Positions 1-64,000 of a DNA stretch of 64,000 nt are shown here, one piece after another. The first letter of the stretch is position 1, and each line of letters starts with the position of its first letter. The translations under genes and the position numbers were made by a program. The stretch lies in assembly GCF_013385985.1 (NCBI RefSeq), contig NZ_JACAOY010000002.1:248001-312000 (forward strand), in the 5' to 3' direction. A model generated the notes under the pieces. The model was not told the DNA's origin. It searched no databases and was given only the letters and a program-made list of their open reading frames with translations. The stretch comes from Pseudomonas sp. B6002 (GTDB taxonomy: Bacteria > Pseudomonadota > Gammaproteobacteria > Pseudomonadales > Pseudomonadaceae).

Positions 1-149
1 ACCACAGCCTGCCGGAAATCGGTGATGTGTTTGGCGGTCGCGACCACACCACGGTCTTGCACGCGTGCCGCAAGATCAACGAACTTAAGGAATCCGACGC
101 GGATATTCGCGAGGACTACAAGAACCTGCTGCGTACACTGACTACTTGA
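1..149 (+). CDS. dnaA: Chromosomal replication initiator DnaA, C-terminal fragment
   Basis: The window opens inside this gene; reading from base 3 gives 48 codons before TGA at 147-149. The fragment is the end of domain IV, the helix-turn-helix that binds DnaA boxes. It contains [15 protein letters not shown], the DnaA signature, in which the DHTTV loop contacts the box. The ending LLRTLTT followed directly by dnaN is the normal Pseudomonas arrangement. DnaA opens oriC and regulates its own gene. The origin itself should lie upstream of dnaA, outside this window. The gene is truncated only by the window edge. Confidence 0.97.
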
Positions 150-187
150 TGACACCAGCGCAGCTTATTAAGGCAAGGGACTAGACC

Positions 188-1291
188 ATGCATTTCACCA
201 TTCAACGCGAAGCCCTGTTGAAACCCCTGCAACTGGTCGCAGGCGTCGTCGAGCGCCGACAGACCTTGCCGGTGCTCTCCAACGTATTGCTGGTGGTCGA
301 AGGCCAGCAATTGTCCCTGACCGGTACCGACCTGGAAGTCGAATTGGTTGGTCGTGTGCAGCTGGAAGAACCCGCCGAACCTGGCGAGATCACCGTGCCG
401 GCGCGCAAGCTGATGGACATCTGCAAGAGCTTGCCGAACGACGCGCTGATCGACATCAAGGTCGATGAAGCCAAATTGGTGGTCAAGGCCGGTCGCAGCC
501 GCTTCACCTTGTCCACGCTGCCAGCCAATGACTTCCCAACCGTGGAAGAAGGCCCAGGCTCTCTGACCTGCAGCCTGGAGCAAAGCAAGCTGCGCCGTTT
601 GATCGAGCGCACCAGCTTCGCCATGGCCCAGCAGGACGTACGCTACTACCTCAACGGCATGCTGCTGGAAGTGTCCGAAGGCATTATCCGCGCTGTGGCT
701 ACAGACGGTCACCGCCTGGCGATGTGCTCGATGCGTGCTGATATTGGTCAGCCTGACCGCCACCAGGTCATCGTGCCGCGTAAAGGTATCCTGGAGCTGG
801 CCCGCTTGCTCACTGAGCCGGAAGGCATTGTCAGCATCGTGTTGGGCCAGCATCACATCCGCGCAACCACTGGCGAGTTTACTTTCACTTCCAAGCTGGT
901 CGACGGCAAGTTCCCGGATTACGAGCGCGTCTTGCCTAAAGGCGGCGACAAGTTGGTACTGGGCGATCGTCAGGCCCTGCGTGAAGCCTTCAGCCGCACG
1001 GCGATCCTGTCGAACGAAAAGTACCGCGGCATTCGCCTGCAACTGGCCAACGGTCAGCTGAAAATCCAGGCCAACAACCCGGAGCAGGAAGAAGCGGAAG
1101 AAGAAGTGGGCGTCGACTACAACGGCGGCTCGTTGGAAATCGGCTTCAACGTGAGCTACTTGCTCGACGTGCTGGGTGTGATGACCACCGAACAGGTTCG
1201 TCTGATTCTGTCCGATTCCAACAGCAGCGCCCTGGTGCAAGAATCTGATAACGACGACTCGGCTTACGTTGTCATGCCGATGCGCCTGTAA
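188..1291 (+). CDS. dnaN: DNA polymerase III beta subunit (sliding clamp)
   Basis: A 367-residue protein, the full family length, beginning MHFTIQREALLKPLQ and ending YVVMPMRL, the conserved clamp C-terminus. It forms the dimeric ring that tethers polymerase III to DNA and also docks MutS, ligase and translesion polymerases. Three repeated clamp domains of about 120 residues are expected; the DGHRLA motif of domain 2 (near residue 175) and SNEKYRG of domain 3 (near 276) are visible. It starts 38 bases after dnaA stops, and AAGGGAC lies upstream of the ATG, so it is probably cotranscribed with dnaA and recF. Confidence 0.98.
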   Translation: MHFTIQREALLKPLQLVAGVVERRQTLPVLSNVLLVVEGQQLSLTGTDLEVELVGRVQLEEPAEPGEITVPARKLMDICKSLPNDALIDIKVDEAKLVVKAGRSRFTLSTLPANDFPTVEEGPGSLTCSLEQSKLRRLIERTSFAMAQQDVRYYLNGMLLEVSEGIIRAVATDGHRLAMCSMRADIGQPDRHQVIVPRKGILELARLLTEPEGIVSIVLGQHHIRATTGEFTFTSKLVDGKFPDYERVLPKGGDKLVLGDRQALREAFSRTAILSNEKYRGIRLQLANGQLKIQANNPEQEEAEEEVGVDYNGGSLEIGFNVSYLLDVLGVMTTEQVRLILSDSNSSALVQESDNDDSAYVVMPMRL

Positions 1292-1311
1292 TCATGCTCA
1301 GCAGAAGCTAG

Positions 1312-4837
<3,526 letters not shown>

Positions 4838-4857
4838 TCAGGCAAACCGGCAAAACA

Positions 4858-4889
4858 AAAAGGCCAACGCTTAGCGTTGGCCTTTTTTA
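4858..4889 (+). terminator. Rho-independent terminator of gyrB
   Basis: A 10-bp perfect stem (AGGCCAACGC, loop TTA, GCGTTGGCCT at 4861-4883) flanked by A's upstream and a T run downstream. It ends the dnaN-recF-gyrB run. The flanking A tract would let it also stop the converging response regulator transcript. Confidence 0.93.
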
Positions 4890-4917
4890 TTGGGTACTCG
4901 AACAGGCAGTTTTGAAA

Positions 4918-4933
4918 TGCTCCACGTGGAACA
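4918..4933. promoter_or_regulatory. parS: parS centromere site 3 (intergenic)
   Basis: TGCTCCACGTGGAACA matches the parS palindrome at 15 of 16 bases (C instead of T at position 3). It lies between the gyrB terminator and the end of the response regulator gene, about 2.5 kb from site 2. Its position outside coding sequence and the retained core CCACGTGGAACA support a real ParB site. Confidence 0.85.
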
Positions 4934-4941
4934 TCTGCGTT

Positions 4942-5664
4942 TTACCCCGGAGTCGTTGCGGCCACACTCTCCAACCGATAGCCGTATCCGTAGATCGTCA
5001 GCAGTTGCCAGCCGCGATCTGCCGTCAGCCCAAGCTTGTTACGCAGACGGTAGATGTGGGTATCCAGTGGCCGCGACGACACCATTTCTTCATGGGTCCA
5101 GAAACGCTCGTACAGGTATTCCCGAGACAGCGGGCGTGCCAGGTTGGCAAACAAGCAGCTAGCGAGTCGATACTCGCGCTCGGTCAGGTTGATCGGCTTG
5201 CCCGCACGGGTAACGGTCAACTCGGCATCATCGAAGGTCAGGTCATTGAAGCTCTGCACTTCATGGGCGTTGGTTTTCTGCAGGCCGTGGCGGCGCAAAA
5301 CGGCCGACACCCGGGCCTTCAATTCATTGGGACGAAAGGGCTTGCTGACGTAGTCATCGGCGCCGCTGTTCAATGCGGTAACGATATCGCTCTCTGCATC
5401 ACGGCTCGTCAGCATGATCACTGCGGGGGGCGACTCCATGTGTTCGCGAGTCCAGCGCAACAGAGCAATGCCGGTGATATCGGGCAACTGCCAATCGAGT
5501 ATCAGCAGATCAAACGTTTCCCGGCGCAGTTGGCGCAGCAGGTCTTCACCCCGTTCAAAAAAATGCAGGGACCAAGGCTGTTCCGTGGTGCTGGGGATTT
5601 GTCGCAGTGTCTGTTCAACCCGACGCAATTCCGCGGGCTCGTCATCCAGTATTGCGACACGCAT
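4942..5664 (-). CDS. OmpR-family two-component response regulator
   Basis: A 240-residue regulator. The receiver domain carries the acidic pair D7-D8, phospho-acceptor D57 (LLILDWQLPD), T86 and K108 (YVSKPF). The C-terminal winged helix (about 140-235) has TEREYRLASCLF and the typical ending GYGYRLE. The ATG at 5664 is chosen over an in-frame start 36 bases further out because AAAGGA lies just before it and the protein then begins MRVAILDDE. It is divergent from the FecR/CHASE2 kinase pair starting near 5940, so that kinase is the likely partner. Its target genes are not evident from this sequence. Confidence 0.9.
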   Translation of the reverse strand: MRVAILDDEPAELRRVEQTLRQIPSTTEQPWSLHFFERGEDLLRQLRRETFDLLILDWQLPDITGIALLRWTREHMESPPAVIMLTSRDAESDIVTALNSGADDYVSKPFRPNELKARVSAVLRRHGLQKTNAHEVQSFNDLTFDDAELTVTRAGKPINLTEREYRLASCLFANLARPLSREYLYERFWTHEEMVSSRPLDTHIYRLRNKLGLTADRGWQLLTIYGYGYRLESVAATTPG

Positions 5665-5939
5665 GGGTGGGTCCTTTCTACTAAAAAATACGGCGGCCAA
5701 CTTCGGGCTAGGCTGCTCAATTACCGGCCTTTGAATCTGAAGAATTGTGGTCAGAATTAACGGCCTTATGATTCCCTCGGTAGGCTGATATCAAAGAGCC
5801 CTTAACCCACTGAAAGACTTCAAAACCGATGTAGGAAAGATACCGGCTCCTGCCCCTGAGGAAAAGGATCAGCCGACACATGCGCTGCCGTCATCCTGTG
5901 CGCGTCGGTGTCAGATGCCTTCTGGAACCCCTAACCTTG

Positions 5940-6884
5940 ATGAGCACCATGACCTTTTCCCCTAACCGATTGTGCTACGCCCTCTCCTCATTGCTGGGTT
6001 TGGTGGTGGGGGCGGCGCATGCTTCTGCTGTGGTGCGCCCGCCCTATATTGATAACCCATGGATGTGTCGAGCGCAGCCGCTACCGGCCGTTGTGCAGCA
6101 CCTGACGGGAGAAGCCTGGAAGCTCGACACCAAGGGCCAATTACGCCCATTGCAGGAAGGCATGACGATTGATGAGAAGGAAGGTGTGAAAACCTCGGCC
6201 TCGGCGTTTGTCAGCCTGTTGCTGGGCGATGGTTCCCGGGTGGTGTTGCCGTCAAGTTCGCAGGTGCGTTTGCATATGGAGCAGAGGCAATCGATTCCCC
6301 AGGTCATCCTGGAACAGGGTCAGGCCGAGGCCTATGTGATCAAGCAGCCCAGTCAGCATGACCGGTTCCAGATCGTGACACCCGTTGGCGTGCTGGGCGT
6401 GCGCGGTACGCACTTTCGGGTGCGGGACGACGGCGAGCAATCCATGCTTGAGGTGCTGGATGGGCAGGTAGCCGCCAACCGGGACACCCGGAAAAAACCT
6501 GATGAAGACGAAGTAAAAGTCGGTGCTCGCCAAGGCCTGCTGTTCAAGAAGCAAGGCGATCTGAACACCGTGACACTCCTGCCCGCACCCAAGTTGGTGG
6601 GTCAGGATGGGCAAAAAGGTGATGCACCTATGTGGAAGTTGTACGTGCGGCCCTTACCCGGCGCCCAGCGCTATCGCGCCCAAGTCGCCACCGACCAAGC
6701 CTTTATGAACATCAAGCAGGAAAACTTTTCCAGCGAGCCGAAAATGAGCTTCACTGGGCTCAAAGCATCGTTCTATCACGTGCGATTGTCGGCTTACGAC
6801 GAACAGGGCCTGGAGGGAGAAACCGGGGTTTATGACATCTTCTACTACCCGCCCGCAACGCAGGCCAAGGCCTCTGGTGGCTAA
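5940..6884 (+). CDS. FecR-domain secreted/periplasmic protein
   Basis: About 314 residues from ATG 5940 (a second ATG at 5949 is equally plausible; an upstream in-frame start at 5880 would place 20 extra residues before the signal peptide). The N-terminus is a signal peptide ending near AAHASA. The FecR fold spans roughly residues 70-180, with the hallmark TPVGVLGVRGTHFRV and a following LEVLDGQV. The C-terminal part (WKLYVRPLPGAQRYRAQVATD) resembles a fibronectin-III-like domain often found after FecR. There is no TonB receptor or ECF sigma factor nearby, so this is not a classical Fec system. It ends 3 bases before the CHASE2 kinase and presumably acts with it in the periplasm. Confidence 0.8.
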   Translation: MSTMTFSPNRLCYALSSLLGLVVGAAHASAVVRPPYIDNPWMCRAQPLPAVVQHLTGEAWKLDTKGQLRPLQEGMTIDEKEGVKTSASAFVSLLLGDGSRVVLPSSSQVRLHMEQRQSIPQVILEQGQAEAYVIKQPSQHDRFQIVTPVGVLGVRGTHFRVRDDGEQSMLEVLDGQVAANRDTRKKPDEDEVKVGARQGLLFKKQGDLNTVTLLPAPKLVGQDGQKGDAPMWKLYVRPLPGAQRYRAQVATDQAFMNIKQENFSSEPKMSFTGLKASFYHVRLSAYDEQGLEGETGVYDIFYYPPATQAKASGG

Positions 6885-6887
6885 TCA

Positions 6888-9167
6888 ATGATGCTCTGGC
6901 GCAAGGCCGAGAAACGCCAACCCACCCATGCACAGCGCCTGTTCCACGGTTTGGTCCGTGAGTGGCTGTGGATAGGTTTGCTGCTCTTGCCTATCACTGC
7001 TTACCTGTCGCTCAGCCCAGGACTGGCGCTGAACAACCCGCTGTATGACAGCCTGCGCCGCCTCACCCCGCTGCCGGTAGACCCGCGCATCCTGTTGGTC
7101 ACCATTGATGACAAGAGTTTGAAAGACCTCGGCCGATGGCCCTGGCCGCGCAGCCTGCACGCAGACCTGATCGACCGCCTGAATGCTGCACAGCCCGCAG
7201 CCATCCTGTTCGATGTGATTTTCAGCGAGCCCGGTGAGCCGGCCAATGATCGGCGTCTTGCCCAATCAGTGTGCGAGGCCGGTAACGTGTTGCTGCCGCT
7301 GTTGCGCGAAGACGCCACCCGCTACAGCCAGCCCGGCGCACAACTACTGCCGCTGCTCAAATGTGCCAAGGGCGTAGGGCATATCAATGTCGAGGCCGAC
7401 AGTGACGGTGTGGTTCGCAATCTGTACATGCGTGAAGGCCCGCCTGATGACACCACGCCGCAACTGGCGTGGATGGCGTACACGCTGAGTGGCCAGGCGG
7501 ACGAGATGCCTGGTGAGGCGCTGGAGCCGATCAGTGCGCACTGGCACCGTGAACACGCCATACGTATTCCGTTCATTGGTGCCCATACGCACTTTCCGAG
7601 TGTGTCCTACGCCAGCGTCCTACGGGGTGAGGTGCCTGCTGAGCAACTGCGTGATCGGCTGATTTTTGTCGGTGCCACGGCGTCTGGCATGGGTGATCGT
7701 TTTGTCACCCCGCTCTCCTCTACCGTCGGTACCACGGCTGGGGTAGAGATCCAGGCGAACGTCCTCAATGGACTGCTTCAAGGCCGAAGCATCGTCGACC
7801 TTCCCGGTTGGCTGGCTGCGTTGATGGCGACTTCAGGGGTGGCGTTGCTGCTGGGTCTATTGCTCTACCGGCCGCGTTACGCCCTGTGGATGACCCTGGG
7901 CTGCATGGCTGCTGCGTTGCTGGGCTCTTTGGCCTTGCTGCGCCTGGGTCATTGGTGGTCGCCTGCGGCGTGCCTGATTGGCCTTTTGCTCAGCTACCTG
8001 ATCTGGAACTGGCGCCGCCTCAGTGTGATCCTTGCCTACTTCGGCTGGGAACTGGCTAGGTTGGATAACGAACCCAAAGTGCTGCCTGAGCGCCGCAGGG
8101 CACCCGCCAGCAAAGGCGACGTGCTGCAAGCGCGTATCTTTGCCCTGGAGCAAGCCGTAAGCCGTACACGGGATACCCGGCGCTTCATGGCTGACGGCCT
8201 GGAATGCCTGCCGGTTGCCACCCTGATTACCGACCCCCAAGGCAATATCTTGCTGGCCAACCGCATTGCCCGCGACGTATTTGGCCATGACTTGATCACC
8301 GCAAACCTGCTCGAAGAACTGGCCGACTTGGGCTATCCGCCGCTGCACAATGGCGTGCGCCCTGCCCTGTCAGTGTTGGAGCTGGTCGAGTTCCGGGACA
8401 TCCACCAGCGCAGCCTGCGCATGGAGCTGGCCCCCATGTTGCCGGCTGACGGCGACGTCGCGCTCGGCTGGCTGCTGAGCCTTACAGACCTGAGTAAGGA
8501 ACGTAACGCCCAGCAGCACCGGGAGACCATGTTGCGTTTCTTGTCCCACGACCTGCGCGCCCCCCATTCAGCGATCCTCGCGCTGCTGGATGTGCACAAT
8601 GGCGAATCCCCGGTATTCGCCCAGATCGAGCAACAAGTGCGGCGGGCCTTGAGCCTTACCGAATCCTTCGTACAACTGGCCAAGGCCGAGGCTGACGGTT
8701 ACCAATTCCAGCCAACCCTGTTCGCCATGTTGGTCATGGATGCCTTCGACCAGGTGGCGGTGATCGCGCAGCTCAAGGGCATTCACTTGGTCCACGACCT
8801 GGATGAGGCCGACGAGGGCATGATCCTGGCCGACCAATCGTTGCTGACCCGGGCGTTATTCAACGTACTGGAGAATGCGATCAAATATTCCCCCTCCGGC
8901 ACCACCGTTCGGTTGAGCCACGCCAGCGTGCAGGGATGGCTTGAGTGCCGCATCAGCGACCAGGGGCCCGGGATCGCGCCAGCGGATCTGCCGGAGTTGT
9001 TCAGTCAATACCGACGCTTCGATTCGGCCCAGGGCAGCGAGGGGCTGGGGTTGGGCCTGACCATGGTCAAGGCCGTGCTGGAACGTCATGGCGGGCGCAT
9101 TCGATGCGACAGCGAACTCGGCATAGGCACAACATTCAGCCTGCAACTGCCCTTGCTGGACGACTAA
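6888..9167 (+). CDS. CHASE2-domain sensor histidine kinase
   Basis: A 759-residue membrane kinase. A first membrane helix lies at about residues 22-42. It is followed by a roughly 270-residue extracytoplasmic CHASE2 region (VDPRILLVTIDDKSLKDLGRWPWPR, then FVGATASGMGDRFVTP). Several hydrophobic helices follow between about 305 and 385. A PAS-like segment follows (CLPVATLITDPQGNILLANR). The HisKA box is FLSHDLRAPHSAIL with phospho-His 554; the residue after Pro is His rather than the usual Leu. The ATPase domain shows NVLENAIKYSP, DQGPGI and GLGLGLTMVK. The ligand is unknown. The 3-base gap to the FecR gene and the divergent regulator suggest a single module. Confidence 0.9.
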   Translation: MMLWRKAEKRQPTHAQRLFHGLVREWLWIGLLLLPITAYLSLSPGLALNNPLYDSLRRLTPLPVDPRILLVTIDDKSLKDLGRWPWPRSLHADLIDRLNAAQPAAILFDVIFSEPGEPANDRRLAQSVCEAGNVLLPLLREDATRYSQPGAQLLPLLKCAKGVGHINVEADSDGVVRNLYMREGPPDDTTPQLAWMAYTLSGQADEMPGEALEPISAHWHREHAIRIPFIGAHTHFPSVSYASVLRGEVPAEQLRDRLIFVGATASGMGDRFVTPLSSTVGTTAGVEIQANVLNGLLQGRSIVDLPGWLAALMATSGVALLLGLLLYRPRYALWMTLGCMAAALLGSLALLRLGHWWSPAACLIGLLLSYLIWNWRRLSVILAYFGWELARLDNEPKVLPERRRAPASKGDVLQARIFALEQAVSRTRDTRRFMADGLECLPVATLITDPQGNILLANRIARDVFGHDLITANLLEELADLGYPPLHNGVRPALSVLELVEFRDIHQRSLRMELAPMLPADGDVALGWLLSLTDLSKERNAQQHRETMLRFLSHDLRAPHSAILALLDVHNGESPVFAQIEQQVRRALSLTESFVQLAKAEADGYQFQPTLFAMLVMDAFDQVAVIAQLKGIHLVHDLDEADEGMILADQSLLTRALFNVLENAIKYSPSGTTVRLSHASVQGWLECRISDQGPGIAPADLPELFSQYRRFDSAQGSEGLGLGLTMVKAVLERHGGRIRCDSELGIGTTFSLQLPLLDD

Positions 9168-9192
9168 AAAAACGTACTTTTCCGCTGTGCAT

Positions 9193-9221
9193 AAAAAACC
9201 GGTCACAAGGACCGGTTTTTT
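9193..9221 (+). terminator. Rho-independent terminator after the CHASE2 kinase
   Basis: Perfect 12-bp stem, AAAAAACCGGTC / GACCGGTTTTTT, around loop ACAAG. The A and T runs at either side make it usable in both directions, so it may also stop the converging plsC transcript. Confidence 0.9.
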
Positions 9222-9335
9222 AATGCTGAAAAAACTTATGCACGTTTTTCGTGATTTTATGAGCTGAAGAAATATGTAAGTAAATCAGCCTGTTATGAAT
9301 CAAAAAAGCCAATTCGCCAACAAACCGTACACAGG

Positions 9336-9344
9336 TTATCCACA
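9336..9344 (+). promoter_or_regulatory. DnaA box (TTATCCACA), intergenic
   Basis: A perfect 9-base DnaA box in the AT-rich gap between the kinase terminator and the plsC stop. Together with four other perfect copies in this window it may titrate DnaA near the origin. A single box does not make an origin. Confidence 0.5.
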
Positions 9345-9349
9345 GATCC

Positions 9350-10120
9350 TCAAACCGCCGGCGTCTCGACCACAACCGGCTCCGGCGGCAACGAACCCAT
9401 GGCTCGTTGCTGGGCTTCATTCCACGCCTGGGCACGGTCATTCAGTGCCGCAATGGCGCGTGGTCCTTCACCTTCGGCGTACATCGGCTCGCCGATGACC
9501 ACGGTGATGGTGCCTTCGCGTTTGGCCCAGCCGGTCTTTGGCCAGAACTTGCCAGCGTTGTGCGCAATCGGCAGCACCGGCAGGTTGGCGTTGACTGCCA
9601 GAGCCGTACCGCCGCGTGAGAACTTGCCTACGGTGCCGTAGGGAACGCGCGTACCTTCCGGGAAGATCAGTACCCAAACGTTGTCCTTGAGCAGCTCATC
9701 GCCCTTCTTGGCCACGTGCTTGAGGGCGGCCTTGGGGTTGTCGCGGTCGATGGCGATCGGCCGCAGCATGGCCATGGCCCAGCCGAAGAACGGCACGTAC
9801 AACAGTTCGCGCTTGAGCACCTGGCTCAGGGGTGAGAAGTATGCCGAGAGAAAGAACGTCTCCCAGGTGCTCTGGTGGTTCGACAGAATCACGCAGGGCT
9901 GGTCCGGCACATTTTCAGCACCCTTGACCTCAAAACGGATGTTCAGGAACACCTTGGTCAGCCACAACGCGCAGCGGCACCAATAGACGTTGATAAAGCG
10001 ATAACGCGCCTTGAACGGCAGGAAGGGCGCAATAAAAAAGCTCAGGGTGCACCAGAGGAACGAACTGGTGCCCAGCAGCAGGTAAAAGAAAAAGGTTCTG
10101 ATGGCCTGCAAAATCGACAT
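9350..10120 (-). CDS. plsC: 1-acyl-sn-glycerol-3-phosphate acyltransferase
   Basis: 256 residues from ATG 10120; the longer frame to 10246 adds 42 residues without family resemblance and runs into gmhB. The enzyme acylates lysophosphatidic acid to phosphatidic acid at the inner membrane. An N-terminal membrane segment (FFFYLLLGTSSFLWCTLSFF) is followed by motif I, SNHQSTWE. That is HX4E rather than HX4D, a variant I recall from Pseudomonas members. Motif III FPEGTR is present. It is downstream of gmhB, glyS and glyQ on the same strand, with an 82-base gap after gmhB. Confidence 0.9.
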   Translation of the reverse strand: MSILQAIRTFFFYLLLGTSSFLWCTLSFFIAPFLPFKARYRFINVYWCRCALWLTKVFLNIRFEVKGAENVPDQPCVILSNHQSTWETFFLSAYFSPLSQVLKRELLYVPFFGWAMAMLRPIAIDRDNPKAALKHVAKKGDELLKDNVWVLIFPEGTRVPYGTVGKFSRGGTALAVNANLPVLPIAHNAGKFWPKTGWAKREGTITVVIGEPMYAEGEGPRAIAALNDRAQAWNEAQQRAMGSLPPEPVVVETPAV

Positions 10121-10202
10121 GGCGGCATTTACCGTTGCGGGACGCGGCCCGCCTGCTAAAAGCGCACTCCCGAGCAATCCTTGTTCAGGAAGTCGAGGGC
10201 GG

Positions 10203-10739
10203 CTAGTTGTTGATAAGTTCTGCGGCAACGGCCGCCAGATCGTCAAAAATCAAGGTGCCTACCGGCAGGTTTTTCGCCTGGGTCTTTTCGCCTTTCCCGG
10301 TCTTAACCAAAACTGGCTGAGAGTCGACGGCTTTGGCCGCCTCCAGGTCACCGAGGCTATCCCCGACGAACCATATCCCAGCTAACGGCACCTTGTAATG
10401 TTCTGCAATGGTTTTCAACATGCCAGGCTTGGGTTTGCGGCAATCGCAGCCCTCGTCCGGCCCGTGGGAACAGTACACCACCAGCCCCACCTCACCGCCC
10501 TGCTCAGCCACTAACGTGCGCAAGCGCGCGTGCATGGCGTTCAGGGTGGCGATGTCGTAGTAACCACGGGCGATGCCGGACTGGTTGGTGGCGATGGCCA
10601 CCGTCCAGCCGGCTTTGCTCAACTGCGCGATGGCCTCAATCGAGCCGGGCAGTGGAATCCACTCCGCCACCGACTTGATGTAAGCGTCGGAGTCGTAATT
10701 GATCACTCCGTCCCGATCGAGAATCAGCAGTTTCAACAT
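10203..10739 (-). CDS. gmhB: D-glycero-beta-D-manno-heptose-1,7-bisphosphate 7-phosphatase
   Basis: A 178-residue HAD-family phosphatase that makes heptose-1-phosphate for the ADP-heptose used in LPS inner core. Motif I is LDRDGVIN (nucleophile Asp8, acid Asp10), motif II ATNQSGIARG, and the late Asp motif is GDSLGDLEAA. The zinc-binding insertion CSHGPDEGCDCRKPKPGM distinguishes GmhB from other HAD phosphatases. It begins 2 bases after glyS ends, so it is in the glyQ-glyS-gmhB-plsC operon. Confidence 0.95.
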   Translation of the reverse strand: MLKLLILDRDGVINYDSDAYIKSVAEWIPLPGSIEAIAQLSKAGWTVAIATNQSGIARGYYDIATLNAMHARLRTLVAEQGGEVGLVVYCSHGPDEGCDCRKPKPGMLKTIAEHYKVPLAGIWFVGDSLGDLEAAKAVDSQPVLVKTGKGEKTQAKNLPVGTLIFDDLAAVAAELINN

Positions 10740-10741
10740 GG

Positions 10742-12796
10742 TTAGCTCAGCGTCGAAATGTCAGCGATATTGACGAACAAGCCGCGCAGGCGCGCCAGCA
10801 TGGCGTAGCGGTTTTTCCGCACGCTGGCATCGTCGGCGTTGATCATCACGGCTTCGAAGAACGCATCCACCGGCTCACGCAAGGTGGCCAGGCGCGCCAG
10901 GGCTTCGGCGTAGTTGCGTTCGGCGATCAGCGGTTTCACCGCGTTTTCTGCCTTGGCGATGGCCGAGTTCAGCGAGAACTCCTTGGCGTCGGCAAACAGG
11001 CCAGGGTCGACTTCGGCGTTGCCCAGGCCTTCGGCCTTGCTCAGCAGGTTCGACACGCGCTTGTTCACGGCGGCCAGGGCATCGGCTTCCGGCAATTTGC
11101 GGAAGGCCTGTACTGCTTGTACGCGTTGGTCGAAGTCCAGCGCCGAACCCGGCTGCAGGGCACGTACCGACAGGTACACCGACACGTCCACGCCTTCGTC
11201 TTCATAACGCGCACGCAGGCGGTCGAAGACGAACTCCAGCACTTGCTCGGCCAGGCCGGCTTGCTTGACCTTGCCGCCGAACTGGCCAACCGCGAACACC
11301 ACGGCCTGGGTCAGGTCGAGGTCCAGCTTCTTGTCGATCAGGATGCGCAGCACACCCAGGGCGGCGCGGCGCAGGGCGTACGGGTCTTTGCTGCCGGTTG
11401 GCAACATGCCGATACCGAAGATACCCACAAGCGTATCCAGCTTGTCAGCGATCGCCACCGCTGCACCGGTCAAGGTGCTTGGCAGTTCAGCGCCAGCACC
11501 ACGCGGCATGTACTGCTCGTTCAGGGCCAGGGCCACATCGTCCGGCTCGCCGTCGTTGAGGGCGTAGTAGTAGCCGGCAACGCCTTGCATCTCCGGGAAC
11601 TCGCCGACCATCTCGGTGGCCAGGTCGCACTTGGACAGCAGGCCCGCACGCGCAGCCCATGCAGCGTCACCGCCAATGCGTGGCGCGATGTAGGCGGCCA
11701 GCTTGGAAACACGTACGGCCTTGTCGTAGACGCTGCCGAGTTTTTCCTGGAACACCACGTTCTGCAGGCGCAGGTTGAAGTCTTCCAGCTTCTGCTTCTT
11801 GTCTTGCTTGAAGAAGAACTCGGCGTCGGTCAGGCGCGGGCGAACGACTTTCTCGTTACCGGCGATGATCTGCTGCGGGTCCTTGCTCTCGATGTTGGCC
11901 ACGGTGATGAAGCGCGGCAGCAACTTGCCGTCCACGTCCAGCAGGCAGAAATACTTCTGGTTGTCCTGCATGGTGGTGATCAGGGCTTCCTGCGGCACGT
12001 CGAGGAAACGTTCTTCGAACGAGCACACCAGCGGCACCGGCCATTCAACCAGGGCGGTCACTTCATCCAGCAGGCTTGGCGGCACGATGGCGGTGCCTTC
12101 CTGCAGGCGGGCCAGTTCTTCGGTGCGCTTGCTGATCAGCTCGCGACGCTCGTTGGCGTCGGCCAGCACGTAAGCGGCACGCAGGTCGGCGGCGTAGTTG
12201 GCCGGCGAAGTGATGCGTACGGCTTGCGGGTGGTGGAAGCGGTGGCCACGGGAGTCACGGCCGGCTTTCTGGGCAAGGATGGTGCAATCGATGACCTGGT
12301 CACCGAGCAGCATCACCAGCCACTGGGTCGGACGCACGAATTCTTCCTTGCGTGCGCCCCAGCGCATACGCTTGGGGATCGGCAGGTCGTTCAACGAGTC
12401 TTCAACGATGGTCGGCAGCAGGCTTGCAGTCGGCTTGCCGGTGATGACCTGGCTGAAACGCAGTTTCGGGCCGCTCTGGTCGATCTCGCTCAGCTCGACG
12501 CCACACTTCTTGGCGAAACCCAGTGCCGCTTGAGTCGGGTTGCCTTCGGCGTCGAACGCGGCCTGGCGCGGTGGGCCGTCGAGGTTGATGCTGCGGTCCG
12601 GCTGCTGGGTTTCCAGCGCGGTCAGCAACACCGCCAGGCGACGTGGCGCGGCGTAGACTTTTTTCGCTTCGAACTTCAGGCCAGCGGTTTGCAGGCCTTT
12701 TTCGATACCGGCCAGGAACGCGTCGGCCAGGGTATTCAGTGCCTTGGGTGGCAGCTCTTCGGTGCCCAGTTCAACCAGGAAATCTTGAGCACTCAT
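10742..12796 (-). CDS. glyS: Glycyl-tRNA synthetase beta subunit
   Basis: 684 residues, the normal length. It begins [20 protein letters not shown], the conserved GlyS start, and the C-terminal part contains the HD-like and anticodon-binding regions. With GlyQ it forms the alpha2-beta2 enzyme that charges tRNA-Gly. Its ATG overlaps the glyQ stop codon by four bases (ATGA), which implies translational coupling of the two subunits. Confidence 0.98.
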
Positions 12797-13746
12797 TGTG
12801 CAGCCTCCAGCTTAGCCAACACTTCATCACGCAGGTCCGGGGTTGCCATCGGGAAGCCCAGCTTGGCGCGAGCCAGCAGGTAGGCTTGGGCGACGGAACG
12901 CGCCAGGGTGCGTACACGCAGGATGTATTGCTGGCGCGCGGTTACCGAGATGGCACGGCGGGCGTCCAGCAGGTTGAAGGTATGGGAGGCCTTCAACACC
13001 ATTTCATAGCTTGGCAACGGCAGCGGCTGGTCCAGTTCGATCAGGCGCTTGGCTTCGCTTTCATAGAAGTCGAACAGTTCGAACAGCTTGTCGACGTTGG
13101 CGTGTTCGAAGTTGTAGGTGGACTGCTCCACTTCGTTCTGGTGGAACACGTCGCCGTAGGTAACCTTGCCGAACGGGCCGTCTGCCCACACCAGGTCGTA
13201 GACCGAGTCCACGCCCTGCAGGTACATGGCCAGGCGCTCCAGGCCGTAGGTGATTTCGCCGGTCACCGGGTAGCACTCGATGCCACCGGCCTGCTGGAAG
13301 TAAGTGAACTGCGTCACTTCCATGCCGTTGAGCCAGACCTCCCAGCCCAGGCCCCAGGCGCCCAGGGTCGGCGATTCCCAGTTGTCTTCAACGAAGCGGA
13401 TATCGTGGACCAGTGGGTCCAGGCCCACGTGCTTGAGCGAGCCCAGGTACAGTTCCTGGAAATTGTCCGGGTTCGGCTTCAGTACCACCTGGAACTGGTA
13501 GTAGTGCTGCAGACGGTTCGGGTTTTCGCCGTAGCGGCCGTCAGTCGGGCGACGACTGGGCTGCACATAAGCGGCGTTCCAGGTTTCCGGGCCGATGGCC
13601 CGCAGGAATGTTGCGGTGTGGAAAGTGCCGGCGCCTACTTCCATATCGTAGGGCTGAAGTACCACACAACCTTGCTCGGCCCAGTATTGCTGGAGGGCGA
13701 GGATCAAGTCTTGGAAGGTACGCACGGCTGGCGTAGGCTGGCTCAC
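12793..13746 (-). CDS. glyQ: Glycyl-tRNA synthetase alpha subunit
   Basis: 317 residues from GTG 13746, beginning [21 protein letters not shown] longer GTG start at 13755 exists, but the sequence AGGTGA that would be its codon region is better read as the ribosome binding site of the 13746 start, five bases upstream. It is a class II synthetase catalytic subunit that binds glycine and ATP ([21 protein letters not shown] near residue 60-80). It is first in the glyQ-glyS-gmhB-plsC operon and divergent from tag across an 81-base gap. Confidence 0.96.
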
Positions 13747-13827
13747 GAAATTCACCTGTTACTTGGGCTGCGATTTAAAGAGCGGGAGTATACCCGATTC
13801 GGCCGCGCCACCATCCCCTGGAGCCTT

Positions 13828-14385
13828 ATGCCACGCTGCTTTTGGTGTTCTGAAGATCCGCTGTACATGGCTTATCACGATCAGGAGTGGGGAACGCCGC
13901 TGCGCGACGCACAGGGATTGTTCGAGTTGCTTTTGCTCGAAGGGTTCCAGGCGGGCCTTTCCTGGATCACCGTTTTACGCAAACGCGAGCATTATCGAAA
14001 GGTCTTGTTTGGTTTTGATGCGCAGCGCCTGGCGCGCTTGACTGATGACGAGATCGAAGCGCTGATGCAGGACCCGGGTATCGTGCGCAATCGTCTGAAG
14101 CTCAACGCCACCCGACGCAATGCCGCCGCCTGGCTGGCGCTGGAGGACCCGGTAGGGTTGCTCTGGTCCTTCGTTGGCGGCAAGCCCAAGGTCAATCATT
14201 TCAAGGATCGCAGCGAAGTCCCGGCGATCACCCCCGAGGCCGAAGCCATGAGCCGCGCCTTGAAAAAAGCCGGTTTTACCTTCGTCGGCCCGACCATTTG
14301 CTACGCGTTCATGCAGGCTTCTGGCATGGTCATGGACCACACCCTGGACTGCGACCGTTACGCGGACCTGGCCAACGCCGGTTAG
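13828..14385 (+). CDS. tag: DNA-3-methyladenine glycosylase I
   Basis: 185 residues from ATG 13828; the much longer open frame running back to 12643 only shadows glyQ. Tag removes 3-methyladenine from DNA. The zinc-snap ligands are all visible: Cys4 and His17 at the N-terminus and the His and Cys of MDHTLDC at the C-terminus. The base-pocket Glu38 is in LLLLEGFQAGLSW. It is followed after 40 bases by lpxL on the same strand. Confidence 0.96.
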   Translation: MPRCFWCSEDPLYMAYHDQEWGTPLRDAQGLFELLLLEGFQAGLSWITVLRKREHYRKVLFGFDAQRLARLTDDEIEALMQDPGIVRNRLKLNATRRNAAAWLALEDPVGLLWSFVGGKPKVNHFKDRSEVPAITPEAEAMSRALKKAGFTFVGPTICYAFMQASGMVMDHTLDCDRYADLANAG

Positions 14386-14425
14386 AATGCCGGCTTTGCG
14401 CACCACACACGATCAGGAGTGACCT

Positions 14426-15313
14426 GTGGAAAAGTTTAAAGGCGCCTTGCTGGTAGGCGCTCTCCGGTTGTTTGCCCTGCTGCCCTGGCGTGCTGTCCAG
14501 GCGGTCGGCACGGCGATTGGCTGGATCATGTGGAAAACCCCCAACCGTTCTCGCGACACGGTGCGGATCAACCTCTCCAAGTGCTTCCCGGACATGGACC
14601 CGGCCGCCCGCGAGCGCCTCGTCGGCCAAAGCCTGATGGACATCGGCAAGTCCCTGACCGAAAGCGCCTGTGCCTGGATCTGGCCGGCCCAGCGCTCCAT
14701 CGACCTGGTGCGTGAAGTGGAAGGCCTGGAAGTGCTGCACGAAGCCCTGGCCTCGGGCAAAGGCGTGGTCGGCATCACCAGCCACCTGGGCAACTGGGAA
14801 GTGCTGAACCACTTCTATTGCAGCCAGTGCAAACCGATCATTTTCTACCGCCCGCCCAAGCTCAAGGCGGTGGACGAGTTGCTGCGCAAGCAGCGCGTGC
14901 AGTTGGGCAACCGCGTGGCAGCCTCCACCAAGGAAGGCATCCTCAGCGTGATCAAGGAAGTGCGCAAAGGTGGCCAGGTGGGCATTCCCGCCGACCCGGA
15001 ACCGGCTGAATCGGCCGGAATCTTCGTACCGTTCTTCGCCACCCAGGCACTCACCAGCAAGTTCGTGCCGAACATGCTGGCGGGCCACAAGGCTGTTGGC
15101 GTGTTCCTGCACGCGCTGCGGCTGCCGGACGGTTCGGGTTACAAAGTGATATTGGAAGCGGCGCCGGAAGACATGTACAGCACCGACACCGCCACGTCCT
15201 GCGCGGCGATGAGCAAGGTGGTAGAGCGTTATGTCGGCGCCTACCCAAGCCAGTACATGTGGAGCATGAAGCGCTTCAAGAAGCGCCCACCGGGTGAGGC
15301 GCGGTGGTACTGA
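14426..15313 (+). CDS. lpxL: Lipid A biosynthesis lauroyl acyltransferase (LpxL/HtrB family)
   Basis: 295 residues with GTG start at 14426 and AGGAG six bases upstream. It is an inner-membrane enzyme that adds a secondary acyl chain to Kdo2-lipid IVA. The catalytic HX4E motif is HLGNWE near residue 119. The substrate loop FYRPPKLKAVDELLRKQR and the GIPADPEPAESAGIFVPFF region (family D-Q-P-type motif) are present. Pseudomonas strains carry several LpxL/HtrB homologues, so the exact acyl position cannot be fixed from sequence. Confidence 0.88.
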   Translation: MEKFKGALLVGALRLFALLPWRAVQAVGTAIGWIMWKTPNRSRDTVRINLSKCFPDMDPAARERLVGQSLMDIGKSLTESACAWIWPAQRSIDLVREVEGLEVLHEALASGKGVVGITSHLGNWEVLNHFYCSQCKPIIFYRPPKLKAVDELLRKQRVQLGNRVAASTKEGILSVIKEVRKGGQVGIPADPEPAESAGIFVPFFATQALTSKFVPNMLAGHKAVGVFLHALRLPDGSGYKVILEAAPEDMYSTDTATSCAAMSKVVERYVGAYPSQYMWSMKRFKKRPPGEARWY

Positions 15314-15348
15314 TTAACCGCTGACCTCCCTGCCAATGGAGGTCAAAT

Positions 15349-15433
15349 GTGGGAGCTGGCTTGCCTGCGATAGCATCACCTCGGTGCAACTGACAGACCG
15401 AGTTGCCTGCATCGCAGGCAAGCCAGCTCCCAC
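15349..15433. repeat. REPIN (GTGGGAGCTGGCTTGCC type)
   Basis: Two inverted copies of a 23-base REP: GTGGGAGCTGGCTTGCCTGC at 15349 and its reverse complement ending at 15433. It lies between the convergent ends of lpxL and the TPR gene. Each arm itself contains a short imperfect hairpin. The same family recurs at 25764, 27486, 34359, 44327 and 62602. Confidence 0.93.
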
Positions 15434-15444
15434 AGGGGATCGCC

Positions 15445-15756
15445 TCAGGCCTGGCGGTCGAGTTTCTTCAGGAATACCGTCATTTCTTTCTCGGCCTGTT
15501 TATCACCATGGGCCTGGGCCGCCACAATCCCCTGCTCCCACGCCAACCGGGCCGCTGCGCGGTCTTCCAGCCCCAACTGCGCCTTGCCCAACAGCTTCCA
15601 CGCCGCCGAATATTTCGGGTCGAACTCCACGCACTTGCGCAAATGCTCTGCCGCCCTGGCGTTGTCCTTCAAGTCCAGATAACCCTTGCCCAGCCCAAAG
15701 CGCAGCAGCGAATTATCCACACCCTTGGCCAGCATTTTCTCGAGTGACTCAAGCAT
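15445..15756 (-). CDS. Small TPR-repeat protein
   Basis: 103 residues. It reads as about two tetratricopeptide repeats: LRFGLGKGYLDLKDNARAAEHLRKCVEFDPKYSAAW, then LGKAQLGLEDRAAARLAWEQGI. There is no signal peptide or membrane helix, so it should be a cytoplasmic protein-interaction module. It lies downstream of trkA on the same strand, separated by a lone REP element, so cotranscription is uncertain. The partner is unknown. Confidence 0.82.
   Translation of the reverse strand: MLESLEKMLAKGVDNSLLRFGLGKGYLDLKDNARAAEHLRKCVEFDPKYSAAWKLLGKAQLGLEDRAAARLAWEQGIVAAQAHGDKQAEKEMTVFLKKLDRQA
15713..15721 (+). promoter_or_regulatory. DnaA box (TTATCCACA) inside the TPR gene
   Basis: Perfect nine-base DnaA box in coding sequence. 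It is listed because five perfect copies occur in 64 kb where about 0.5 would be expected in random sequence of even composition. Confidence 0.35.
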
Positions 15757-15768
15757 ACGAAGAACCCT

Positions 15769-15791
15769 GTAGGAGCCGGCTTGCCGGCGAT
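15769..15791 (+). repeat. Single REP element (GTAGGAGCCGGCTTGCC type)
   Basis: One unpaired copy of the GTAGGAGCCGGCTTGCCGGC repeat between the trkA stop and the TPR gene start. It has no inverted partner nearby, so it is a solitary REP rather than a REPIN. Confidence 0.9.
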
Positions 15792-15798
15792 AGCGTCA

Positions 15799-17172
15799 TC
15801 AGAAAAAGCTCAGCCCCACGTGGAACAACTTCTCCACATCGCGGATATGTTTCTTATCCACCAGGAACAGGATCACATGGTCACCGGTTTCGATCACCGT
15901 GTCGTCGTGGGCGATGATCACCTCTTCGTCACGAATGATCGCGCCAATGGTGGTGCCGGGCGGCAAGCCGATATCGCGGATGGCCTTGCCGATCACCTTG
16001 CTGGATTTGGAGTCACCGTGGGCGATCGCCTCGATGGCCTCCGCCGCGCCACGGCGTAGGGAATGCACACTCACGATGTCGCCACGGCGCACGTGGGCGA
16101 GCAACGTACCGATGGTGGCCAGCTGCGGGCTGATGGCGATGTCGATATCGCCGCCCTGGATCAGGTCCACATAAGCCGGGTTATTGATGATGGTCATCAC
16201 CTTCTTCGCCCCGAGCCGTTTGGCCAGCAGCGACGACATGATGTTGGCTTCGTCATCGTTGGTCAGCGCCAGGAAAATATCCGCGTCGGCGATGTTTTCT
16301 TCCATCAGCAGGTCGCGGTCCGAGGCACTGCCTTGCAGTACGACGGTGCTGTCCAGCGTGTCGGACAAATGCCGGCAACGTGCCGGGCTCATCTCGATGA
16401 TCTTCACCTGGTAGCGGCTCTCGATGGCCTCGGCCAAACGCTCACCAATCTGCCCACCGCCGGCGATGACGATACGCTTGTAGGTTTCGTCGAGGCGGCG
16501 CATTTCGCTCATCACGGCGCGAATATTCGCCTTGGCGGCAATGAAAAATACTTCGTCGTCGGCCTCGATCACCGTGTCGCCCTGGGGCAGGATCGGCCGG
16601 TCACGCCGGAAAATCGCCGCGACGCGGGTTTCGACATTCGGCATGTGTTCGCGTAGCTGGCGCAGCTGCTGGCCCACCAGCGGGCCGCCGTAGTACGCCT
16701 TCACGGCCACCAGTTGGGCCTTGCCTTCGGCGAAGTCGATCACCTGCAAGGCGCCGGGAATTTCGATCAGGCGCTTGATGTAGTGGGTAACCACTTGTTC
16801 CGGGCTGATCAGCACGTCCACCGGGATCGCGTCGTTATCGAACAGGCCGGCGCGGGTCAGGTAGGCGGCTTCGCGCACGCGGGCGATCTTGGTCGGGGTG
16901 TGGAACAGGGTGTGGGCGACCTGGCACGCGACCATGTTGGTCTCATCGCTGTTGGTCACCGCCACCAGCATGTCGGCGTCGTCGGCACCCGCCTGGCGCA
17001 GCACGGTCGGGAACGACGCGCGGCCTTGTACGGTGCGGATGTCCAGGCGGTCGCCGAGGTTGCGCAGGCGCTCGCTGTCGGTGTCGACCACCGTGATGTC
17101 GTTGGCTTCGCTGGCCAAATGTTCGGCCAACGTGCCGCCGACCTGCCCTGCCCCAAGGATGATGATTTTCAT
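15799..17172 (-). CDS. trkA: Trk potassium uptake regulatory subunit TrkA
   Basis: 457 residues with two RCK_N/RCK_C halves. The first Rossmann motif is [16 protein letters not shown] at the N-terminus and the second [17 protein letters not shown] near residue 233. Each half is followed by an RCK_C domain. TrkA binds NAD(H) and gates the TrkH/TrkG potassium channel at the inner face of the membrane. It starts 22 bases after rsmB, in the def/fmt-rsmB-trkA order usual in gamma-proteobacteria. Confidence 0.97.
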
Positions 17173-17194
17173 CCGGTCACTCCCTTAAAACCGT

Positions 17195-18505
17195 TCAGCC
17201 GCGAGCGGCGGCGATCTTGATCAGTTTGGCGTAGTAGAAGCCGTCGTGGCCGCCTTCCTGGGCGAGCAATTGGCGACCATGGAGCTGCTTGATGCCGGCC
17301 GTGGTCGCCAGGTCCAACTCGCGTGCGCCGCTGGTACGGGCCAGGAAGGCTTCGATGACTTCGGTGTTTTCGGTCGGCAGCGTGGAGCAGGTGGCATAGA
17401 GCAGGATGCCGCCGACTTCCAGGGTTGGCCACATCGCGTCGAGCAATTCGCCTTGCAGCACGGCCAGGGCGGCGATGTCGTCGGGCTGGCGCGTGAGCTT
17501 GATATCCGGGTGACGGCGAATCACACCGGTGGCGGAGCACGGCGCGTCCAGCAGGATGCGCTGGAAGGGTTTGCCGTCCCACCAGGTGGCGGTGTCGCGG
17601 CCGTCGGCAGCAATCAGCTCGGCGCTCAGGCCCAGGCGTGCAAGGTTCTCACGCACGCGCACCAGGCGTTTGGCTTCCAGGTCGACCGCGACCACACCGG
17701 CGAGGTCTTTTTCGACTTCCAGGATGTGACACGTCTTACCGCCCGGCGCGCAGCAGGCGTCGAGTACGCGTTGGCCGGGCGCCAGGTCGAGCAGGTCGGC
17801 GGCGAGTTGCGCCGCTTCGTCCTGCACGCTGATCCAGCCTTCGGCAAAGCCCGGCAGGCTGCGCACATCGGTGGCGGCTTCGAGCACGATACCGTCGACG
17901 CTGTACACGCAGGGCGTGGCGTTGATACCGGCGTGGGTGAGCAATTGCAGGTAGGCGTCGCGGCTGTGATGACGACGGTTGACCCGCAGGATCATCGGCG
18001 GGTGCGCGTTGTTGGCGGCGCAGATGGCTTCCCATTGCTCAGGCCAGAAAGCCTTCAGGGACTTCTGCAGCCAGCGCGGGTGGGCGGTGCGCACCACCGG
18101 GTCATGTTCCAGCTCGGCCAGCAGCGCTTCGCTTTCGCGCTGGGCGCGGCGCAGCACGGCATTGAGCAGGGCCTTGGCCCACGGCTTTTTCAGTTTGTCG
18201 GCGCAACCGACCGTCTCGCCGATGGCGGCGTGGGCCGGCACGCGGGTGTAAAGCAGTTGGTAGAGACCGACCAGCAACAGCGCTTCCACATCCGCATCCG
18301 CCGCCTTGAACGGTTTTTGCAGCAGCTTGGCCGCCAGCGCCGACAAGCGTGGCTGCCAACGGGCGGTGCCAAAGGCCAGGTCCTGGGTGAAACCGCGATC
18401 ACGGTCTTCGACCTTGTCCAGCTGGGTGGGCAACGAACTGTTCAGCGAAGCCTTGCCGTTGAGGACGGCGGCCAGAGCCTTGGCGGCGGCCAGACGTGGG
18501 TTCAT
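17195..18505 (-). CDS. rsmB: 16S rRNA (cytosine-967-C5)-methyltransferase
   Basis: 436 residues. The N-terminal NusB-like RNA-binding domain (about 1-140) is followed by a SAM-dependent methyltransferase. SAM motif I is [12 protein letters not shown]. The two catalytic cysteine regions are [16 protein letters not shown] and [11 protein letters not shown]. The ATG overlaps the fmt stop by four bases (ATGA), so it is coupled to fmt. Confidence 0.97.
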
Positions 18506-19452
18506 TGGGCAGCACCCAAGACAGTGCCCAGGGCAAATTTCTCACGACGGCTATTGAACAAATCGCTGAAATTAAGCGCCTTGCCGCCAGGCAATTGCAG
18601 ACGGCTCAGGCACAGCGCCTGTTCGCCGCAGGCCACCAACAGGCCCTCTTTGCTGGCGCCGATGATTTCACCGGGTGCGCCTTTGCCTTCTGCCAGGGTC
18701 GCGGCCAGTACTTTCAAGGCTTCGCCGTTGAGGGTGCTGTGGCAGATTGGCCACGGGTTGAAGGCGCGTACCAGGCGCTCCAGCTCCACGGCCGGGCGGC
18801 TCCAATCGATGCGCGCTTCGTCTTTGTTCAGTTTGTGGGCGTAAGTGGCCAGGCTGTCGTCCTGCACTTCGCCTTCCAGGGTGCCAGCTGCCAAGCCGGC
18901 GATGGCCTGGATCACAGCCGGCGGGCCCAGCTCGGCGAGGCGGTCGTGCAGGCTGCCACCGGTGTCTTGGCCGGTGATCGGGGTGGTCACCTTGAGCAGC
19001 ATCGGGCCGGTGTCCAAACCCGCCTCCATGCGCATCACGGTCACACCGCTTTCGCTGTCGCCGGCTTCCACGGCGCGTTGGATCGGCGCCGCACCACGCC
19101 AGCGGGGCAGCAGCGAGGCGTGGCTGTTGATGCAGCCCAGGCGCGGGATATCCAGCACCGCTTGCGGCAGGATCAGGCCATAGGCCACGACTACCAACAG
19201 GTCGGGTTTCAGTGCCGCCAGTTCGGCCTGGGCCTCGGCGTTGCGCAGGGTCGGCGGCTGCAGCACGGGGAGGTTGTGCTCCAGCGCCAGTTGCTTGACC
19301 GGGCTCGGCATCAGTTTTTGCCCGCGACCGGCCGGGCGATCCGGCTGGGTGTACACCGCGACGATGTCATAAGGGCTGGCAAGCAGGGCCTTGAGGTGTT
19401 CGGCGGCAAATTCGGGAGTGCCGGCAAAAACAATGCGCAGTGGCTCGGTCAT
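18502..19452 (-). CDS. fmt: Methionyl-tRNA formyltransferase
   Basis: 316 residues, beginning [20 protein letters not shown]. The formyl-tetrahydrofolate site contains [15 protein letters not shown], preceded by INSHAS. The C-terminal domain (from about 210) binds initiator tRNA. It produces formyl-Met-tRNA for initiation, and Def, encoded just upstream, later removes the formyl group. A hairpin with T run lies between the two genes (19482-19509). Confidence 0.98.
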
Positions 19453-19481
19453 GGGAGGTCTCGGTTAAAAACAGTCACAAA

Positions 19482-19509
19482 AGAAAAAGGCTTGCCGCAG
19501 CAAGCCTTT
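19482..19509 (-). terminator. Terminator-like hairpin between def and fmt
   Basis: Perfect 10-bp stem AAAGGCTTGC / GCAAGCCTTT with a 4-base loop. Read on the minus strand it is followed by a T-rich stretch (TTTTTCTTTT). It falls between def and fmt, which are often cotranscribed, so it may terminate or attenuate reading into fmt. Confidence 0.75.
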
Positions 19510-19521
19510 GGAAGAGAGGCA

Positions 19522-20028
19522 TCAAGCTTGCTGGCGATGCTTTTTTTCCAGCTTCTTCTTGATCCGGTCACGCTTGAGCGTGGACAGGTAATCGACAAAC
19601 AGCTTGCCGTTGAGGTGGTCGCATTCGTGCTGGATGCACACCGCCAGCAGGCCTTCGGCGATCAGCTCGAACGGCTTGCCATCACGGTCCAGGGCCTTGA
19701 TCTTCACGCGCAGCGGGCGTTCGACGTTCTCGTAGAACTCGGGCACCGACAGGCAGCCTTCCTGGTACTCACCCATCTCGTCGGTCAGCGGTTCGAACTC
19801 GGGGTTGATGTACACCATCGGTTCGCTGCGATCTTCCGACAGGTCCATGACCACGACGCGCTGATGCACGTTGACCTGGGTCGCGGCGAGGCCGATGCCC
19901 GGGGCTTCATACATTGTTTCAAACATGTCATCGACCAACTGACGAACCTTGTCGTCCACTACGGCCACCGGTTTGGCGATCGTGCGCAGGCGCGAGTCGG
20001 GAAATTCGAGGATGTTCAAAATAGCCAT
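19522..20028 (-). CDS. def: Peptide deformylase
   Basis: 168 residues from ATG 20028; the longer frame to 20160 adds 44 residues without family resemblance. It removes N-formyl groups from nascent proteins. All three active-site motifs are visible: [17 protein letters not shown] (metal Cys) and HECDH (metal His pair and catalytic Glu). It is divergent from the PA0020-like gene starting at 20164. Confidence 0.98.
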
Positions 20029-20163
20029 AAGCGTAATTGCTGCACATGTGAGGTAGAGGCAAATCGGCGTTGGGATGGACCCAGACTGCCGGTGTGAAAC
20101 GCCCAAAAGCCACGAAGGCACGGGGATTTCACGCGAACGCACATAATAAAGGAGATTCACCCC

Positions 20164-20940
20164 ATGAGGAAATCGCTACTCGTCTTGCTGCTGTGGGCCC
20201 CCTTCGCCATGGCCCTGCTGCCCCCGCCCGCCCAGCGTCTGGATCAACCGACGCAACAGGCGATCCAACGCTTCCTGCTGCACAACCGCATTCTCGATAC
20301 CCCGCAGGATTTGGACAACGCACCGTATATTGTCGCCGCGGACGCCGGCCGCGTCCTGGGCGCCCATGACGAACCCGTGCATGCCCGGGGCCAACTGGAC
20401 CCGGCCCTGCCCAGCTACGGGATCTTTCGCCGGGGCAAGACCTACACCGACCCCGACACTCAGGAGCTGCTGGGTGTAAACGCCGATGACATCGGCACCG
20501 CCCGCTTTGTGACAGCAGGCGACGTCACCACCCTGGCGGTGCAGCGGGTGACACAGGAGGTGCGCCCCGGCGACCGCTTGCTGAGAACCGAAGCCCCCAT
20601 TGCGTTGGCAGATCTTGAAGTCGCGCAACGTGCGCCCTTCATTGAAGGAAAAATCATCGATATCCCCAAGGGCGTGACCCAGATCGGCGTGCTGGATGCC
20701 GTCACCCTGAACAAGGGCCGCCGCGATGGCCTGGTCGAAGGCCAGCTGCTCACGGTGATCAAGGCCGGCGCCACCGTACGTGACGCTCTCACTGGCGTTC
20801 CGGTGAAACTCCCCGACGAACGCGCTGGCACCCTGCTGGTGTTTCGTACCTATGAAAAGCTCAGTTACGGCCTGGTACTCAAGGCCTCACGACCCTTGGC
20901 GGTCATGGACCGTTTCGAGACTGCCCATCAAACACAATAA
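20164..20940 (+). CDS. PA0020-like envelope protein lacking the LysM domain
   Basis: 258 residues with signal peptide [17 protein letters not shown]. The rest resembles the C-terminal part of the roughly 340-residue LysM proteins usually encoded between def and dprA in Pseudomonas: [55 protein letters not shown], then [20 protein letters not shown]. In those relatives a LysM module follows the signal peptide. Here the mature protein starts directly at [10 protein letters not shown] and no LysM motif is seen. Function is unknown; peptidoglycan attachment should be lost or replaced. AAAGGAG lies before the ATG. Confidence 0.75.
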
Positions 20941-20969
20941 ATAGCCTGCTAAATAAGTTACCAACAGAG

Positions 20970-20978
20970 TTATCCACA
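20970..20978 (+). promoter_or_regulatory. DnaA box (TTATCCACA) upstream of dprA
   Basis: Perfect nine-base DnaA box in the 63-base gap before dprA. A second perfect copy lies inside dprA at 21567-21575. Its location upstream of a gene makes a regulatory or titration role possible. Confidence 0.45.
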
Positions 20979-21003
20979 GCTTGTTCCGGTCAAGGATGAT
21001 CAG

Positions 21004-22107
21004 ATGTATCCGATAAACAGCCATGAAATTTCCCCGTCAGAACTGGAAGCTCGTCTACGCTTGCACAGGCTGCCGGAACTGGGTCCGAAGCGTTTTCGCC
21101 TGTTGATCGAAGCGTTCGGCTCGGCCTCCAAGGCGATCAGCGCACCGGCCAGTGCCTGGCGCTCCCTGGGGTTGCCCGCGATCAGTGCAGAGGCACGGCG
21201 CAGCCATGAAATACGCGACGGTGCCAGTGCCGCATTGGCGTGGCTGGCCCGCCCGGCCCAGCATTTGCTGATGTGGGACCACCCGGACTACCCGGCACTG
21301 CTCGCTCAGATCGACGATGCGCCACCGCTTTTGTTCGTTGCCGGTAACCCCGCCATCCTCGAAAAACCGCAGTTGGCGATGGTCGGCAGCCGTCGTGCTT
21401 CTCGCCCTGGCATGGACACGGCCGCCGCGTTTTCCCGCAGCCTGGCGAGTGCCGGTTTTGTGATCACCAGCGGGTTGGCGCTGGGCATCGACGGTGCTGC
21501 CCACCAAGCGGCATTGGATGTGGGTGGGCATACCATCGGTGTGCTTGGCACCGGGCTGGAAAATTTTTATCCACAGCGCCACAGGAAACTGGCTGACGCG
21601 ATGATTGCCCAGGGCAGCGCCGTGGTTTCCGAGTTTCCGCTGGATGCCGCACCCCAGGCTGGCAACTTTCCACGGCGCAATCGGATCATCAGCGGCTTGT
21701 CCCTGGGTGTGCTGGTGGTGGAGGCCAGCATGGCCAGCGGTTCATTGATCACCGCGAAGCTGGCAGCCGAGCAAGGGCGCGAGGTGTATGCGATTCCGGG
21801 CTCCATTCATCATCCTGGGGCCAAGGGCTGCCATCAGTTGATCCGCGAGGGGGCGGTGCTGGTGGAAACCATCGAGCACATTCTTGAAGGGTTGCGCGGC
21901 TGGCAGGCGCTGTCCCGCCCGGCGCCAGTGCCGGTGACCCATCCACTGGTGGCCCTGTTGCACGCTGCGCCCCATACCAGCGAAGCCTTGGCGATGGCCA
22001 GCGGGCGGCCTTTGTCCCAGGTGTTGGCAACCCTTACGGAACTGGAGCTGGAAGGCCAGGTGATCTGTGAAAGCGGACGCTGGCTGGCGCGCTGTGCGCT
22101 TTTGTAG
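21004..22107 (+). CDS. dprA: DNA-processing protein DprA
   Basis: 367 residues. An N-terminal helix-hairpin-helix/SAM-like region (LPELGPKRFRLLIEAFG) is followed by the Rossmann-like DprA core with MVGSRRASRPG, ITSGLALGIDGAAHQAAL and FPRRNRIISGLS. A C-terminal winged-helix (about 315-367) is present. DprA loads RecA onto incoming single-stranded DNA during natural transformation. Gene order dprA-tsaC-qor-hemF-aroE is conserved in pseudomonads. Confidence 0.95.
   Translation: MYPINSHEISPSELEARLRLHRLPELGPKRFRLLIEAFGSASKAISAPASAWRSLGLPAISAEARRSHEIRDGASAALAWLARPAQHLLMWDHPDYPALLAQIDDAPPLLFVAGNPAILEKPQLAMVGSRRASRPGMDTAAAFSRSLASAGFVITSGLALGIDGAAHQAALDVGGHTIGVLGTGLENFYPQRHRKLADAMIAQGSAVVSEFPLDAAPQAGNFPRRNRIISGLSLGVLVVEASMASGSLITAKLAAEQGREVYAIPGSIHHPGAKGCHQLIREGAVLVETIEHILEGLRGWQALSRPAPVPVTHPLVALLHAAPHTSEALAMASGRPLSQVLATLTELELEGQVICESGRWLARCALL
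21567..21575 (+). promoter_or_regulatory. DnaA box (TTATCCACA) inside dprA
   Basis: Perfect nine-base box within the coding sequence, about 600 bases after the intergenic copy at 20970. Confidence 0.35.
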
Positions 22108-22168
22108 GGATGGGTTTTGTAACGAAGATCGGTAAACTGCGCAGAGCTTTAAGTCCGGAGAGTGAGCA

Positions 22169-22726
22169 ATGGTCAACAGGTGGCGTGTGCTGGAAGCCGC
22201 ACGAGAAATTCGCGCAGGCGCGGTGATTGCCTATCCGACCGAAGCGGTCTGGGGCCTGGGCTGCGACCCGTGGAATGAAGAAGCGGTGGACCGGTTGCTG
22301 GCGATCAAGAATCGCTCGGTGGACAAGGGCCTGATCCTGGTGGCGGACAACATCCGCCAGTTCGACTTCCTGTTCGAAGACTTCCCGGACACCTGGATCG
22401 AACGCATGGCCAGCACCTGGCCGGGGCCGAACACTTGGTTGGTGCCCCATCAAGACTTGCTGCCCGAATGGGTGACCGGTGTGCATGACACCGTGGCCCT
22501 GCGGGTCAGCGATCACCCGCTGGTGCGGGATTTGTGTTCGTTGGTCGGGCCGCTGATTTCGACGTCGGCCAACCCCCAGGGGCGGCCGTCTGCGCGCACG
22601 CGACTTCGCGTGGAGCAGTATTTCCGTGGTCAGCTTGACCTGGTATTGGGCGGCGCTTTGGGTGGGCGCAAGAACCCGAGCTTGATTCGGGATTTGGCCA
22701 CGGGTGAGGTGGTGCGGCCGTCTTGA
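22169..22726 (+). CDS. tsaC: L-threonylcarbamoyladenylate synthase
   Basis: 185 residues of the YrdC/Sua5 family. It makes threonylcarbamoyl-AMP for the t6A37 modification of ANN-decoding tRNAs. The substrate-binding features are [13 protein letters not shown], the basic loop [15 protein letters not shown] and [11 protein letters not shown]. It lacks the Sua5 C-terminal domain, as expected for TsaC. CGGAGAG precedes the ATG. Confidence 0.96.
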
Positions 22727-22741
22727 GACCGAGGTGTGGCC

Positions 22742-22825
22742 ATCGCGGGCAAGCCCGGCTCCCACATTTGACCGTGTTGTCATGAACGACACTGATCAAC
22801 TGTGGGAGCCGGGCTTGCCCGCGAT
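22742..22825. repeat. REP doublet in inverted order (GTGGGAGCCGGGCTTGCC type)
   Basis: Two inverted REP copies between the convergent tsaC and qor genes. Here the reverse-complement arm comes first (22742-22765) and the forward arm second (22802-22825), so the GTGGG ends face inward, opposite to most doublets in this window. The core is GCCGGGCTTGCCCGC, a third sequence subtype. Confidence 0.9.
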
Positions 22826-22857
22826 GAGGCCCTCACAGACGCCGAAAACCCATGGTG

Positions 22858-23835
22858 TTAAGGCAACAGAATGGTCGACCCCGTCGTCCGCCGTCCCGAC
22901 AACTCCGTCTGCGCTTTCGCCGCATCCGCCAGCGCACACCGCTGGTTGATATCGATGCGCACCTTGCCGCTCTTGATCATCGAGAACAGATCATCGGCCA
23001 TCGCCTGCAGGTTTTCCGGGTTATTCGCGTAGGTCGCCAGGGTCGGGCGCGTCACATACAGCGAGCCTTTCGCCGCCAGGATCCCCAGGTTCACCCCGTC
23101 GACCGCACCCGACGCATTGCCAAAACTCACCACCAACCCACGGGGTGCCACGCTGTCCAGCGAGGTCAACCAAGTGTCTTTGCCAACGCCGTCATACACC
23201 ACCGGGACTTTCTTGCCGTCGGTCAATTCCAGCACGCGCTGTGCGACGTTTTCCTTGCTGTAGTCGATGGTTTCCCACGCGCCCAAGGATTTGGCCAGCG
23301 CGGCTTTTTCCGGCGAGCTGACGGTACCGATCAGCTTCACGCCCAGCGCCTTGGCCCATTGGCAGGCCAGGGAGCCCACGCCACCGGCAGCGGCGTGGAA
23401 CAGGATGGTTTCACCGCCCTTCAACTCATAGGTCTGGCGCAGCAGGTACTGCACGGTCAGGCCTTTGAGCATGGCGCCAGCGGCTTGTTCGAAGCTGATG
23501 TCGTCTGGCAGGTGCACCAGGTTGGCGGCAGGCAGCACGTGCAGTTGGCTGTAGGCTCCCAGTGGTCCACTGCCGTAGGCCACGCGGTCGCCGACCTTGA
23601 ATTGGGTAACTTCGCTGCCGACCGCATCGACCACACCGGCGCCTTCTGCGCCCAGCCCCGACGGCAAGGCGGGCGGTGCGTACAGGCCGCTGCGGAAATA
23701 GGTGTCGATGAAGTTCAGGCCGATGGCCTCATTACGCACGCGAACCTGCTGTGGGCCAGGCTCCGCTGGGGTGTAGTCCACATATTCAAGGACTTCGGGG
23801 CCGCCATGGGCGCTGAACTGGATACGTTTGGCCAT
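22858..23835 (-). CDS. qor: NADPH:quinone oxidoreductase
   Basis: 325 residues from ATG 23835; the longer frame adds 41 non-conserved residues. It is a zinc-less medium-chain reductase: MAKRIQFSAHGGPEVLEYVD at the start, catalytic fold segment GLNFIDTYFRSGLY, and the cofactor loop FHAAAGGVGSLACQWAKALG. It reduces quinones by one electron using NADPH. It is divergent from hemF, and an ANR-like box lies in the shared gap. Confidence 0.94.
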   Translation of the reverse strand: MAKRIQFSAHGGPEVLEYVDYTPAEPGPQQVRVRNEAIGLNFIDTYFRSGLYAPPALPSGLGAEGAGVVDAVGSEVTQFKVGDRVAYGSGPLGAYSQLHVLPAANLVHLPDDISFEQAAGAMLKGLTVQYLLRQTYELKGGETILFHAAAGGVGSLACQWAKALGVKLIGTVSSPEKAALAKSLGAWETIDYSKENVAQRVLELTDGKKVPVVYDGVGKDTWLTSLDSVAPRGLVVSFGNASGAVDGVNLGILAAKGSLYVTRPTLATYANNPENLQAMADDLFSMIKSGKVRIDINQRCALADAAKAQTELSGRRTTGSTILLP

Positions 23836-23887
23836 CTGCACTTCTCCTGGGTTCGAATTCGCGTAGCCCCCTATCGGACTCCTAAGC

Positions 23888-23901
23888 TTGATCTTCGTCA
23901 A
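23888..23901. promoter_or_regulatory. ANR/FNR-type box between qor and hemF
   Basis: TTGATCTTCGTCAA matches the ANR consensus TTGATNNNNATCAA in 9 of its 10 fixed bases (G instead of A in the right half). It lies about 95 bases before hemF and 53 before qor. ANR control of hemF in response to low oxygen is known in P. aeruginosa. Confidence 0.7.
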
Positions 23902-23971
23902 CTGCGGCACAGCGGGGTGCGGTGGTATCCTGTGCGCCCATTTGCCGCCGACGCCCAATGGCCTCGTGTAG

Positions 23972-24927
<956 letters not shown>

Positions 24928-24928
<1 letters not shown>

Positions 24929-25755
24929 TGGACCGTTATGTCGTGTTCGGCAACCCCATCGGCCACAGCAAGTCGCCGCTGATCCACCGAATGTTCGCCG
25001 AGCAGACCGGCGAGCAACTGGACTACAGCACCTTACTGGCGCCGCTGGAGGATTTCACCGGGTGTGCCCGTGCGTTTTTTGCGCAAGGCCGTGGCGCCAA
25101 CGTCACCGTGCCGTTCAAGGAAGAGGCCTACCGCCTGGCCCACACCCTCACCGAACGTGCCCAACGCGCTGGCGCGGTGAACACCCTGAGCAAGCTGGCC
25201 GATGGCAGCCTGTTGGGCGATAACACCGACGGTGCCGGCCTGGTGCGCGACCTCACGGTGAATGCCGGGTTGAGCCTGCAAGGCAAACGCATCCTGTTGC
25301 TGGGCGCCGGTGGCGCGGTACGTGGCGCGCTGGAACCGTTGCTGGCCGAGCAGCCGGCTTCGCTGATCATCGCCAACCGCACCGTGGAAAAGGCCGAAAT
25401 GCTTGCTGAGCTGTTCGACGACCTGGGCCCGGTGTCTGCCAGCGGTTTCGACTGGTTGCGTGAGCCGGTGGACGTGATCATCAACGCCACTTCCGCCAGC
25501 CTGTCAGGCGATGTACCGCCGATTGCAGGCAGCCTGATCGAACCGGGCAAGACCTTTTGCTACGACATGATGTACGCCAAGGAACCGACGGCGTTTTGCC
25601 GCTGGGCCACTGAACAGGGCGCAGCCGTGGCAATGGATGGCCTGGGTATGCTGGTGGAACAGGCGGCGGAAGCCTTCTTCCTGTGGCGCGGTGTGCGCCC
25701 GGCGTCGGCGCCGGTGTTGGCCGAGCTGCGCCGCCAGTTGATTCAAGCCTTGTGA
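24928..25755 (+). CDS. aroE: Shikimate dehydrogenase
   Basis: 275 residues. It reduces 3-dehydroshikimate with NADPH in the aromatic amino acid pathway. Substrate motif [15 protein letters not shown] is at the N-terminus, catalytic Lys in [11 protein letters not shown], Asp in GDNTDGAGL, and the cofactor loop is [10 protein letters not shown] with NRT just after. It overlaps hemF by one base and is followed by a REPIN. Confidence 0.98.
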
Positions 25756-25763
25756 AGACCCCT

Positions 25764-25850
25764 GTGGGAGCTGGCTTGCCTGCGATAGCGGTATGTCAGG
25801 TACACATCTGTTGGTTGACCCACCGCAATCGCAGGCAAGCCAGCTCCCAC
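25764..25850. repeat. REPIN (GTGGGAGCTGGCTTGCC type)
   Basis: Inverted pair of the 23-base REP between the convergent ends of aroE and the SulP gene; GTGGG ends face outward. The arms match those at 15349 and 27486. Confidence 0.93.
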
Positions 25851-25864
25851 AGGTTTAACCGGGT

Positions 25865-27433
25865 TCAGTCTTCGAAATGGAGGGGGCAGTTGTCGGCCCC
25901 TTCCAGCTTTTTCAGCTCTTCCACCACCTGCGGCCGTGCCCGCCGCAACGTCAGGCTGCGTCCCAGCCCACGCAACCGTCGCGCCTCCTGGTGCAGCATC
26001 TCCACGCCGGAGTAATCGATAAAGTTGATCTGCTGGGCCTCAATCACCACCCGCTCAGCCTGCAGGCTCTGCAGGCGCACCTGCAGGTAATGGCTGGCGC
26101 CGAAGAAGATCGACCCCCCTACCCGCAGCACATCCTCATCGCCATCGCGCCATTGCTGAACCCGCGGCTGCGACGTGCGCTTGAGGTAAAAAAACAGCGA
26201 CGCCAGCACCCCGGCGTAGATTGCGGTTTGCAGCTCCAGCAGCAAGGTGGCGACGCAGGTCAGGCTCATCACCACAAACTCGGCGCGACTGACGCGGAAT
26301 AAGGCGCGAATGCCGCGACGGTCCACCAGCCCCCAACTGATCAGCAAGATGCTGGCAGCCATGCTCGGGATCGGAATGTGGGCGATCAACGCCGCGCCAA
26401 ACAACGCAAACAGCGCCACCCACAAGGCAGAAAACACCCCGGCCAACGGCGAACAGGCGCCCGCCTCGTAGCTGAGGCCGGAGCGGGTAAAGGAACCGGC
26501 TGACAAATACCCGGAGAAAAATCCGCCAACGATGTTGGATAAACCCTGCGCACGCACTTCCTGGTTGGCGTCGAGCAATTGCTGCGAACGCGCCGACAGC
26601 GAGCGGGCGATCGACAGGCTGGTGACCAGCCCCAACATGCCCACCGCCACGGCGCTCGGCAGCAGGCGCAGGATCACGTCTAGGTCCATGGGCAATGGGC
26701 TGAACGGCGGCAGCTTGCCGATAAACGAACTGACCAGCGCCACATGCCCGAACATCGCCGGCCACAGCCACGCCGCCAGGCTGCCGAGGGCCAGGGCGAT
26801 CAACAGGGTTGGCCAGCGTGGAACGAGGTATTTGAGCAACGCGCCCACCAGCAACGTGCCAACTCCGAGGGTGAGTGAAGCATGGTCCCATTCGCCACTG
26901 TGATGGATCAGTGCCAGCAGGCTGTTGATTGCTGTGGCCTGGCTCGGCAAATCCAGCCCCAGCAGATTGGGTAATTGTCCGAGCGCAATCACCACGGCCG
27001 CACCCAGGGTGAACCCGAGTACCACCGAATGGGAGACAAAATTCACCAGCGCGCCAAAGCGCAGCATGCCCAGCAGCCACTGGAAAACCCCGGCGAGGAA
27101 TGTGAGCAACAAGATCAAGGTGATGTAGTCCTGTGACCCCGGCACGGCCAGCGGGCTGACGCTGGCGTAGAGCACGATGGAAATCGCCGCCGTGGGACCA
27201 CAGATCAGGTGCCACGACGAACCCCAGAGGCACGCGATCAGCACCGGGATGATGGCGGCGTACAAGCCATATTCGGGTGGGAGACCGGCGATCAATGCGT
27301 AGGCAATCGACTGCGGCAGGGCGAGCACTGCGCCGCTGAGGCCGACGATTGCGTCCCGGCCCACGCTGGCGCGGGTTTGGCGCGGGAGCCAGCGCAGGAA
27401 GGGGAAAAGAGTGTGGCGGGTGGGCCGGGGCAT
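25865..27433 (-). CDS. SulP-family inorganic anion transporter
   Basis: 522 residues. A hydrophobic transporter core with about 10-14 membrane segments (SIAYALIAGLPPEYGLYAAIIPVL near residue 40-65 is the SulP signature) is followed by a cytoplasmic STAS domain (about 430-520, with INFIDYSGVEMLHQEA). Substrate may be sulfate, but SulP members also carry bicarbonate or dicarboxylates. It sits downstream of the choline-sulfate genes on the same strand, which makes handling of released sulfate plausible. A REPIN separates it from choX. Confidence 0.88.
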   Translation of the reverse strand: MPRPTRHTLFPFLRWLPRQTRASVGRDAIVGLSGAVLALPQSIAYALIAGLPPEYGLYAAIIPVLIACLWGSSWHLICGPTAAISIVLYASVSPLAVPGSQDYITLILLLTFLAGVFQWLLGMLRFGALVNFVSHSVVLGFTLGAAVVIALGQLPNLLGLDLPSQATAINSLLALIHHSGEWDHASLTLGVGTLLVGALLKYLVPRWPTLLIALALGSLAAWLWPAMFGHVALVSSFIGKLPPFSPLPMDLDVILRLLPSAVAVGMLGLVTSLSIARSLSARSQQLLDANQEVRAQGLSNIVGGFFSGYLSAGSFTRSGLSYEAGACSPLAGVFSALWVALFALFGAALIAHIPIPSMAASILLISWGLVDRRGIRALFRVSRAEFVVMSLTCVATLLLELQTAIYAGVLASLFFYLKRTSQPRVQQWRDGDEDVLRVGGSIFFGASHYLQVRLQSLQAERVVIEAQQINFIDYSGVEMLHQEARRLRGLGRSLTLRRARPQVVEELKKLEGADNCPLHFED

Positions 27434-27485
27434 CAGGGTCTCGGTTTGAGGGTTTTACGCAGAATATCAGCACGCACTGGCCCCT

Positions 27486-27570
27486 GTGGGAGCTGGCTTG
27501 CCTGCGATGCAGACACCGCGGTACTTCAGGTACACACAGGTGATCCTATCGCAGGCAAGCCAGCTCCCAC
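27486..27570. repeat. REPIN (GTGGGAGCTGGCTTGCC type)
   Basis: Inverted REP pair between choX and the SulP gene, both on the minus strand. It may help separate their transcripts. A partial echo (AAGCCAGTTTCCACAGG) follows at about 27573-27589. Confidence 0.92.
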
Positions 27571-27591
27571 ACAAGCCAGTTTCCACAGGGC

Positions 27592-28506
27592 TTAGAGTTT
27601 TGCTTTAACTGCGGGCAATGCATCCTTGCCATCCACGGTCTTCACCCCCTCCAACCACTTATCCAACACCGCTGGATTCGCTTTGATCCACGCCTTCGCT
27701 GCATCGGCATTGCTGACCTTGTTGTTGGCCACCTCGGCCATGATGCTGTTCTCCATGTCCTGGGTGAAACTCAGGTTGGTCAGCAGTTTGCCGACGTTCG
27801 GGCAGGCCTGTGCATAATCCTTGCGGGTCAGGGTATACACGCTGCCTTTGTCACCAAAGTACTTCTCGCCACCGGTGAGGTAGTGCATTTTCAGCTGCAC
27901 GTTCATCGGGTGCGGCGTCCAGCCGAGGAAGGTGACGAACTTCTGCTTCTTCACTGCCCGCGATACTTCGGCCAGCATCGCCTGTTCACTGGACTCGATC
28001 AGCTTCCACTGGCCCAGCTCGAAGTCGTTCTTCTTGATGATGTCCTGCAGCGAGATGTTCGCCGGCGCGCCGGAGCCAATGCCGTAGATCTTCTTGTCGA
28101 ACTTGTCAGCGAATTTGTTCAGGTCGGCAAAGTCATGCACGCCGGCGTCCCACACGTAGTCGGGCACGGCGAGGGTGAACTCGGTGCCGTCGAGGTTTTT
28201 CGCCAGTTGCACCACATCGCCATTGGCCACGAACTTGTCATAGAACCCTTGCTGCGCCGGCATCCAGTTGCCCAGGAACACATCCACCTGGCCGTCCTTG
28301 AGCCCGCCAAAGGTGATCGGCACCGCCAGGGTGTCGACCTTGGCCTTGTAGCCCATGCCCGTCAGCAGGAAACCCGTGATGGCGTTGGTGGCCGCGATAT
28401 CGCTCCAGCCCGGATCGGCCATTTTCACCGTGTCACAACTGGTGTCTGCGTACACATTGGCGCTGCTCAACGCCAGGGCTGCGAGTATCACCGTCAACTT
28501 TTGCAT
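27592..28506 (-). CDS. choX: Choline ABC transporter substrate-binding protein (ChoX/BetX-like)
   Basis: 304 residues with signal peptide MQKLTVILAALALSSANVYA. It is an OpuAC-type periplasmic binding protein; the aromatic-rich motifs expected for quaternary amines are seen (DPGWSDIAATNA, FLGNWMPAQQGFYD, FLGWTPHPMN). It starts 18 bases after betC ends, so choline released by the sulfatase, or choline sulfate itself, is the likely ligand. No permease or ATPase gene is adjacent, so it must use a transporter encoded elsewhere. Confidence 0.88.
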   Translation of the reverse strand: MQKLTVILAALALSSANVYADTSCDTVKMADPGWSDIAATNAITGFLLTGMGYKAKVDTLAVPITFGGLKDGQVDVFLGNWMPAQQGFYDKFVANGDVVQLAKNLDGTEFTLAVPDYVWDAGVHDFADLNKFADKFDKKIYGIGSGAPANISLQDIIKKNDFELGQWKLIESSEQAMLAEVSRAVKKQKFVTFLGWTPHPMNVQLKMHYLTGGEKYFGDKGSVYTLTRKDYAQACPNVGKLLTNLSFTQDMENSIMAEVANNKVSNADAAKAWIKANPAVLDKWLEGVKTVDGKDALPAVKAKL

Positions 28507-28524
28507 GGCCTTCCCTCTGTCTAT

Positions 28525-30039
28525 TTATTGGTTTTGGCAGGGTTGTGGATAACGTGCCTTGCGCTCCAGGTCGTCGAGGTCGATATGGTTGCGCATGTAT
28601 TGCTGACTGGCGTCGACCAGTGGCTGGTGGTCCCAGCTCTTCAGCTTTCCTTCGGTCAGTGCTTCAAACACCAGGCGACGGCGGCGTTGGCTGGCGAGCA
28701 CCTGCTGGTGGATCGCCGGGATGTCCCATTTGGCTCGCGCCTCTTCTAAAAACGCCTCGAACAGCGGCCGGTGTTCCGGTGACTGGCTGAGGTTCTCCCG
28801 CTCGTGCGGGTCGTTGTGTACATCGAACAGTAGACAAGGGTCGTCTTCGCTGTAGATGAGTTTGTAGGCGCCACGGCGAATCATCATCAGCGGGCTGATG
28901 GTGCCTTCGGCCATGTATTCGCCAAATACCTCGTCATGCCCGCCCTGCCCTTGCAGGTGCGGCACCAACGAACGGCCGTCCAGCGGCAGGCGAGGGTCCA
29001 GCTCGCCACCGGCCAGTTCCACCAGCGTCGGCAACAGGTCAGCGGTGGACACGGCTTTGCCCACACGGCCCGCCGCAAATTGCCCTGGCGCACTCACCAG
29101 CAGCGGCACGCGGGCGGCCATTTCAAACCAGTGCATCTTGTACCAGAGGCCGCGCTCGCCAAGCATGTCGCCGTGGTCGCCGGAGAAGATGATGATCGTA
29201 TCGTCCGCCAGGCCGGTGTCTTCCAGGGTTTGCAGCAGCTTGCCGACATTGCTGTCGATGTAGCTGCAGGCGCCGAAGTAGGCGCGGCGGGCATCGCGGA
29301 TCTTGTCCACCGGCAGCGGTTTGTCCCACAGGTCGTAGACCTTGAGCAGCCGCTGGGAATGCGGGTCGAGATCGGCTTGGGCGGGCGTCGTAGGCAACGG
29401 GATATCGCCGTCGTCGTACAGGTCCCAAAACGGCTTGGGAATGGTGTACGGATCGTGGGGATGAGTCATGGAAACAGTCAGGCAGAACGGCCGCTCGCCG
29501 TCTTCTCGGATATGGTCGAACAGGTACTGCTGGGCCTTGAACACCACCTCTTCGTCGAAATCCAGCTGGTTGGTGCGCACGCACGGGCCGGCCTGCAACA
29601 CCGAGGACATGTTGTGGTACCAGCTGGGGCGTACGTGCGGCTCATCCCAGTTCACCGCCCAGCCATAGTCGGCGGGGTAGATGTCGCTGGTCAGGCGTTC
29701 TTCGTAACCGTGCAACTGGTCGGGGCCACAGAAGTGCATCTTGCCCGACAGCGCGGTGCGGTAGCCGAGGCGGCGCAGGTAGTGGGCGTAGGTGGGCACA
29801 TCGGCGGGGAAGTCGGCCGCGTTGTCGTAGGCGCCGATCTTGCTCGGCAATTGGCCGCTCACCAGGGTGAAGCGCGACGGCGCGCACAACGGGCTGTTGC
29901 AATAGGCCGCGTCGAACACCACGCCTTGCGCGGCGAGGCGACTGAGGTTGGGCAACTTGATGGGGGAAGAGCCGTAGAACGGAAGCAACGGCGCGGCCAT
30001 TTGATCGGCCATGATGAAAAGAATGTTCTTGCGCTTCAT
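28525..30039 (-). CDS. betC: Choline-sulfatase
   Basis: 504 residues. It hydrolyses choline-O-sulfate to choline and sulfate, feeding glycine betaine synthesis and sulfur supply. The type I sulfatase signature CAPSR has Cys52, the residue converted to formylglycine. Metal site features include the N-terminal ILFIMADQM and the later FSGDHGDMLGERG. The C-terminal tail YMRNHIDLDDLERKARYPQ is typical of BetC. It has no signal peptide. It is divergent from its LysR-type regulator. Confidence 0.95.
   Translation of the reverse strand: MKRKNILFIMADQMAAPLLPFYGSSPIKLPNLSRLAAQGVVFDAAYCNSPLCAPSRFTLVSGQLPSKIGAYDNAADFPADVPTYAHYLRRLGYRTALSGKMHFCGPDQLHGYEERLTSDIYPADYGWAVNWDEPHVRPSWYHNMSSVLQAGPCVRTNQLDFDEEVVFKAQQYLFDHIREDGERPFCLTVSMTHPHDPYTIPKPFWDLYDDGDIPLPTTPAQADLDPHSQRLLKVYDLWDKPLPVDKIRDARRAYFGACSYIDSNVGKLLQTLEDTGLADDTIIIFSGDHGDMLGERGLWYKMHWFEMAARVPLLVSAPGQFAAGRVGKAVSTADLLPTLVELAGGELDPRLPLDGRSLVPHLQGQGGHDEVFGEYMAEGTISPLMMIRRGAYKLIYSEDDPCLLFDVHNDPHERENLSQSPEHRPLFEAFLEEARAKWDIPAIHQQVLASQRRRRLVFEALTEGKLKSWDHQPLVDASQQYMRNHIDLDDLERKARYPQPCQNQ
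28544..28552 (-). promoter_or_regulatory. DnaA box (reverse orientation) at the betC 3' end
   Basis: TGTGGATAA is the complement of TTATCCACA. It lies within the last codons of betC. It is one of five perfect boxes in the window. Confidence 0.3.
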
Positions 30040-30085
30040 GATCTATCGGCATTCCATAGGTGGTGTTTATGCGAATGAGCATGCA

Positions 30086-30118
30086 GCCCATGAAAAGTGG
30101 GGTAAAGCCCATGAAAAG
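30086..30118. promoter_or_regulatory. Direct repeats between betC and its LysR regulator
   Basis: The 12-mer GCCCATGAAAAG occurs at 30086-30097 and again at 30107-30118, a 21-base period, or two helical turns. They lie in the 103-base gap between divergent betC and the LysR gene. This is where an autoregulated LysR protein would bind, so I read them as candidate operator half-sites. Confidence 0.5.
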
Positions 30119-30142
30119 CAATGTCTAGGATAAGCACAGCTT

Positions 30143-31093
30143 ATGTATGAAGCCCTCGGCGATTTATCCCTCGATTTGCTGCGCGCGTTCGAAGCGGCGG
30201 CGCGTCATCGCAGCTTTACGGCGGCGGCAATGGAGCTTGGCACCACCCAGCCGGCCATCAGCCAGCAGATCAAGCGTCTGGAAGAACAGTTGGCGATCCG
30301 CCTGTTTGATCGCATCTATCGCGGCATCGAACTGACCGACGCCGGCGCGTTGCTGTTCGAGCATGTGCAAGGCGGCTTGCAGGGGATCAACCAAGGCCTG
30401 AGCCTCATCACCCAACAGGATCAGCATGAAGTGCTGCAAGTCGCCACCGACTTCGCCTTCGCCGCCTATTGGTTGATGCCGCGCCTGCACCGTTTTCATG
30501 CGGCCAACCCCCAGGTGGATGTGAGCCTGGTGACCAGCGAGCGCAACCACGCCACCTTGCGCAGCGATATCGACGTGGCGGTGCTGTTTGGCGATGGCCG
30601 CTTCAAACAGGGCGACAGCCTGTGGCTGTTCAATGAGGAAGTGTTCCCGGTGTGCAGCCCGCAGTGGCTCAAGGAACAGACCTCCGCGCTGACTGTGCAA
30701 AATCTGCACGATTTTCCCTTGCTGCACCTGCGCCAGGAAAACAACAGCCAGTGGTTCGACTGGGCCGGCGTGTTTCGTGAACTGGGCATTAGTGCCGCGC
30801 CCACCCCGGGCCAACTGCGTTTCGACAACTACACCTTGCTGATCCAGGCGGCGATTGCCGGCCAGGGCGTGGCCATCGGTTGGCGCCACCTGGTGGATAA
30901 CCTGCTGGAACAGAACTGGCTGTGCCGTCCGATCAGCGACACGGTGATCTCACGCTACGGCTATTACGTGGTGCAGCCGCAGCGTAAACGCCGGGGGCAG
31001 TTGGTCGAGCGTTTTGTCGACTGGTTGGTCGCCGAACAAGCCAGCAGCGCGCGGTCTCTGACCGGGCTGGCCCTGCCGTCCATTGCGGTCTAG
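30143..31093 (+). CDS. LysR-type regulator of choline-sulfate utilization
   Basis: 316 residues. The N-terminal winged helix-turn-helix is clear (LLRAFEAAARHRSFTAAAMELGTTQPAISQQIKRLEEQL) and a LysR substrate-binding domain follows from about residue 95. Its divergent position next to betC-choX makes choline sulfate or choline the probable inducer. Direct repeats upstream are candidate sites. The same pairing of a GcvA-like LysR regulator with betC is common in pseudomonads. Confidence 0.9.
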   Translation: MYEALGDLSLDLLRAFEAAARHRSFTAAAMELGTTQPAISQQIKRLEEQLAIRLFDRIYRGIELTDAGALLFEHVQGGLQGINQGLSLITQQDQHEVLQVATDFAFAAYWLMPRLHRFHAANPQVDVSLVTSERNHATLRSDIDVAVLFGDGRFKQGDSLWLFNEEVFPVCSPQWLKEQTSALTVQNLHDFPLLHLRQENNSQWFDWAGVFRELGISAAPTPGQLRFDNYTLLIQAAIAGQGVAIGWRHLVDNLLEQNWLCRPISDTVISRYGYYVVQPQRKRRGQLVERFVDWLVAEQASSARSLTGLALPSIAV

Positions 31094-31124
31094 CATCTGG
31101 CGCATAGTGGATCCGGAGTCCGTC

Positions 31125-31454
31125 ATGCAACGTATCAAGGGCTATCACGCCCATATCTATTTCGATGCCAGCACCATTGATCAGGCGCGCACCTTGTGCG
31201 AAGACGCCGCCAAACTCTTCCCATTGCGCATGGGGCGCGTCCACGAACGGCCGGTGGGCCCGCACCCGGATTGGAGCTGCCAATTGGCCTTCGACCCTGA
31301 GTACATCGGTGTGGTGCTGCCGTGGTTGGTGATCCATCGCAATGGCCTGGTGGTGTTCCTGCATCCCGAAACCGGCGATGACCTGAAAGATCACACAGAC
31401 TATGCCGTCTGGATGGGGGCAATGCGGGAGCTGAACCTGTCAGCCTTTTCTTAA
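31125..31454 (+). CDS. DOPA 4,5-dioxygenase-family protein
   Basis: 109 residues from ATG 31125 (an upstream in-frame start at 31083 overlaps the LysR gene end). Motifs GYHAHIYFD, HPDWSCQLAF, PWLVIHRNGLVVFLHPETGDDLKDHTDYAVWMG carry the conserved histidines of the family. The plant and fungal members cleave DOPA for betalain pigments; the bacterial role is not established. It lies 31 bases after the LysR gene and may be cotranscribed with it. Confidence 0.85.
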   Translation: MQRIKGYHAHIYFDASTIDQARTLCEDAAKLFPLRMGRVHERPVGPHPDWSCQLAFDPEYIGVVLPWLVIHRNGLVVFLHPETGDDLKDHTDYAVWMGAMRELNLSAFS

Positions 31455-31464
31455 AAGACATCCC

Positions 31465-31485
31465 TAAATATGGGATTGATATTTA
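31465..31485. promoter_or_regulatory. AT-rich inverted repeat upstream of dgoK
   Basis: TAAATAT and ATATTTA form a 7-bp inverted repeat around spacer GGGATTG, about 65 bases before the dgoK ATG. The surrounding 31455-31500 is strikingly AT-rich for this genome. It is a candidate operator/promoter for the galactonate genes; the regulator is not adjacent. Confidence 0.45.
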
Positions 31486-31550
31486 TATATTGAGACTTGC
31501 GTTCGCGTAGGTTTATATTCGCTGCATCCGCTCAAAACTCAGGTGAAGCG

Positions 31551-32510
31551 ATGCAGGCGCAATTGATCGCGCTCGATTGGGGAACCAGTTCCCTTCGTGC
31601 TTACAAACTCGGCCCGGCTGGCGTGGTGCTCGAACAGCGCTCGCTGGCGCTGGGGGTCATGCACCTGCCCAGCGAACCCCGGGACATCGCCGGCGTACGC
31701 TGCAGTGATGGCTTTGAGTTGGCGTTCGACACGGCTTGCGGCGATTGGCTCGACACACAACCCAATCTGCCGGTGATCGCCTGCGGCATGGTTGGTAGCG
31801 CCCAAGGCTGGAGCGAAGCGGCCTATCGCAATACTCCTGTCGATGTCGCCAGCCTCGGCCAAGCGCTGCACAAAGTGCGCAGCCTGCGCGGTGTGGACGT
31901 GCATATCGTGCCGGGCGTGATCGAGCAGGTCGGCTTGCCCAATGTCATGCGCGGCGAGGAAACCCAAGTGCTGGGCGTGCTGCAAGGGCTGGGCGCCCAG
32001 GTGCTGATCGGCCTGCCGGGCAGCCATTCCAAGTGGGTCGAAGTGGCCGATGGGCGCATCACCCATTTCGACACCTTCATGACCGGCGAGGTGTTTGCAG
32101 TGTTGAGCAAACACAGCCTCCTCGGGCGCACCCAGCAACCGTCTGAACACTTTCAGGCCCAAGCCTTTGATCGTGGCGTGCACGTGGCGCTTTCCAAAGA
32201 CGGCCAGCGCGGCGTGCTGTCCACGTTGTTCAGTGCCCGCACCCTTGGACTCACCGGCGAACTTGCCCCAGACCAGCAGCCCGATTACCTGTCCGGTTTG
32301 CTCATCGGCCATGAACTTTCCGGCCTGCCCGACAGCGCCAAACGCCAGCCGATCATCCTGGTCGGCGCTGCCCCACTGTGCGCCCGTTATCAACGCGCCC
32401 TCGCCCTCTTCGGCTTCACCCACGTCAGCCTCGCGCAGGAAGCCACCGAGCGCGGCCTGTGGCAGTTGGCCGTGGCGGCCGGGCTCACTCAACCTGTATC
32501 GGAGGCCTGA
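31551..32510 (+). CDS. dgoK: 2-dehydro-3-deoxygalactonokinase
   Basis: 319 residues from ATG 31551, beginning MQAQLIALDWGTSSLRAYKL, the phosphate-binding loop of the DgoK sugar kinase family. It phosphorylates 2-keto-3-deoxygalactonate to the 6-phosphate, the step between DgoD and DgoA. Further family segments are GMVGSAQGWSEA and GLPGSHSKWVEV. First gene of the dgo cluster; dgoA starts one base after its stop. Confidence 0.95.
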   Translation: MQAQLIALDWGTSSLRAYKLGPAGVVLEQRSLALGVMHLPSEPRDIAGVRCSDGFELAFDTACGDWLDTQPNLPVIACGMVGSAQGWSEAAYRNTPVDVASLGQALHKVRSLRGVDVHIVPGVIEQVGLPNVMRGEETQVLGVLQGLGAQVLIGLPGSHSKWVEVADGRITHFDTFMTGEVFAVLSKHSLLGRTQQPSEHFQAQAFDRGVHVALSKDGQRGVLSTLFSARTLGLTGELAPDQQPDYLSGLLIGHELSGLPDSAKRQPIILVGAAPLCARYQRALALFGFTHVSLAQEATERGLWQLAVAAGLTQPVSEA

Positions 32511-32511
32511 C

Positions 32512-33132
32512 ATGCTCAAGCAAGCACTCGCGCAAAACGGTTTGATCGCCATCCTGCGCGGCATTCGCACGGACGAAGCCGAGGCCATCGGCCACGTGCT
32601 GTACCAGGCCGGGTTTCGCGTGATTGAAGTCCCGCTGAATTCGCCCGACCCTTACACCAGCATCCGCACCCTGCGTGACAGCCTGCCCGCCGATTGCCTG
32701 ATCGGTGCGGGCACGGTGTTGACGCCAGAGCAGGTTGAGCAGGTGAAGGCGGCCGGTGGCCAAGTGATCGTGATGCCCCACAGTGACGCCCAGGTGCTGC
32801 GCGCGGCGAAAGCGGCGGGCCTGTACCTGTCGCCAGGTGTGGCGACGCCGACCGAAGCCTTCGCCGCATTGGCCGAAGGGGCTGACGTATTGAAGCTGTT
32901 CCCCGCCGAGCAAATGGGCCCGGCGGTGATCAAGGCGTGGCTGGCGGTTTTACCGTCGGGCACATTGCTGCTGCCCGTGGGCGGCATTACCCCGGACAAC
33001 ATGCAGGTGTTTGTTGACGCCGGCGCCAAAGGGTTCGGGCTGGGTTCCGGGTTGTTCAAGCCGGGCATGACCGTGGAACAGGTCGCGAGTCGCGCCCAGG
33101 CGTATGTCGCCGCCTGGAAAGCCCTGAGCTGA
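32512..33132 (+). CDS. dgoA: 2-dehydro-3-deoxy-6-phosphogalactonate aldolase
   Basis: 206 residues from ATG 32512; the longer frame back to 32167 only shadows dgoK. A class I KDPG/KDPGal aldolase that splits the substrate to pyruvate and glyceraldehyde-3-phosphate. Catalytic Glu is in GIRTDEAEAIG and the Schiff-base Lys in ADVLKLFPAEQMG. GIGTVLT-like GAGTVLTPEQV and PVGGI complete the fold. Only one base separates it from dgoK. Confidence 0.95.
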   Translation: MLKQALAQNGLIAILRGIRTDEAEAIGHVLYQAGFRVIEVPLNSPDPYTSIRTLRDSLPADCLIGAGTVLTPEQVEQVKAAGGQVIVMPHSDAQVLRAAKAAGLYLSPGVATPTEAFAALAEGADVLKLFPAEQMGPAVIKAWLAVLPSGTLLLPVGGITPDNMQVFVDAGAKGFGLGSGLFKPGMTVEQVASRAQAYVAAWKALS

Positions 33133-33180
33133 TTTCAAGTCTTGCGCCCACAGGCGCCGCATCGATAAGAGAGATAACAG

Positions 33181-34329
33181 ATGAAAATCACCAAACTGAC
33201 CACCTTCATCGTCCCGCCGCGCTGGTGCTTCCTCAAGGTCGAGACCGACCAGGGCGTGACTGGCTGGGGCGAACCCGTGGTCGAAGGTCGCGCCCACACG
33301 GTTGCGGCTGCCGTTGAAGAACTGTCCGACTACTTGATCGGCAAAGACCCACGCAACATCGAAGACATCTGGACGGTGCTTTATCGCGGCGGCTTCTACC
33401 GGGGCGGCGCCGTGCACATGAGCGCCCTGGCCGGTATCGACCAGGCGCTCTGGGACATCAAGGGCAAGGCCTTGGGTGTGTCGGTCAGCGACCTGCTCGG
33501 CGGGCAGGTGCGCGACAAGATCCGCGTGTATTCCTGGATCGGCGGCGATCGCCCGGCCGACACCGCCCGCGCTGCCAAAGAGGCCGTGGCTCGTGGTTTT
33601 ACCGCCGTGAAAATGAACGGCACCGAAGAGCTGCAGTTCGTCGACAGCTTCGAAAAAGTCGACCTGGCCCTGGCCAACGTCGCCGCCGTGCGTGATGCGG
33701 TGGGCCCGAACGTCGGCATCGGCGTCGACTTCCATGGCCGGGTGCACAAGCCCATGGCCAAGGTGCTGATGAAGGAACTCGACCCGTACAAGCTGATGTT
33801 CATCGAAGAGCCGGTGCTCAGCGAGAACTACGAAGCGCTCAAGGAACTGGCGCCGCTGACCAGCACGCCGATTGCCCTGGGCGAGCGCCTGTTCTCGCGT
33901 TGGGACTTCAAGCGCGTGCTCAGCGAAGGCTACGTCGACATCATCCAGCCCGACGCCTCCCATGCCGGTGGCATCACTGAAACCCGCAAGATCGCCAACA
34001 TGGCCGAAGCCTACGACGTGGCCCTGGCCCTGCACTGCCCGCTGGGCCCGATTGCCCTGGCCGCGTGCCTGCAACTGGACGCGGTTTGCTACAACGCGTT
34101 CATCCAGGAGCAAAGCCTGGGCATTCACTACAACGAGAGCAACGACCTGCTCGACTACGTGCGCGACCCTGGCGTGTTCGACTACGACCAAGGCTTTGTG
34201 AAGATCCCCAACGGGCCGGGCCTGGGCATCGAGATCAACGAGGAATATGTGATCGAACGCGCCGCCATCGGCCACCGCTGGCGCAACCCGATTTGGCGCC
34301 ATGCCGACGGCAGTTTTGCCGAGTGGTGA
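33181..34329 (+). CDS. dgoD: D-galactonate dehydratase
   Basis: 382 residues of the enolase superfamily (mandelate racemase group). It converts D-galactonate to 2-keto-3-deoxygalactonate. The N-terminal capping domain begins [20 protein letters not shown]. Barrel motifs include [21 protein letters not shown] (metal Asp and catalytic His), FIEEPV and [10 protein letters not shown]. It lies 48 bases after dgoA with AGAGAGATAAC upstream of the ATG. A REPIN follows. Confidence 0.96.
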
Positions 34330-34358
34330 TTTCTCACTGACGAAATGCGGTTGAACCT

Positions 34359-34445
34359 GTGGGAGCTGGCTTGCCTGCGATAGCGGTGGGCCAGTGTGTA
34401 CATCTGGCACTGATACACCGCTATCGCAGGCAAGCCAGCTCCCAC
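34359..34445. repeat. REPIN inside the dgo cluster
   Basis: Inverted REP pair in the 184-base gap between dgoD and dgoT, which are on the same strand. GTGGG ends face outward. As a stable stem-loop it could reduce or modulate transcription into dgoT. Confidence 0.93.
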
Positions 34446-34513
34446 ATTTTGATGCGGTTTCTTCAGTCAGATTATTTTCCAGACCTCAATAAGCATAAGA
34501 AGAGGCAACCCCC

Positions 34514-35821
34514 ATGCACCCTGAAACCTTCACCGGGCAGGCTTCTTTAGTCACGCCTACGAGAAAGCGCTACTTCATCATGGTGCTGCTGTTCATCACC
34601 GTGGTGATCAACTACCTGGACCGCAGCAACCTGTCGATTGCCGCCCCGGCGCTGACCAGCGAACTGGGCATCGACCCGGTGCATGTTGGGCTGATCTTCT
34701 CGGCCTTTGGCTGGACCTACGCCGCCATGCAGATCCCGGGCGGCTGGCTGGTGGACCGCGTGCCGCCACGCATTCTCTACACGGCGGCTTTGCTGCTGTG
34801 GTCTATCGCGACCGTCATGCTCGGCTTTGCCGCCAGTTTTATCGCGCTGTTCGTGTTGCGCATGGCGGTGGGCGCGTTGGAAGCGCCGGCGTATCCGATC
34901 AACAGCCGCGTTGTGACCACCTGGTTTCCCGAGCGCGAACGCGCCACGGCGATTGGCGTCTACACCTCCGGGCAGTTTGTCGGGCTGGCGTTTCTCACAC
35001 CGGTGTTGGCGTGGCTGCAACACGCGTTTGGCTGGCACATGGTGTTTGTGGTCACCGGTGGTGTTGGCATCTTGTGGGCGATCATCTGGTACGCGGTGTA
35101 CCGCGAGCCGAAGGATTTCAAAGGCGCCAACAGCGCGGAAATCGAGCTGATCCGTGAAGGCGGCGGGTTGGTGGATATGCAGGAAAAAGCCGCCAAAGCG
35201 CCGTTCAGTTGGGTCGACCTGGGGATCGTGCTGAGCAAGCGCAAGCTCTGGGGCATCTACCTGGGGCAGTTCTGCCTGAACTCGACGTTGTGGTTTTTCC
35301 TGACGTGGTTCCCGACCTACCTGGTGAAATATCGCGGCATGGACTTCATCAAGTCCGGCCTGCTGGCGTCGCTGCCGTTCCTCGCTGCGTTTGTCGGTGT
35401 GTTGTGTTCCGGGATCTTTTCCGACTGGCTGATTCGTCGCGGCGCATCGGTGGGGTTTGCGCGCAAGCTGCCGATCATTGGCGGGCTGCTGATCTCCACG
35501 GCGATCATCGGTGCCAACTATGTGGACTCGACGGCCTGGGTGATTGCCTTCCTGGCTGTGGCGTTCTTTGGTAATGGCCTGGCGTCGATCACCTGGTCGC
35601 TGGTCTCGACCCTGGCGCCGGCACGGTTGCTGGGTTTGACCGGTGGGGTGTTCAACTTCATCGGTAATCTGTCAGCCATTGCCACGCCGATCGTGATTGG
35701 CTTTTTGGCCAGCGGCGATTCGTTTGCGCCGGCGATTACCTACATCGCAGTACTGGCATTGCTGGGTGCGCTGTCCTACGTATTGCTCGTAGGCAAAGTC
35801 GAACGCATCGAACTCAATTGA
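34514..35821 (+). CDS. dgoT: MFS transporter, probable D-galactonate permease
   Basis: 435 residues of the anion:cation symporter family in the major facilitator superfamily, with about 12 membrane helices. The start of helix 1 reads VVINYLDRSNLSIAAPAL, characteristic of ACS members such as ExuT, GudP and DgoT. The conserved loop 2-3 motif is GWLVDRVPPR. Position at the end of the dgo cluster gives the likely substrate, D-galactonate, taken up with protons. AAGAGGCAACC precedes the ATG. Confidence 0.88.
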   Translation: MHPETFTGQASLVTPTRKRYFIMVLLFITVVINYLDRSNLSIAAPALTSELGIDPVHVGLIFSAFGWTYAAMQIPGGWLVDRVPPRILYTAALLLWSIATVMLGFAASFIALFVLRMAVGALEAPAYPINSRVVTTWFPERERATAIGVYTSGQFVGLAFLTPVLAWLQHAFGWHMVFVVTGGVGILWAIIWYAVYREPKDFKGANSAEIELIREGGGLVDMQEKAAKAPFSWVDLGIVLSKRKLWGIYLGQFCLNSTLWFFLTWFPTYLVKYRGMDFIKSGLLASLPFLAAFVGVLCSGIFSDWLIRRGASVGFARKLPIIGGLLISTAIIGANYVDSTAWVIAFLAVAFFGNGLASITWSLVSTLAPARLLGLTGGVFNFIGNLSAIATPIVIGFLASGDSFAPAITYIAVLALLGALSYVLLVGKVERIELN

Positions 35822-35831
35822 TACAACCCCT

Positions 35832-35885
35832 GTAGGAGCCGGCTTGCCGGCGATAGCGCCCGTGAAGACGCCATCGCCGGCAAGG
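35832..35885. repeat. Truncated REPIN (GTAGGAGCC type)
   Basis: One full REP (35832-35854) followed by the first 12 bases of the inverted partner (ATCGCCGGCAAG), after which the match stops abruptly. It lies between convergent dgoT and the cigR-like gene. Confidence 0.85.
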
Positions 35886-35893
35886 TGTGTGAG

Positions 35894-36331
35894 TTAGTTC
35901 AGCACGCCATCGAGGATTTCGTAGACGATGCCCGTACCCACGGCGATCAGCACCACGTCAGGCCCGGAGCGGCGCCATTCATAGCCCGGGTACTGCGGTA
36001 GGCGACCCAGCGCTCGATTGTCCAGGCGTTCGCCGTAGTAGCCACGTGGCAGCGGCTGGCCACGCACCAGACGCACGTTTGGCGGCGGTGGTGCGCCACG
36101 GGAGAACTGGCCGTGGTTGTCGTGGATGATCTGGCGTACCGGGCCGAAATCCTGGGGTGGGCCACGGCGGTTGTCTGGCGGGCCGCGGTGGTCGTCGCCG
36201 CGCTGCTCGTGCTGGCCTTGCGGGCCACCACGGTCGGGGCCGCCCTGATCGTAGGGCGCCGCGTGTGCCAGGGCAGTGGCACCCAGCATCAGCACGCCGA
36301 GACCGGCGATCAAGCGTTTAGGCATTTTCAT
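35894..36331 (-). CDS. CigR/RcnB-like periplasmic protein
   Basis: 145 residues. A signal peptide (LIAGLGVLMLGATALAHA) is followed by a low-complexity Gly/Pro/Asp/Arg-rich stretch (about 25-75). The conserved C-terminal module reads RGYYGERLDNRALGRLPQYPGYEWRRSGPDVVLIAVGTGIVYEILDGVLN. This matches the anti-virulence regulator CigR family in Pseudomonas annotations, related to RcnB. The hydrophobic C-terminal stretch may anchor it in the membrane. Function here is unknown. Confidence 0.75.
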   Translation of the reverse strand: MKMPKRLIAGLGVLMLGATALAHAAPYDQGGPDRGGPQGQHEQRGDDHRGPPDNRRGPPQDFGPVRQIIHDNHGQFSRGAPPPPNVRLVRGQPLPRGYYGERLDNRALGRLPQYPGYEWRRSGPDVVLIAVGTGIVYEILDGVLN

Positions 36332-36356
36332 GGGGGCTTTCCTCAGTACTGCACGA

Positions 36357-36393
36357 ACAAAAAAGGGATTTCGAACGAGGTTCGAAATCCCTT
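36357..36393 (-). terminator. Rho-independent terminator of trpBA
   Basis: Perfect 14-bp stem AAGGGATTTCGAAC / GTTCGAAATCCCTT with loop GAG. On the minus strand it is followed by TTTTTTGTT. It lies 77 bases after the trpA stop. Confidence 0.93.
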
Positions 36394-36469
36394 GGTCTTG
36401 TCAGTTTAGGTACTGAGTTTTCAGTTTGATTCCTCTGTATCAGGAACTTTACCTACTGCTACATGGCGT

Positions 36470-37278
36470 TTACTTACGGGCGTTACGGACACCTTCCGAC
36501 AGAGCCGCGCACAAGCTCAATACGCCATCAATCGCTTGCTGATCATTTTTCGCAGTGGCGATGTGGTCGATCAATGCCGAACCCACCACGACACCGTCCG
36601 CCAGCCGCGCGATGGCCGCCGCTTGCTCCGGCGTGCGAATACCGAAACCGATGCTGATCGGCAGGTCGGTATGCCGACGCAGGCGAGTCACGGCTTCTTC
36701 AACGTGCTCCAGGGTGGCGGCACCGGCGCCGGTCACGCCGGCCACCGACACGTAGTACACAAAGCCGGAGCTGCCGTTGAGCACGGTGGGCAGGCGCACG
36801 TCGTCGGTGGTCGGCGTGGTCAGGCGGATAAAGTCGATGCCTGCGGCCTGGGCCGGGTCGCACAGCTCGCCGTTATGCTCAGGGGGCATGTCGACCACGA
36901 TCAGACCGTCAACGCCGGCCTCTTTGGCGTCGGCGATGAACTGCGGCACGCCGTACTTGTGGATCGGGTTGAAGTAGCCCATCAGCACCAGGGGCGTGTC
37001 GTTATTGTCCTTGCGGAACTCACGCACCATCTGCAGGGTTTTCACCAGGTTCTGCTTGGCGTTCAGCGCGCGGATGTTGGCCAGCTGGATCGCCGGGCCG
37101 TCGGCCATCGGGTCGGTGAAGGGCATGCCCAGCTCGATCACGTCGGCACCGGCGGCCGGCAGGCCTTTGAGGATCGCCAGCGAGGTGTCATATCCCGGGT
37201 CGCCAGCGGTGACGAAGGTCACCAGGGCGGCGCGGTTCTGTTCTTTAAGCTGTGCGAAGCGGGTGTGCAGGCGGCTCA

Positions 37279-37279
<1 letters not shown>
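36470..37279 (-). CDS. trpA: Tryptophan synthase alpha subunit
   Basis: 269 residues from ATG 37279; a longer frame into trpB is a shadow. It cleaves indole-3-glycerol phosphate to indole and glyceraldehyde-3-phosphate. The catalytic Glu and Asp lie in [15 protein letters not shown]. Phosphate-binding segments include GVTGAGA and GFGIRTPEQ. Its start overlaps the trpB stop by one base (TGATG). A strong terminator follows. Confidence 0.98.
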
Positions 37280-38615
<1,336 letters not shown>

Positions 38616-39512
38616 ATGAGCCGAGACCTCCCGCCCCTCAATGCCTTGCGTGCGTTTGAGGCCACTGCACGCCTGAACAGCGTCAGCCAGGCCGCTGACC
38701 AGTTACACGTGACCCACGGCGCTGTCAGCCGGCAGTTGAAAGTGCTGGAAGAACAGCTGGGCGTCAGCTTGTTCGTCAAGGACGGTCGCGGCCTTAAACT
38801 CACAGATGCGGGCGTGCGGCTACGTGATGCGACGACCGATGCGTTTGAACGGCTCAGAGACGTGTGTGCGGAACTGACCCAGGCCAGCGCCGACGCACCC
38901 TTCGTTCTCGGTTGTTCAGGCAGCTTGCTGGCGCGCTGGTTGATTCCGCGCCTGGGCCGCTTGAATGCGGACTTGCCGGACCTGCGCCTGCACCTGTCGG
39001 CGGGTGACGGCGACCTTGATCCCAGGCGGCCGGGCCTCGACGCCCTATTGGTATTCGCCGAGCCGCCATGGCCAGCTGATATGCAGGTGTACGAGTTGGC
39101 GAGCGAGCGTATCGGCCCGGTGATGAGCCCGCGTTTTGCCGGTTTCGAACGACTGAGTCATGCGCCCGCCCAGGCGTTATGTGGCGAAAAACTCTTGCAC
39201 ACCACCTCGCGCCCGCAGGCCTGGCCCAGTTGGGCAGCGCAGCACGGCATCGAACCCGACGCGTTGAAACACGGCCAGGGCTTTGAGCATTTGTATTATT
39301 TGCTGGAGGCTGCGGTGGCGGGCTTGGGTGTGGCGATTGCGCCGCAACCCCTGGTAGCAGAGGACCTGCGGGCAGGCCGCCTGGTGGCGCCATGGAGCTT
39401 CAGTGAAACCCCGGCGCACCTGGCGTTGTGGCTACCCAAGCGTGCCGCAGATGGGCGCGCCGGGCAGCTGGCGCAGTGGCTCAAGGCTGAGCTACTGCGC
39501 GAACCGGTTTAA
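38616..39512 (+). CDS. trpI: LysR-type transcriptional activator TrpI
   Basis: 298 residues. The N-terminal helix-turn-helix is [41 protein letters not shown] and the effector domain begins near residue 93. Divergent placement next to trpBA identifies it as TrpI rather than another GcvA-like LysR protein. The 3' end overlaps the converging DUF883 gene by three bases. Confidence 0.93.
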
Positions 39513-39835
39513 TCGCCGCGTTTGCACAGCAGGTAAGCGGCGAGCAGACCCAATGCACCGACGGCGACGCCGGCTGTGGTCCATGGGTGCTCTTGTGCGT
39601 AGTCCCGGGTGGCGACACCGGTTTCGCGGATTTTGACTTTGCTTTCTTCGTAGGCATCGCTGATCAGGTGGCGGGAATGCTTGAGGGCATTCTCGGCATT
39701 GCTTTTCAGGGCCTTCAAGGTTTTGCGCGACTCGTCGGATGCATCGTCCTTGAGGCTTTCCAGCGATTTGAGCAGGCTCGAAATCTCGGCTTCCATGCTT
39801 TCCAGCGACGCTTTGCGTAAAGAAGTGTTGGCCAT
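39509..39835 (-). CDS. DUF883 (ElaB/YqjD-like) membrane-anchored protein
   Basis: 108 residues. A long charged amphipathic helix (about 1-78) is followed by a C-terminal membrane helix [19 protein letters not shown] and a basic end CKRGD. This is the layout of YqjD/ElaB, inner-membrane proteins that bind stationary-phase ribosomes in E. coli. Its stop codon overlaps that of trpI tail to tail. A stationary-phase role is inferred from the family only. Confidence 0.85.
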
Positions 39836-39991
39836 GTGGACTCTCCTGAAGTGATTGAGTGGCAGGTGTAGATACCGACTGCGGCGGTTTCAGAAAGTGC
39901 AGTAAATCTGAACTTTCGCGTAGGAACGGTCGCCAGAAGCAGTACGAACATTGACTGCTACGCTTGCTTAACGACCCTTAGGAGAACTGCC

Positions 39992-40207
39992 ATGAGTGAT
40001 CATCACACCTACAAGAAAGTCGAACTGGTGGGCTCGTCCACCTCCAGCATCGAAGACGCGATCAACAATGCCCTGGCCGAGGCCAACAAGAGCATCAAGC
40101 ACCTGGAGTGGTTTGAGGTGACTGAGACCCGTGGCCATATCAAGGACGGCAAGGCCGCGCACTTCCAGGTCACGCTCAAGGTGGGGTTCCGAATTGCCAG
40201 TAGTTGA
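39992..40207 (+). CDS. Dodecin flavin-binding protein
   Basis: 71 residues, the usual dodecin size. Sequence YKKVELVGSSTSSIEDAINNAL, then IKHLEWFEVTETRGHI with the flavin-stacking Trp, then HFQVTLKVGFRI. Twelve subunits form a hollow shell that stores flavins. AGGAGAACTGCC precedes the ATG. It is monocistronic by spacing. Confidence 0.95.
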   Translation: MSDHHTYKKVELVGSSTSSIEDAINNALAEANKSIKHLEWFEVTETRGHIKDGKAAHFQVTLKVGFRIASS

Positions 40208-40323
40208 TGGCATCGGTTGAACTTTGCCGACTGGCCGATTGCCATAACCTGCGCTACAACCTTAGGGTGCCGACGCGACGCGCGCCGGCACGCTCTTTTC
40301 GATCAGCGCAAGGAAAGTAACGG

Positions 40324-40551
40324 ATGAAGAAGTTCCTGTTAGCGGTAGGTTTGTTGAGCATTGCAGGCACAGCCCTGGCGGCTGGCAAGCCATGTGAAGA
40401 GCTGAAAAGCGAAATTGCTGCGAAAATCGACGCCAAGGGCGCCAAGCATTATTCGCTGGAAGTGGTGGACAAGGGCGCTGCAGCCGAAGGTTACAAAGTA
40501 ATCGGTAGCTGCGAAGCCGGTACCAAGGAAATTGCTTACAAGCGCGGTTAA
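40324..40551 (+). CDS. DUF1161 periplasmic protein, copy 1
   Basis: 75 residues with signal peptide MKKFLLAVGLLSIAGTALA. The mature part has two cysteines (KPCEELKSEIAAKI and IGSCEAGTKEIAY) that could form a disulfide. A paralogue lies at 42472. The function of DUF1161 is unknown. AAGGAAAGTAACGG precedes the start, and a strong terminator follows. Confidence 0.88.
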   Translation: MKKFLLAVGLLSIAGTALAAGKPCEELKSEIAAKIDAKGAKHYSLEVVDKGAAAEGYKVIGSCEAGTKEIAYKRG

Positions 40552-40570
40552 TCCCGTGTTGCAGACATAA

Positions 40571-40600
40571 AAAACCGACGCGAGTGCGTCGGTTTTTTTT
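40571..40600 (+). terminator. Rho-independent terminator after DUF1161 copy 1
   Basis: 11-bp stem AAAACCGACGC / GCGTCGGTTTT, loop GAGT, followed by a T run. A's on the left flank allow use by the converging LLM oxidoreductase transcript too. Confidence 0.93.
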
Positions 40601-40612
40601 CGCCTGAAGGTT

Positions 40613-41614
40613 TTAGCCCTTCATCAGTTGCGCCAGCAGCTCGTAGGAATGAATCCGGTCGGCGTGCTCGTACAGGTCGCAGGTAAAGATCAGCTCATCG
40701 GCGCCGGTCTGCTCGATCAGCACCTCCAGCTTGGCGCGGATCTTCGCCGGGCTACCCACCATCGCCAGGCCCAGGAAGCTGCCCACCGCGTCTTTTTCAT
40801 GGGGCAGCCACAGGCCGTCCATGGTTTTCACCGGTGGGCGCTGCACCAGGCTCTGCCCGCGCATCAGGGCGAGAATGCGCTGATACACGGAAGTCGCCAG
40901 GTAATCGGCCTGTTCGTCGGTGTCGGCGGCCACCAGCGGAATGCCGAGCATCACGTAGGGCTTGTCCAGCACGGCTGAAGGCTTGAAGTGGTTGCGGTAG
41001 ACGCGGATCGCCTCGTGCATCAAGCGTGGTGCGAAATGGGAGGCGAAGGCGTAGGGCAAGCCGCGTTCACCTGCCAGCTGTGCGCTGAACAGGCTGGAGC
41101 CCAGCAGCCACACCGGCACGTTGGTCCCGGTGCCGGGAACCGCAATCACCCGCTGGTCTGGCGTGCGTGGGCCCAGGTAGGCCATCAGTTCGGCGACATC
41201 TTCGGGGAAATCGTCGGCACTGCCGGAACGCTCACGGCGCAGGGCGCGGGCGGTCATCTGGTCGGAGCCGGGGGCGCGGCCCAGGCCCAGGTCGATACGG
41301 CCGGGGTAGAGGCTTTCAAGGGTGCCGAACTGCTCGGCGATCACCAGCGGCGCGTGGTTGGGCAGCATCACGCCACCGGAGCCGACGCGGATGGTCGACG
41401 TACCGCCCGCCAGGTAGCCCAGCAACACCGAAGTGGCCGAGCTGGCGATGCCGTCCATGTTGTGATGCTCAGCCACCCAGAAACGGTTGTAGCCGAACTT
41501 TTCCACGTGCTGAGCCAGGTCCAGGGAATTGCGCAACGACTGCGCCGGGCTGCCGTTGGCGCGCACGGGCACGAGGTCGAGGGTCGAGAACTTCACGTCG
41601 GACAGCGATTTCAT
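40613..41614 (-). CDS. Luciferase-like (LLM) flavin-dependent oxidoreductase
   Basis: 333 residues of the bacterial luciferase superfamily, closest in style to the YhbW/MsnO8 group. Visible features are [33 protein letters not shown] (the AEHH motif), [16 protein letters not shown] and [13 protein letters not shown]. It should use reduced FMN on an unknown substrate. It is monocistronic between two small-gene clusters. Confidence 0.9.
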
Positions 41615-41831
41615 AAGCCTGCTTCTCCATTAGGTGCGCAGGCTTATAGACGAACCAAAACCTGCCGCTTCATGTGCATGGTTAATGAGATGTGGGCATA
41701 TACCCGAGATTCAATAGCTCGCCGGGAAAATTCCTACTGCAATGCTAGGTTTCTCCGACAAGATGAACTTTGCCGGGGCGTCTATCCTCAGAACCCTTAC
41801 TGACGCAAAACCACCGTTCGAGGAGACCGCT

Positions 41832-42263
41832 ATGAGTATCGTGAAAAAAGCATCCGCGCATTGGGAAGGTGACCTGAAGACTGGCCTGGGCTCCATCTCT
41901 ACGGAAACCGGCGTATTGCGCGAAGCGCCCTACGGCTTCAAGGCGCGTTTCGAGGGTGGCAAGGGTACGAACCCTGAGGAGTTGATCGGCGCGGCCCATG
42001 CCGGCTGCTTCTCCATGGCCTTTTCCATGATTCTGGGCGATGCCGGCCTCAAGGCTGACAGCATCGACACCCAGGCGGAAGTCACCCTGGACCAGGTGGA
42101 CGGCGGCTTTGCTATTACCGCTGTGCACCTGATCCTGAAGGCCAAGATCCCCGGCGCGAGCCAGGCGCAGTTCGATGAGCTGAGCAAAAAGGCCAAGGAA
42201 GGTTGTCCGGTCTCCAAGGTGCTGAATGCAAAAATCAGCCTGGACGCCACCCTCGTAAGCTAA
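41832..42263 (+). CDS. OsmC-family peroxiredoxin
   Basis: 143 residues from ATG 41832; 30 further upstream codons are open but non-conserved, and AGGAG precedes this ATG. The two redox cysteines are in AAHAGCFSMAFS and KEGCPVSKVL, with the family Arg in FKARFEGG. It reduces organic hydroperoxides by a thiol mechanism. CTATCCT at about 41782, near the RpoS -10 consensus, could be its promoter, in line with stress control of osmC. Confidence 0.93.
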   Translation: MSIVKKASAHWEGDLKTGLGSISTETGVLREAPYGFKARFEGGKGTNPEELIGAAHAGCFSMAFSMILGDAGLKADSIDTQAEVTLDQVDGGFAITAVHLILKAKIPGASQAQFDELSKKAKEGCPVSKVLNAKISLDATLVS

Positions 42264-42276
42264 CCCCGCCGCACCT

Positions 42277-42357
42277 GTAGGAGCCGGCTTGCCGGCGATG
42301 AGGCCCTCAGATTTGCATCGTTCTTGAGGCCGTCATCGCCGGCAAGCCGGCTCCTAC
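42277..42357. repeat. REPIN (GTAGGAGCCGGCTTGCC type)
   Basis: Complete inverted REP pair with outward GTAGG ends, between osmC and the second DUF1161 gene. Confidence 0.93.
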
Positions 42358-42471
42358 AGTGGGGTTTAAAACATCTGCGTCAAATCAGAACTCGTGTTTC
42401 ATCGATGTGGTCCTATAGGCTATGCAGCCTAGGCGCACACCCGTGCGCAGTGCATTCAGGGAGCTTCACAC

Positions 42472-42711
42472 ATGAAACGTTTTGCCTTGGCGATCATCTG
42501 CGGTGTTCTGGCCACCTCGGCCGTGGCCGCTCCAAAAGATTGTGAAGAGCTCAGGAAAGAGATCGAGGTCAAGATCCAGGCCAATGCCGTGCCGTCCTAC
42601 ACCTTGGAGGTTGTCAGCAAGGAAGAAGCTGACAAGCACGACGTGGCCATGGTCGTCGGCAGCTGTGAGAACGGCACTAAGGCAATCATCTACCAGAAAA
42701 ACAACGACTGA
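42472..42711 (+). CDS. DUF1161 periplasmic protein, copy 2
   Basis: 79 residues with signal peptide MKRFALAIICGVLATSAVA. Same layout as the gene at 40324: KDCEELRKEIEVKIQANAV and VGSCENGTKAIIYQKNND, with two matching cysteines. The two copies are roughly half identical by eye. Its stop abuts the converging lipoprotein gene with no gap. Confidence 0.88.
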   Translation: MKRFALAIICGVLATSAVAAPKDCEELRKEIEVKIQANAVPSYTLEVVSKEEADKHDVAMVVGSCENGTKAIIYQKNND

Positions 42712-43134
42712 TCAGAGGCAGTTCACACTGCGTTCTTCGGCCAGCAACTTGCCAGCAGCGTCATACAGCCGGATGTTGGGCGTGAATGCCAGCGAGCGTC
42801 CTTCCAGTTGATAGTGCTGCCCCGCCCGGAAGTTGTCGTATTGCAGGGTCATGAAGCAGGTGCGGTCGCGCGTCTGGTCCAGCCCGCCGATCCCCGTGCC
42901 GGTGTTCACCTCGAAATCGAAGCGCACCATCAGCTCATGGCTGCCCGGTGGCACCTGGAAGAAACGCCCATCGTTGAGGTTCTTGCCGTCCAGGCGCTGG
43001 GCCATTACCAGCTTGGCACCGGGTGTCGGGGTGATGAAGTCGACCCAGGCCTGGTGCGGGTCCGCCGGCGGGATCGGGGTTGTCGCGCACGCTGTGAGAA
43101 GCACGGCGGCGAGGGGAAGCAAGAGCTGGCGCAT
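42712..43134 (-). CDS. Small outer-membrane lipoprotein, function unknown
   Basis: 140 residues from ATG 43134 (a GTG three codons upstream is possible). The lipobox is LLTAC, within MRQLLLPLAAVLLTACATTP. The mature part is beta-rich (PPGSHELMVRFDFEVNTGTGIGG) with a late cysteine pair. It resembles short Pseudomonas lipoproteins of unknown role. It converges on DUF1161 copy 2. Confidence 0.75.
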   Translation of the reverse strand: MRQLLLPLAAVLLTACATTPIPPADPHQAWVDFITPTPGAKLVMAQRLDGKNLNDGRFFQVPPGSHELMVRFDFEVNTGTGIGGLDQTRDRTCFMTLQYDNFRAGQHYQLEGRSLAFTPNIRLYDAAGKLLAEERSVNCL

Positions 43135-43276
43135 GGCAGGCACTCAACGGTTGGAAAGAATTGAGTCTGGCGCGGATGGCAGCAGACTCCCTGTGAGTAT
43201 AAACACGCCACGCCATGGAAAAATTCCGTGCAGGCAGGATAGTCTGGCGAGCCAATAACCCAGGAGTGCTCAGGGC

Positions 43277-44320
43277 ATGGTCAGGCGTTTTCTTCCAGGG
43301 TTGCTGGCGGTGCTGCTCAGCGGCTGTTCCAGCGTCAGTTATTACAGCCAGTTGGCCAGCGGCCAATGGCAGTTGCTGCGTGCGCGTGAGCCGGTTGCCG
43401 ACGTGATCGCCGACCCTTCCCGCCCCCAGGCGTTGCGTGAGCACCTGGTGCAATCGCAGAAAGCGCGCGCCTTTGCCAGCGAACACCTGCATTTGCCCGA
43501 CAACCAGAGTTACAGGTTGTACGCCGACATTGGCCGGCCTTACGTGGTCTGGAATGTCTTCGCCACGCAGGAGTTTTCCCTTTCACCTGAAACCCATTGC
43601 TTCCCCATTGCCGGTTGCGTGGCCTATCGCGGTTATTACAACCAGGGCGCGGCGCGTGGCGAGGCGGCGCTGTTGCAGCAACGGGGCATGGACGTGTCGA
43701 TTGGCGGGGTGGAGGCTTATTCGACCTTGGGTTGGTTCAACGACCCGATCATGAGTTCGATGATGAACTGGGGCGATGAGCGCCTGGCCACGCTGATCTT
43801 CCATGAGTTGGCGCACCAGCGTTTTTATGTGAAGGACGACACCGAGTTCAACGAGTCCTACGCCAACTTCGTCGAGCAGGAAGGCACCCGCCAATGGCGT
43901 GCGGCACGCGGCTTGGCGCCGCTCAGCGACGCGGCATTGAAGCAGCGCGACCAGTTTATCCGGCTGGTGCTCGACACCCGCAAGCGCCTGGAAACGCTGT
44001 ATGCCCAGCCGTTGGCCGCCGATTTGATGCGCCAGGCCAAGGCCGCAGAGTTCGAGCGCTTGCGCCGTGATTACCGGCAGATGCGCGACAACCAGTGGGC
44101 CGGGGATAAACGCTATGACGTGTGGATTAACCAGCCGATGAACAATGCGCGGCTGTTGCCGTTCGGGTTGTATGACCAGTGGGTGCCGGCGTTTGCGGCG
44201 TTGTTTCGGCAGGTGGATGGGGATTGGGTGCGGTTTTTTGCGGCGGTGGAGCAGATGGGTGGGTTGCCGGTGGCGCAGCGTAAGGCGGCGTTGAAACAGT
44301 TGGAGGGTGGAGGGCCTTAG
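43277..44320 (+). CDS. Zinc aminopeptidase-like lipoprotein (PF10023 type)
   Basis: 347 residues with lipobox LLSGC in MVRRFLPGLLAVLLSGCSS. The zinc-protease motif HELAH is near residue 178, followed by FNESYANFVEQEG, which would supply the third ligand Glu. The family is annotated as putative aminopeptidase; substrates are not known. It is likely anchored to the outer membrane facing the periplasm. GGAGTGCTCAGGGC lies before the ATG. Confidence 0.85.
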   Translation: MVRRFLPGLLAVLLSGCSSVSYYSQLASGQWQLLRAREPVADVIADPSRPQALREHLVQSQKARAFASEHLHLPDNQSYRLYADIGRPYVVWNVFATQEFSLSPETHCFPIAGCVAYRGYYNQGAARGEAALLQQRGMDVSIGGVEAYSTLGWFNDPIMSSMMNWGDERLATLIFHELAHQRFYVKDDTEFNESYANFVEQEGTRQWRAARGLAPLSDAALKQRDQFIRLVLDTRKRLETLYAQPLAADLMRQAKAAEFERLRRDYRQMRDNQWAGDKRYDVWINQPMNNARLLPFGLYDQWVPAFAALFRQVDGDWVRFFAAVEQMGGLPVAQRKAALKQLEGGGP

Positions 44321-44326
44321 GGCCTC

Positions 44327-44408
44327 ATCGCAGGCAAGCCAGCTCCCACATTTGACCGGGTTCCACATTTGAAATGGGGTCAACTGTGGGAGCTGGCTTG
44401 CCTGCGAT
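44327..44408. repeat. REP doublet in inverted order (GTGGGAGCTGGCTTGCC type)
   Basis: The complement arm comes first (44327-44349) and the forward arm second (44386-44408), so GTGGG ends face inward, as at 22742. It lies between the convergent aminopeptidase and HAD genes. Confidence 0.9.
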
Positions 44409-44424
44409 GGCAATCTCAAGGCCG

Positions 44425-45075
44425 CTACAAAAACGCCTGATGCATCTGCGCCAACGTCTCAAAATGCCAAGTCGGCGCCTCGGCATTCAACTCCTCAAAG
44501 CTGCCAAACCCATACCCCACCGCCGCCGAATCCAGGCCATTGCTGCGCGCGCCGATCAAGTCGTGCTTGCGGTCACCAATCATCAAGGTGGTGGCCGGGT
44601 CGAGGCCTTCCTCGCTGACCAAATGCGCGATCAGCTCAACCTTGTTGGTACGCGTGCCATCCAGCTCGCTGCCGTAGATCACCTTGAAATACTTGGCGAA
44701 ATCAAAGTGCCGGGCGATTTCGCGGGCGAACACCCAGGGCTTGGAGGTGGCCACGTAGAGCTGGCGGCCTTGGCTGCTCAGGTCTTCCAGTAACGGCATC
44801 ACGCCCTCGAACACGCGGTTCTCATACAGGCCGGTGACCTTGAAGCGCTCGCGATAAAAATTCACCGCCTCCCACGCCTTGGCCTCATCGAAGCCGTAGA
44901 ACTGCATGAAGGCTTGCAGCAGCGGCGGCCCGATGAAGTGTTCCAGCTTCGTCAGGTCCGGCTCGTCGATGCCCAGCTTGCCGAGGGCGTACTGGATCGA
45001 ACGGGTGATCCCTTCGCGCGGGTCGGTGAGGGTGCCATCCAGGTCGAACAGCACGGTGGGGTAATTCAGGGTCAT
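44425..45075 (-). CDS. HAD-family phosphatase (Gph-like)
   Basis: 216 residues. HAD motif I VLFDLDGTLTDPREGI, motif II YVATSKPW, motif III Lys near FAKYFKVI, and motif IV GDRKHDLIGARSNG. A helical cap domain spans about 20-85. The family includes phosphoglycolate phosphatase and 5'-nucleotidases; the substrate cannot be read from sequence. Its ATG overlaps the gamma-carbonic anhydrase stop by four bases. Confidence 0.85.
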   Translation of the reverse strand: MTLNYPTVLFDLDGTLTDPREGITRSIQYALGKLGIDEPDLTKLEHFIGPPLLQAFMQFYGFDEAKAWEAVNFYRERFKVTGLYENRVFEGVMPLLEDLSSQGRQLYVATSKPWVFAREIARHFDFAKYFKVIYGSELDGTRTNKVELIAHLVSEEGLDPATTLMIGDRKHDLIGARSNGLDSAAVGYGFGSFEELNAEAPTWHFETLAQMHQAFL

Positions 45076-45614
45076 TGATCGAATCCTTCGGCCAGGTGCA
45101 GGTCTTTGAGCTTCACGTAGTTCGCCGCGCTGTAGGTGAAAAAGGCACGCTCCTTGTCAGTCAGCGGGCGGATTTGTTTAACCGGGCTGCCCACGTACAA
45201 AAAGCCGCTGTCGAGTTTCTTGCCCGGTGGCACCAGGCTGCCGGCGCCGATGATCACGTCATCCTCGACCACGGCGCCGTCCATCACGATGCTGCCCATG
45301 CCGATCAAAATGCGATTGCCGACGGTGCAGCCATGCAGCATGACCTTGTGGGCGATGGTCACGTCGTCGCCGATCAGCAGCGGGAAGCCGTCGGGGTTGA
45401 ACGGGCCGGCATGGGTGATGTGCAGCACGCAGCCGTCCTGCACGCTGGTGCGGGCACCGATGCGGATGCGGTGCATGTCGCCACGGATCACCGTGAGTGG
45501 CCAGACCGAGCTGTCGGTGCCGATTTCGACATCGCCGATCACCACCGCCGAAATATCGACAAAAGCCCCGGTGCCCAGGGTTGGCGTGTGGTTCTGATAG
45601 GTGCGAAGGGTCAC
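45072..45614 (-). CDS. Gamma-class carbonic anhydrase family protein
   Basis: 180 residues forming a left-handed beta-helix of hexapeptide repeats (VVIGDVEIGTDSSVWPLTVIRGD onward). Candidate metal-binding histidines are in CVLHITHAG, DVTIAHKVMLHGC. The family includes YrdA/PaaY, many with weak or unproven carbonic anhydrase activity. It is coupled to the downstream HAD gene by a stop/start overlap. Confidence 0.88.
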   Translation of the reverse strand: MTLRTYQNHTPTLGTGAFVDISAVVIGDVEIGTDSSVWPLTVIRGDMHRIRIGARTSVQDGCVLHITHAGPFNPDGFPLLIGDDVTIAHKVMLHGCTVGNRILIGMGSIVMDGAVVEDDVIIGAGSLVPPGKKLDSGFLYVGSPVKQIRPLTDKERAFFTYSAANYVKLKDLHLAEGFDQ

Positions 45615-45716
45615 GATAGCTTCTCTCTCTTCTGCTGATAGCTGCGGTGGGCATTGATTGTAATTAAGATGGCCCCATCTTTGTTCTTACATGTTTCTTC
45701 AGCCAAGGTACCCACC

Positions 45717-47768
45717 GTGAGCGCGAACAACCCACTTCTGCAGTCCTACGACCTGCCGCCGTTCTCGGCGATCCGTGCCGAGCACGTCCAGCCGGCCATC
45801 GAACAGATCCTCGCCGACAACCGCGTCGCCATCGAAGGCATCCTGCAAAGCCAGGGCAAAAACCCTACGTGGGCTGGCCTGGTGCTGGCCATGGACGAGT
45901 TGAATGATCGCCTGGGCGCTGCCTGGAGCCCGGTCAGCCACCTCAACGCCGTGTGCAACAGCGCCGAACTGCGTGAAGCGTACGAAAGCTGCCTGCCGGC
46001 GTTGAGCGCCTACTCCACCGAGATGGGCCAGAACCGCGCGCTGTTCCAGGCCTTCGAAGCTCTGGCCAACAGCCCGGAAGCCGCCGGTTTCGACGTGGCG
46101 CAGAAAACCATCCTGGAACACTCCCTGCGTGACTTCCGCCTGTCGGGTATCGATTTGCCGCCCGAGCAGCAAAAACGCTACGCCGAAGTGCAGAGCAAAC
46201 TGTCTGAGCTGGGCAGCAAGTTCTCCAACCAGTTGCTGGATGCCACCCAGGCCTGGACCAAACACGTTACCGATGAAGCCATCCTCGCCGGCCTGACCGA
46301 CTCGGCCAAGGCGCAGATGGCCGCCGCTGCCCAGGCCAAGGGCCTCGACGGCTGGCTGATCACCCTGGAGTTCCCGAGCTATTACGCGGTGATGACCTAC
46401 GCCCAGGACCGCGCACTGCGTGAGGAAGTTTACGCAGCCTACTGCACCCGTGCGTCGGACCAAGGCCCGAATGCCGGTCAGAACGATAACGGCCCGGTGA
46501 TGGAGCAGATCCTCGACCTGCGCCAGGAACTGGCTCAGTTGCTGGGCTACGCGTCCTTCTCCGAGCTGAGCCTGGCCACCAAGATGGCCGAGTCCAGCGA
46601 CCAGGTGCTGAGCTTCCTGCGCGACCTGGCCAAGCGCAGCAAGCCGTTTGCCGCTCAAGACCTGCAACAGCTCAAGGCTTACGCCGCAGAACAAGGCTGC
46701 GCCGACCTGCAAAGCTGGGACAGCGGTTTCTACGGCGAAAAACTGCGCGAGCAGCGCTACAGCGTGTCCCAGGAAGCCCTGCGTGCCTACTTCCCCATCG
46801 ACAAAGTACTGGGCGGCCTGTTTGCCATTGTGCAACGCCTGTACAGCATCGAGATCGCCGAGCAAAAAGGCTTCGACACCTGGCACCCGGACGTCCGCCT
46901 GTTTGAAATCAAGGAAAACGGCCAGCACGTGGGCCGCTTCTTCTTCGACCTGTACGCCCGCGCCAACAAGCGTGGCGGCGCGTGGATGGACGGCGCGCGT
47001 GACCGTCGCCGCACGATCGACGGCGTACTGCAAAGCCCGGTGGCCAACCTGGTGTGCAACTTCACCCCGGCCGACAGCGGCAAGCCTGCCCTGCTGACCC
47101 ACGATGAAGTGACCACGCTGTTCCATGAGTTCGGTCACGGCCTGCATCACTTGCTGACCCGCGTTGAACACGCCGGCGTATCCGGCATCAACGGCGTGGC
47201 TTGGGATGCGGTGGAGTTGCCGAGCCAGTTCATGGAGAACTGGTGCTGGGAGCCTGAAGGCCTGGCGCTGATCTCCGGCCACTACGAAAGTGGCGAACCA
47301 CTGCCACAAGACCTGCTGGAAAAAATGCTCGCGGCCAAGAATTTCCAATCTGGCCTGATGATGGTGCGCCAGTTGGAGTTCTCGCTGTTCGACTTCGAGC
47401 TGCACGCCACTCACGGCGACGGCCGCAGTGTTGCCCAGGTGCTGGAGGGTGTGCGTGATGAGGTGTCGGTAATGCGTCCGCCGGCCTACAACCGCTTCCC
47501 CAACAGCTTTGCGCATATCTTCGCGGGTGGTTACGCGGCGGGTTACTACAGCTATAAGTGGGCGGAAGTGCTGTCGGCCGATGCCTTCTCCAAGTTCGAA
47601 GAAGACGGCGTGCTCAACCCCGACACCGGCCGTGCCTTCCGCGAAGCGATCCTGGCCCGTGGCGGTTCCCAGGCGCCGATGGTGCTGTTCGTCGATTTCC
47701 GCGGACGCGCGCCGTCGATTGACGCACTCTTGCGCCACAGCGGCCTGAGTGAGGACGCGGCAGCATGA
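45717..47768 (+). CDS. prlC: Oligopeptidase A
   Basis: 683 residues from GTG 45717, which has AAGG seven bases upstream and begins SANNPLLQSYDLPPFSAIRAEH; an ATG at 45654 would add 21 unlike residues. It is an M3 cytosolic metallopeptidase that degrades signal peptides and short peptides. The zinc site is HEFGH with the third ligand Glu in WDAVELPSQ. Substrate-loop motif FAHIFAGGYAAGYYSYKW is present. Its stop overlaps yheV. Confidence 0.95.
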   Translation: MSANNPLLQSYDLPPFSAIRAEHVQPAIEQILADNRVAIEGILQSQGKNPTWAGLVLAMDELNDRLGAAWSPVSHLNAVCNSAELREAYESCLPALSAYSTEMGQNRALFQAFEALANSPEAAGFDVAQKTILEHSLRDFRLSGIDLPPEQQKRYAEVQSKLSELGSKFSNQLLDATQAWTKHVTDEAILAGLTDSAKAQMAAAAQAKGLDGWLITLEFPSYYAVMTYAQDRALREEVYAAYCTRASDQGPNAGQNDNGPVMEQILDLRQELAQLLGYASFSELSLATKMAESSDQVLSFLRDLAKRSKPFAAQDLQQLKAYAAEQGCADLQSWDSGFYGEKLREQRYSVSQEALRAYFPIDKVLGGLFAIVQRLYSIEIAEQKGFDTWHPDVRLFEIKENGQHVGRFFFDLYARANKRGGAWMDGARDRRRTIDGVLQSPVANLVCNFTPADSGKPALLTHDEVTTLFHEFGHGLHHLLTRVEHAGVSGINGVAWDAVELPSQFMENWCWEPEGLALISGHYESGEPLPQDLLEKMLAAKNFQSGLMMVRQLEFSLFDFELHATHGDGRSVAQVLEGVRDEVSVMRPPAYNRFPNSFAHIFAGGYAAGYYSYKWAEVLSADAFSKFEEDGVLNPDTGRAFREAILARGGSQAPMVLFVDFRGRAPSIDALLRHSGLSEDAAA

Positions 47769-48040
47769 GTGAAGGGCCTGTGATTACCAAGAAACAATTT
47801 ATCGCCGGGGCGGTCTGCCCGGCGTGCAGCGAACCGGACAAGTTGAAAATGTGGACCGAGGACAACGTGCCGCACCGCGAGTGCGTGGCCTGCGGTTATA
47901 CCGACACGCTGAATGACCAGGGCTTGTCGGTGCCCAAGGAATTGGGCACGCGGGTGAATACGTCGGCGTTGAAAGCGCCGGCGGACCCGAAGGTGCAGGC
48001 GGTGCAGTTTTTCCCCAATCCGAAGCTGAAAAAAAACTGA
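47765..48040 (+). CDS. yheV: YheV-family zinc-ribbon protein
   Basis: 91 residues with two CxxC pairs, VCPACSEPDKLKMW and ECVACGYTD, forming a zinc ribbon. Function is unknown. The ATG overlaps the prlC stop (ATGA), an association kept in many gamma-proteobacteria. Confidence 0.92.
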   Translation: MSEGPVITKKQFIAGAVCPACSEPDKLKMWTEDNVPHRECVACGYTDTLNDQGLSVPKELGTRVNTSALKAPADPKVQAVQFFPNPKLKKN

Positions 48041-48166
48041 CTGATTTGATGTTTTTTTGCCCTGAAACACAGGTTTCAGGGCGAAGAGCATTAAGCATCT
48101 ACTCCCCTCGATTCTGTCGCGTGTTCCAGGATGGCTGCTCCCGTTTGCGGTTATCAAGGAAGCACC

Positions 48167-50170
48167 ATGCCGGACCCCAACCCCCTGTTACAGGACTATC
48201 ACCTGCCGCCTTTCTCGGCCATCCGTGCCGAGCACCTTGTGCCTGCCATCGACGCAATTGTGCTGTGCAGTCGCGCCGAAGTAGCCCGCATCATTGCCAG
48301 CCAGCAACACCACCCAAACTGGGATGATTTGATGTTGGCGATGGAAGCCGTTACCTCCCGCATTGACGAGGTGTTAACGGTGATTTACATCCTCGACAGC
48401 ACCCATACCGACCTAAAGTGGTTGGAGGCCAGTGCGCAAGCCACTTTTCGGGCCTCAGCGTTCACCCAAGAGCTAACGGGTAATCAAGGGCTGTACGACT
48501 GCTACAAAGCCTTGGCCGCGAGTTCACCTGCGGCGCTGTTTGATGCATCCCGCCAGAGTTTGCTGAAGCGCACGCTGAAAAAATTTCGGCTGGCCGGCAT
48601 TGAGCTGGAACCGGCTGTGCAGAAAAAACGGGTGACGCTCGACCATGAAATTGCCGGTCTCCAGCAATTGTTCCTGACCCGACTGGAACAGGCTAACAAT
48701 GCGTGGCGCAAACACATCAGCGATGAATCGCGATTGCAGGGGCTCACTCCTGCCCTCAAAGCACGGATGGCACAGAAGGCGCGAGCGGCTAACTTGCAGG
48801 GTTGGCTTATAACCCTGAATGAAGAGATTTACCGGGAATGCATGGCTTATGCGCAGGATCGAACATTGCGAGAGGAGATTTTCGTTGCCTACAACACGCG
48901 TGCTTCTGATCTGGGCCCGCATGCTGGGCAGTTCGACAATGGCCCCTTGTGGCAAATGCTGAGGGTCAGCCGTCATCAGAAAGCCACGCTACTGGGTTAC
49001 GCCAATTTTGTTCAGTTGGCACTCGAGCCTCAAATGTTGGAGAACGGGGATCAAGTCCTGGATTTTATTCGTGACCAAATTACGTCATCACGCGCGGTCT
49101 TTGCACATGACAAACAGGTGCTTGAGACGCTGGGTCATGAGCTTGGATTGGAAAGCCTGCAACCCTGGGATTTCGCCTTCCTGGCGCAAATCATTCGGCA
49201 ACGAACCAGCGGGGTTCGCGAAGACGAACTGCGCGTCTATTTTCCACTCGACAACACCTTGTATCGGTTGTTTGCGCTTATGCAGCAGCTGTTTGGCATC
49301 GAAATCAGCGAGCTTTATGGCTTCGACACTTGGGCGCCCGGGGTCCGGCTCTTTCAGGTAACAGAGCATGGTGAAGTGCTGGGGCAGATCTTTTTTGTGC
49401 CGTATCGACAAAATGACGGGGATTATCCCTACGCAATATCGTTGAGAAACCGCTGGACCACGGCTGAAAGTCGCAGGGTGCAACCGATGGCTGTGCTGTT
49501 CACTCGGTTTGAAGGTACCCCCGATGAGCCGAGTCTGCTCGGGCATCGGCAACTCAAGATCCTTTTTCATGAGTTCGGTCATTGCTTGCAGCAAGTATTG
49601 GTGGGCGTCGGTTTCCGCACCAAAATGGGCACCGATGACTCAGGTATGGACAGCGCGGAATTTTTCGGCCAGTTCTTTGAGCGCTGGTGTGATTCGCCGG
49701 ATTGTCTCGTATGGCTTTCCAGCCATTTCAAAACGGGGGTGTCTTTGCCCATGGCGATGGCTCGGCAACAAGCCCTGTATGCCGATACCCAGTCTTCCTG
49801 GGAGCGGGCAGAGTCGTTGACGCTGGCATTGTTTGATATCGAAGTACACGGCTCACAGGGCGATGGACGTACCATTGAACACGTATTTGCGAGTGCCAAT
49901 CGTGAAGTCGGTCACCTGCCGGCGCTGGACACTGTGCGTTATGTCAATGGTTTCAGCCATTTAGTATCGGGATATGAAGGTAGGTTTTATGCCTACCAAT
50001 GGTCTGATGTGCTGGCGCATAAAGCCTTCAAAAGATTTGAGCGCGAAGGTGTTTTCAATGCCGCGACGGGTCGAGCGTTTCGCGAGCAGGTGCTCGCTCC
50101 TGGCCACTCTCGTTCGTTACTTGAGTCGGTTCACTTGTTTTCAGGGGAGCCCTCGGCGAGCGCGCCTTGA
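48167..50170 (+). CDS. Diverged second M3 oligopeptidase (PrlC paralogue)
   Basis: 667 residues from ATG 48167, with AAGGAAG just upstream; an upstream in-frame start at 48131 adds 12 unlike residues. The start PNPLLQDYHLPPFSAIRAEHL matches PrlC closely, and the middle is more divergent. Zinc motif HEFGH is kept and the third ligand Glu aligns (SAEFFGQF versus AVELPSQF). The substrate loop GYAAGYYSY is changed to GYEGRFYAY with one residue deleted. The C-terminal tail of PrlC is missing. G+C looks lower than in prlC. It probably remains a peptidase with altered specificity. Confidence 0.9.
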   Translation: MPDPNPLLQDYHLPPFSAIRAEHLVPAIDAIVLCSRAEVARIIASQQHHPNWDDLMLAMEAVTSRIDEVLTVIYILDSTHTDLKWLEASAQATFRASAFTQELTGNQGLYDCYKALAASSPAALFDASRQSLLKRTLKKFRLAGIELEPAVQKKRVTLDHEIAGLQQLFLTRLEQANNAWRKHISDESRLQGLTPALKARMAQKARAANLQGWLITLNEEIYRECMAYAQDRTLREEIFVAYNTRASDLGPHAGQFDNGPLWQMLRVSRHQKATLLGYANFVQLALEPQMLENGDQVLDFIRDQITSSRAVFAHDKQVLETLGHELGLESLQPWDFAFLAQIIRQRTSGVREDELRVYFPLDNTLYRLFALMQQLFGIEISELYGFDTWAPGVRLFQVTEHGEVLGQIFFVPYRQNDGDYPYAISLRNRWTTAESRRVQPMAVLFTRFEGTPDEPSLLGHRQLKILFHEFGHCLQQVLVGVGFRTKMGTDDSGMDSAEFFGQFFERWCDSPDCLVWLSSHFKTGVSLPMAMARQQALYADTQSSWERAESLTLALFDIEVHGSQGDGRTIEHVFASANREVGHLPALDTVRYVNGFSHLVSGYEGRFYAYQWSDVLAHKAFKRFEREGVFNAATGRAFREQVLAPGHSRSLLESVHLFSGEPSASAP

Positions 50171-50172
50171 AA

Positions 50173-50829
50173 TCAGGTGTCGGAATTGGCCGTGTTCATC
50201 CAGCTTTTCATTGAACACAGGGCAAAGGCGCTGGTGCTGCACTCCCCGTTCTGCAGTGCCGTGCGTAGCTTGGCGATGTCCGCCTTCATCATGTAGCGAA
50301 CACCGTCCTTGAAGCCGTTGCTGCTGCCGAAGCCGCCTTGGGTCATCTCGTTCAGCGCATCTTCCTTGCTCCAGCCTTGCACCACCACGCGGTACATCGC
50401 GGCCATCAGGCCGGTGCGGTCAGAGCCGTGTTTGCAATGCATCAACACCGGGCCGTTGGCTTCGGCTTCCTGAATCGCCCTGAGCGCCGCGAGCACGTCG
50501 GAATCGTCGACATGGTTGGTGCGATAAGACAACTGCACCTGTTTGATATCAGAGGACTTCAGCCAAGGTGCATCAGATTCCGGCAGGAAGTTGATCACTG
50601 TACCGATCTTCATTTGTTCCAGCACAGGCAGCGCGTTGCTGTCTGGCAGGGCACTGCGATACAGCGTTGGCGTCATCTGGTGCAGGTTGAATTGGTTGCC
50701 CACGGGCTGGGCCCATTCGGGCGGGCGAATAGACGTGGCATCGTCGGCTTGGGCGCAGGTGCCGATAAACAGTGCGAGAAACGCCAGGCTGAGAGCAGGC
50801 AGCAATCGGAGAGTGAACATGCGCGACAT
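50173..50829 (-). CDS. Periplasmic CX5R (tyrosine/dual-specificity) phosphatase-like protein
   Basis: 218 residues; a second ATG at 50820 is possible. A signal peptide (LLPALSLAFLALFIGTCAQA) is followed by a phosphatase fold with VINFLPES and the catalytic loop HCKHGSDRTG, in which Cys and Arg are five residues apart. The Lys and Asp in the loop resemble atypical dual-specificity or lipid phosphatases. Location should be periplasmic. It converges with the M3 peptidase gene, with a two-base gap. Confidence 0.85.
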   Translation of the reverse strand: MSRMFTLRLLPALSLAFLALFIGTCAQADDATSIRPPEWAQPVGNQFNLHQMTPTLYRSALPDSNALPVLEQMKIGTVINFLPESDAPWLKSSDIKQVQLSYRTNHVDDSDVLAALRAIQEAEANGPVLMHCKHGSDRTGLMAAMYRVVVQGWSKEDALNEMTQGGFGSSNGFKDGVRYMMKADIAKLRTALQNGECSTSAFALCSMKSWMNTANSDT

Positions 50830-51094
50830 GACCAGATAAGAGTGTGTTGATGGCGCCCAGAGTGGTCTTTGCGGGGTGAATGGGGTGTGAGGTGTGCGTC
50901 AAAGAATCGTGAACAGGGGGATCTAATCCGTTGTTTTCGCCGCTGAATCGATTCTCTACGATGCTTAGCCTGCTATCATTTGTAACTATTGATTGCCAGT
51001 GTGTTCTATCCCCTTGGATCCCATGCCTTGGCAAGCCTTCACGCTGCTCTCAGAAGCGGCTGATAAACCCGTGACCACATGATGAGGTGCACCC

Positions 51095-51847
51095 ATGTCT
51101 GATCAAGATCAAGACAACCCCCGGCGTGACTTTTTGCGCAAATCCTTGACCTTGATCCCGGTGGTCACGGTTGCCAGCACCGGCCTCGGTGGCTCGATGC
51201 TGATGGCGACACCGGAGCCGGCCCAGGCCGCTCCCGCCAAACCACCCGCCAGCGAAAAGCCCTATGAGCCGACCTACTTCACGGCCGAAGAGTGGGCCTT
51301 CATCAACGCTGCCGTCGCGCAGCTGATTCCTGCGGATGACCAGGGCCCGGGTGCACTGGAAGCCGGTGCGCCGGAATACATCGATCGCCAGATGAACACG
51401 CCTTACGCCAGTGGCGCACTGTGGTTCATGCAAGGCCCGTTCAACGCCGACGCCGCGCCAGAGATGGGTTGGCAGTCCAAACTGGTGCCCAAGGAAATCT
51501 ATCGCCTGGGTATCGCTGCCACGGATGCGTGGTCGAAGGCATTCAACGGGAAAGCTTTTGCTGCGCAAGACAGCGCTACCCGAGACGATATGTTGCGTCG
51601 CTTGGAGGCGGGCGGCAGTGAGGTGAGCGCGCATTTCGAGGCGGTGCCACCGAAAATGTTCTTTAACCTGTTGCTGCAAAACACCAAGGAAGGGTTCTTT
51701 TGCGACCCGATCCACGGCGGCAACAAAGGCATGGTCGGCTGGACCATGATCGGTTTCCCCGGCGCCCGCGCCGACTTCATGGACTGGGTTGAACGCAACG
51801 AGCAATACCCCTTCCCGGCAGTTTCCATTCGCGGCGAGAGGGCATAA
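51095..51847 (+). CDS. Gluconate 2-dehydrogenase subunit 3 family protein
   Basis: 250 residues with a twin-arginine signal, RRDFLRKSLTLIPVV, at residues 10-24, and cleavage expected near AQA. The mature part matches the small (gamma) subunit of membrane flavin dehydrogenases: FTAEEWAFINAAVAQLIPADDQGPGALEAG. It carries the folded flavoprotein across the membrane by hitch-hiking on Tat. First of a three-gene operon, followed 2 bases later by the GMC subunit. The 265-base gap upstream (50830-51094) holds its promoter but no other gene seen. Confidence 0.92.
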   Translation: MSDQDQDNPRRDFLRKSLTLIPVVTVASTGLGGSMLMATPEPAQAAPAKPPASEKPYEPTYFTAEEWAFINAAVAQLIPADDQGPGALEAGAPEYIDRQMNTPYASGALWFMQGPFNADAAPEMGWQSKLVPKEIYRLGIAATDAWSKAFNGKAFAAQDSATRDDMLRRLEAGGSEVSAHFEAVPPKMFFNLLLQNTKEGFFCDPIHGGNKGMVGWTMIGFPGARADFMDWVERNEQYPFPAVSIRGERA

Positions 51848-51849
51848 AC

Positions 51850-53634
51850 GTGGCGACCATCATGAAGAAAGTAGACGCGGTGATCGTAGGCTTTGGCTGG
51901 ACCGGCGCGATCATGGCCAAGGAGCTGACGGAAGCGGGCCTCAACGTGGTAGCGCTGGAGCGCGGCCCGATGCAGGACACTTACCCGGACGGCAACTATC
52001 CCCAGGTCATCGACGAACTGACCTACAGCGTGCGTAAAAAACTCTTCCAAGACATTTCCAAAGAGACGGTGACCATTCGCCATAGCGTGAATGACGTCGC
52101 CCTGCCCAACCGTCAGTTGGGCGCGTTCCTGCCGGGCAATGGCGTGGGGGGCGCAGGTTTGCATTGGTCGGGCGTGCACTTTCGTGTCGACCCGATTGAG
52201 CTGCGTATGCGCAGCCATTACGAAGAGCGCTACGGCAAAAACTTCATTCCCAAGGACATGACCATCCAGGACTTCGGCGTCAGCTATGAAGAGCTGGAGC
52301 CGTTTTTCGACTACGCGGAGAAAGTCTTCGGTACCTCGGGCCAGGCGTGGACGGTCAAGGGGCAGTTGGTGGGTGAAGGCCGTGGCGGTAACCCATATGC
52401 GCCGGATCGTTCCAACCCGTTCCCGTTGGAGTCGCAGAAAAACACCGTCTCTGCACAGCTGTTTCAGAAAGCCGCTACCGAGGTCGGCTACAAACCCTAC
52501 AACCTGCCATCCGCCAATACGTCGGGGCCGTACACCAATCCCTACGGCGCGCAGATGGGCCCGTGCAATTTTTGCGGGTTCTGCAGCGGCTACGTTTGCT
52601 ACATGTATTCCAAGGCCTCGCCGAACGTGAACATCCTGCCAGCGTTGCGCCAGGTGCCGAACTTCGAGCTGCGGCCCAATTCCCATGTGCTCAAGGTCAA
52701 CCTCGACAGCACCAAGGGCAAGGCCACCGGCGTGACCTACATCGACGGCCAGGGCCGGGAATGCGAGCAGCCGGCCGACCTGGTGATCCTCGGGTCTTTC
52801 CAGTTCAACAACGTGCGGTTGATGCTGCTGTCGGGTATCGGCAAACCTTACGACCCCATCACCAATGAAGGCGTGGTAGGCAGGAATTTCGCCTACCAGA
52901 ACATGGCCACCATCAAGGCGTTCTTCGACAAGGACACCCACACCAACAACTTCATCGGTGCGGGTGGTAATGGCGTGGCCATTGACGACTTCAACGCCGA
53001 CAACTTCGACCACGGACCGCATGGTTTCGTAGGCGGCTCGCCGATGTGGGTCAACCAGGCGGGCAGCCGTCCGATTGCCGGTACTTCCAACCCCCCGGGC
53101 ACCCCGGCCTGGGGCAGTGCCTGGAAGCGCGCTACCGCCGATTACTACACCCACCAAGTGTCGATGGACGCCCATGGAGCCCATCAATCCTACCGGGGCA
53201 ACTACCTGGATCTGGACCCGGTGTATCGCGATGCCTATGGCCTGCCGTTGTTGCGGATGACGTTCGACTGGCAGGAAAACGACATCAAGATGAACCGCTT
53301 CATGGTCGAGAAAATGGGCAAGGTCGCGCAAGCGATGAACCCCAAGGCCATTGCGTTGCTGGGCAAGAAAGTCGGGGAACATTTCAACACCGCGTCGTAC
53401 CAGACCACCCACCTCAACGGTGGCGCGATCATGGGCACCGACCCGAAAACCAGCGCGTTGAACCGCTATCTGCAGTGCTGGGATGTGCACAACGTATTTG
53501 TGCCCGGCGCATCTGCTTTCCCACAGGGCCTGGGCTACAACCCGACCGGCCTGGTGGCGGCGCTGGCCTATTGGTCGGCGCGGGCGATCCGCGAGCAGTA
53601 TCTGAAGAACCCCGGCCCACTGGTTCAGGCATAA
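51850..53634 (+). CDS. GMC-type flavoprotein dehydrogenase, large subunit (gluconate 2-dehydrogenase-like)
   Basis: 594 residues from GTG 51850, with GAGAGGG upstream; ATG 51862 is an alternative. The FAD Rossmann motif VIVGFGWTGAIMAKEL is at residues 10-25 and the C-terminal GMC region has NPTGLVAALAYWSARAI. The active-site His is expected in HLNGGAIMG or nearby. A cysteine cluster, CNFCGFCSGYVC, lies near residues 239-250 and may hold an iron-sulfur centre as reported for FAD-glucose dehydrogenase. Substrate could be gluconate, 2-ketogluconate or a polyol. Confidence 0.9.
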   Translation: MATIMKKVDAVIVGFGWTGAIMAKELTEAGLNVVALERGPMQDTYPDGNYPQVIDELTYSVRKKLFQDISKETVTIRHSVNDVALPNRQLGAFLPGNGVGGAGLHWSGVHFRVDPIELRMRSHYEERYGKNFIPKDMTIQDFGVSYEELEPFFDYAEKVFGTSGQAWTVKGQLVGEGRGGNPYAPDRSNPFPLESQKNTVSAQLFQKAATEVGYKPYNLPSANTSGPYTNPYGAQMGPCNFCGFCSGYVCYMYSKASPNVNILPALRQVPNFELRPNSHVLKVNLDSTKGKATGVTYIDGQGRECEQPADLVILGSFQFNNVRLMLLSGIGKPYDPITNEGVVGRNFAYQNMATIKAFFDKDTHTNNFIGAGGNGVAIDDFNADNFDHGPHGFVGGSPMWVNQAGSRPIAGTSNPPGTPAWGSAWKRATADYYTHQVSMDAHGAHQSYRGNYLDLDPVYRDAYGLPLLRMTFDWQENDIKMNRFMVEKMGKVAQAMNPKAIALLGKKVGEHFNTASYQTTHLNGGAIMGTDPKTSALNRYLQCWDVHNVFVPGASAFPQGLGYNPTGLVAALAYWSARAIREQYLKNPGPLVQA

Positions 53635-53646
53635 GGAGCGATGACC

Positions 53647-54945
53647 ATGAAAGCACTCGTTATCGCCTCCCTGGCGCTGTTCAGCAGCTGTTCTGTGAGC
53701 GCGGCTGAAACCGACCTGATCAAGCAGGGCGAATACCTGGCCCGCGCCGGTGACTGCGTGGCCTGCCACACCGCCAAGGGCGGTAAACCCTTCGCCGGTG
53801 GCCTGCCGATGGAAACGCCCATCGGCGTGATCTATTCCACCAACATCACCCCGGACAAAACCGGCCTGGGCGGCTATAGCTTCGAAGACTTCGACAAGGC
53901 CGTGCGCCATGGCGTCGCCAAGAGCGGTAGTACCCTTTACCCGGCGATGCCCTACCCGTCTTACGCACGCGTCAGCGATAGCGACATGCAGGCGTTGTAT
54001 GCGTATTTCATGAAGGGGGTGGAACCGGTTGCCCAAGAGAACAAGGACAGCGACATTCCTTGGCCCCTGAGCATGCGCTGGCCGTTGGCGGCATGGCGCT
54101 GGATGTTCGCGCCGGCGGTTGCAGAGGCGCAGCCACAGGCGGCTGCCGACCCGGTGATCAGCCGCGGCGCCTACCTGGTGGAAGGCCTGGGCCACTGCGG
54201 TGCCTGCCATACGCCGCGTGCCCTGACCATGCAGGAGAAAGCCCTGAGTGCCACTGACGGCAATGCGTTCTTGTCTGGCAGCGCGCCACTGGAAGGCTGG
54301 ATCGCCAAAAGCCTGCGCGGTGACCACAAGGACGGCCTCGGCAGTTGGAGCGAGGAACAACTGGTGCAATTCCTCAAGACCGGCCGCAGTGATCGCAGCG
54401 CGGTGTTTGGCGGTATGAGCGACGTGGTGGTCCACAGCATGCAGTACATGTCGGAAAATGACCTGACCGCTATCGCTCGTTACCTCAAAAGCCTGCCGGC
54501 GGTGGACCCGAAAGATCAGCCGCACCTGTACGACAAGCAGGTGGCTGACGCGCTGTGGAAAGGCGATGACAGCAAGCCCGGCGCCTCGGTGTATATCGAC
54601 AACTGTGCGGCTTGCCACCGCACCGACGGCCACGGCTACACGCGCGTGTTTCCGGCACTGGCGGGTAACCCCGTGTTGCAGACGGCGGATGCCACGTCCT
54701 TGATCAACATCGTGTTGAACGGCGGCACCTTGCCGGCCACTCACGCGGCGCCGTCCACCTTCACCATGCCGGCGTTTGCGTGGCGCCTGTCGGACCAGGA
54801 AGTGGCAGATGTGGTCAGTTTCGTGCGTGGCAGTTGGGGTAACAAGGGCGAACCTGTGAAGGCCAGCGACGTGGCGGACCTGCGCAAGAACGACATGCGC
54901 ACCACCTCGGGCGATGACCTGGGCCAAGTGACGCAAAAACACTGA
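53647..54945 (+). CDS. Tri-haem cytochrome c subunit of the flavin dehydrogenase
   Basis: 432 residues from ATG 53647; AAGGAG is eight bases before it but only two before ATG 53641. A signal peptide (LVIASLALFSSCSVSA) precedes three haem c sites, CVACH, CGACH and CAACH, each with a later Met ligand region. It passes electrons from the flavoprotein to ubiquinone or the oxidase chain in the membrane. Six bases after the GMC stop, so it completes the operon. Confidence 0.93.
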   Translation: MKALVIASLALFSSCSVSAAETDLIKQGEYLARAGDCVACHTAKGGKPFAGGLPMETPIGVIYSTNITPDKTGLGGYSFEDFDKAVRHGVAKSGSTLYPAMPYPSYARVSDSDMQALYAYFMKGVEPVAQENKDSDIPWPLSMRWPLAAWRWMFAPAVAEAQPQAAADPVISRGAYLVEGLGHCGACHTPRALTMQEKALSATDGNAFLSGSAPLEGWIAKSLRGDHKDGLGSWSEEQLVQFLKTGRSDRSAVFGGMSDVVVHSMQYMSENDLTAIARYLKSLPAVDPKDQPHLYDKQVADALWKGDDSKPGASVYIDNCAACHRTDGHGYTRVFPALAGNPVLQTADATSLINIVLNGGTLPATHAAPSTFTMPAFAWRLSDQEVADVVSFVRGSWGNKGEPVKASDVADLRKNDMRTTSGDDLGQVTQKH

Positions 54946-54986
54946 CGCGTACCTGACCGCCAAACGGCACTGGTCAGAACCCTTGC

Positions 54987-55020
54987 GCCTCGATACTGTA
55001 TATAAAAACAGTATCGAGGC
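54987..55020 (+). promoter_or_regulatory. LexA SOS box nested in a 13-bp inverted repeat
   Basis: The 20-mer TACTGTATATAAAAACAGTA (54994-55013) fits the LexA consensus CTGT-N8-ACAG. It is the centre of a longer perfect repeat: GCCTCGATACTGT and ACAGTATCGAGGC around ATATAAAA. The right arm ends six bases before the radical SAM ATG and contains GAGG, the only visible ribosome binding site. Confidence 0.92.
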
Positions 55021-55026
55021 GTTTTC

Positions 55027-56085
55027 ATGTCTACTCCGTTGCCGCCCCGTGGCCGGGGCACTGCCACCAACCTGCACAACCGCTTCGCGCCCACCGTCAG
55101 CGTGGTTGAGGACGACGGTTGGTATCAGGAAGTGCCACCCACCCAGGGCACTGAAGTGCGCATCGAAACGGCCAAGACCATCATCACCCGCAACAACTCG
55201 CCGGACCTGCCGTTTGATCGCTCGATCAATCCTTACCGGGGTTGCGAGCATGGCTGTATCTACTGCTACGCGCGGCCTAGCCATGCGTATTGGGACATGT
55301 CTCCCGGTCTGGATTTCGAGACCAGGTTGATCGCCAAGAGCAACGCTGCTGACGTGCTGGAGCAGCAGCTGTCGAAGCCGGGCTATGTGTGTGCGCCGAT
55401 CAACCTGGGCTCCAATACCGACCCGTATCAGCCCATCGAACGCGAATACAGGATCACTCGGCAAACCCTTGAAGTGCTGCTGCGCTACCGGCACCCGGTG
55501 ACGATCATCACCAAGGGCTCGCTGATCCTGCGTGACCTCGACTTGCTCACTGAGTTGGCCAGGCAGCGACTGGTGGCGGTGATGATCAGCCTCACCAGCC
55601 TGGACGACGAACTCAAGCGCATCCTGGAGCCCCGCACGGCGGCGCCCAAGGCGCGTTTGCGGGCGATTCGCGTGATGCGCGAGGCGGGTATCCCGGTGGG
55701 TGTGCTGTGCTCGCCGATGATCCCCATGATCAACGACAGCGAGCTCGAAAGCCTGCTCACGGAGGCCCACGCAGCCGGTGCACAAAGTGCGGCCTACATG
55801 ATGCTGCGCCTGCCCCTTGAGGTGGCGCCGCTGTTCGAGGAATGGCTGGCGGCACATTACCCGCAGCGAGCGGCCCATGTGATGAGCCTGGTGCGGCAAG
55901 TGCGCGGTGGCGAGGTGTATGACAGCCGCTTTGGGGTGCGCATGCGCGGTGAGGGGCCGTTTGCCGATTTGCTGGCCCAGCGCTTCAGCAAGGCGATCAA
56001 ACGCCTGGGGCTCAATCGTCGTGAGGGGTTTAATCTGGATTGCACAGCGTTCTGTCCGCCGGGCAGGCAGATGGCATTGTTATAG
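55027..56085 (+). CDS. PA0069-family radical SAM protein (SplB-like), SOS-regulated
   Basis: 352 residues. The radical SAM cluster is CEHGCIYCYARP (CX3CX2C). Further features are NLGSNTDPYQPIEREYRITRQTLEVL and a C-terminal Cys-containing end NLDCTAFCPPG. It resembles spore photoproduct lyase, but the substrate is unknown. The P. aeruginosa orthologue PA0069 is a LexA-regulon member, consistent with the SOS box directly upstream here. A DNA-repair role is likely but unproven. Confidence 0.93.
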   Translation: MSTPLPPRGRGTATNLHNRFAPTVSVVEDDGWYQEVPPTQGTEVRIETAKTIITRNNSPDLPFDRSINPYRGCEHGCIYCYARPSHAYWDMSPGLDFETRLIAKSNAADVLEQQLSKPGYVCAPINLGSNTDPYQPIEREYRITRQTLEVLLRYRHPVTIITKGSLILRDLDLLTELARQRLVAVMISLTSLDDELKRILEPRTAAPKARLRAIRVMREAGIPVGVLCSPMIPMINDSELESLLTEAHAAGAQSAAYMMLRLPLEVAPLFEEWLAAHYPQRAAHVMSLVRQVRGGEVYDSRFGVRMRGEGPFADLLAQRFSKAIKRLGLNRREGFNLDCTAFCPPGRQMALL

Positions 56086-56318
56086 GTAGACTAGTAGGGA
56101 TAAGAGCGTTCTTATTGTAGGAATGGTCGCACATTGACATCACTGAAACCCGCGATCTAGAGCGGTTTGTTCAGTTTGAATTAAGTTTCGATGGTTACCT
56201 TGTTCAACGAGTGACTGATGGGTCGCGAACCGGCTTTTGTGGCATTTCACAACTATTGCCCTGAGCCGGCGTCGAACTGGCCTGAATATTCCCCCTGCCT
56301 TAATCAAGAGGATGAATC

Positions 56319-57050
56319 ATGAGTGACAAGGATAAACAGCCGTTGGCTGCGTCGGCATCAGCCCCTCAGGTGGCGGAAACCGCCGATGCAGCGCTGAAGC
56401 ATATCGTTGACGGCTTTTTGCATTTCCATCACGACGTCTTCCCCCAACAGGAAGAACTGTTCAAGAAACTCGCCACGGCTCAGAGCCCGCGGGCGATGTT
56501 CATCACGTGCGCCGACTCGCGCATCGTCCCTGAGCTGATTACCCAAAGCTCTCCAGGCGATCTGTTTGTAACCCGTAACGTCGGCAACGTGGTGCCGCCC
56601 TACGGTCAGATGAACGGCGGTGTTTCCACTGCCATCGAGTACGCGGTGCTCGCCTTGGGCGTGCAGCACATCATCGTGTGTGGGCACTCCGACTGCGGTG
56701 CCATGCGCGCGGTACTCAACCCTGCCAGCCTGGAGAAGATGCCGACGGTCAGGGCCTGGCTGCGGCATGCCGAGGTCGCCAGGTCGATGGTTGAGGACAA
56801 CTGCGACTGCGCCAACGAAGGCGAGAGCATGAAGGTGCTGACTGAAGAAAACGTCATCGCCCAGTTGCAACATTTGCGCACCCACCCTTCCGTGGCTTCG
56901 CGCATGGCCAATGGTCAATTGTTTATCCACGGCTGGATCTACAACATCGAGACCAGCGAGATCCGCGCCTACGATGCCGACCAGTCGGCTTTCCGCTCGT
57001 TGAGCGGCGACGGGCCGATCCCTTGCGCGACGCCTAAAGCGCGCTTCTAA
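56319..57050 (+). CDS. Beta-class carbonic anhydrase
   Basis: 243 residues. Zinc ligands are visible in CADSRIVPE (Cys and the Asp-Arg dyad) and HSDCGAMRA (His and Cys). It interconverts CO2 and bicarbonate in the cytoplasm. It is followed after 85 bases by a SulP transporter, a pairing that suggests bicarbonate transport or pH handling. AAGAGGATGAATC precedes the ATG. The 233-base gap upstream (56086-56318) holds a weak AT-stem hairpin at 56100-56115 and otherwise no recognised signal. Confidence 0.95.
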   Translation: MSDKDKQPLAASASAPQVAETADAALKHIVDGFLHFHHDVFPQQEELFKKLATAQSPRAMFITCADSRIVPELITQSSPGDLFVTRNVGNVVPPYGQMNGGVSTAIEYAVLALGVQHIIVCGHSDCGAMRAVLNPASLEKMPTVRAWLRHAEVARSMVEDNCDCANEGESMKVLTEENVIAQLQHLRTHPSVASRMANGQLFIHGWIYNIETSEIRAYDADQSAFRSLSGDGPIPCATPKARF

Positions 57051-57135
57051 AACACTTCCCTGCCGGGTAACGCGATGGCTGCCAATAGAGCAGCCAGGCG
57101 TTGCCACGCCCGGCGAATGCCTCGGGAGAGTCATC

Positions 57136-58677
57136 ATGCGTGCTGCTCAATTGAAAGCTGTACTGCCGCGGGAGCTGCTCGCCTCTGTGGTTGTGTTTTT
57201 GGTCGCCCTGCCCTTGTGCATGGGCATTGCGATTGCGTCCGGCATGCCGCCGGCCAAAGGCCTGATTACTGGGATCATCGGTGGCCTGGTGGTGGGTTGG
57301 CTGGCGGGGTCGCCCCTGCAGGTCAGCGGCCCGGCCGCCGGGTTGGCGGTGCTGGTGTTCGAGCTGGTGCGTCAGCACGGCATGCTGATGCTGGGGCCGA
57401 TCCTGTTGCTGGCGGGCTTCCTGCAATTGGTCGCCGGGCGCCTGCGCCTGGGTTGCTGGTTCCGGGTAACGGCACCCGCCGTGGTGTACGGGATGCTGGC
57501 GGGAATTGGTGTGCTGATCGTGCTCTCGCAAATCCACGTGATGCTCGATGGCACGCCCAAGCCTTCGGGGTTGGATAACCTGACCGGGTTCCCGGCGGCT
57601 CTGGCTGAAGCCCTTCCGACGCTGGGTGGCGGCCTTGGCTGGCAAGCGGGGCTGCTGGGGTTGTCGACGATGCTGGTGATGTACCTGTGGGATAAATTAC
57701 GCCCGCAAAGCCTGCGTTTCGTACCGGGAGCCTTGTTGGGTGTTGGTTTGACCACGGTGGTGAGCCTGGTGCTGGCCTTGCAGGTCAAGCGCGTGGAGGT
57801 TCCGGAAAACCTCGCGGACGCCATTGACTGGCTGCGCCCCAGTGACCTCCTGAACCTGGCGGACCCACAACTGCTGATCGCCGCCTTTGCTGTCGCGTTT
57901 ATCGCCAGTGCTGAAACTCTGCTGTCCGCCGCTGCGGTCGACCGTATGCACAGCGGTCAGCGTTCTGATTTCGACAAGGAATTATCCGCTCAAGGTGTAG
58001 GCAACATGCTCTGCGGCCTGGTCGGCGCCTTGCCGATGACGGGTGTGATCGTGCGCAGTTCGGCCAACGTGCAAGCCGGGGCGACGACGCGTCTGTCGGC
58101 GATGTTCCACGGTCTTTGGCTGCTGGCGTTTGTGCTGTTGCTGTCGAGCGTGCTGCAGAGCATTCCGGTGGCGAGCCTGGCGGGCGTGCTGGTTTACACC
58201 GGGATCAAGCTGGTCGACCTCAAGGCGTTCAAGGCGCTGGGGCGCTATGGGCGGATGCCGATGCTGACCTATTCGGCGACGGCACTGGCGATCGTGTTTA
58301 CCGACTTGCTGACGGGTGTACTGATCGGCTTCGGGTTGACGTTGGTCACGCTGGCCCTCAAGGCTTCGCGGTTGAAAGTCAGCTTGATCGACCTGCCCCA
58401 GGACGGCGAAATGGAGTTGCGCTTGGTCGGTGCAGCGACCTTTCTGAAAGTGCCGGCGTTGACTCAGGTGCTGGCGTCGGTGCCTGCCGGGACGACCGTG
58501 CATGTGCCACTGAGCAACCTGAGTTACATCGACCATTCCTGCCTGGAGTTGCTGGAGGAATGGGGCCGGGCCAATGCGGCGAAGGGTTCGACGTTGGTGA
58601 TCGAGGCGCGCGGCTTGAAGCGACGCCTGGAAGGCCGTGAGCGGACGACGGCCGGCCTGGGCTCAGCGCCCGCCTGA
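57136..58677 (+). CDS. SulP-family transporter paired with carbonic anhydrase
   Basis: 513 residues with 10-14 membrane helices; the SulP core shows ALPLCMGIAIASGMPPAKGLITGIIGG and GPAAGLAVLVF. A short C-terminal STAS-like domain (about 415-505) reads SNLSYIDHSCLELLEEWGRANA. With the adjacent beta-carbonic anhydrase, bicarbonate is the most likely substrate (compare BicA-type proteins), though sulfate cannot be excluded. It is only distantly similar to the SulP at 25865. Confidence 0.9.
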   Translation: MRAAQLKAVLPRELLASVVVFLVALPLCMGIAIASGMPPAKGLITGIIGGLVVGWLAGSPLQVSGPAAGLAVLVFELVRQHGMLMLGPILLLAGFLQLVAGRLRLGCWFRVTAPAVVYGMLAGIGVLIVLSQIHVMLDGTPKPSGLDNLTGFPAALAEALPTLGGGLGWQAGLLGLSTMLVMYLWDKLRPQSLRFVPGALLGVGLTTVVSLVLALQVKRVEVPENLADAIDWLRPSDLLNLADPQLLIAAFAVAFIASAETLLSAAAVDRMHSGQRSDFDKELSAQGVGNMLCGLVGALPMTGVIVRSSANVQAGATTRLSAMFHGLWLLAFVLLLSSVLQSIPVASLAGVLVYTGIKLVDLKAFKALGRYGRMPMLTYSATALAIVFTDLLTGVLIGFGLTLVTLALKASRLKVSLIDLPQDGEMELRLVGAATFLKVPALTQVLASVPAGTTVHVPLSNLSYIDHSCLELLEEWGRANAAKGSTLVIEARGLKRRLEGRERTTAGLGSAPA

Positions 58678-58693
58678 CCACCACAAACCCCTT

Positions 58694-58774
58694 GGAGGAG
58701 CTGGCTTGCCAGCGATGAGGCCCGAAAGATCACCGAAATCTCAAGGCCCTTATCGCCGGCAAGCCGGCTCCTAC
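58694..58774. repeat. Hybrid REPIN
   Basis: Left arm GGAGGAGCTGGCTTGCCAGC belongs to the GCTGGC subtype with a changed first tetranucleotide. Right arm is the complement of GTAGGAGCCGGCTTGCCGGC. The mismatch between arms suggests decay or recombination. It lies between convergent SulP and PA0104-like genes. Confidence 0.85.
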
Positions 58775-58784
58775 AAAGGATGTG

Positions 58785-59432
58785 TCAGGCCGGCTGATCC
58801 AGCGCCAACTCAACGCCTAGCTGGCGCGACAGGCACGGCCAGCGCTTCCACGCCGCTTCCGTATCCGGGCTCTCGAGGGTTTCGCGGTAGGCCTCGACCG
58901 ACTCCAGCGCAAAGCTGTCTTCGTTCAACATTTCATCCACGGCCAGGTGCACCGCTTCATCCAGCTGATTGGCAAACTGCTCGCCAATCAATTGGTGCGC
59001 GATCAGGTTGGCAACCGTGGTGTCCGCCGGAATCAACGGCTGGCCGAAATGCTTGATGTACAGGTCGTTGACCTCTTCCACCAGACGATGAGCCAGGTAG
59101 GCCTCGTCCAGCAGGCCGTCGAGCCCTTCGTGGCCGGCCAGGATTGCGGGCGGCTGCAGGAAGAAGTGCTCGGCGATTTTCAGCACCGGCTTGATCTGGC
59201 TTTCGATGCCGGCTTCGCGGGCCACGTCATTGGCGGCGTCCAGCAAGTCAGGGACGAGGTCGATGTAGGCAGTGACAAAGCGGGTCATGACAATGTTGCG
59301 ATCACCGTCAGCCAAGGAGATGGCCGAATGCAGGTGCGGCAATTGGGTTTCCAGTTGCTGGGCAAGCTGGCCAGTGCTGGCTTCGTGTTGATGGGCACGG
59401 GAAATCTGCTCGCGCAATGCGGCGGTGTTCAT
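58785..59432 (-). CDS. PA0104-like conserved protein, function unknown
   Basis: 215 residues from ATG 59432; 25 upstream codons are open but unlike the family. It is an all-helical, acidic cytoplasmic protein with no signal peptide or known motif: begins MNTAALREQISRAHQHEAST and contains HFFLQPPAILAGHEGLDGLLDEAYLAHRLVEEVND. Its position next to the cox operon is kept in pseudomonads as I recall, but a link to the oxidase is unproven. Confidence 0.82.
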   Translation of the reverse strand: MNTAALREQISRAHQHEASTGQLAQQLETQLPHLHSAISLADGDRNIVMTRFVTAYIDLVPDLLDAANDVAREAGIESQIKPVLKIAEHFFLQPPAILAGHEGLDGLLDEAYLAHRLVEEVNDLYIKHFGQPLIPADTTVANLIAHQLIGEQFANQLDEAVHLAVDEMLNEDSFALESVEAYRETLESPDTEAAWKRWPCLSRQLGVELALDQPA

Positions 59433-59801
59433 GAAGGCTCCAGTGAAACAGGCGTAGGAAAAGGGAGAAGATAAGGTAGCTCGTTTATACGAGCCCCTAA
59501 GACGCATTTGTCATAATTATTTCATGGTTATGCGCCTCTGTTATATCGAATTGCCATCGTTCGTCGGATAAACGATTCCGCCCCCGGTTTTATTGGCTCC
59601 GGCCGTCTGTTTTTGCTCATTTGCCCCTACACATTGCGGGGTTGCAGGGCGTGTCTATACTCGGATTTGTACGCAATTAGCTGATGACGCCCAACTGCAT
59701 GAAGCAGGCAAGGCAAGGCGGTTGTAAGCAGTATGGAAGCCGCTCCCTTCGCCGCAGGTGCAAACCGGCGGGATAACAAGAAACATAAAGGGGAACCCGC
59801 A
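59433..59801. promoter_or_regulatory. 369-base divergent control region upstream of coxB
   Basis: AT-rich gap between the PA0104-like gene and coxB. It holds a small palindrome GCTCGTTTATACGAGC (59479-59494) and CTATACT at 59655-59661, the exact RpoS-type -10 consensus, about 140 bases before coxB. RpoS dependence of the aa3 oxidase is known in P. aeruginosa. No gene or terminator was recognised in it. Confidence 0.5.
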
Positions 59802-60929
59802 ATGACGCGACATCCACACGTTTGGATGGGCCTACTGTTGTGGTCAGTATTCGGCCAGGCGCAAGCCGCCTGGACAACGAATATGGCGCCAGGGGCGACT
59901 GAAGTCAGCCACGCCGTGTTTGACCTGCACATGACCATTTTCTGGATCTGTGTGGTGATCGGCATTGTCGTGTTTGGCGCGATGTTCTGGTCGATGATCC
60001 TGCACCGTCGGTCCACGGGCCAGGTGGCCGCCAAGTTCCACGAGAGCACGACCGTGGAAATCCTCTGGACCGTGGTGCCCCTGCTGATCCTGGTGGCCAT
60101 GGCCATTCCGGCGACCAAGACCCTGATCAACATCTACGACAGCAGTGAGTCGGATATCGATATCCAGGTCACCGGCTATCAGTGGAAGTGGCACTACAAA
60201 TACCTGGGCCAGGACGTGGAGTTCTTCAGCAACCTGGCCACCCCCGCCGAACAGATCCACAACCAGGCCACCAAGGGCGAGCACTACTTGCTCGAAGTCG
60301 ACCAGCCACTGGTACTGCCGGTGGGCGCCAAAGTGCGCTTCCTGGTGACGGCGGCCGACGTGATCCACTCCTGGTGGGTGCCGGCCTTTGCGGTCAAGCG
60401 CGATGCCATCCCTGGTTTCGTGAACGAGGCCTGGACGCGCATCGAGAAGCCCGGCATCTACCGTGGCCAGTGCGCCGAGCTGTGTGGCAAGGACCACGGC
60501 TTTATGCCCATCGTGGTCGAGGTCAAGTCCAAGGCCGACTACGACACTTGGCTCGGCGAGCGTAAGGAAGAAGCCGCCAAGCTCAAGGAACTGACCTCCA
60601 AAGAGTGGACGCTGGAAGAACTGGTGGCCCGTGGCGACAAGGTCTACCACACCACCTGCGTGGCCTGTCACCAGGCCGAAGGCCAGGGCCTGCCGCCGAT
60701 GTTCCCGGCGCTCAAAGGCTCACCAATTGCTACCGGCGCCAAGGAAGACCACCTGCACCGCGTGTATTTCGGCAAGCCCGGCACCGCCATGGCGGCGTTT
60801 GGCAAGCAGCTCTCGGAAGTGGACATCGCCGCCGTCGTCACCTACGAACGCAACGCGTGGGGCAACAACAAAGGCGACATGGTCACGCCCAAAGACGTGC
60901 TGGCTCTGAAACAGGCGGAAAGCAAATGA
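59802..60929 (+). CDS. coxB: Cytochrome c oxidase (aa3) subunit II with fused cytochrome c
   Basis: 375 residues from ATG 59802, with AAAGGGGAA upstream. A signal peptide (LLLWSVFGQAQA) precedes two membrane helices. The CuA domain carries CAELCGKDHGFM plus an earlier His in IHSWWVPAF. A C-terminal cytochrome c domain with CVACH is fused on, which makes this a caa3-like subunit II. It accepts electrons from cytochrome c and feeds subunit I. First gene of the cox operon. Confidence 0.97.
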   Translation: MTRHPHVWMGLLLWSVFGQAQAAWTTNMAPGATEVSHAVFDLHMTIFWICVVIGIVVFGAMFWSMILHRRSTGQVAAKFHESTTVEILWTVVPLLILVAMAIPATKTLINIYDSSESDIDIQVTGYQWKWHYKYLGQDVEFFSNLATPAEQIHNQATKGEHYLLEVDQPLVLPVGAKVRFLVTAADVIHSWWVPAFAVKRDAIPGFVNEAWTRIEKPGIYRGQCAELCGKDHGFMPIVVEVKSKADYDTWLGERKEEAAKLKELTSKEWTLEELVARGDKVYHTTCVACHQAEGQGLPPMFPALKGSPIATGAKEDHLHRVYFGKPGTAMAAFGKQLSEVDIAAVVTYERNAWGNNKGDMVTPKDVLALKQAESK

Positions 60930-60987
60930 CAGCCCTCACTGCGTATGCCCTGAACCGCCCCGCCCACTCGCTTGCAGGAGAACGGCC

Positions 60988-62571
60988 ATGAGCACTGTGA
61001 TCGACCATGGTCATGCCGACCATGCCCACGGCCCCGCCAAAGGTTTGATGCGCTGGGTGCTGACCACCAACCATAAAGACATCGGCACGATGTACCTGTG
61101 GTTCGCCTTCACCATGTTCCTGCTCGGCGGCTCGTTCGCCATGGTGATTCGTGCCGAACTGTTCCAGCCGGGCCTGCAGATCGTGCAACCGGCGTTTTTC
61201 AACCAGATGACCACCATGCACGGCTTGATCATGGTGTTCGGTGCGGTAATGCCGGCGTTCGTCGGCCTGGCCAACTGGATGATCCCGCTGATGATCGGCG
61301 CGCCGGACATGGCCCTGCCGCGCATGAACAACTTCAGCTTCTGGCTGTTGCCGGCCGCGTTCCTGCTGTTGGTGTCGACCTTGTTCACCCCCGGTGGCGG
61401 GCCGAATTTCGGCTGGACCTTCTATGCCCCGCTCTCCACCACTTACGCGCCGGAAAGCGTGACGTTCTTCATTTTCGCCATCCACCTGATGGGCATCAGT
61501 TCGATCATGGGCGCGATCAACGTGGTCGCCACCATTCTCAACCTGCGCGCGCCCGGCATGACGTTGATGAAAATGCCGCTGTTTGTGTGGACCTGGCTGA
61601 TCACCGCCTTCCTGCTGATCGCGGTGATGCCGGTGCTGGCGGGTTGCGTAACCATGATGCTGATGGACATCCACTTCGGCACCAGTTTCTTCAGTGCTGC
61701 CGGTGGCGGTGACCCTGTGCTGTTCCAGCACGTGTTCTGGTTCTTCGGCCACCCCGAGGTGTACATCATGATCCTGCCGGCGTTCGGTGCCGTCAGCTCG
61801 ATCATTCCGACCTTCTCGCGCAAGCCGCTGTTCGGCTACACCTCGATGGTCTACGCCACGGCGAGCATCGCGTTCCTGTCGTTCATCGTGTGGGCGCACC
61901 ATATGTTCGTGGTCGGCATCCCGCTGGTGGGCGAGCTGTTCTTCATGTACGCCACCCTGCTGATCGCGGTGCCCACGGGAGTGAAGGTGTTCAACTGGGT
62001 CAGCACCATGTGGCAAGGCTCGCTGACCTTCGAGACGCCAATGCTGTTCGCCGTGGCCTTCGTGATTTTGTTCACCATCGGCGGCTTTTCCGGGCTGATG
62101 CTGGCGATTGCGCCTGCCGACTTCCAGTACCACGACACCTACTTTGTGGTGGCGCACTTCCATTACGTACTGGTGCCTGGCGCGATCTTCGGCATCTTCG
62201 CCTCGGCGTACTACTGGCTGCCGAAATGGACCGGCCACATGTACGACGAAACCCTGGGCAAGCTGCACTTCTGGCTGTCCTTCGTGGGCATGAACATGGC
62301 GTTCTTCCCGATGCACTTTGTGGGGTTGGCCGGTATGCCGCGCCGGGTGCCGGACTACAACCTGCAGTTCGCCGACTTCAACATGGTCTCGTCCATCGGC
62401 GCGTTCATGTTCGGCGCCACGCAGATCTTCTTCCTGTTCATCGTGATCAAGTGCATCCGTGGCGGCCCGCCTGCGCCGGCCAAACCGTGGGATGGAGCTG
62501 AAGGCCTGGAGTGGAGCATTCCTTCGCCCGCGCCGTACCACACCTTCACCACTCCGCCGGAGGTCAAATGA
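60988..62571 (+). CDS. coxA: Cytochrome c oxidase (aa3) subunit I
   Basis: 527 residues with 12 membrane helices. Haem a and a3/CuB ligands are visible: TTMHGLIM (haem a His), WFFGHPEVYIMILP (CuB His and its cross-linked Tyr), VWAHHMFVVG (CuB pair) and VVAHFHYVLV (haem pair). It reduces oxygen to water and pumps protons. Its stop overlaps by ATGA with a small frame that runs into ctaG. Confidence 0.98.
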   Translation: MSTVIDHGHADHAHGPAKGLMRWVLTTNHKDIGTMYLWFAFTMFLLGGSFAMVIRAELFQPGLQIVQPAFFNQMTTMHGLIMVFGAVMPAFVGLANWMIPLMIGAPDMALPRMNNFSFWLLPAAFLLLVSTLFTPGGGPNFGWTFYAPLSTTYAPESVTFFIFAIHLMGISSIMGAINVVATILNLRAPGMTLMKMPLFVWTWLITAFLLIAVMPVLAGCVTMMLMDIHFGTSFFSAAGGGDPVLFQHVFWFFGHPEVYIMILPAFGAVSSIIPTFSRKPLFGYTSMVYATASIAFLSFIVWAHHMFVVGIPLVGELFFMYATLLIAVPTGVKVFNWVSTMWQGSLTFETPMLFAVAFVILFTIGGFSGLMLAIAPADFQYHDTYFVVAHFHYVLVPGAIFGIFASAYYWLPKWTGHMYDETLGKLHFWLSFVGMNMAFFPMHFVGLAGMPRRVPDYNLQFADFNMVSSIGAFMFGATQIFFLFIVIKCIRGGPPAPAKPWDGAEGLEWSIPSPAPYHTFTTPPEVK

Positions 62572-62717
62572 ACACCCAGTCTAGGGTCACCTCGGTCTCC
62601 TGTGGGAGCTGGCTTGCCTGCGATGGCGGTGTGTCAGTCGACAATGTTTTCGACTGCAAGGCCGCTATCGCAGGCAAGCCAGCTCCCACAGAAAATCAAC
62701 AGCGAGGGGGTGTGTGA
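62568..62717 (+). CDS. Possible 49-residue frame bridging coxA and ctaG, containing a REPIN
   Basis: An open frame that begins with ATGA overlapping the coxA stop and ends TGATG overlapping the ctaG start. The first residues MNTQSRVTSVS lie outside the repeat. From about residue 12 to 41 the sequence is simply the translated REPIN (CGSWLACD, then IAGKPAPTE). No membrane segment is evident. It may be the remnant of a small coupled gene hit by a REPIN, or a chance frame. No homology is claimed. Confidence 0.35.
   Translation: MNTQSRVTSVSCGSWLACDGGVSVDNVFDCKAAIAGKPAPTENQQRGGV
62602..62689. repeat. REPIN inside the cox operon
   Basis: Full inverted REP pair with outward GTGGG ends between coxA and ctaG, both on the plus strand, in the only gap available. 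Arms match the family at 15349 and 25764. Its length (88 bases) leaves the small frame around it open. Confidence 0.93.
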
Positions 62718-63268
62718 TGGCTGAATCGGTGCCGATCAGGCGGCTGGTCACCCGCCTGCTGATCCTGGTGGTGGCCATGTTCGCCTTCGGCTTTGCCCTG
62801 GTGCCGATCTACGACGTGATGTGCAAGGCCTTCGGTATCAACGGCAAGACCGCCGGGCAGTACGAGGGCGAACAGGTGGTGGACCCCACGCGCCAAGTGC
62901 GGGTGCAGTTCTTGTCCACCAATGCCATCGACATGGTCTGGGAGTTCCATTCCAAGGCCGATGAGGTGGTGGTCAACCCCGGGGCAGTCACCGAGATGCT
63001 GTTCGTGGCCTACAACCCGACGGATAAACCCATGACCGCCCAGGCCGTACCGAGCATTTCCCCGGCCGAGGCGGCGATGTATTTCCACAAGACCGAGTGT
63101 TTTTGCTTCACCCAGCAAGTGCTGCAGCCAGGTCAGCGCATCGAAATGCCGGTGCGTTTCATTGTCGATCGTGACATGCCCAAGGATGTGAAGCATTTGA
63201 CCCTGGCGTACACGCTGTTCGATATCACTGCGCGCCAACCGCCGGTGGCTGTCCACACCGGGGGCTAG
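62717..63268 (+). CDS. ctaG: Cytochrome c oxidase assembly protein CtaG/Cox11
   Basis: 183 residues from ATG 62717, with AGGGGG six bases upstream (a GTG three bases earlier is in frame). One N-terminal membrane helix (LLILVVAMFAFGFALVPIYDVMCKAF) anchors a periplasmic domain with copper motif CFCFTQQ. It delivers copper to the CuB site of subunit I. Position between subunits I and III is the rule in pseudomonads. Confidence 0.96.
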   Translation: MAESVPIRRLVTRLLILVVAMFAFGFALVPIYDVMCKAFGINGKTAGQYEGEQVVDPTRQVRVQFLSTNAIDMVWEFHSKADEVVVNPGAVTEMLFVAYNPTDKPMTAQAVPSISPAEAAMYFHKTECFCFTQQVLQPGQRIEMPVRFIVDRDMPKDVKHLTLAYTLFDITARQPPVAVHTGG

Positions 63269-63303
63269 CTACTGTTTGCCCCCTCAATCAGGAGAGCGAA
63301 TAC

Positions 63304-64000
63304 ATGTCGTCTCATGATACGTACTACGTACCAGCGCAAAGCAAATGGCCAATAATTGCTACGTTTGGCATGTTGATCACGGTGTACGGCCTGGCCGTGT
63401 GGTTCAACGACCTGAAGGCGGCGCGCCCGGAGTCCCATGGCCCGTGGATCTTCTTCGTCGGCGGCCTGTTGCTGGCCTACATGCTGTTCGGCTGGTTTGG
63501 CGCGGTGATCAAGGAAAGCCGCGCCGGTTTGTACAGCCCACAGATGGACCGCTCGTTCCGCTGGGGCATGACGTGGTTCATCTTTTCCGAAGTGATGTTC
63601 TTCATCGCGTTCTTCGGTGCGCTGTTCTATGTGCGGCACATGTCCGGCCCGTGGCTGGGCGGCGAAGGCCACAAGGGCATCGCGCACATGCTGTGGCCGA
63701 ACTTCGAATTTACCTGGCCGCTGCTCAACAACCCTGACCCGAAACTGTACCCGCCGCCCGAAGGCACCATCAGCCCGTGGGGCTTGCCGTTGGTCAACAC
63801 GATCCTGCTGGTCAGTTCCAGCGTGACCATCACCCTGGCGCACCATGCCTTGCGCAAAGGTCATCGCGGGGCGTTGAAAATCTGGCTGGCGATCACCGTG
63901 CTGCTGGGCTGGGCGTTCCTGGGCTTCCAGGCCGAGGAGTACATGCATGCCTATAAGGAACTGGGCCTGACCCTGGGCTCCGGCGTGTACGGCGCGACCT
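63304..64000 (+). CDS. coxC: Cytochrome c oxidase subunit III, 5' part
   Basis: About 232 codons are present and the frame is open at the window end, so the C-terminus is missing. Begins MSSHDTYYVPAQSKWPII. Membrane helices and conserved segments include MTWFIFSEVMFFIAFFGALFY, LPLVNTILLVSSSVTITLAHHA and FLGFQAEEY. Subunit III stabilises proton uptake by subunit I. AGGAGAGCGAA precedes the ATG. Confidence 0.96.
   Translation, partial: MSSHDTYYVPAQSKWPIIATFGMLITVYGLAVWFNDLKAARPESHGPWIFFVGGLLLAYMLFGWFGAVIKESRAGLYSPQMDRSFRWGMTWFIFSEVMFFIAFFGALFYVRHMSGPWLGGEGHKGIAHMLWPNFEFTWPLLNNPDPKLYPPPEGTISPWGLPLVNTILLVSSSVTITLAHHALRKGHRGALKIWLAITVLLGWAFLGFQAEEYMHAYKELGLTLGSGVYGAT

Follow-up and report, generated by a model that had tools for sequence, protein, structure and literature searches.

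Why does the LexA (SOS) box in front of a radical SAM gene form the top of a long perfect hairpin, the right arm of which also holds the Shine-Dalgarno (SD) sequence of that gene? The locus lies in a stretch of 64,000 nucleotides of Pseudomonas DNA, which is called the window here, and its features are collected in Table 1. The encoded protein scored 494.8 bits against NF033668, above the curated cut-off of 360, and thus belongs to the PA0069 family. PA0069 is said to have been placed within the P. aeruginosa SOS regulon by Cirz in 2006. Our search of open-licence papers found none linking PA0069 with LexA, and the one such paper that mentions PA0069 uses it solely to name an insertion place. 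The radical SAM gene is preceded, in the same orientation, by a gluconate-2-dehydrogenase-like operon (51095-54945) encoding a PF13618 protein, a GMC oxidoreductase, and a cytochrome c; the stop codon of the cytochrome c gene ends at 54945, and from there it is 40 nt to the left arm of the hairpin.

Table 1. Features of the radical SAM locus, in coordinates of the window
Feature	Position	Strand	Remarks
Cytochrome c gene	53641..54945	+	Co-directional, upstream; last in its operon; presumed source of read-through RNA
Conserved element GCCAAACGGCACTGG	54959..54973	+	Upstream of the box; perhaps a -35 region
Hairpin left arm CGCCTCGATACTGT	54986..54999	+	Innermost bases belong to the LexA box (its left half)
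Possible -10 hexamer GATACT	54992..54997	+	Overlaps the left half of the LexA box
LexA (SOS) box CTGTATATAAAAACAG	54996..55011	.	Forms the top of the stem
Hairpin right arm ACAGTATCGAGGCG	55008..55021	+	
Shine-Dalgarno GAGG	55016..55019	+	Within the right arm, 7 nt before ATG 55027
TTTT	55022..55025	+	Directly 3' of the stem; may be a weak terminator tail or an AU-rich spacer
PA0069-family radical SAM protein, 352 aa	55027..56085	+	NF033668, PF04055

The inverted repeat is perfect over 54986-55021, with arms of 14 bp and a loop of 8 nt (ATATAAAA), and hairpin scoring adds a 15th pair, G-T, at 54985/55022. The original prediction of a perfect 34-base repeat with 13-bp arms was thus right about its perfection and too small in its size, and the GAGG does lie inside the right arm, as had been claimed. 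The LexA box, 31 bp 5' of the start codon, is the sole mismatch-free match in the window to CTGT-N8-ACAG; with one mismatch allowed there are 18 matches, which together are at chance level (shuffle mean of 22.1). The RNA of 54946-55060 has a predicted folding energy of −53.1 kcal/mol (z of −6.3), and 0 of 200 shuffles was as stable. The longest perfect arm (loop of 3-10) in 20 first-order random sequences of the length of the window was 12. In the window itself, perfect arms of at least 9 were found at seven sites, and since two hairpins besides that of the LexA box also reach 14, long hairpins are not confined to this site. What is notable is that this one is centered on the LexA box and lies over the ribosome site, not its mere length. 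No Rfam 15 covariance model matched within 53500-56400 at E values up to 1. Further long perfect inverted repeats with short loops were seen at 4857-4887, 9192-9222, 36363-36393, and 40569-40598; they are perhaps terminators.

The arms were then compared among relatives. The radical SAM protein is present in 376 of 399 genomes sampled from Pseudomonas, and these 376 were sampled; 240 loci were fetched in all, 80 of them from named GTDB species. The best box carries CTG...CAG in 210 of the 240 loci, duplicates and distant relatives counted. A usable box, defined as CTG...CAG located 20-60 bp before the match and passing a score cut, was found in 198 loci, which gave 159 distinct flanks. The Pseudomonas set comprises 149 of them; 24 come from named records, one being a Stutzerimonas (L058) and another a gammaproteobacterial MAG (L053). 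Across the 149 flanks the LexA box is kept, and the arm sequences vary by lineage with pairing kept. The arm pairs are CGCCTCGATA..TATCGAGGCG in the window, CGCCCCTATA..TATAGGGGCG in L158, CCCCTTGTA..TACAAGGGG in L137, AACCCGGATTA..TAATCCGGGTT in L043, GGCAATTAA..TTAATTGCC in L116, and ACCTCTATA..TATAGAGGT in L129. Arms resembling those of the window were labeled window-type by short left-arm motifs (43 of 149), a label that is no tree clade and that wrongly includes a few loci, such as L038, L197, L200, and L119, for which reason a Fisher test within the labeled loci was set aside. A long stem, meaning 8 or more pairs beyond the core, is present in 58 loci and absent from 91 of the 149, for example L111, L180, and L172. 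Both the start and the SD are clear in 53 of the long-stem loci, and in 48 of these the SD lies wholly within the right arm, an overlap that is partly automatic owing to the short distance from box to start. The stem ends before the SD in L207, covers one base of it in L049, and covers part of it in three others. Outside this set, the same gene in Modicisalibacter xianhensis (L061) has its LexA box in a long palindrome of different sequence.

Covariation was counted at offsets 12-19 from the box center, as branches on which one Watson-Crick pair was replaced by another with both sides changed. For the 68 full-length genes, 47 such double changes were found in register, compared with 9, 6, 15, 12, 6, 7, 11, and 9 at slides from −4 to +4. 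The 149 sequences gave 81 in register against 11-35 out of register, on a tree that is rougher because it was built from 150 nt. Covariation of the outer arms in relatives had been named in the original prediction as a check, and a lack of conservation outside the LexA site as evidence against it; the arms are in fact kept by compensating changes (47 versus 6-15) that preserve pairing. The subset of 37 window-type sequences in which the start is 30-31 bp from the box has 93.8% of cells paired, and 12 cells have changed on both sides and are still paired (shuffled mean of 3.7; 0 of 500 shuffles), while the number of pairs with a both-side change is not unusual in this set (3 versus 1.9 in shuffles). 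When left and right flanks were exchanged between species without gaps, the excess of true over swapped pairing was clear at offsets 12-14 and 17-19 and small at offsets 11, 15, and 16; no excess was found at offsets 9-10, which are fixed by LexA, nor at 20 and beyond.

Such pairing is rare at other LexA-like boxes. The mean number of pairs at offsets 11-18 is 4.36 of 8 in the 149 radical SAM flanks and 2.37 of 8 in a control of 67 LexA-like boxes, which were collected from 15 genomes by two search patterns, irrespective of promoter position (p of 3e-9). With one sequence per left arm (121 sequences), the radical SAM mean is 3.83 of 8 against the same control value (p of 3e-6). None of the nine other boxes that the pattern picked out in the genome of the window is perfect, and two (L242 and L250) reach 6 of 8. 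The mean fold energy is −17.7 kcal/mol for the radical SAM arms, −12.9 kcal/mol for swapped flanks, and −10.7 kcal/mol for control boxes; swapped flanks thus fold fairly well too, and a few control boxes (L288, L297, L291, and L305) lie in good hairpins. The extended pairing is therefore largely, not exclusively, specific to the radical SAM operator.

The presence of the stem is associated with the direction of the upstream neighbor, as would be expected of a guard against incoming RNA. Among loci with a near co-directional neighbor, 53 of 92 have a long stem, a near neighbor being a gene ending at most 150 bp upstream, as against 2 of 41 with a neighbor on the opposite strand (Fisher p of 2e-9); the corresponding counts are 3 of 12 where the neighbor is co-directional but farther away and 0 of 4 where none was called. 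An arm fold of −18 kcal/mol or lower is likewise found in 68 of the 92, 5 of the 41, 3 of the 12, and 0 of the 4. When the window-type arms are removed, long stems remain at 19 of 54 co-directional and 2 of 37 opposite loci (p of 8e-4). The co-directional neighbors are of unrelated families, namely, cytochrome c (40), M3 peptidase (23), a DUF2387 metal-binding protein (11), and genes called by codon use only (18); those on the opposite strand are a small protein without a Pfam match (22), a phosphatase (11), and genes called by codon use only (8). A co-directional neighbor does not always bring a long stem, as 39 of the 92 loci lack a long ungapped one and 7 fold more weakly than −12 kcal/mol. 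One locus, L023, has window-type arms although its upstream neighbor is a phosphatase gene on the other strand, and its stem has three mismatches.

This comparison was conceived after the distances to the cytochrome gene had been viewed, and the neighbor calls and the distance limit (120 bp, then 150 bp) were revised once after the association was first visible; the association held both before and after. Neighbors were called by homology to five families where possible and otherwise by a codon model, and a calling method based on conservation was dropped as it was misled by antisense frames. In phylogenetic regression (PGLS) over all loci, both trees and both measures gave p values of 0.0014 or lower. 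Without the window-type loci, the pair count gave p of 0.02 on the full tree (0.036 under the Brownian model) and 0.45 on the short tree, and the energy gave 0.002 on the short tree (Brownian, 0.27) and 0.16 on the full tree (Brownian, 0.43), so that two of the four fits hold, whereas under the Brownian model one of the four is significant and three are not. These mixed fits mean that much of the phylogenetic weight comes from the group of the window versus the rest. That the stem is found mostly where a co-directional neighbor lies upstream suggests that it serves as a second lock on the gene.

A lock that acts on read-through RNA only would require the gene's own transcript to start downstream of the left arm. 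An element, GCC-AACGGCACTGG, lies 23-37 bp 5' of the LexA box at a fixed spacing, although the distance from the box to the start codon varies, and T, G, and G occupy positions −25, −24, and −23 from the box in 83, 79, and 89% of the 149 loci, respectively. The end of this element could be a -35 region, separated by a spacer of 16 from a -10 hexamer (GATACT or TATACT) over the left half of the box. The GATACT of the window would then start the RNA near the box center, at about 55003-55006. CTGGTC is a poor match to the -35 consensus, and a sigma-70 consensus scan found no promoter; the -35/-10 reading rests on the conserved element and its fixed spacing. The element also contains a small GCC..GGC dyad that is conserved across the Pseudomonas set, for which a -35 box alone seems an insufficient explanation.

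On predicted RNA folds, the ribosome site is harder to open when the left arm is present. The median cost of opening 8 nt around the SD is 8.8 kcal/mol on read-through RNA, 6.0 kcal/mol with a swapped left flank, and 3.6 kcal/mol on RNA starting at the box center (n = 137); for the 94 loci without window-type arms the values are 6.9, 5.5, and 3.3 kcal/mol, and for the window they are 18.4, 12.7, and 5.1 kcal/mol. Differences in the mean probability that the SD is unpaired are modest (0.24, 0.28, and 0.37 for read-through, swapped, and SOS-start RNA, respectively). The RNA starting at 55004 is predicted to fold no more stably than its shuffles (z of −1.0), with the SD still paired, weakly. The claim that only read-through RNA would hide the ribosome site thus agrees with the predicted costs of opening, and is weakened in so far as RNA from the box center is also predicted to pair the SD to some extent.

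Established here is that the hairpin exists as sequence, that its arms covary, that such hairpins are rare at other LexA-like boxes, and that long stems go with co-directional neighbors. The explanation that we favor, with a probability of roughly 0.55, is a lock of two layers, in which LexA acts on the DNA and the hairpin on read-through RNA. In the first layer, LexA would occupy the box and so cover the gene's own promoter. In the second, RNA polymerase arriving from the upstream operon would copy both arms, and the RNA would form a hairpin of 14-15 bp; as the right arm contains the SD, ribosomes would be unable to start, the presumed block being one of translation and not of termination. 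DNA damage would remove LexA, and the gene's own transcript, probably beginning inside the box and so without the left arm, would be translated.

The rival with the most in its favor, though we consider it unlikely, is that the upstream operon has its intrinsic terminator in this hairpin, which merely happens to include the LexA box. Read-through RNA would then stop before the gene, and SOS transcripts would escape for want of the left arm, with the same outcome for the gene and the block being one of transcription. It likewise predicts the link to co-directional neighbors. The hairpin of the window scored as terminator-like, and as in intrinsic terminators, window-type stems are followed by a run of T: the 35 with at least 7 pairs have a mean of 4.8 T in the 8 nt past the last G-C pair and a run of 4-5 in 22, although the runs are mostly only 3-4 long. 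L043 has an A-tract/T-tract stem. In contrast, the 25 long stems with other arms have a mean of 2.7 T in 8 nt and a run of 4 in just one, and pairing is still kept in them. Since most of these stems lack a T run, unlike intrinsic terminators, termination probably does not account for the pairing in general; in the group of the window it may contribute to the block or even constitute it. Whether terminator or translation lock, the stem would keep upstream RNA from expressing the gene. The double lock of the original prediction is thus supported in part, by the compensating changes in the arms and by the concentration of long stems at co-directional neighbors, and qualified by possible termination in the group of the window.

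It is very improbable, in our estimate, that the longer palindrome is favored as DNA, by LexA or as a cruciform, and not as RNA. The repeat is centered on the LexA box and would pair equally well in DNA. Departures from pairing were G-U in 46 cases and A-C in 26, a strand test that, being biased by the SD, does not separate RNA from DNA pairing; at offsets 9-12, before the SD, the counts were 12 and 10, with no clear difference. A role in DNA is opposed by the pair types, as three interchange at offset 12 and all four at offsets 13 and 14, which means that no fixed base is recognized there. Moreover, the 67 other LexA-like boxes mostly lack an extended palindrome, and a DNA role does not predict a link to the direction of the neighbor.

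The stem might instead protect or process the 3' end of the upstream operon RNA and have no role for the radical SAM gene, a suggestion to which we give still less credence. It fits the co-directional link and makes a T tail unnecessary, but the stem stays with the radical SAM gene while the neighbors belong to unrelated families; the overlap with the SD in 48 of 53 loci also speaks against it, weakly, being partly automatic. Least credible of all is a functionless by-product of quasi-palindrome template switching, which would symmetrize the flanks and yield long perfect arms differing in sequence by lineage, as observed, but which should strike other LexA boxes equally, contrary to the control, and be independent of neighbor direction, contrary to the association seen.

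The two-layer lock has partial counterparts in known systems. In IS10/Tn10 and IS50/Tn5, an inverted repeat in RNA from outside hides the ribosome site of the transposase; these are mobile elements, whereas the SOS gene considered here is a fixed part of the chromosome, and to our knowledge the LexA site is not the stem in them. The mRNAs of the E. coli SOS toxins tisB and symE combine LexA control with control of the ribosome site at the RNA level. In those cases it is the toxin gene's own transcript that is controlled at the RNA level, whereas here the hairpin would form solely on read-through RNA. The Tn5 transposase promoter is described as having a weak LexA site (PMC4265352). The closest logic is that of I-TevI of phage T4, with similar control at segB and mobE, and also at e and soc. 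For I-TevI, PMC2988022 describes RNA from upstream promoters that folds and hides the ribosome site, a late promoter from which the RNA begins too far downstream to form the whole structure, and an operator that overlaps this promoter. The radical SAM locus resembles I-TevI in that a stem is predicted over the SD on upstream RNA; in the Pseudomonas loci, pairing and not sequence is conserved, and many loci have no such stem. It differs in that the repressor is LexA, whose operator itself makes up the stem top, in being a chromosomal gene, and in its presumed trigger, DNA damage; the element at fixed spacing suggests a transcript beginning 3' of the left arm. Among open-licence papers, we found none describing a LexA operator that doubles as a stem hiding a ribosome site.

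A wider claim, for which we would not quite offer even odds, is that across the genus this operator has repeatedly grown into an RNA lock, which is acquired or retained with a co-directional neighbor and lost without one, so that LexA operator, promoter, and anti-read-through structure are combined in one. If this is true, the genome context predicts which SOS genes bear a second lock, and the rule to be tested is that the lock follows the direction of the neighbor. It would also mean that LexA by itself controls some genes beside an active neighbor too loosely, and that evolution counters read-through by a lock at the RNA level on the same bases. For the uncharacterized PA0069-family radical SAM enzyme, it would hint at a cost of being expressed in the absence of DNA damage.

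The hairpin lock may also exist at other SOS genes. Among the control boxes, L288, L297, L291, L305, and L250 lie in hairpins, and an SD-like sequence and an ATG follow just 3' at L291, L297, and L305.

It is also worth mentioning that the radical SAM gene is split at codons ~73-85, the CxxxCxxC region, in several Pseudomonas genomes, by inserts of 4.7-12 kb. Interrupted genes were seen in L316 (G119) and L317 (G087) and also in G009, G071, G095, and L052. This region looks like a favored integration site of mobile islands; in both L316 and L317, a serine-type recombinase (PF07508, and in L317 also PF00239) adjoins the 3' part of the gene.
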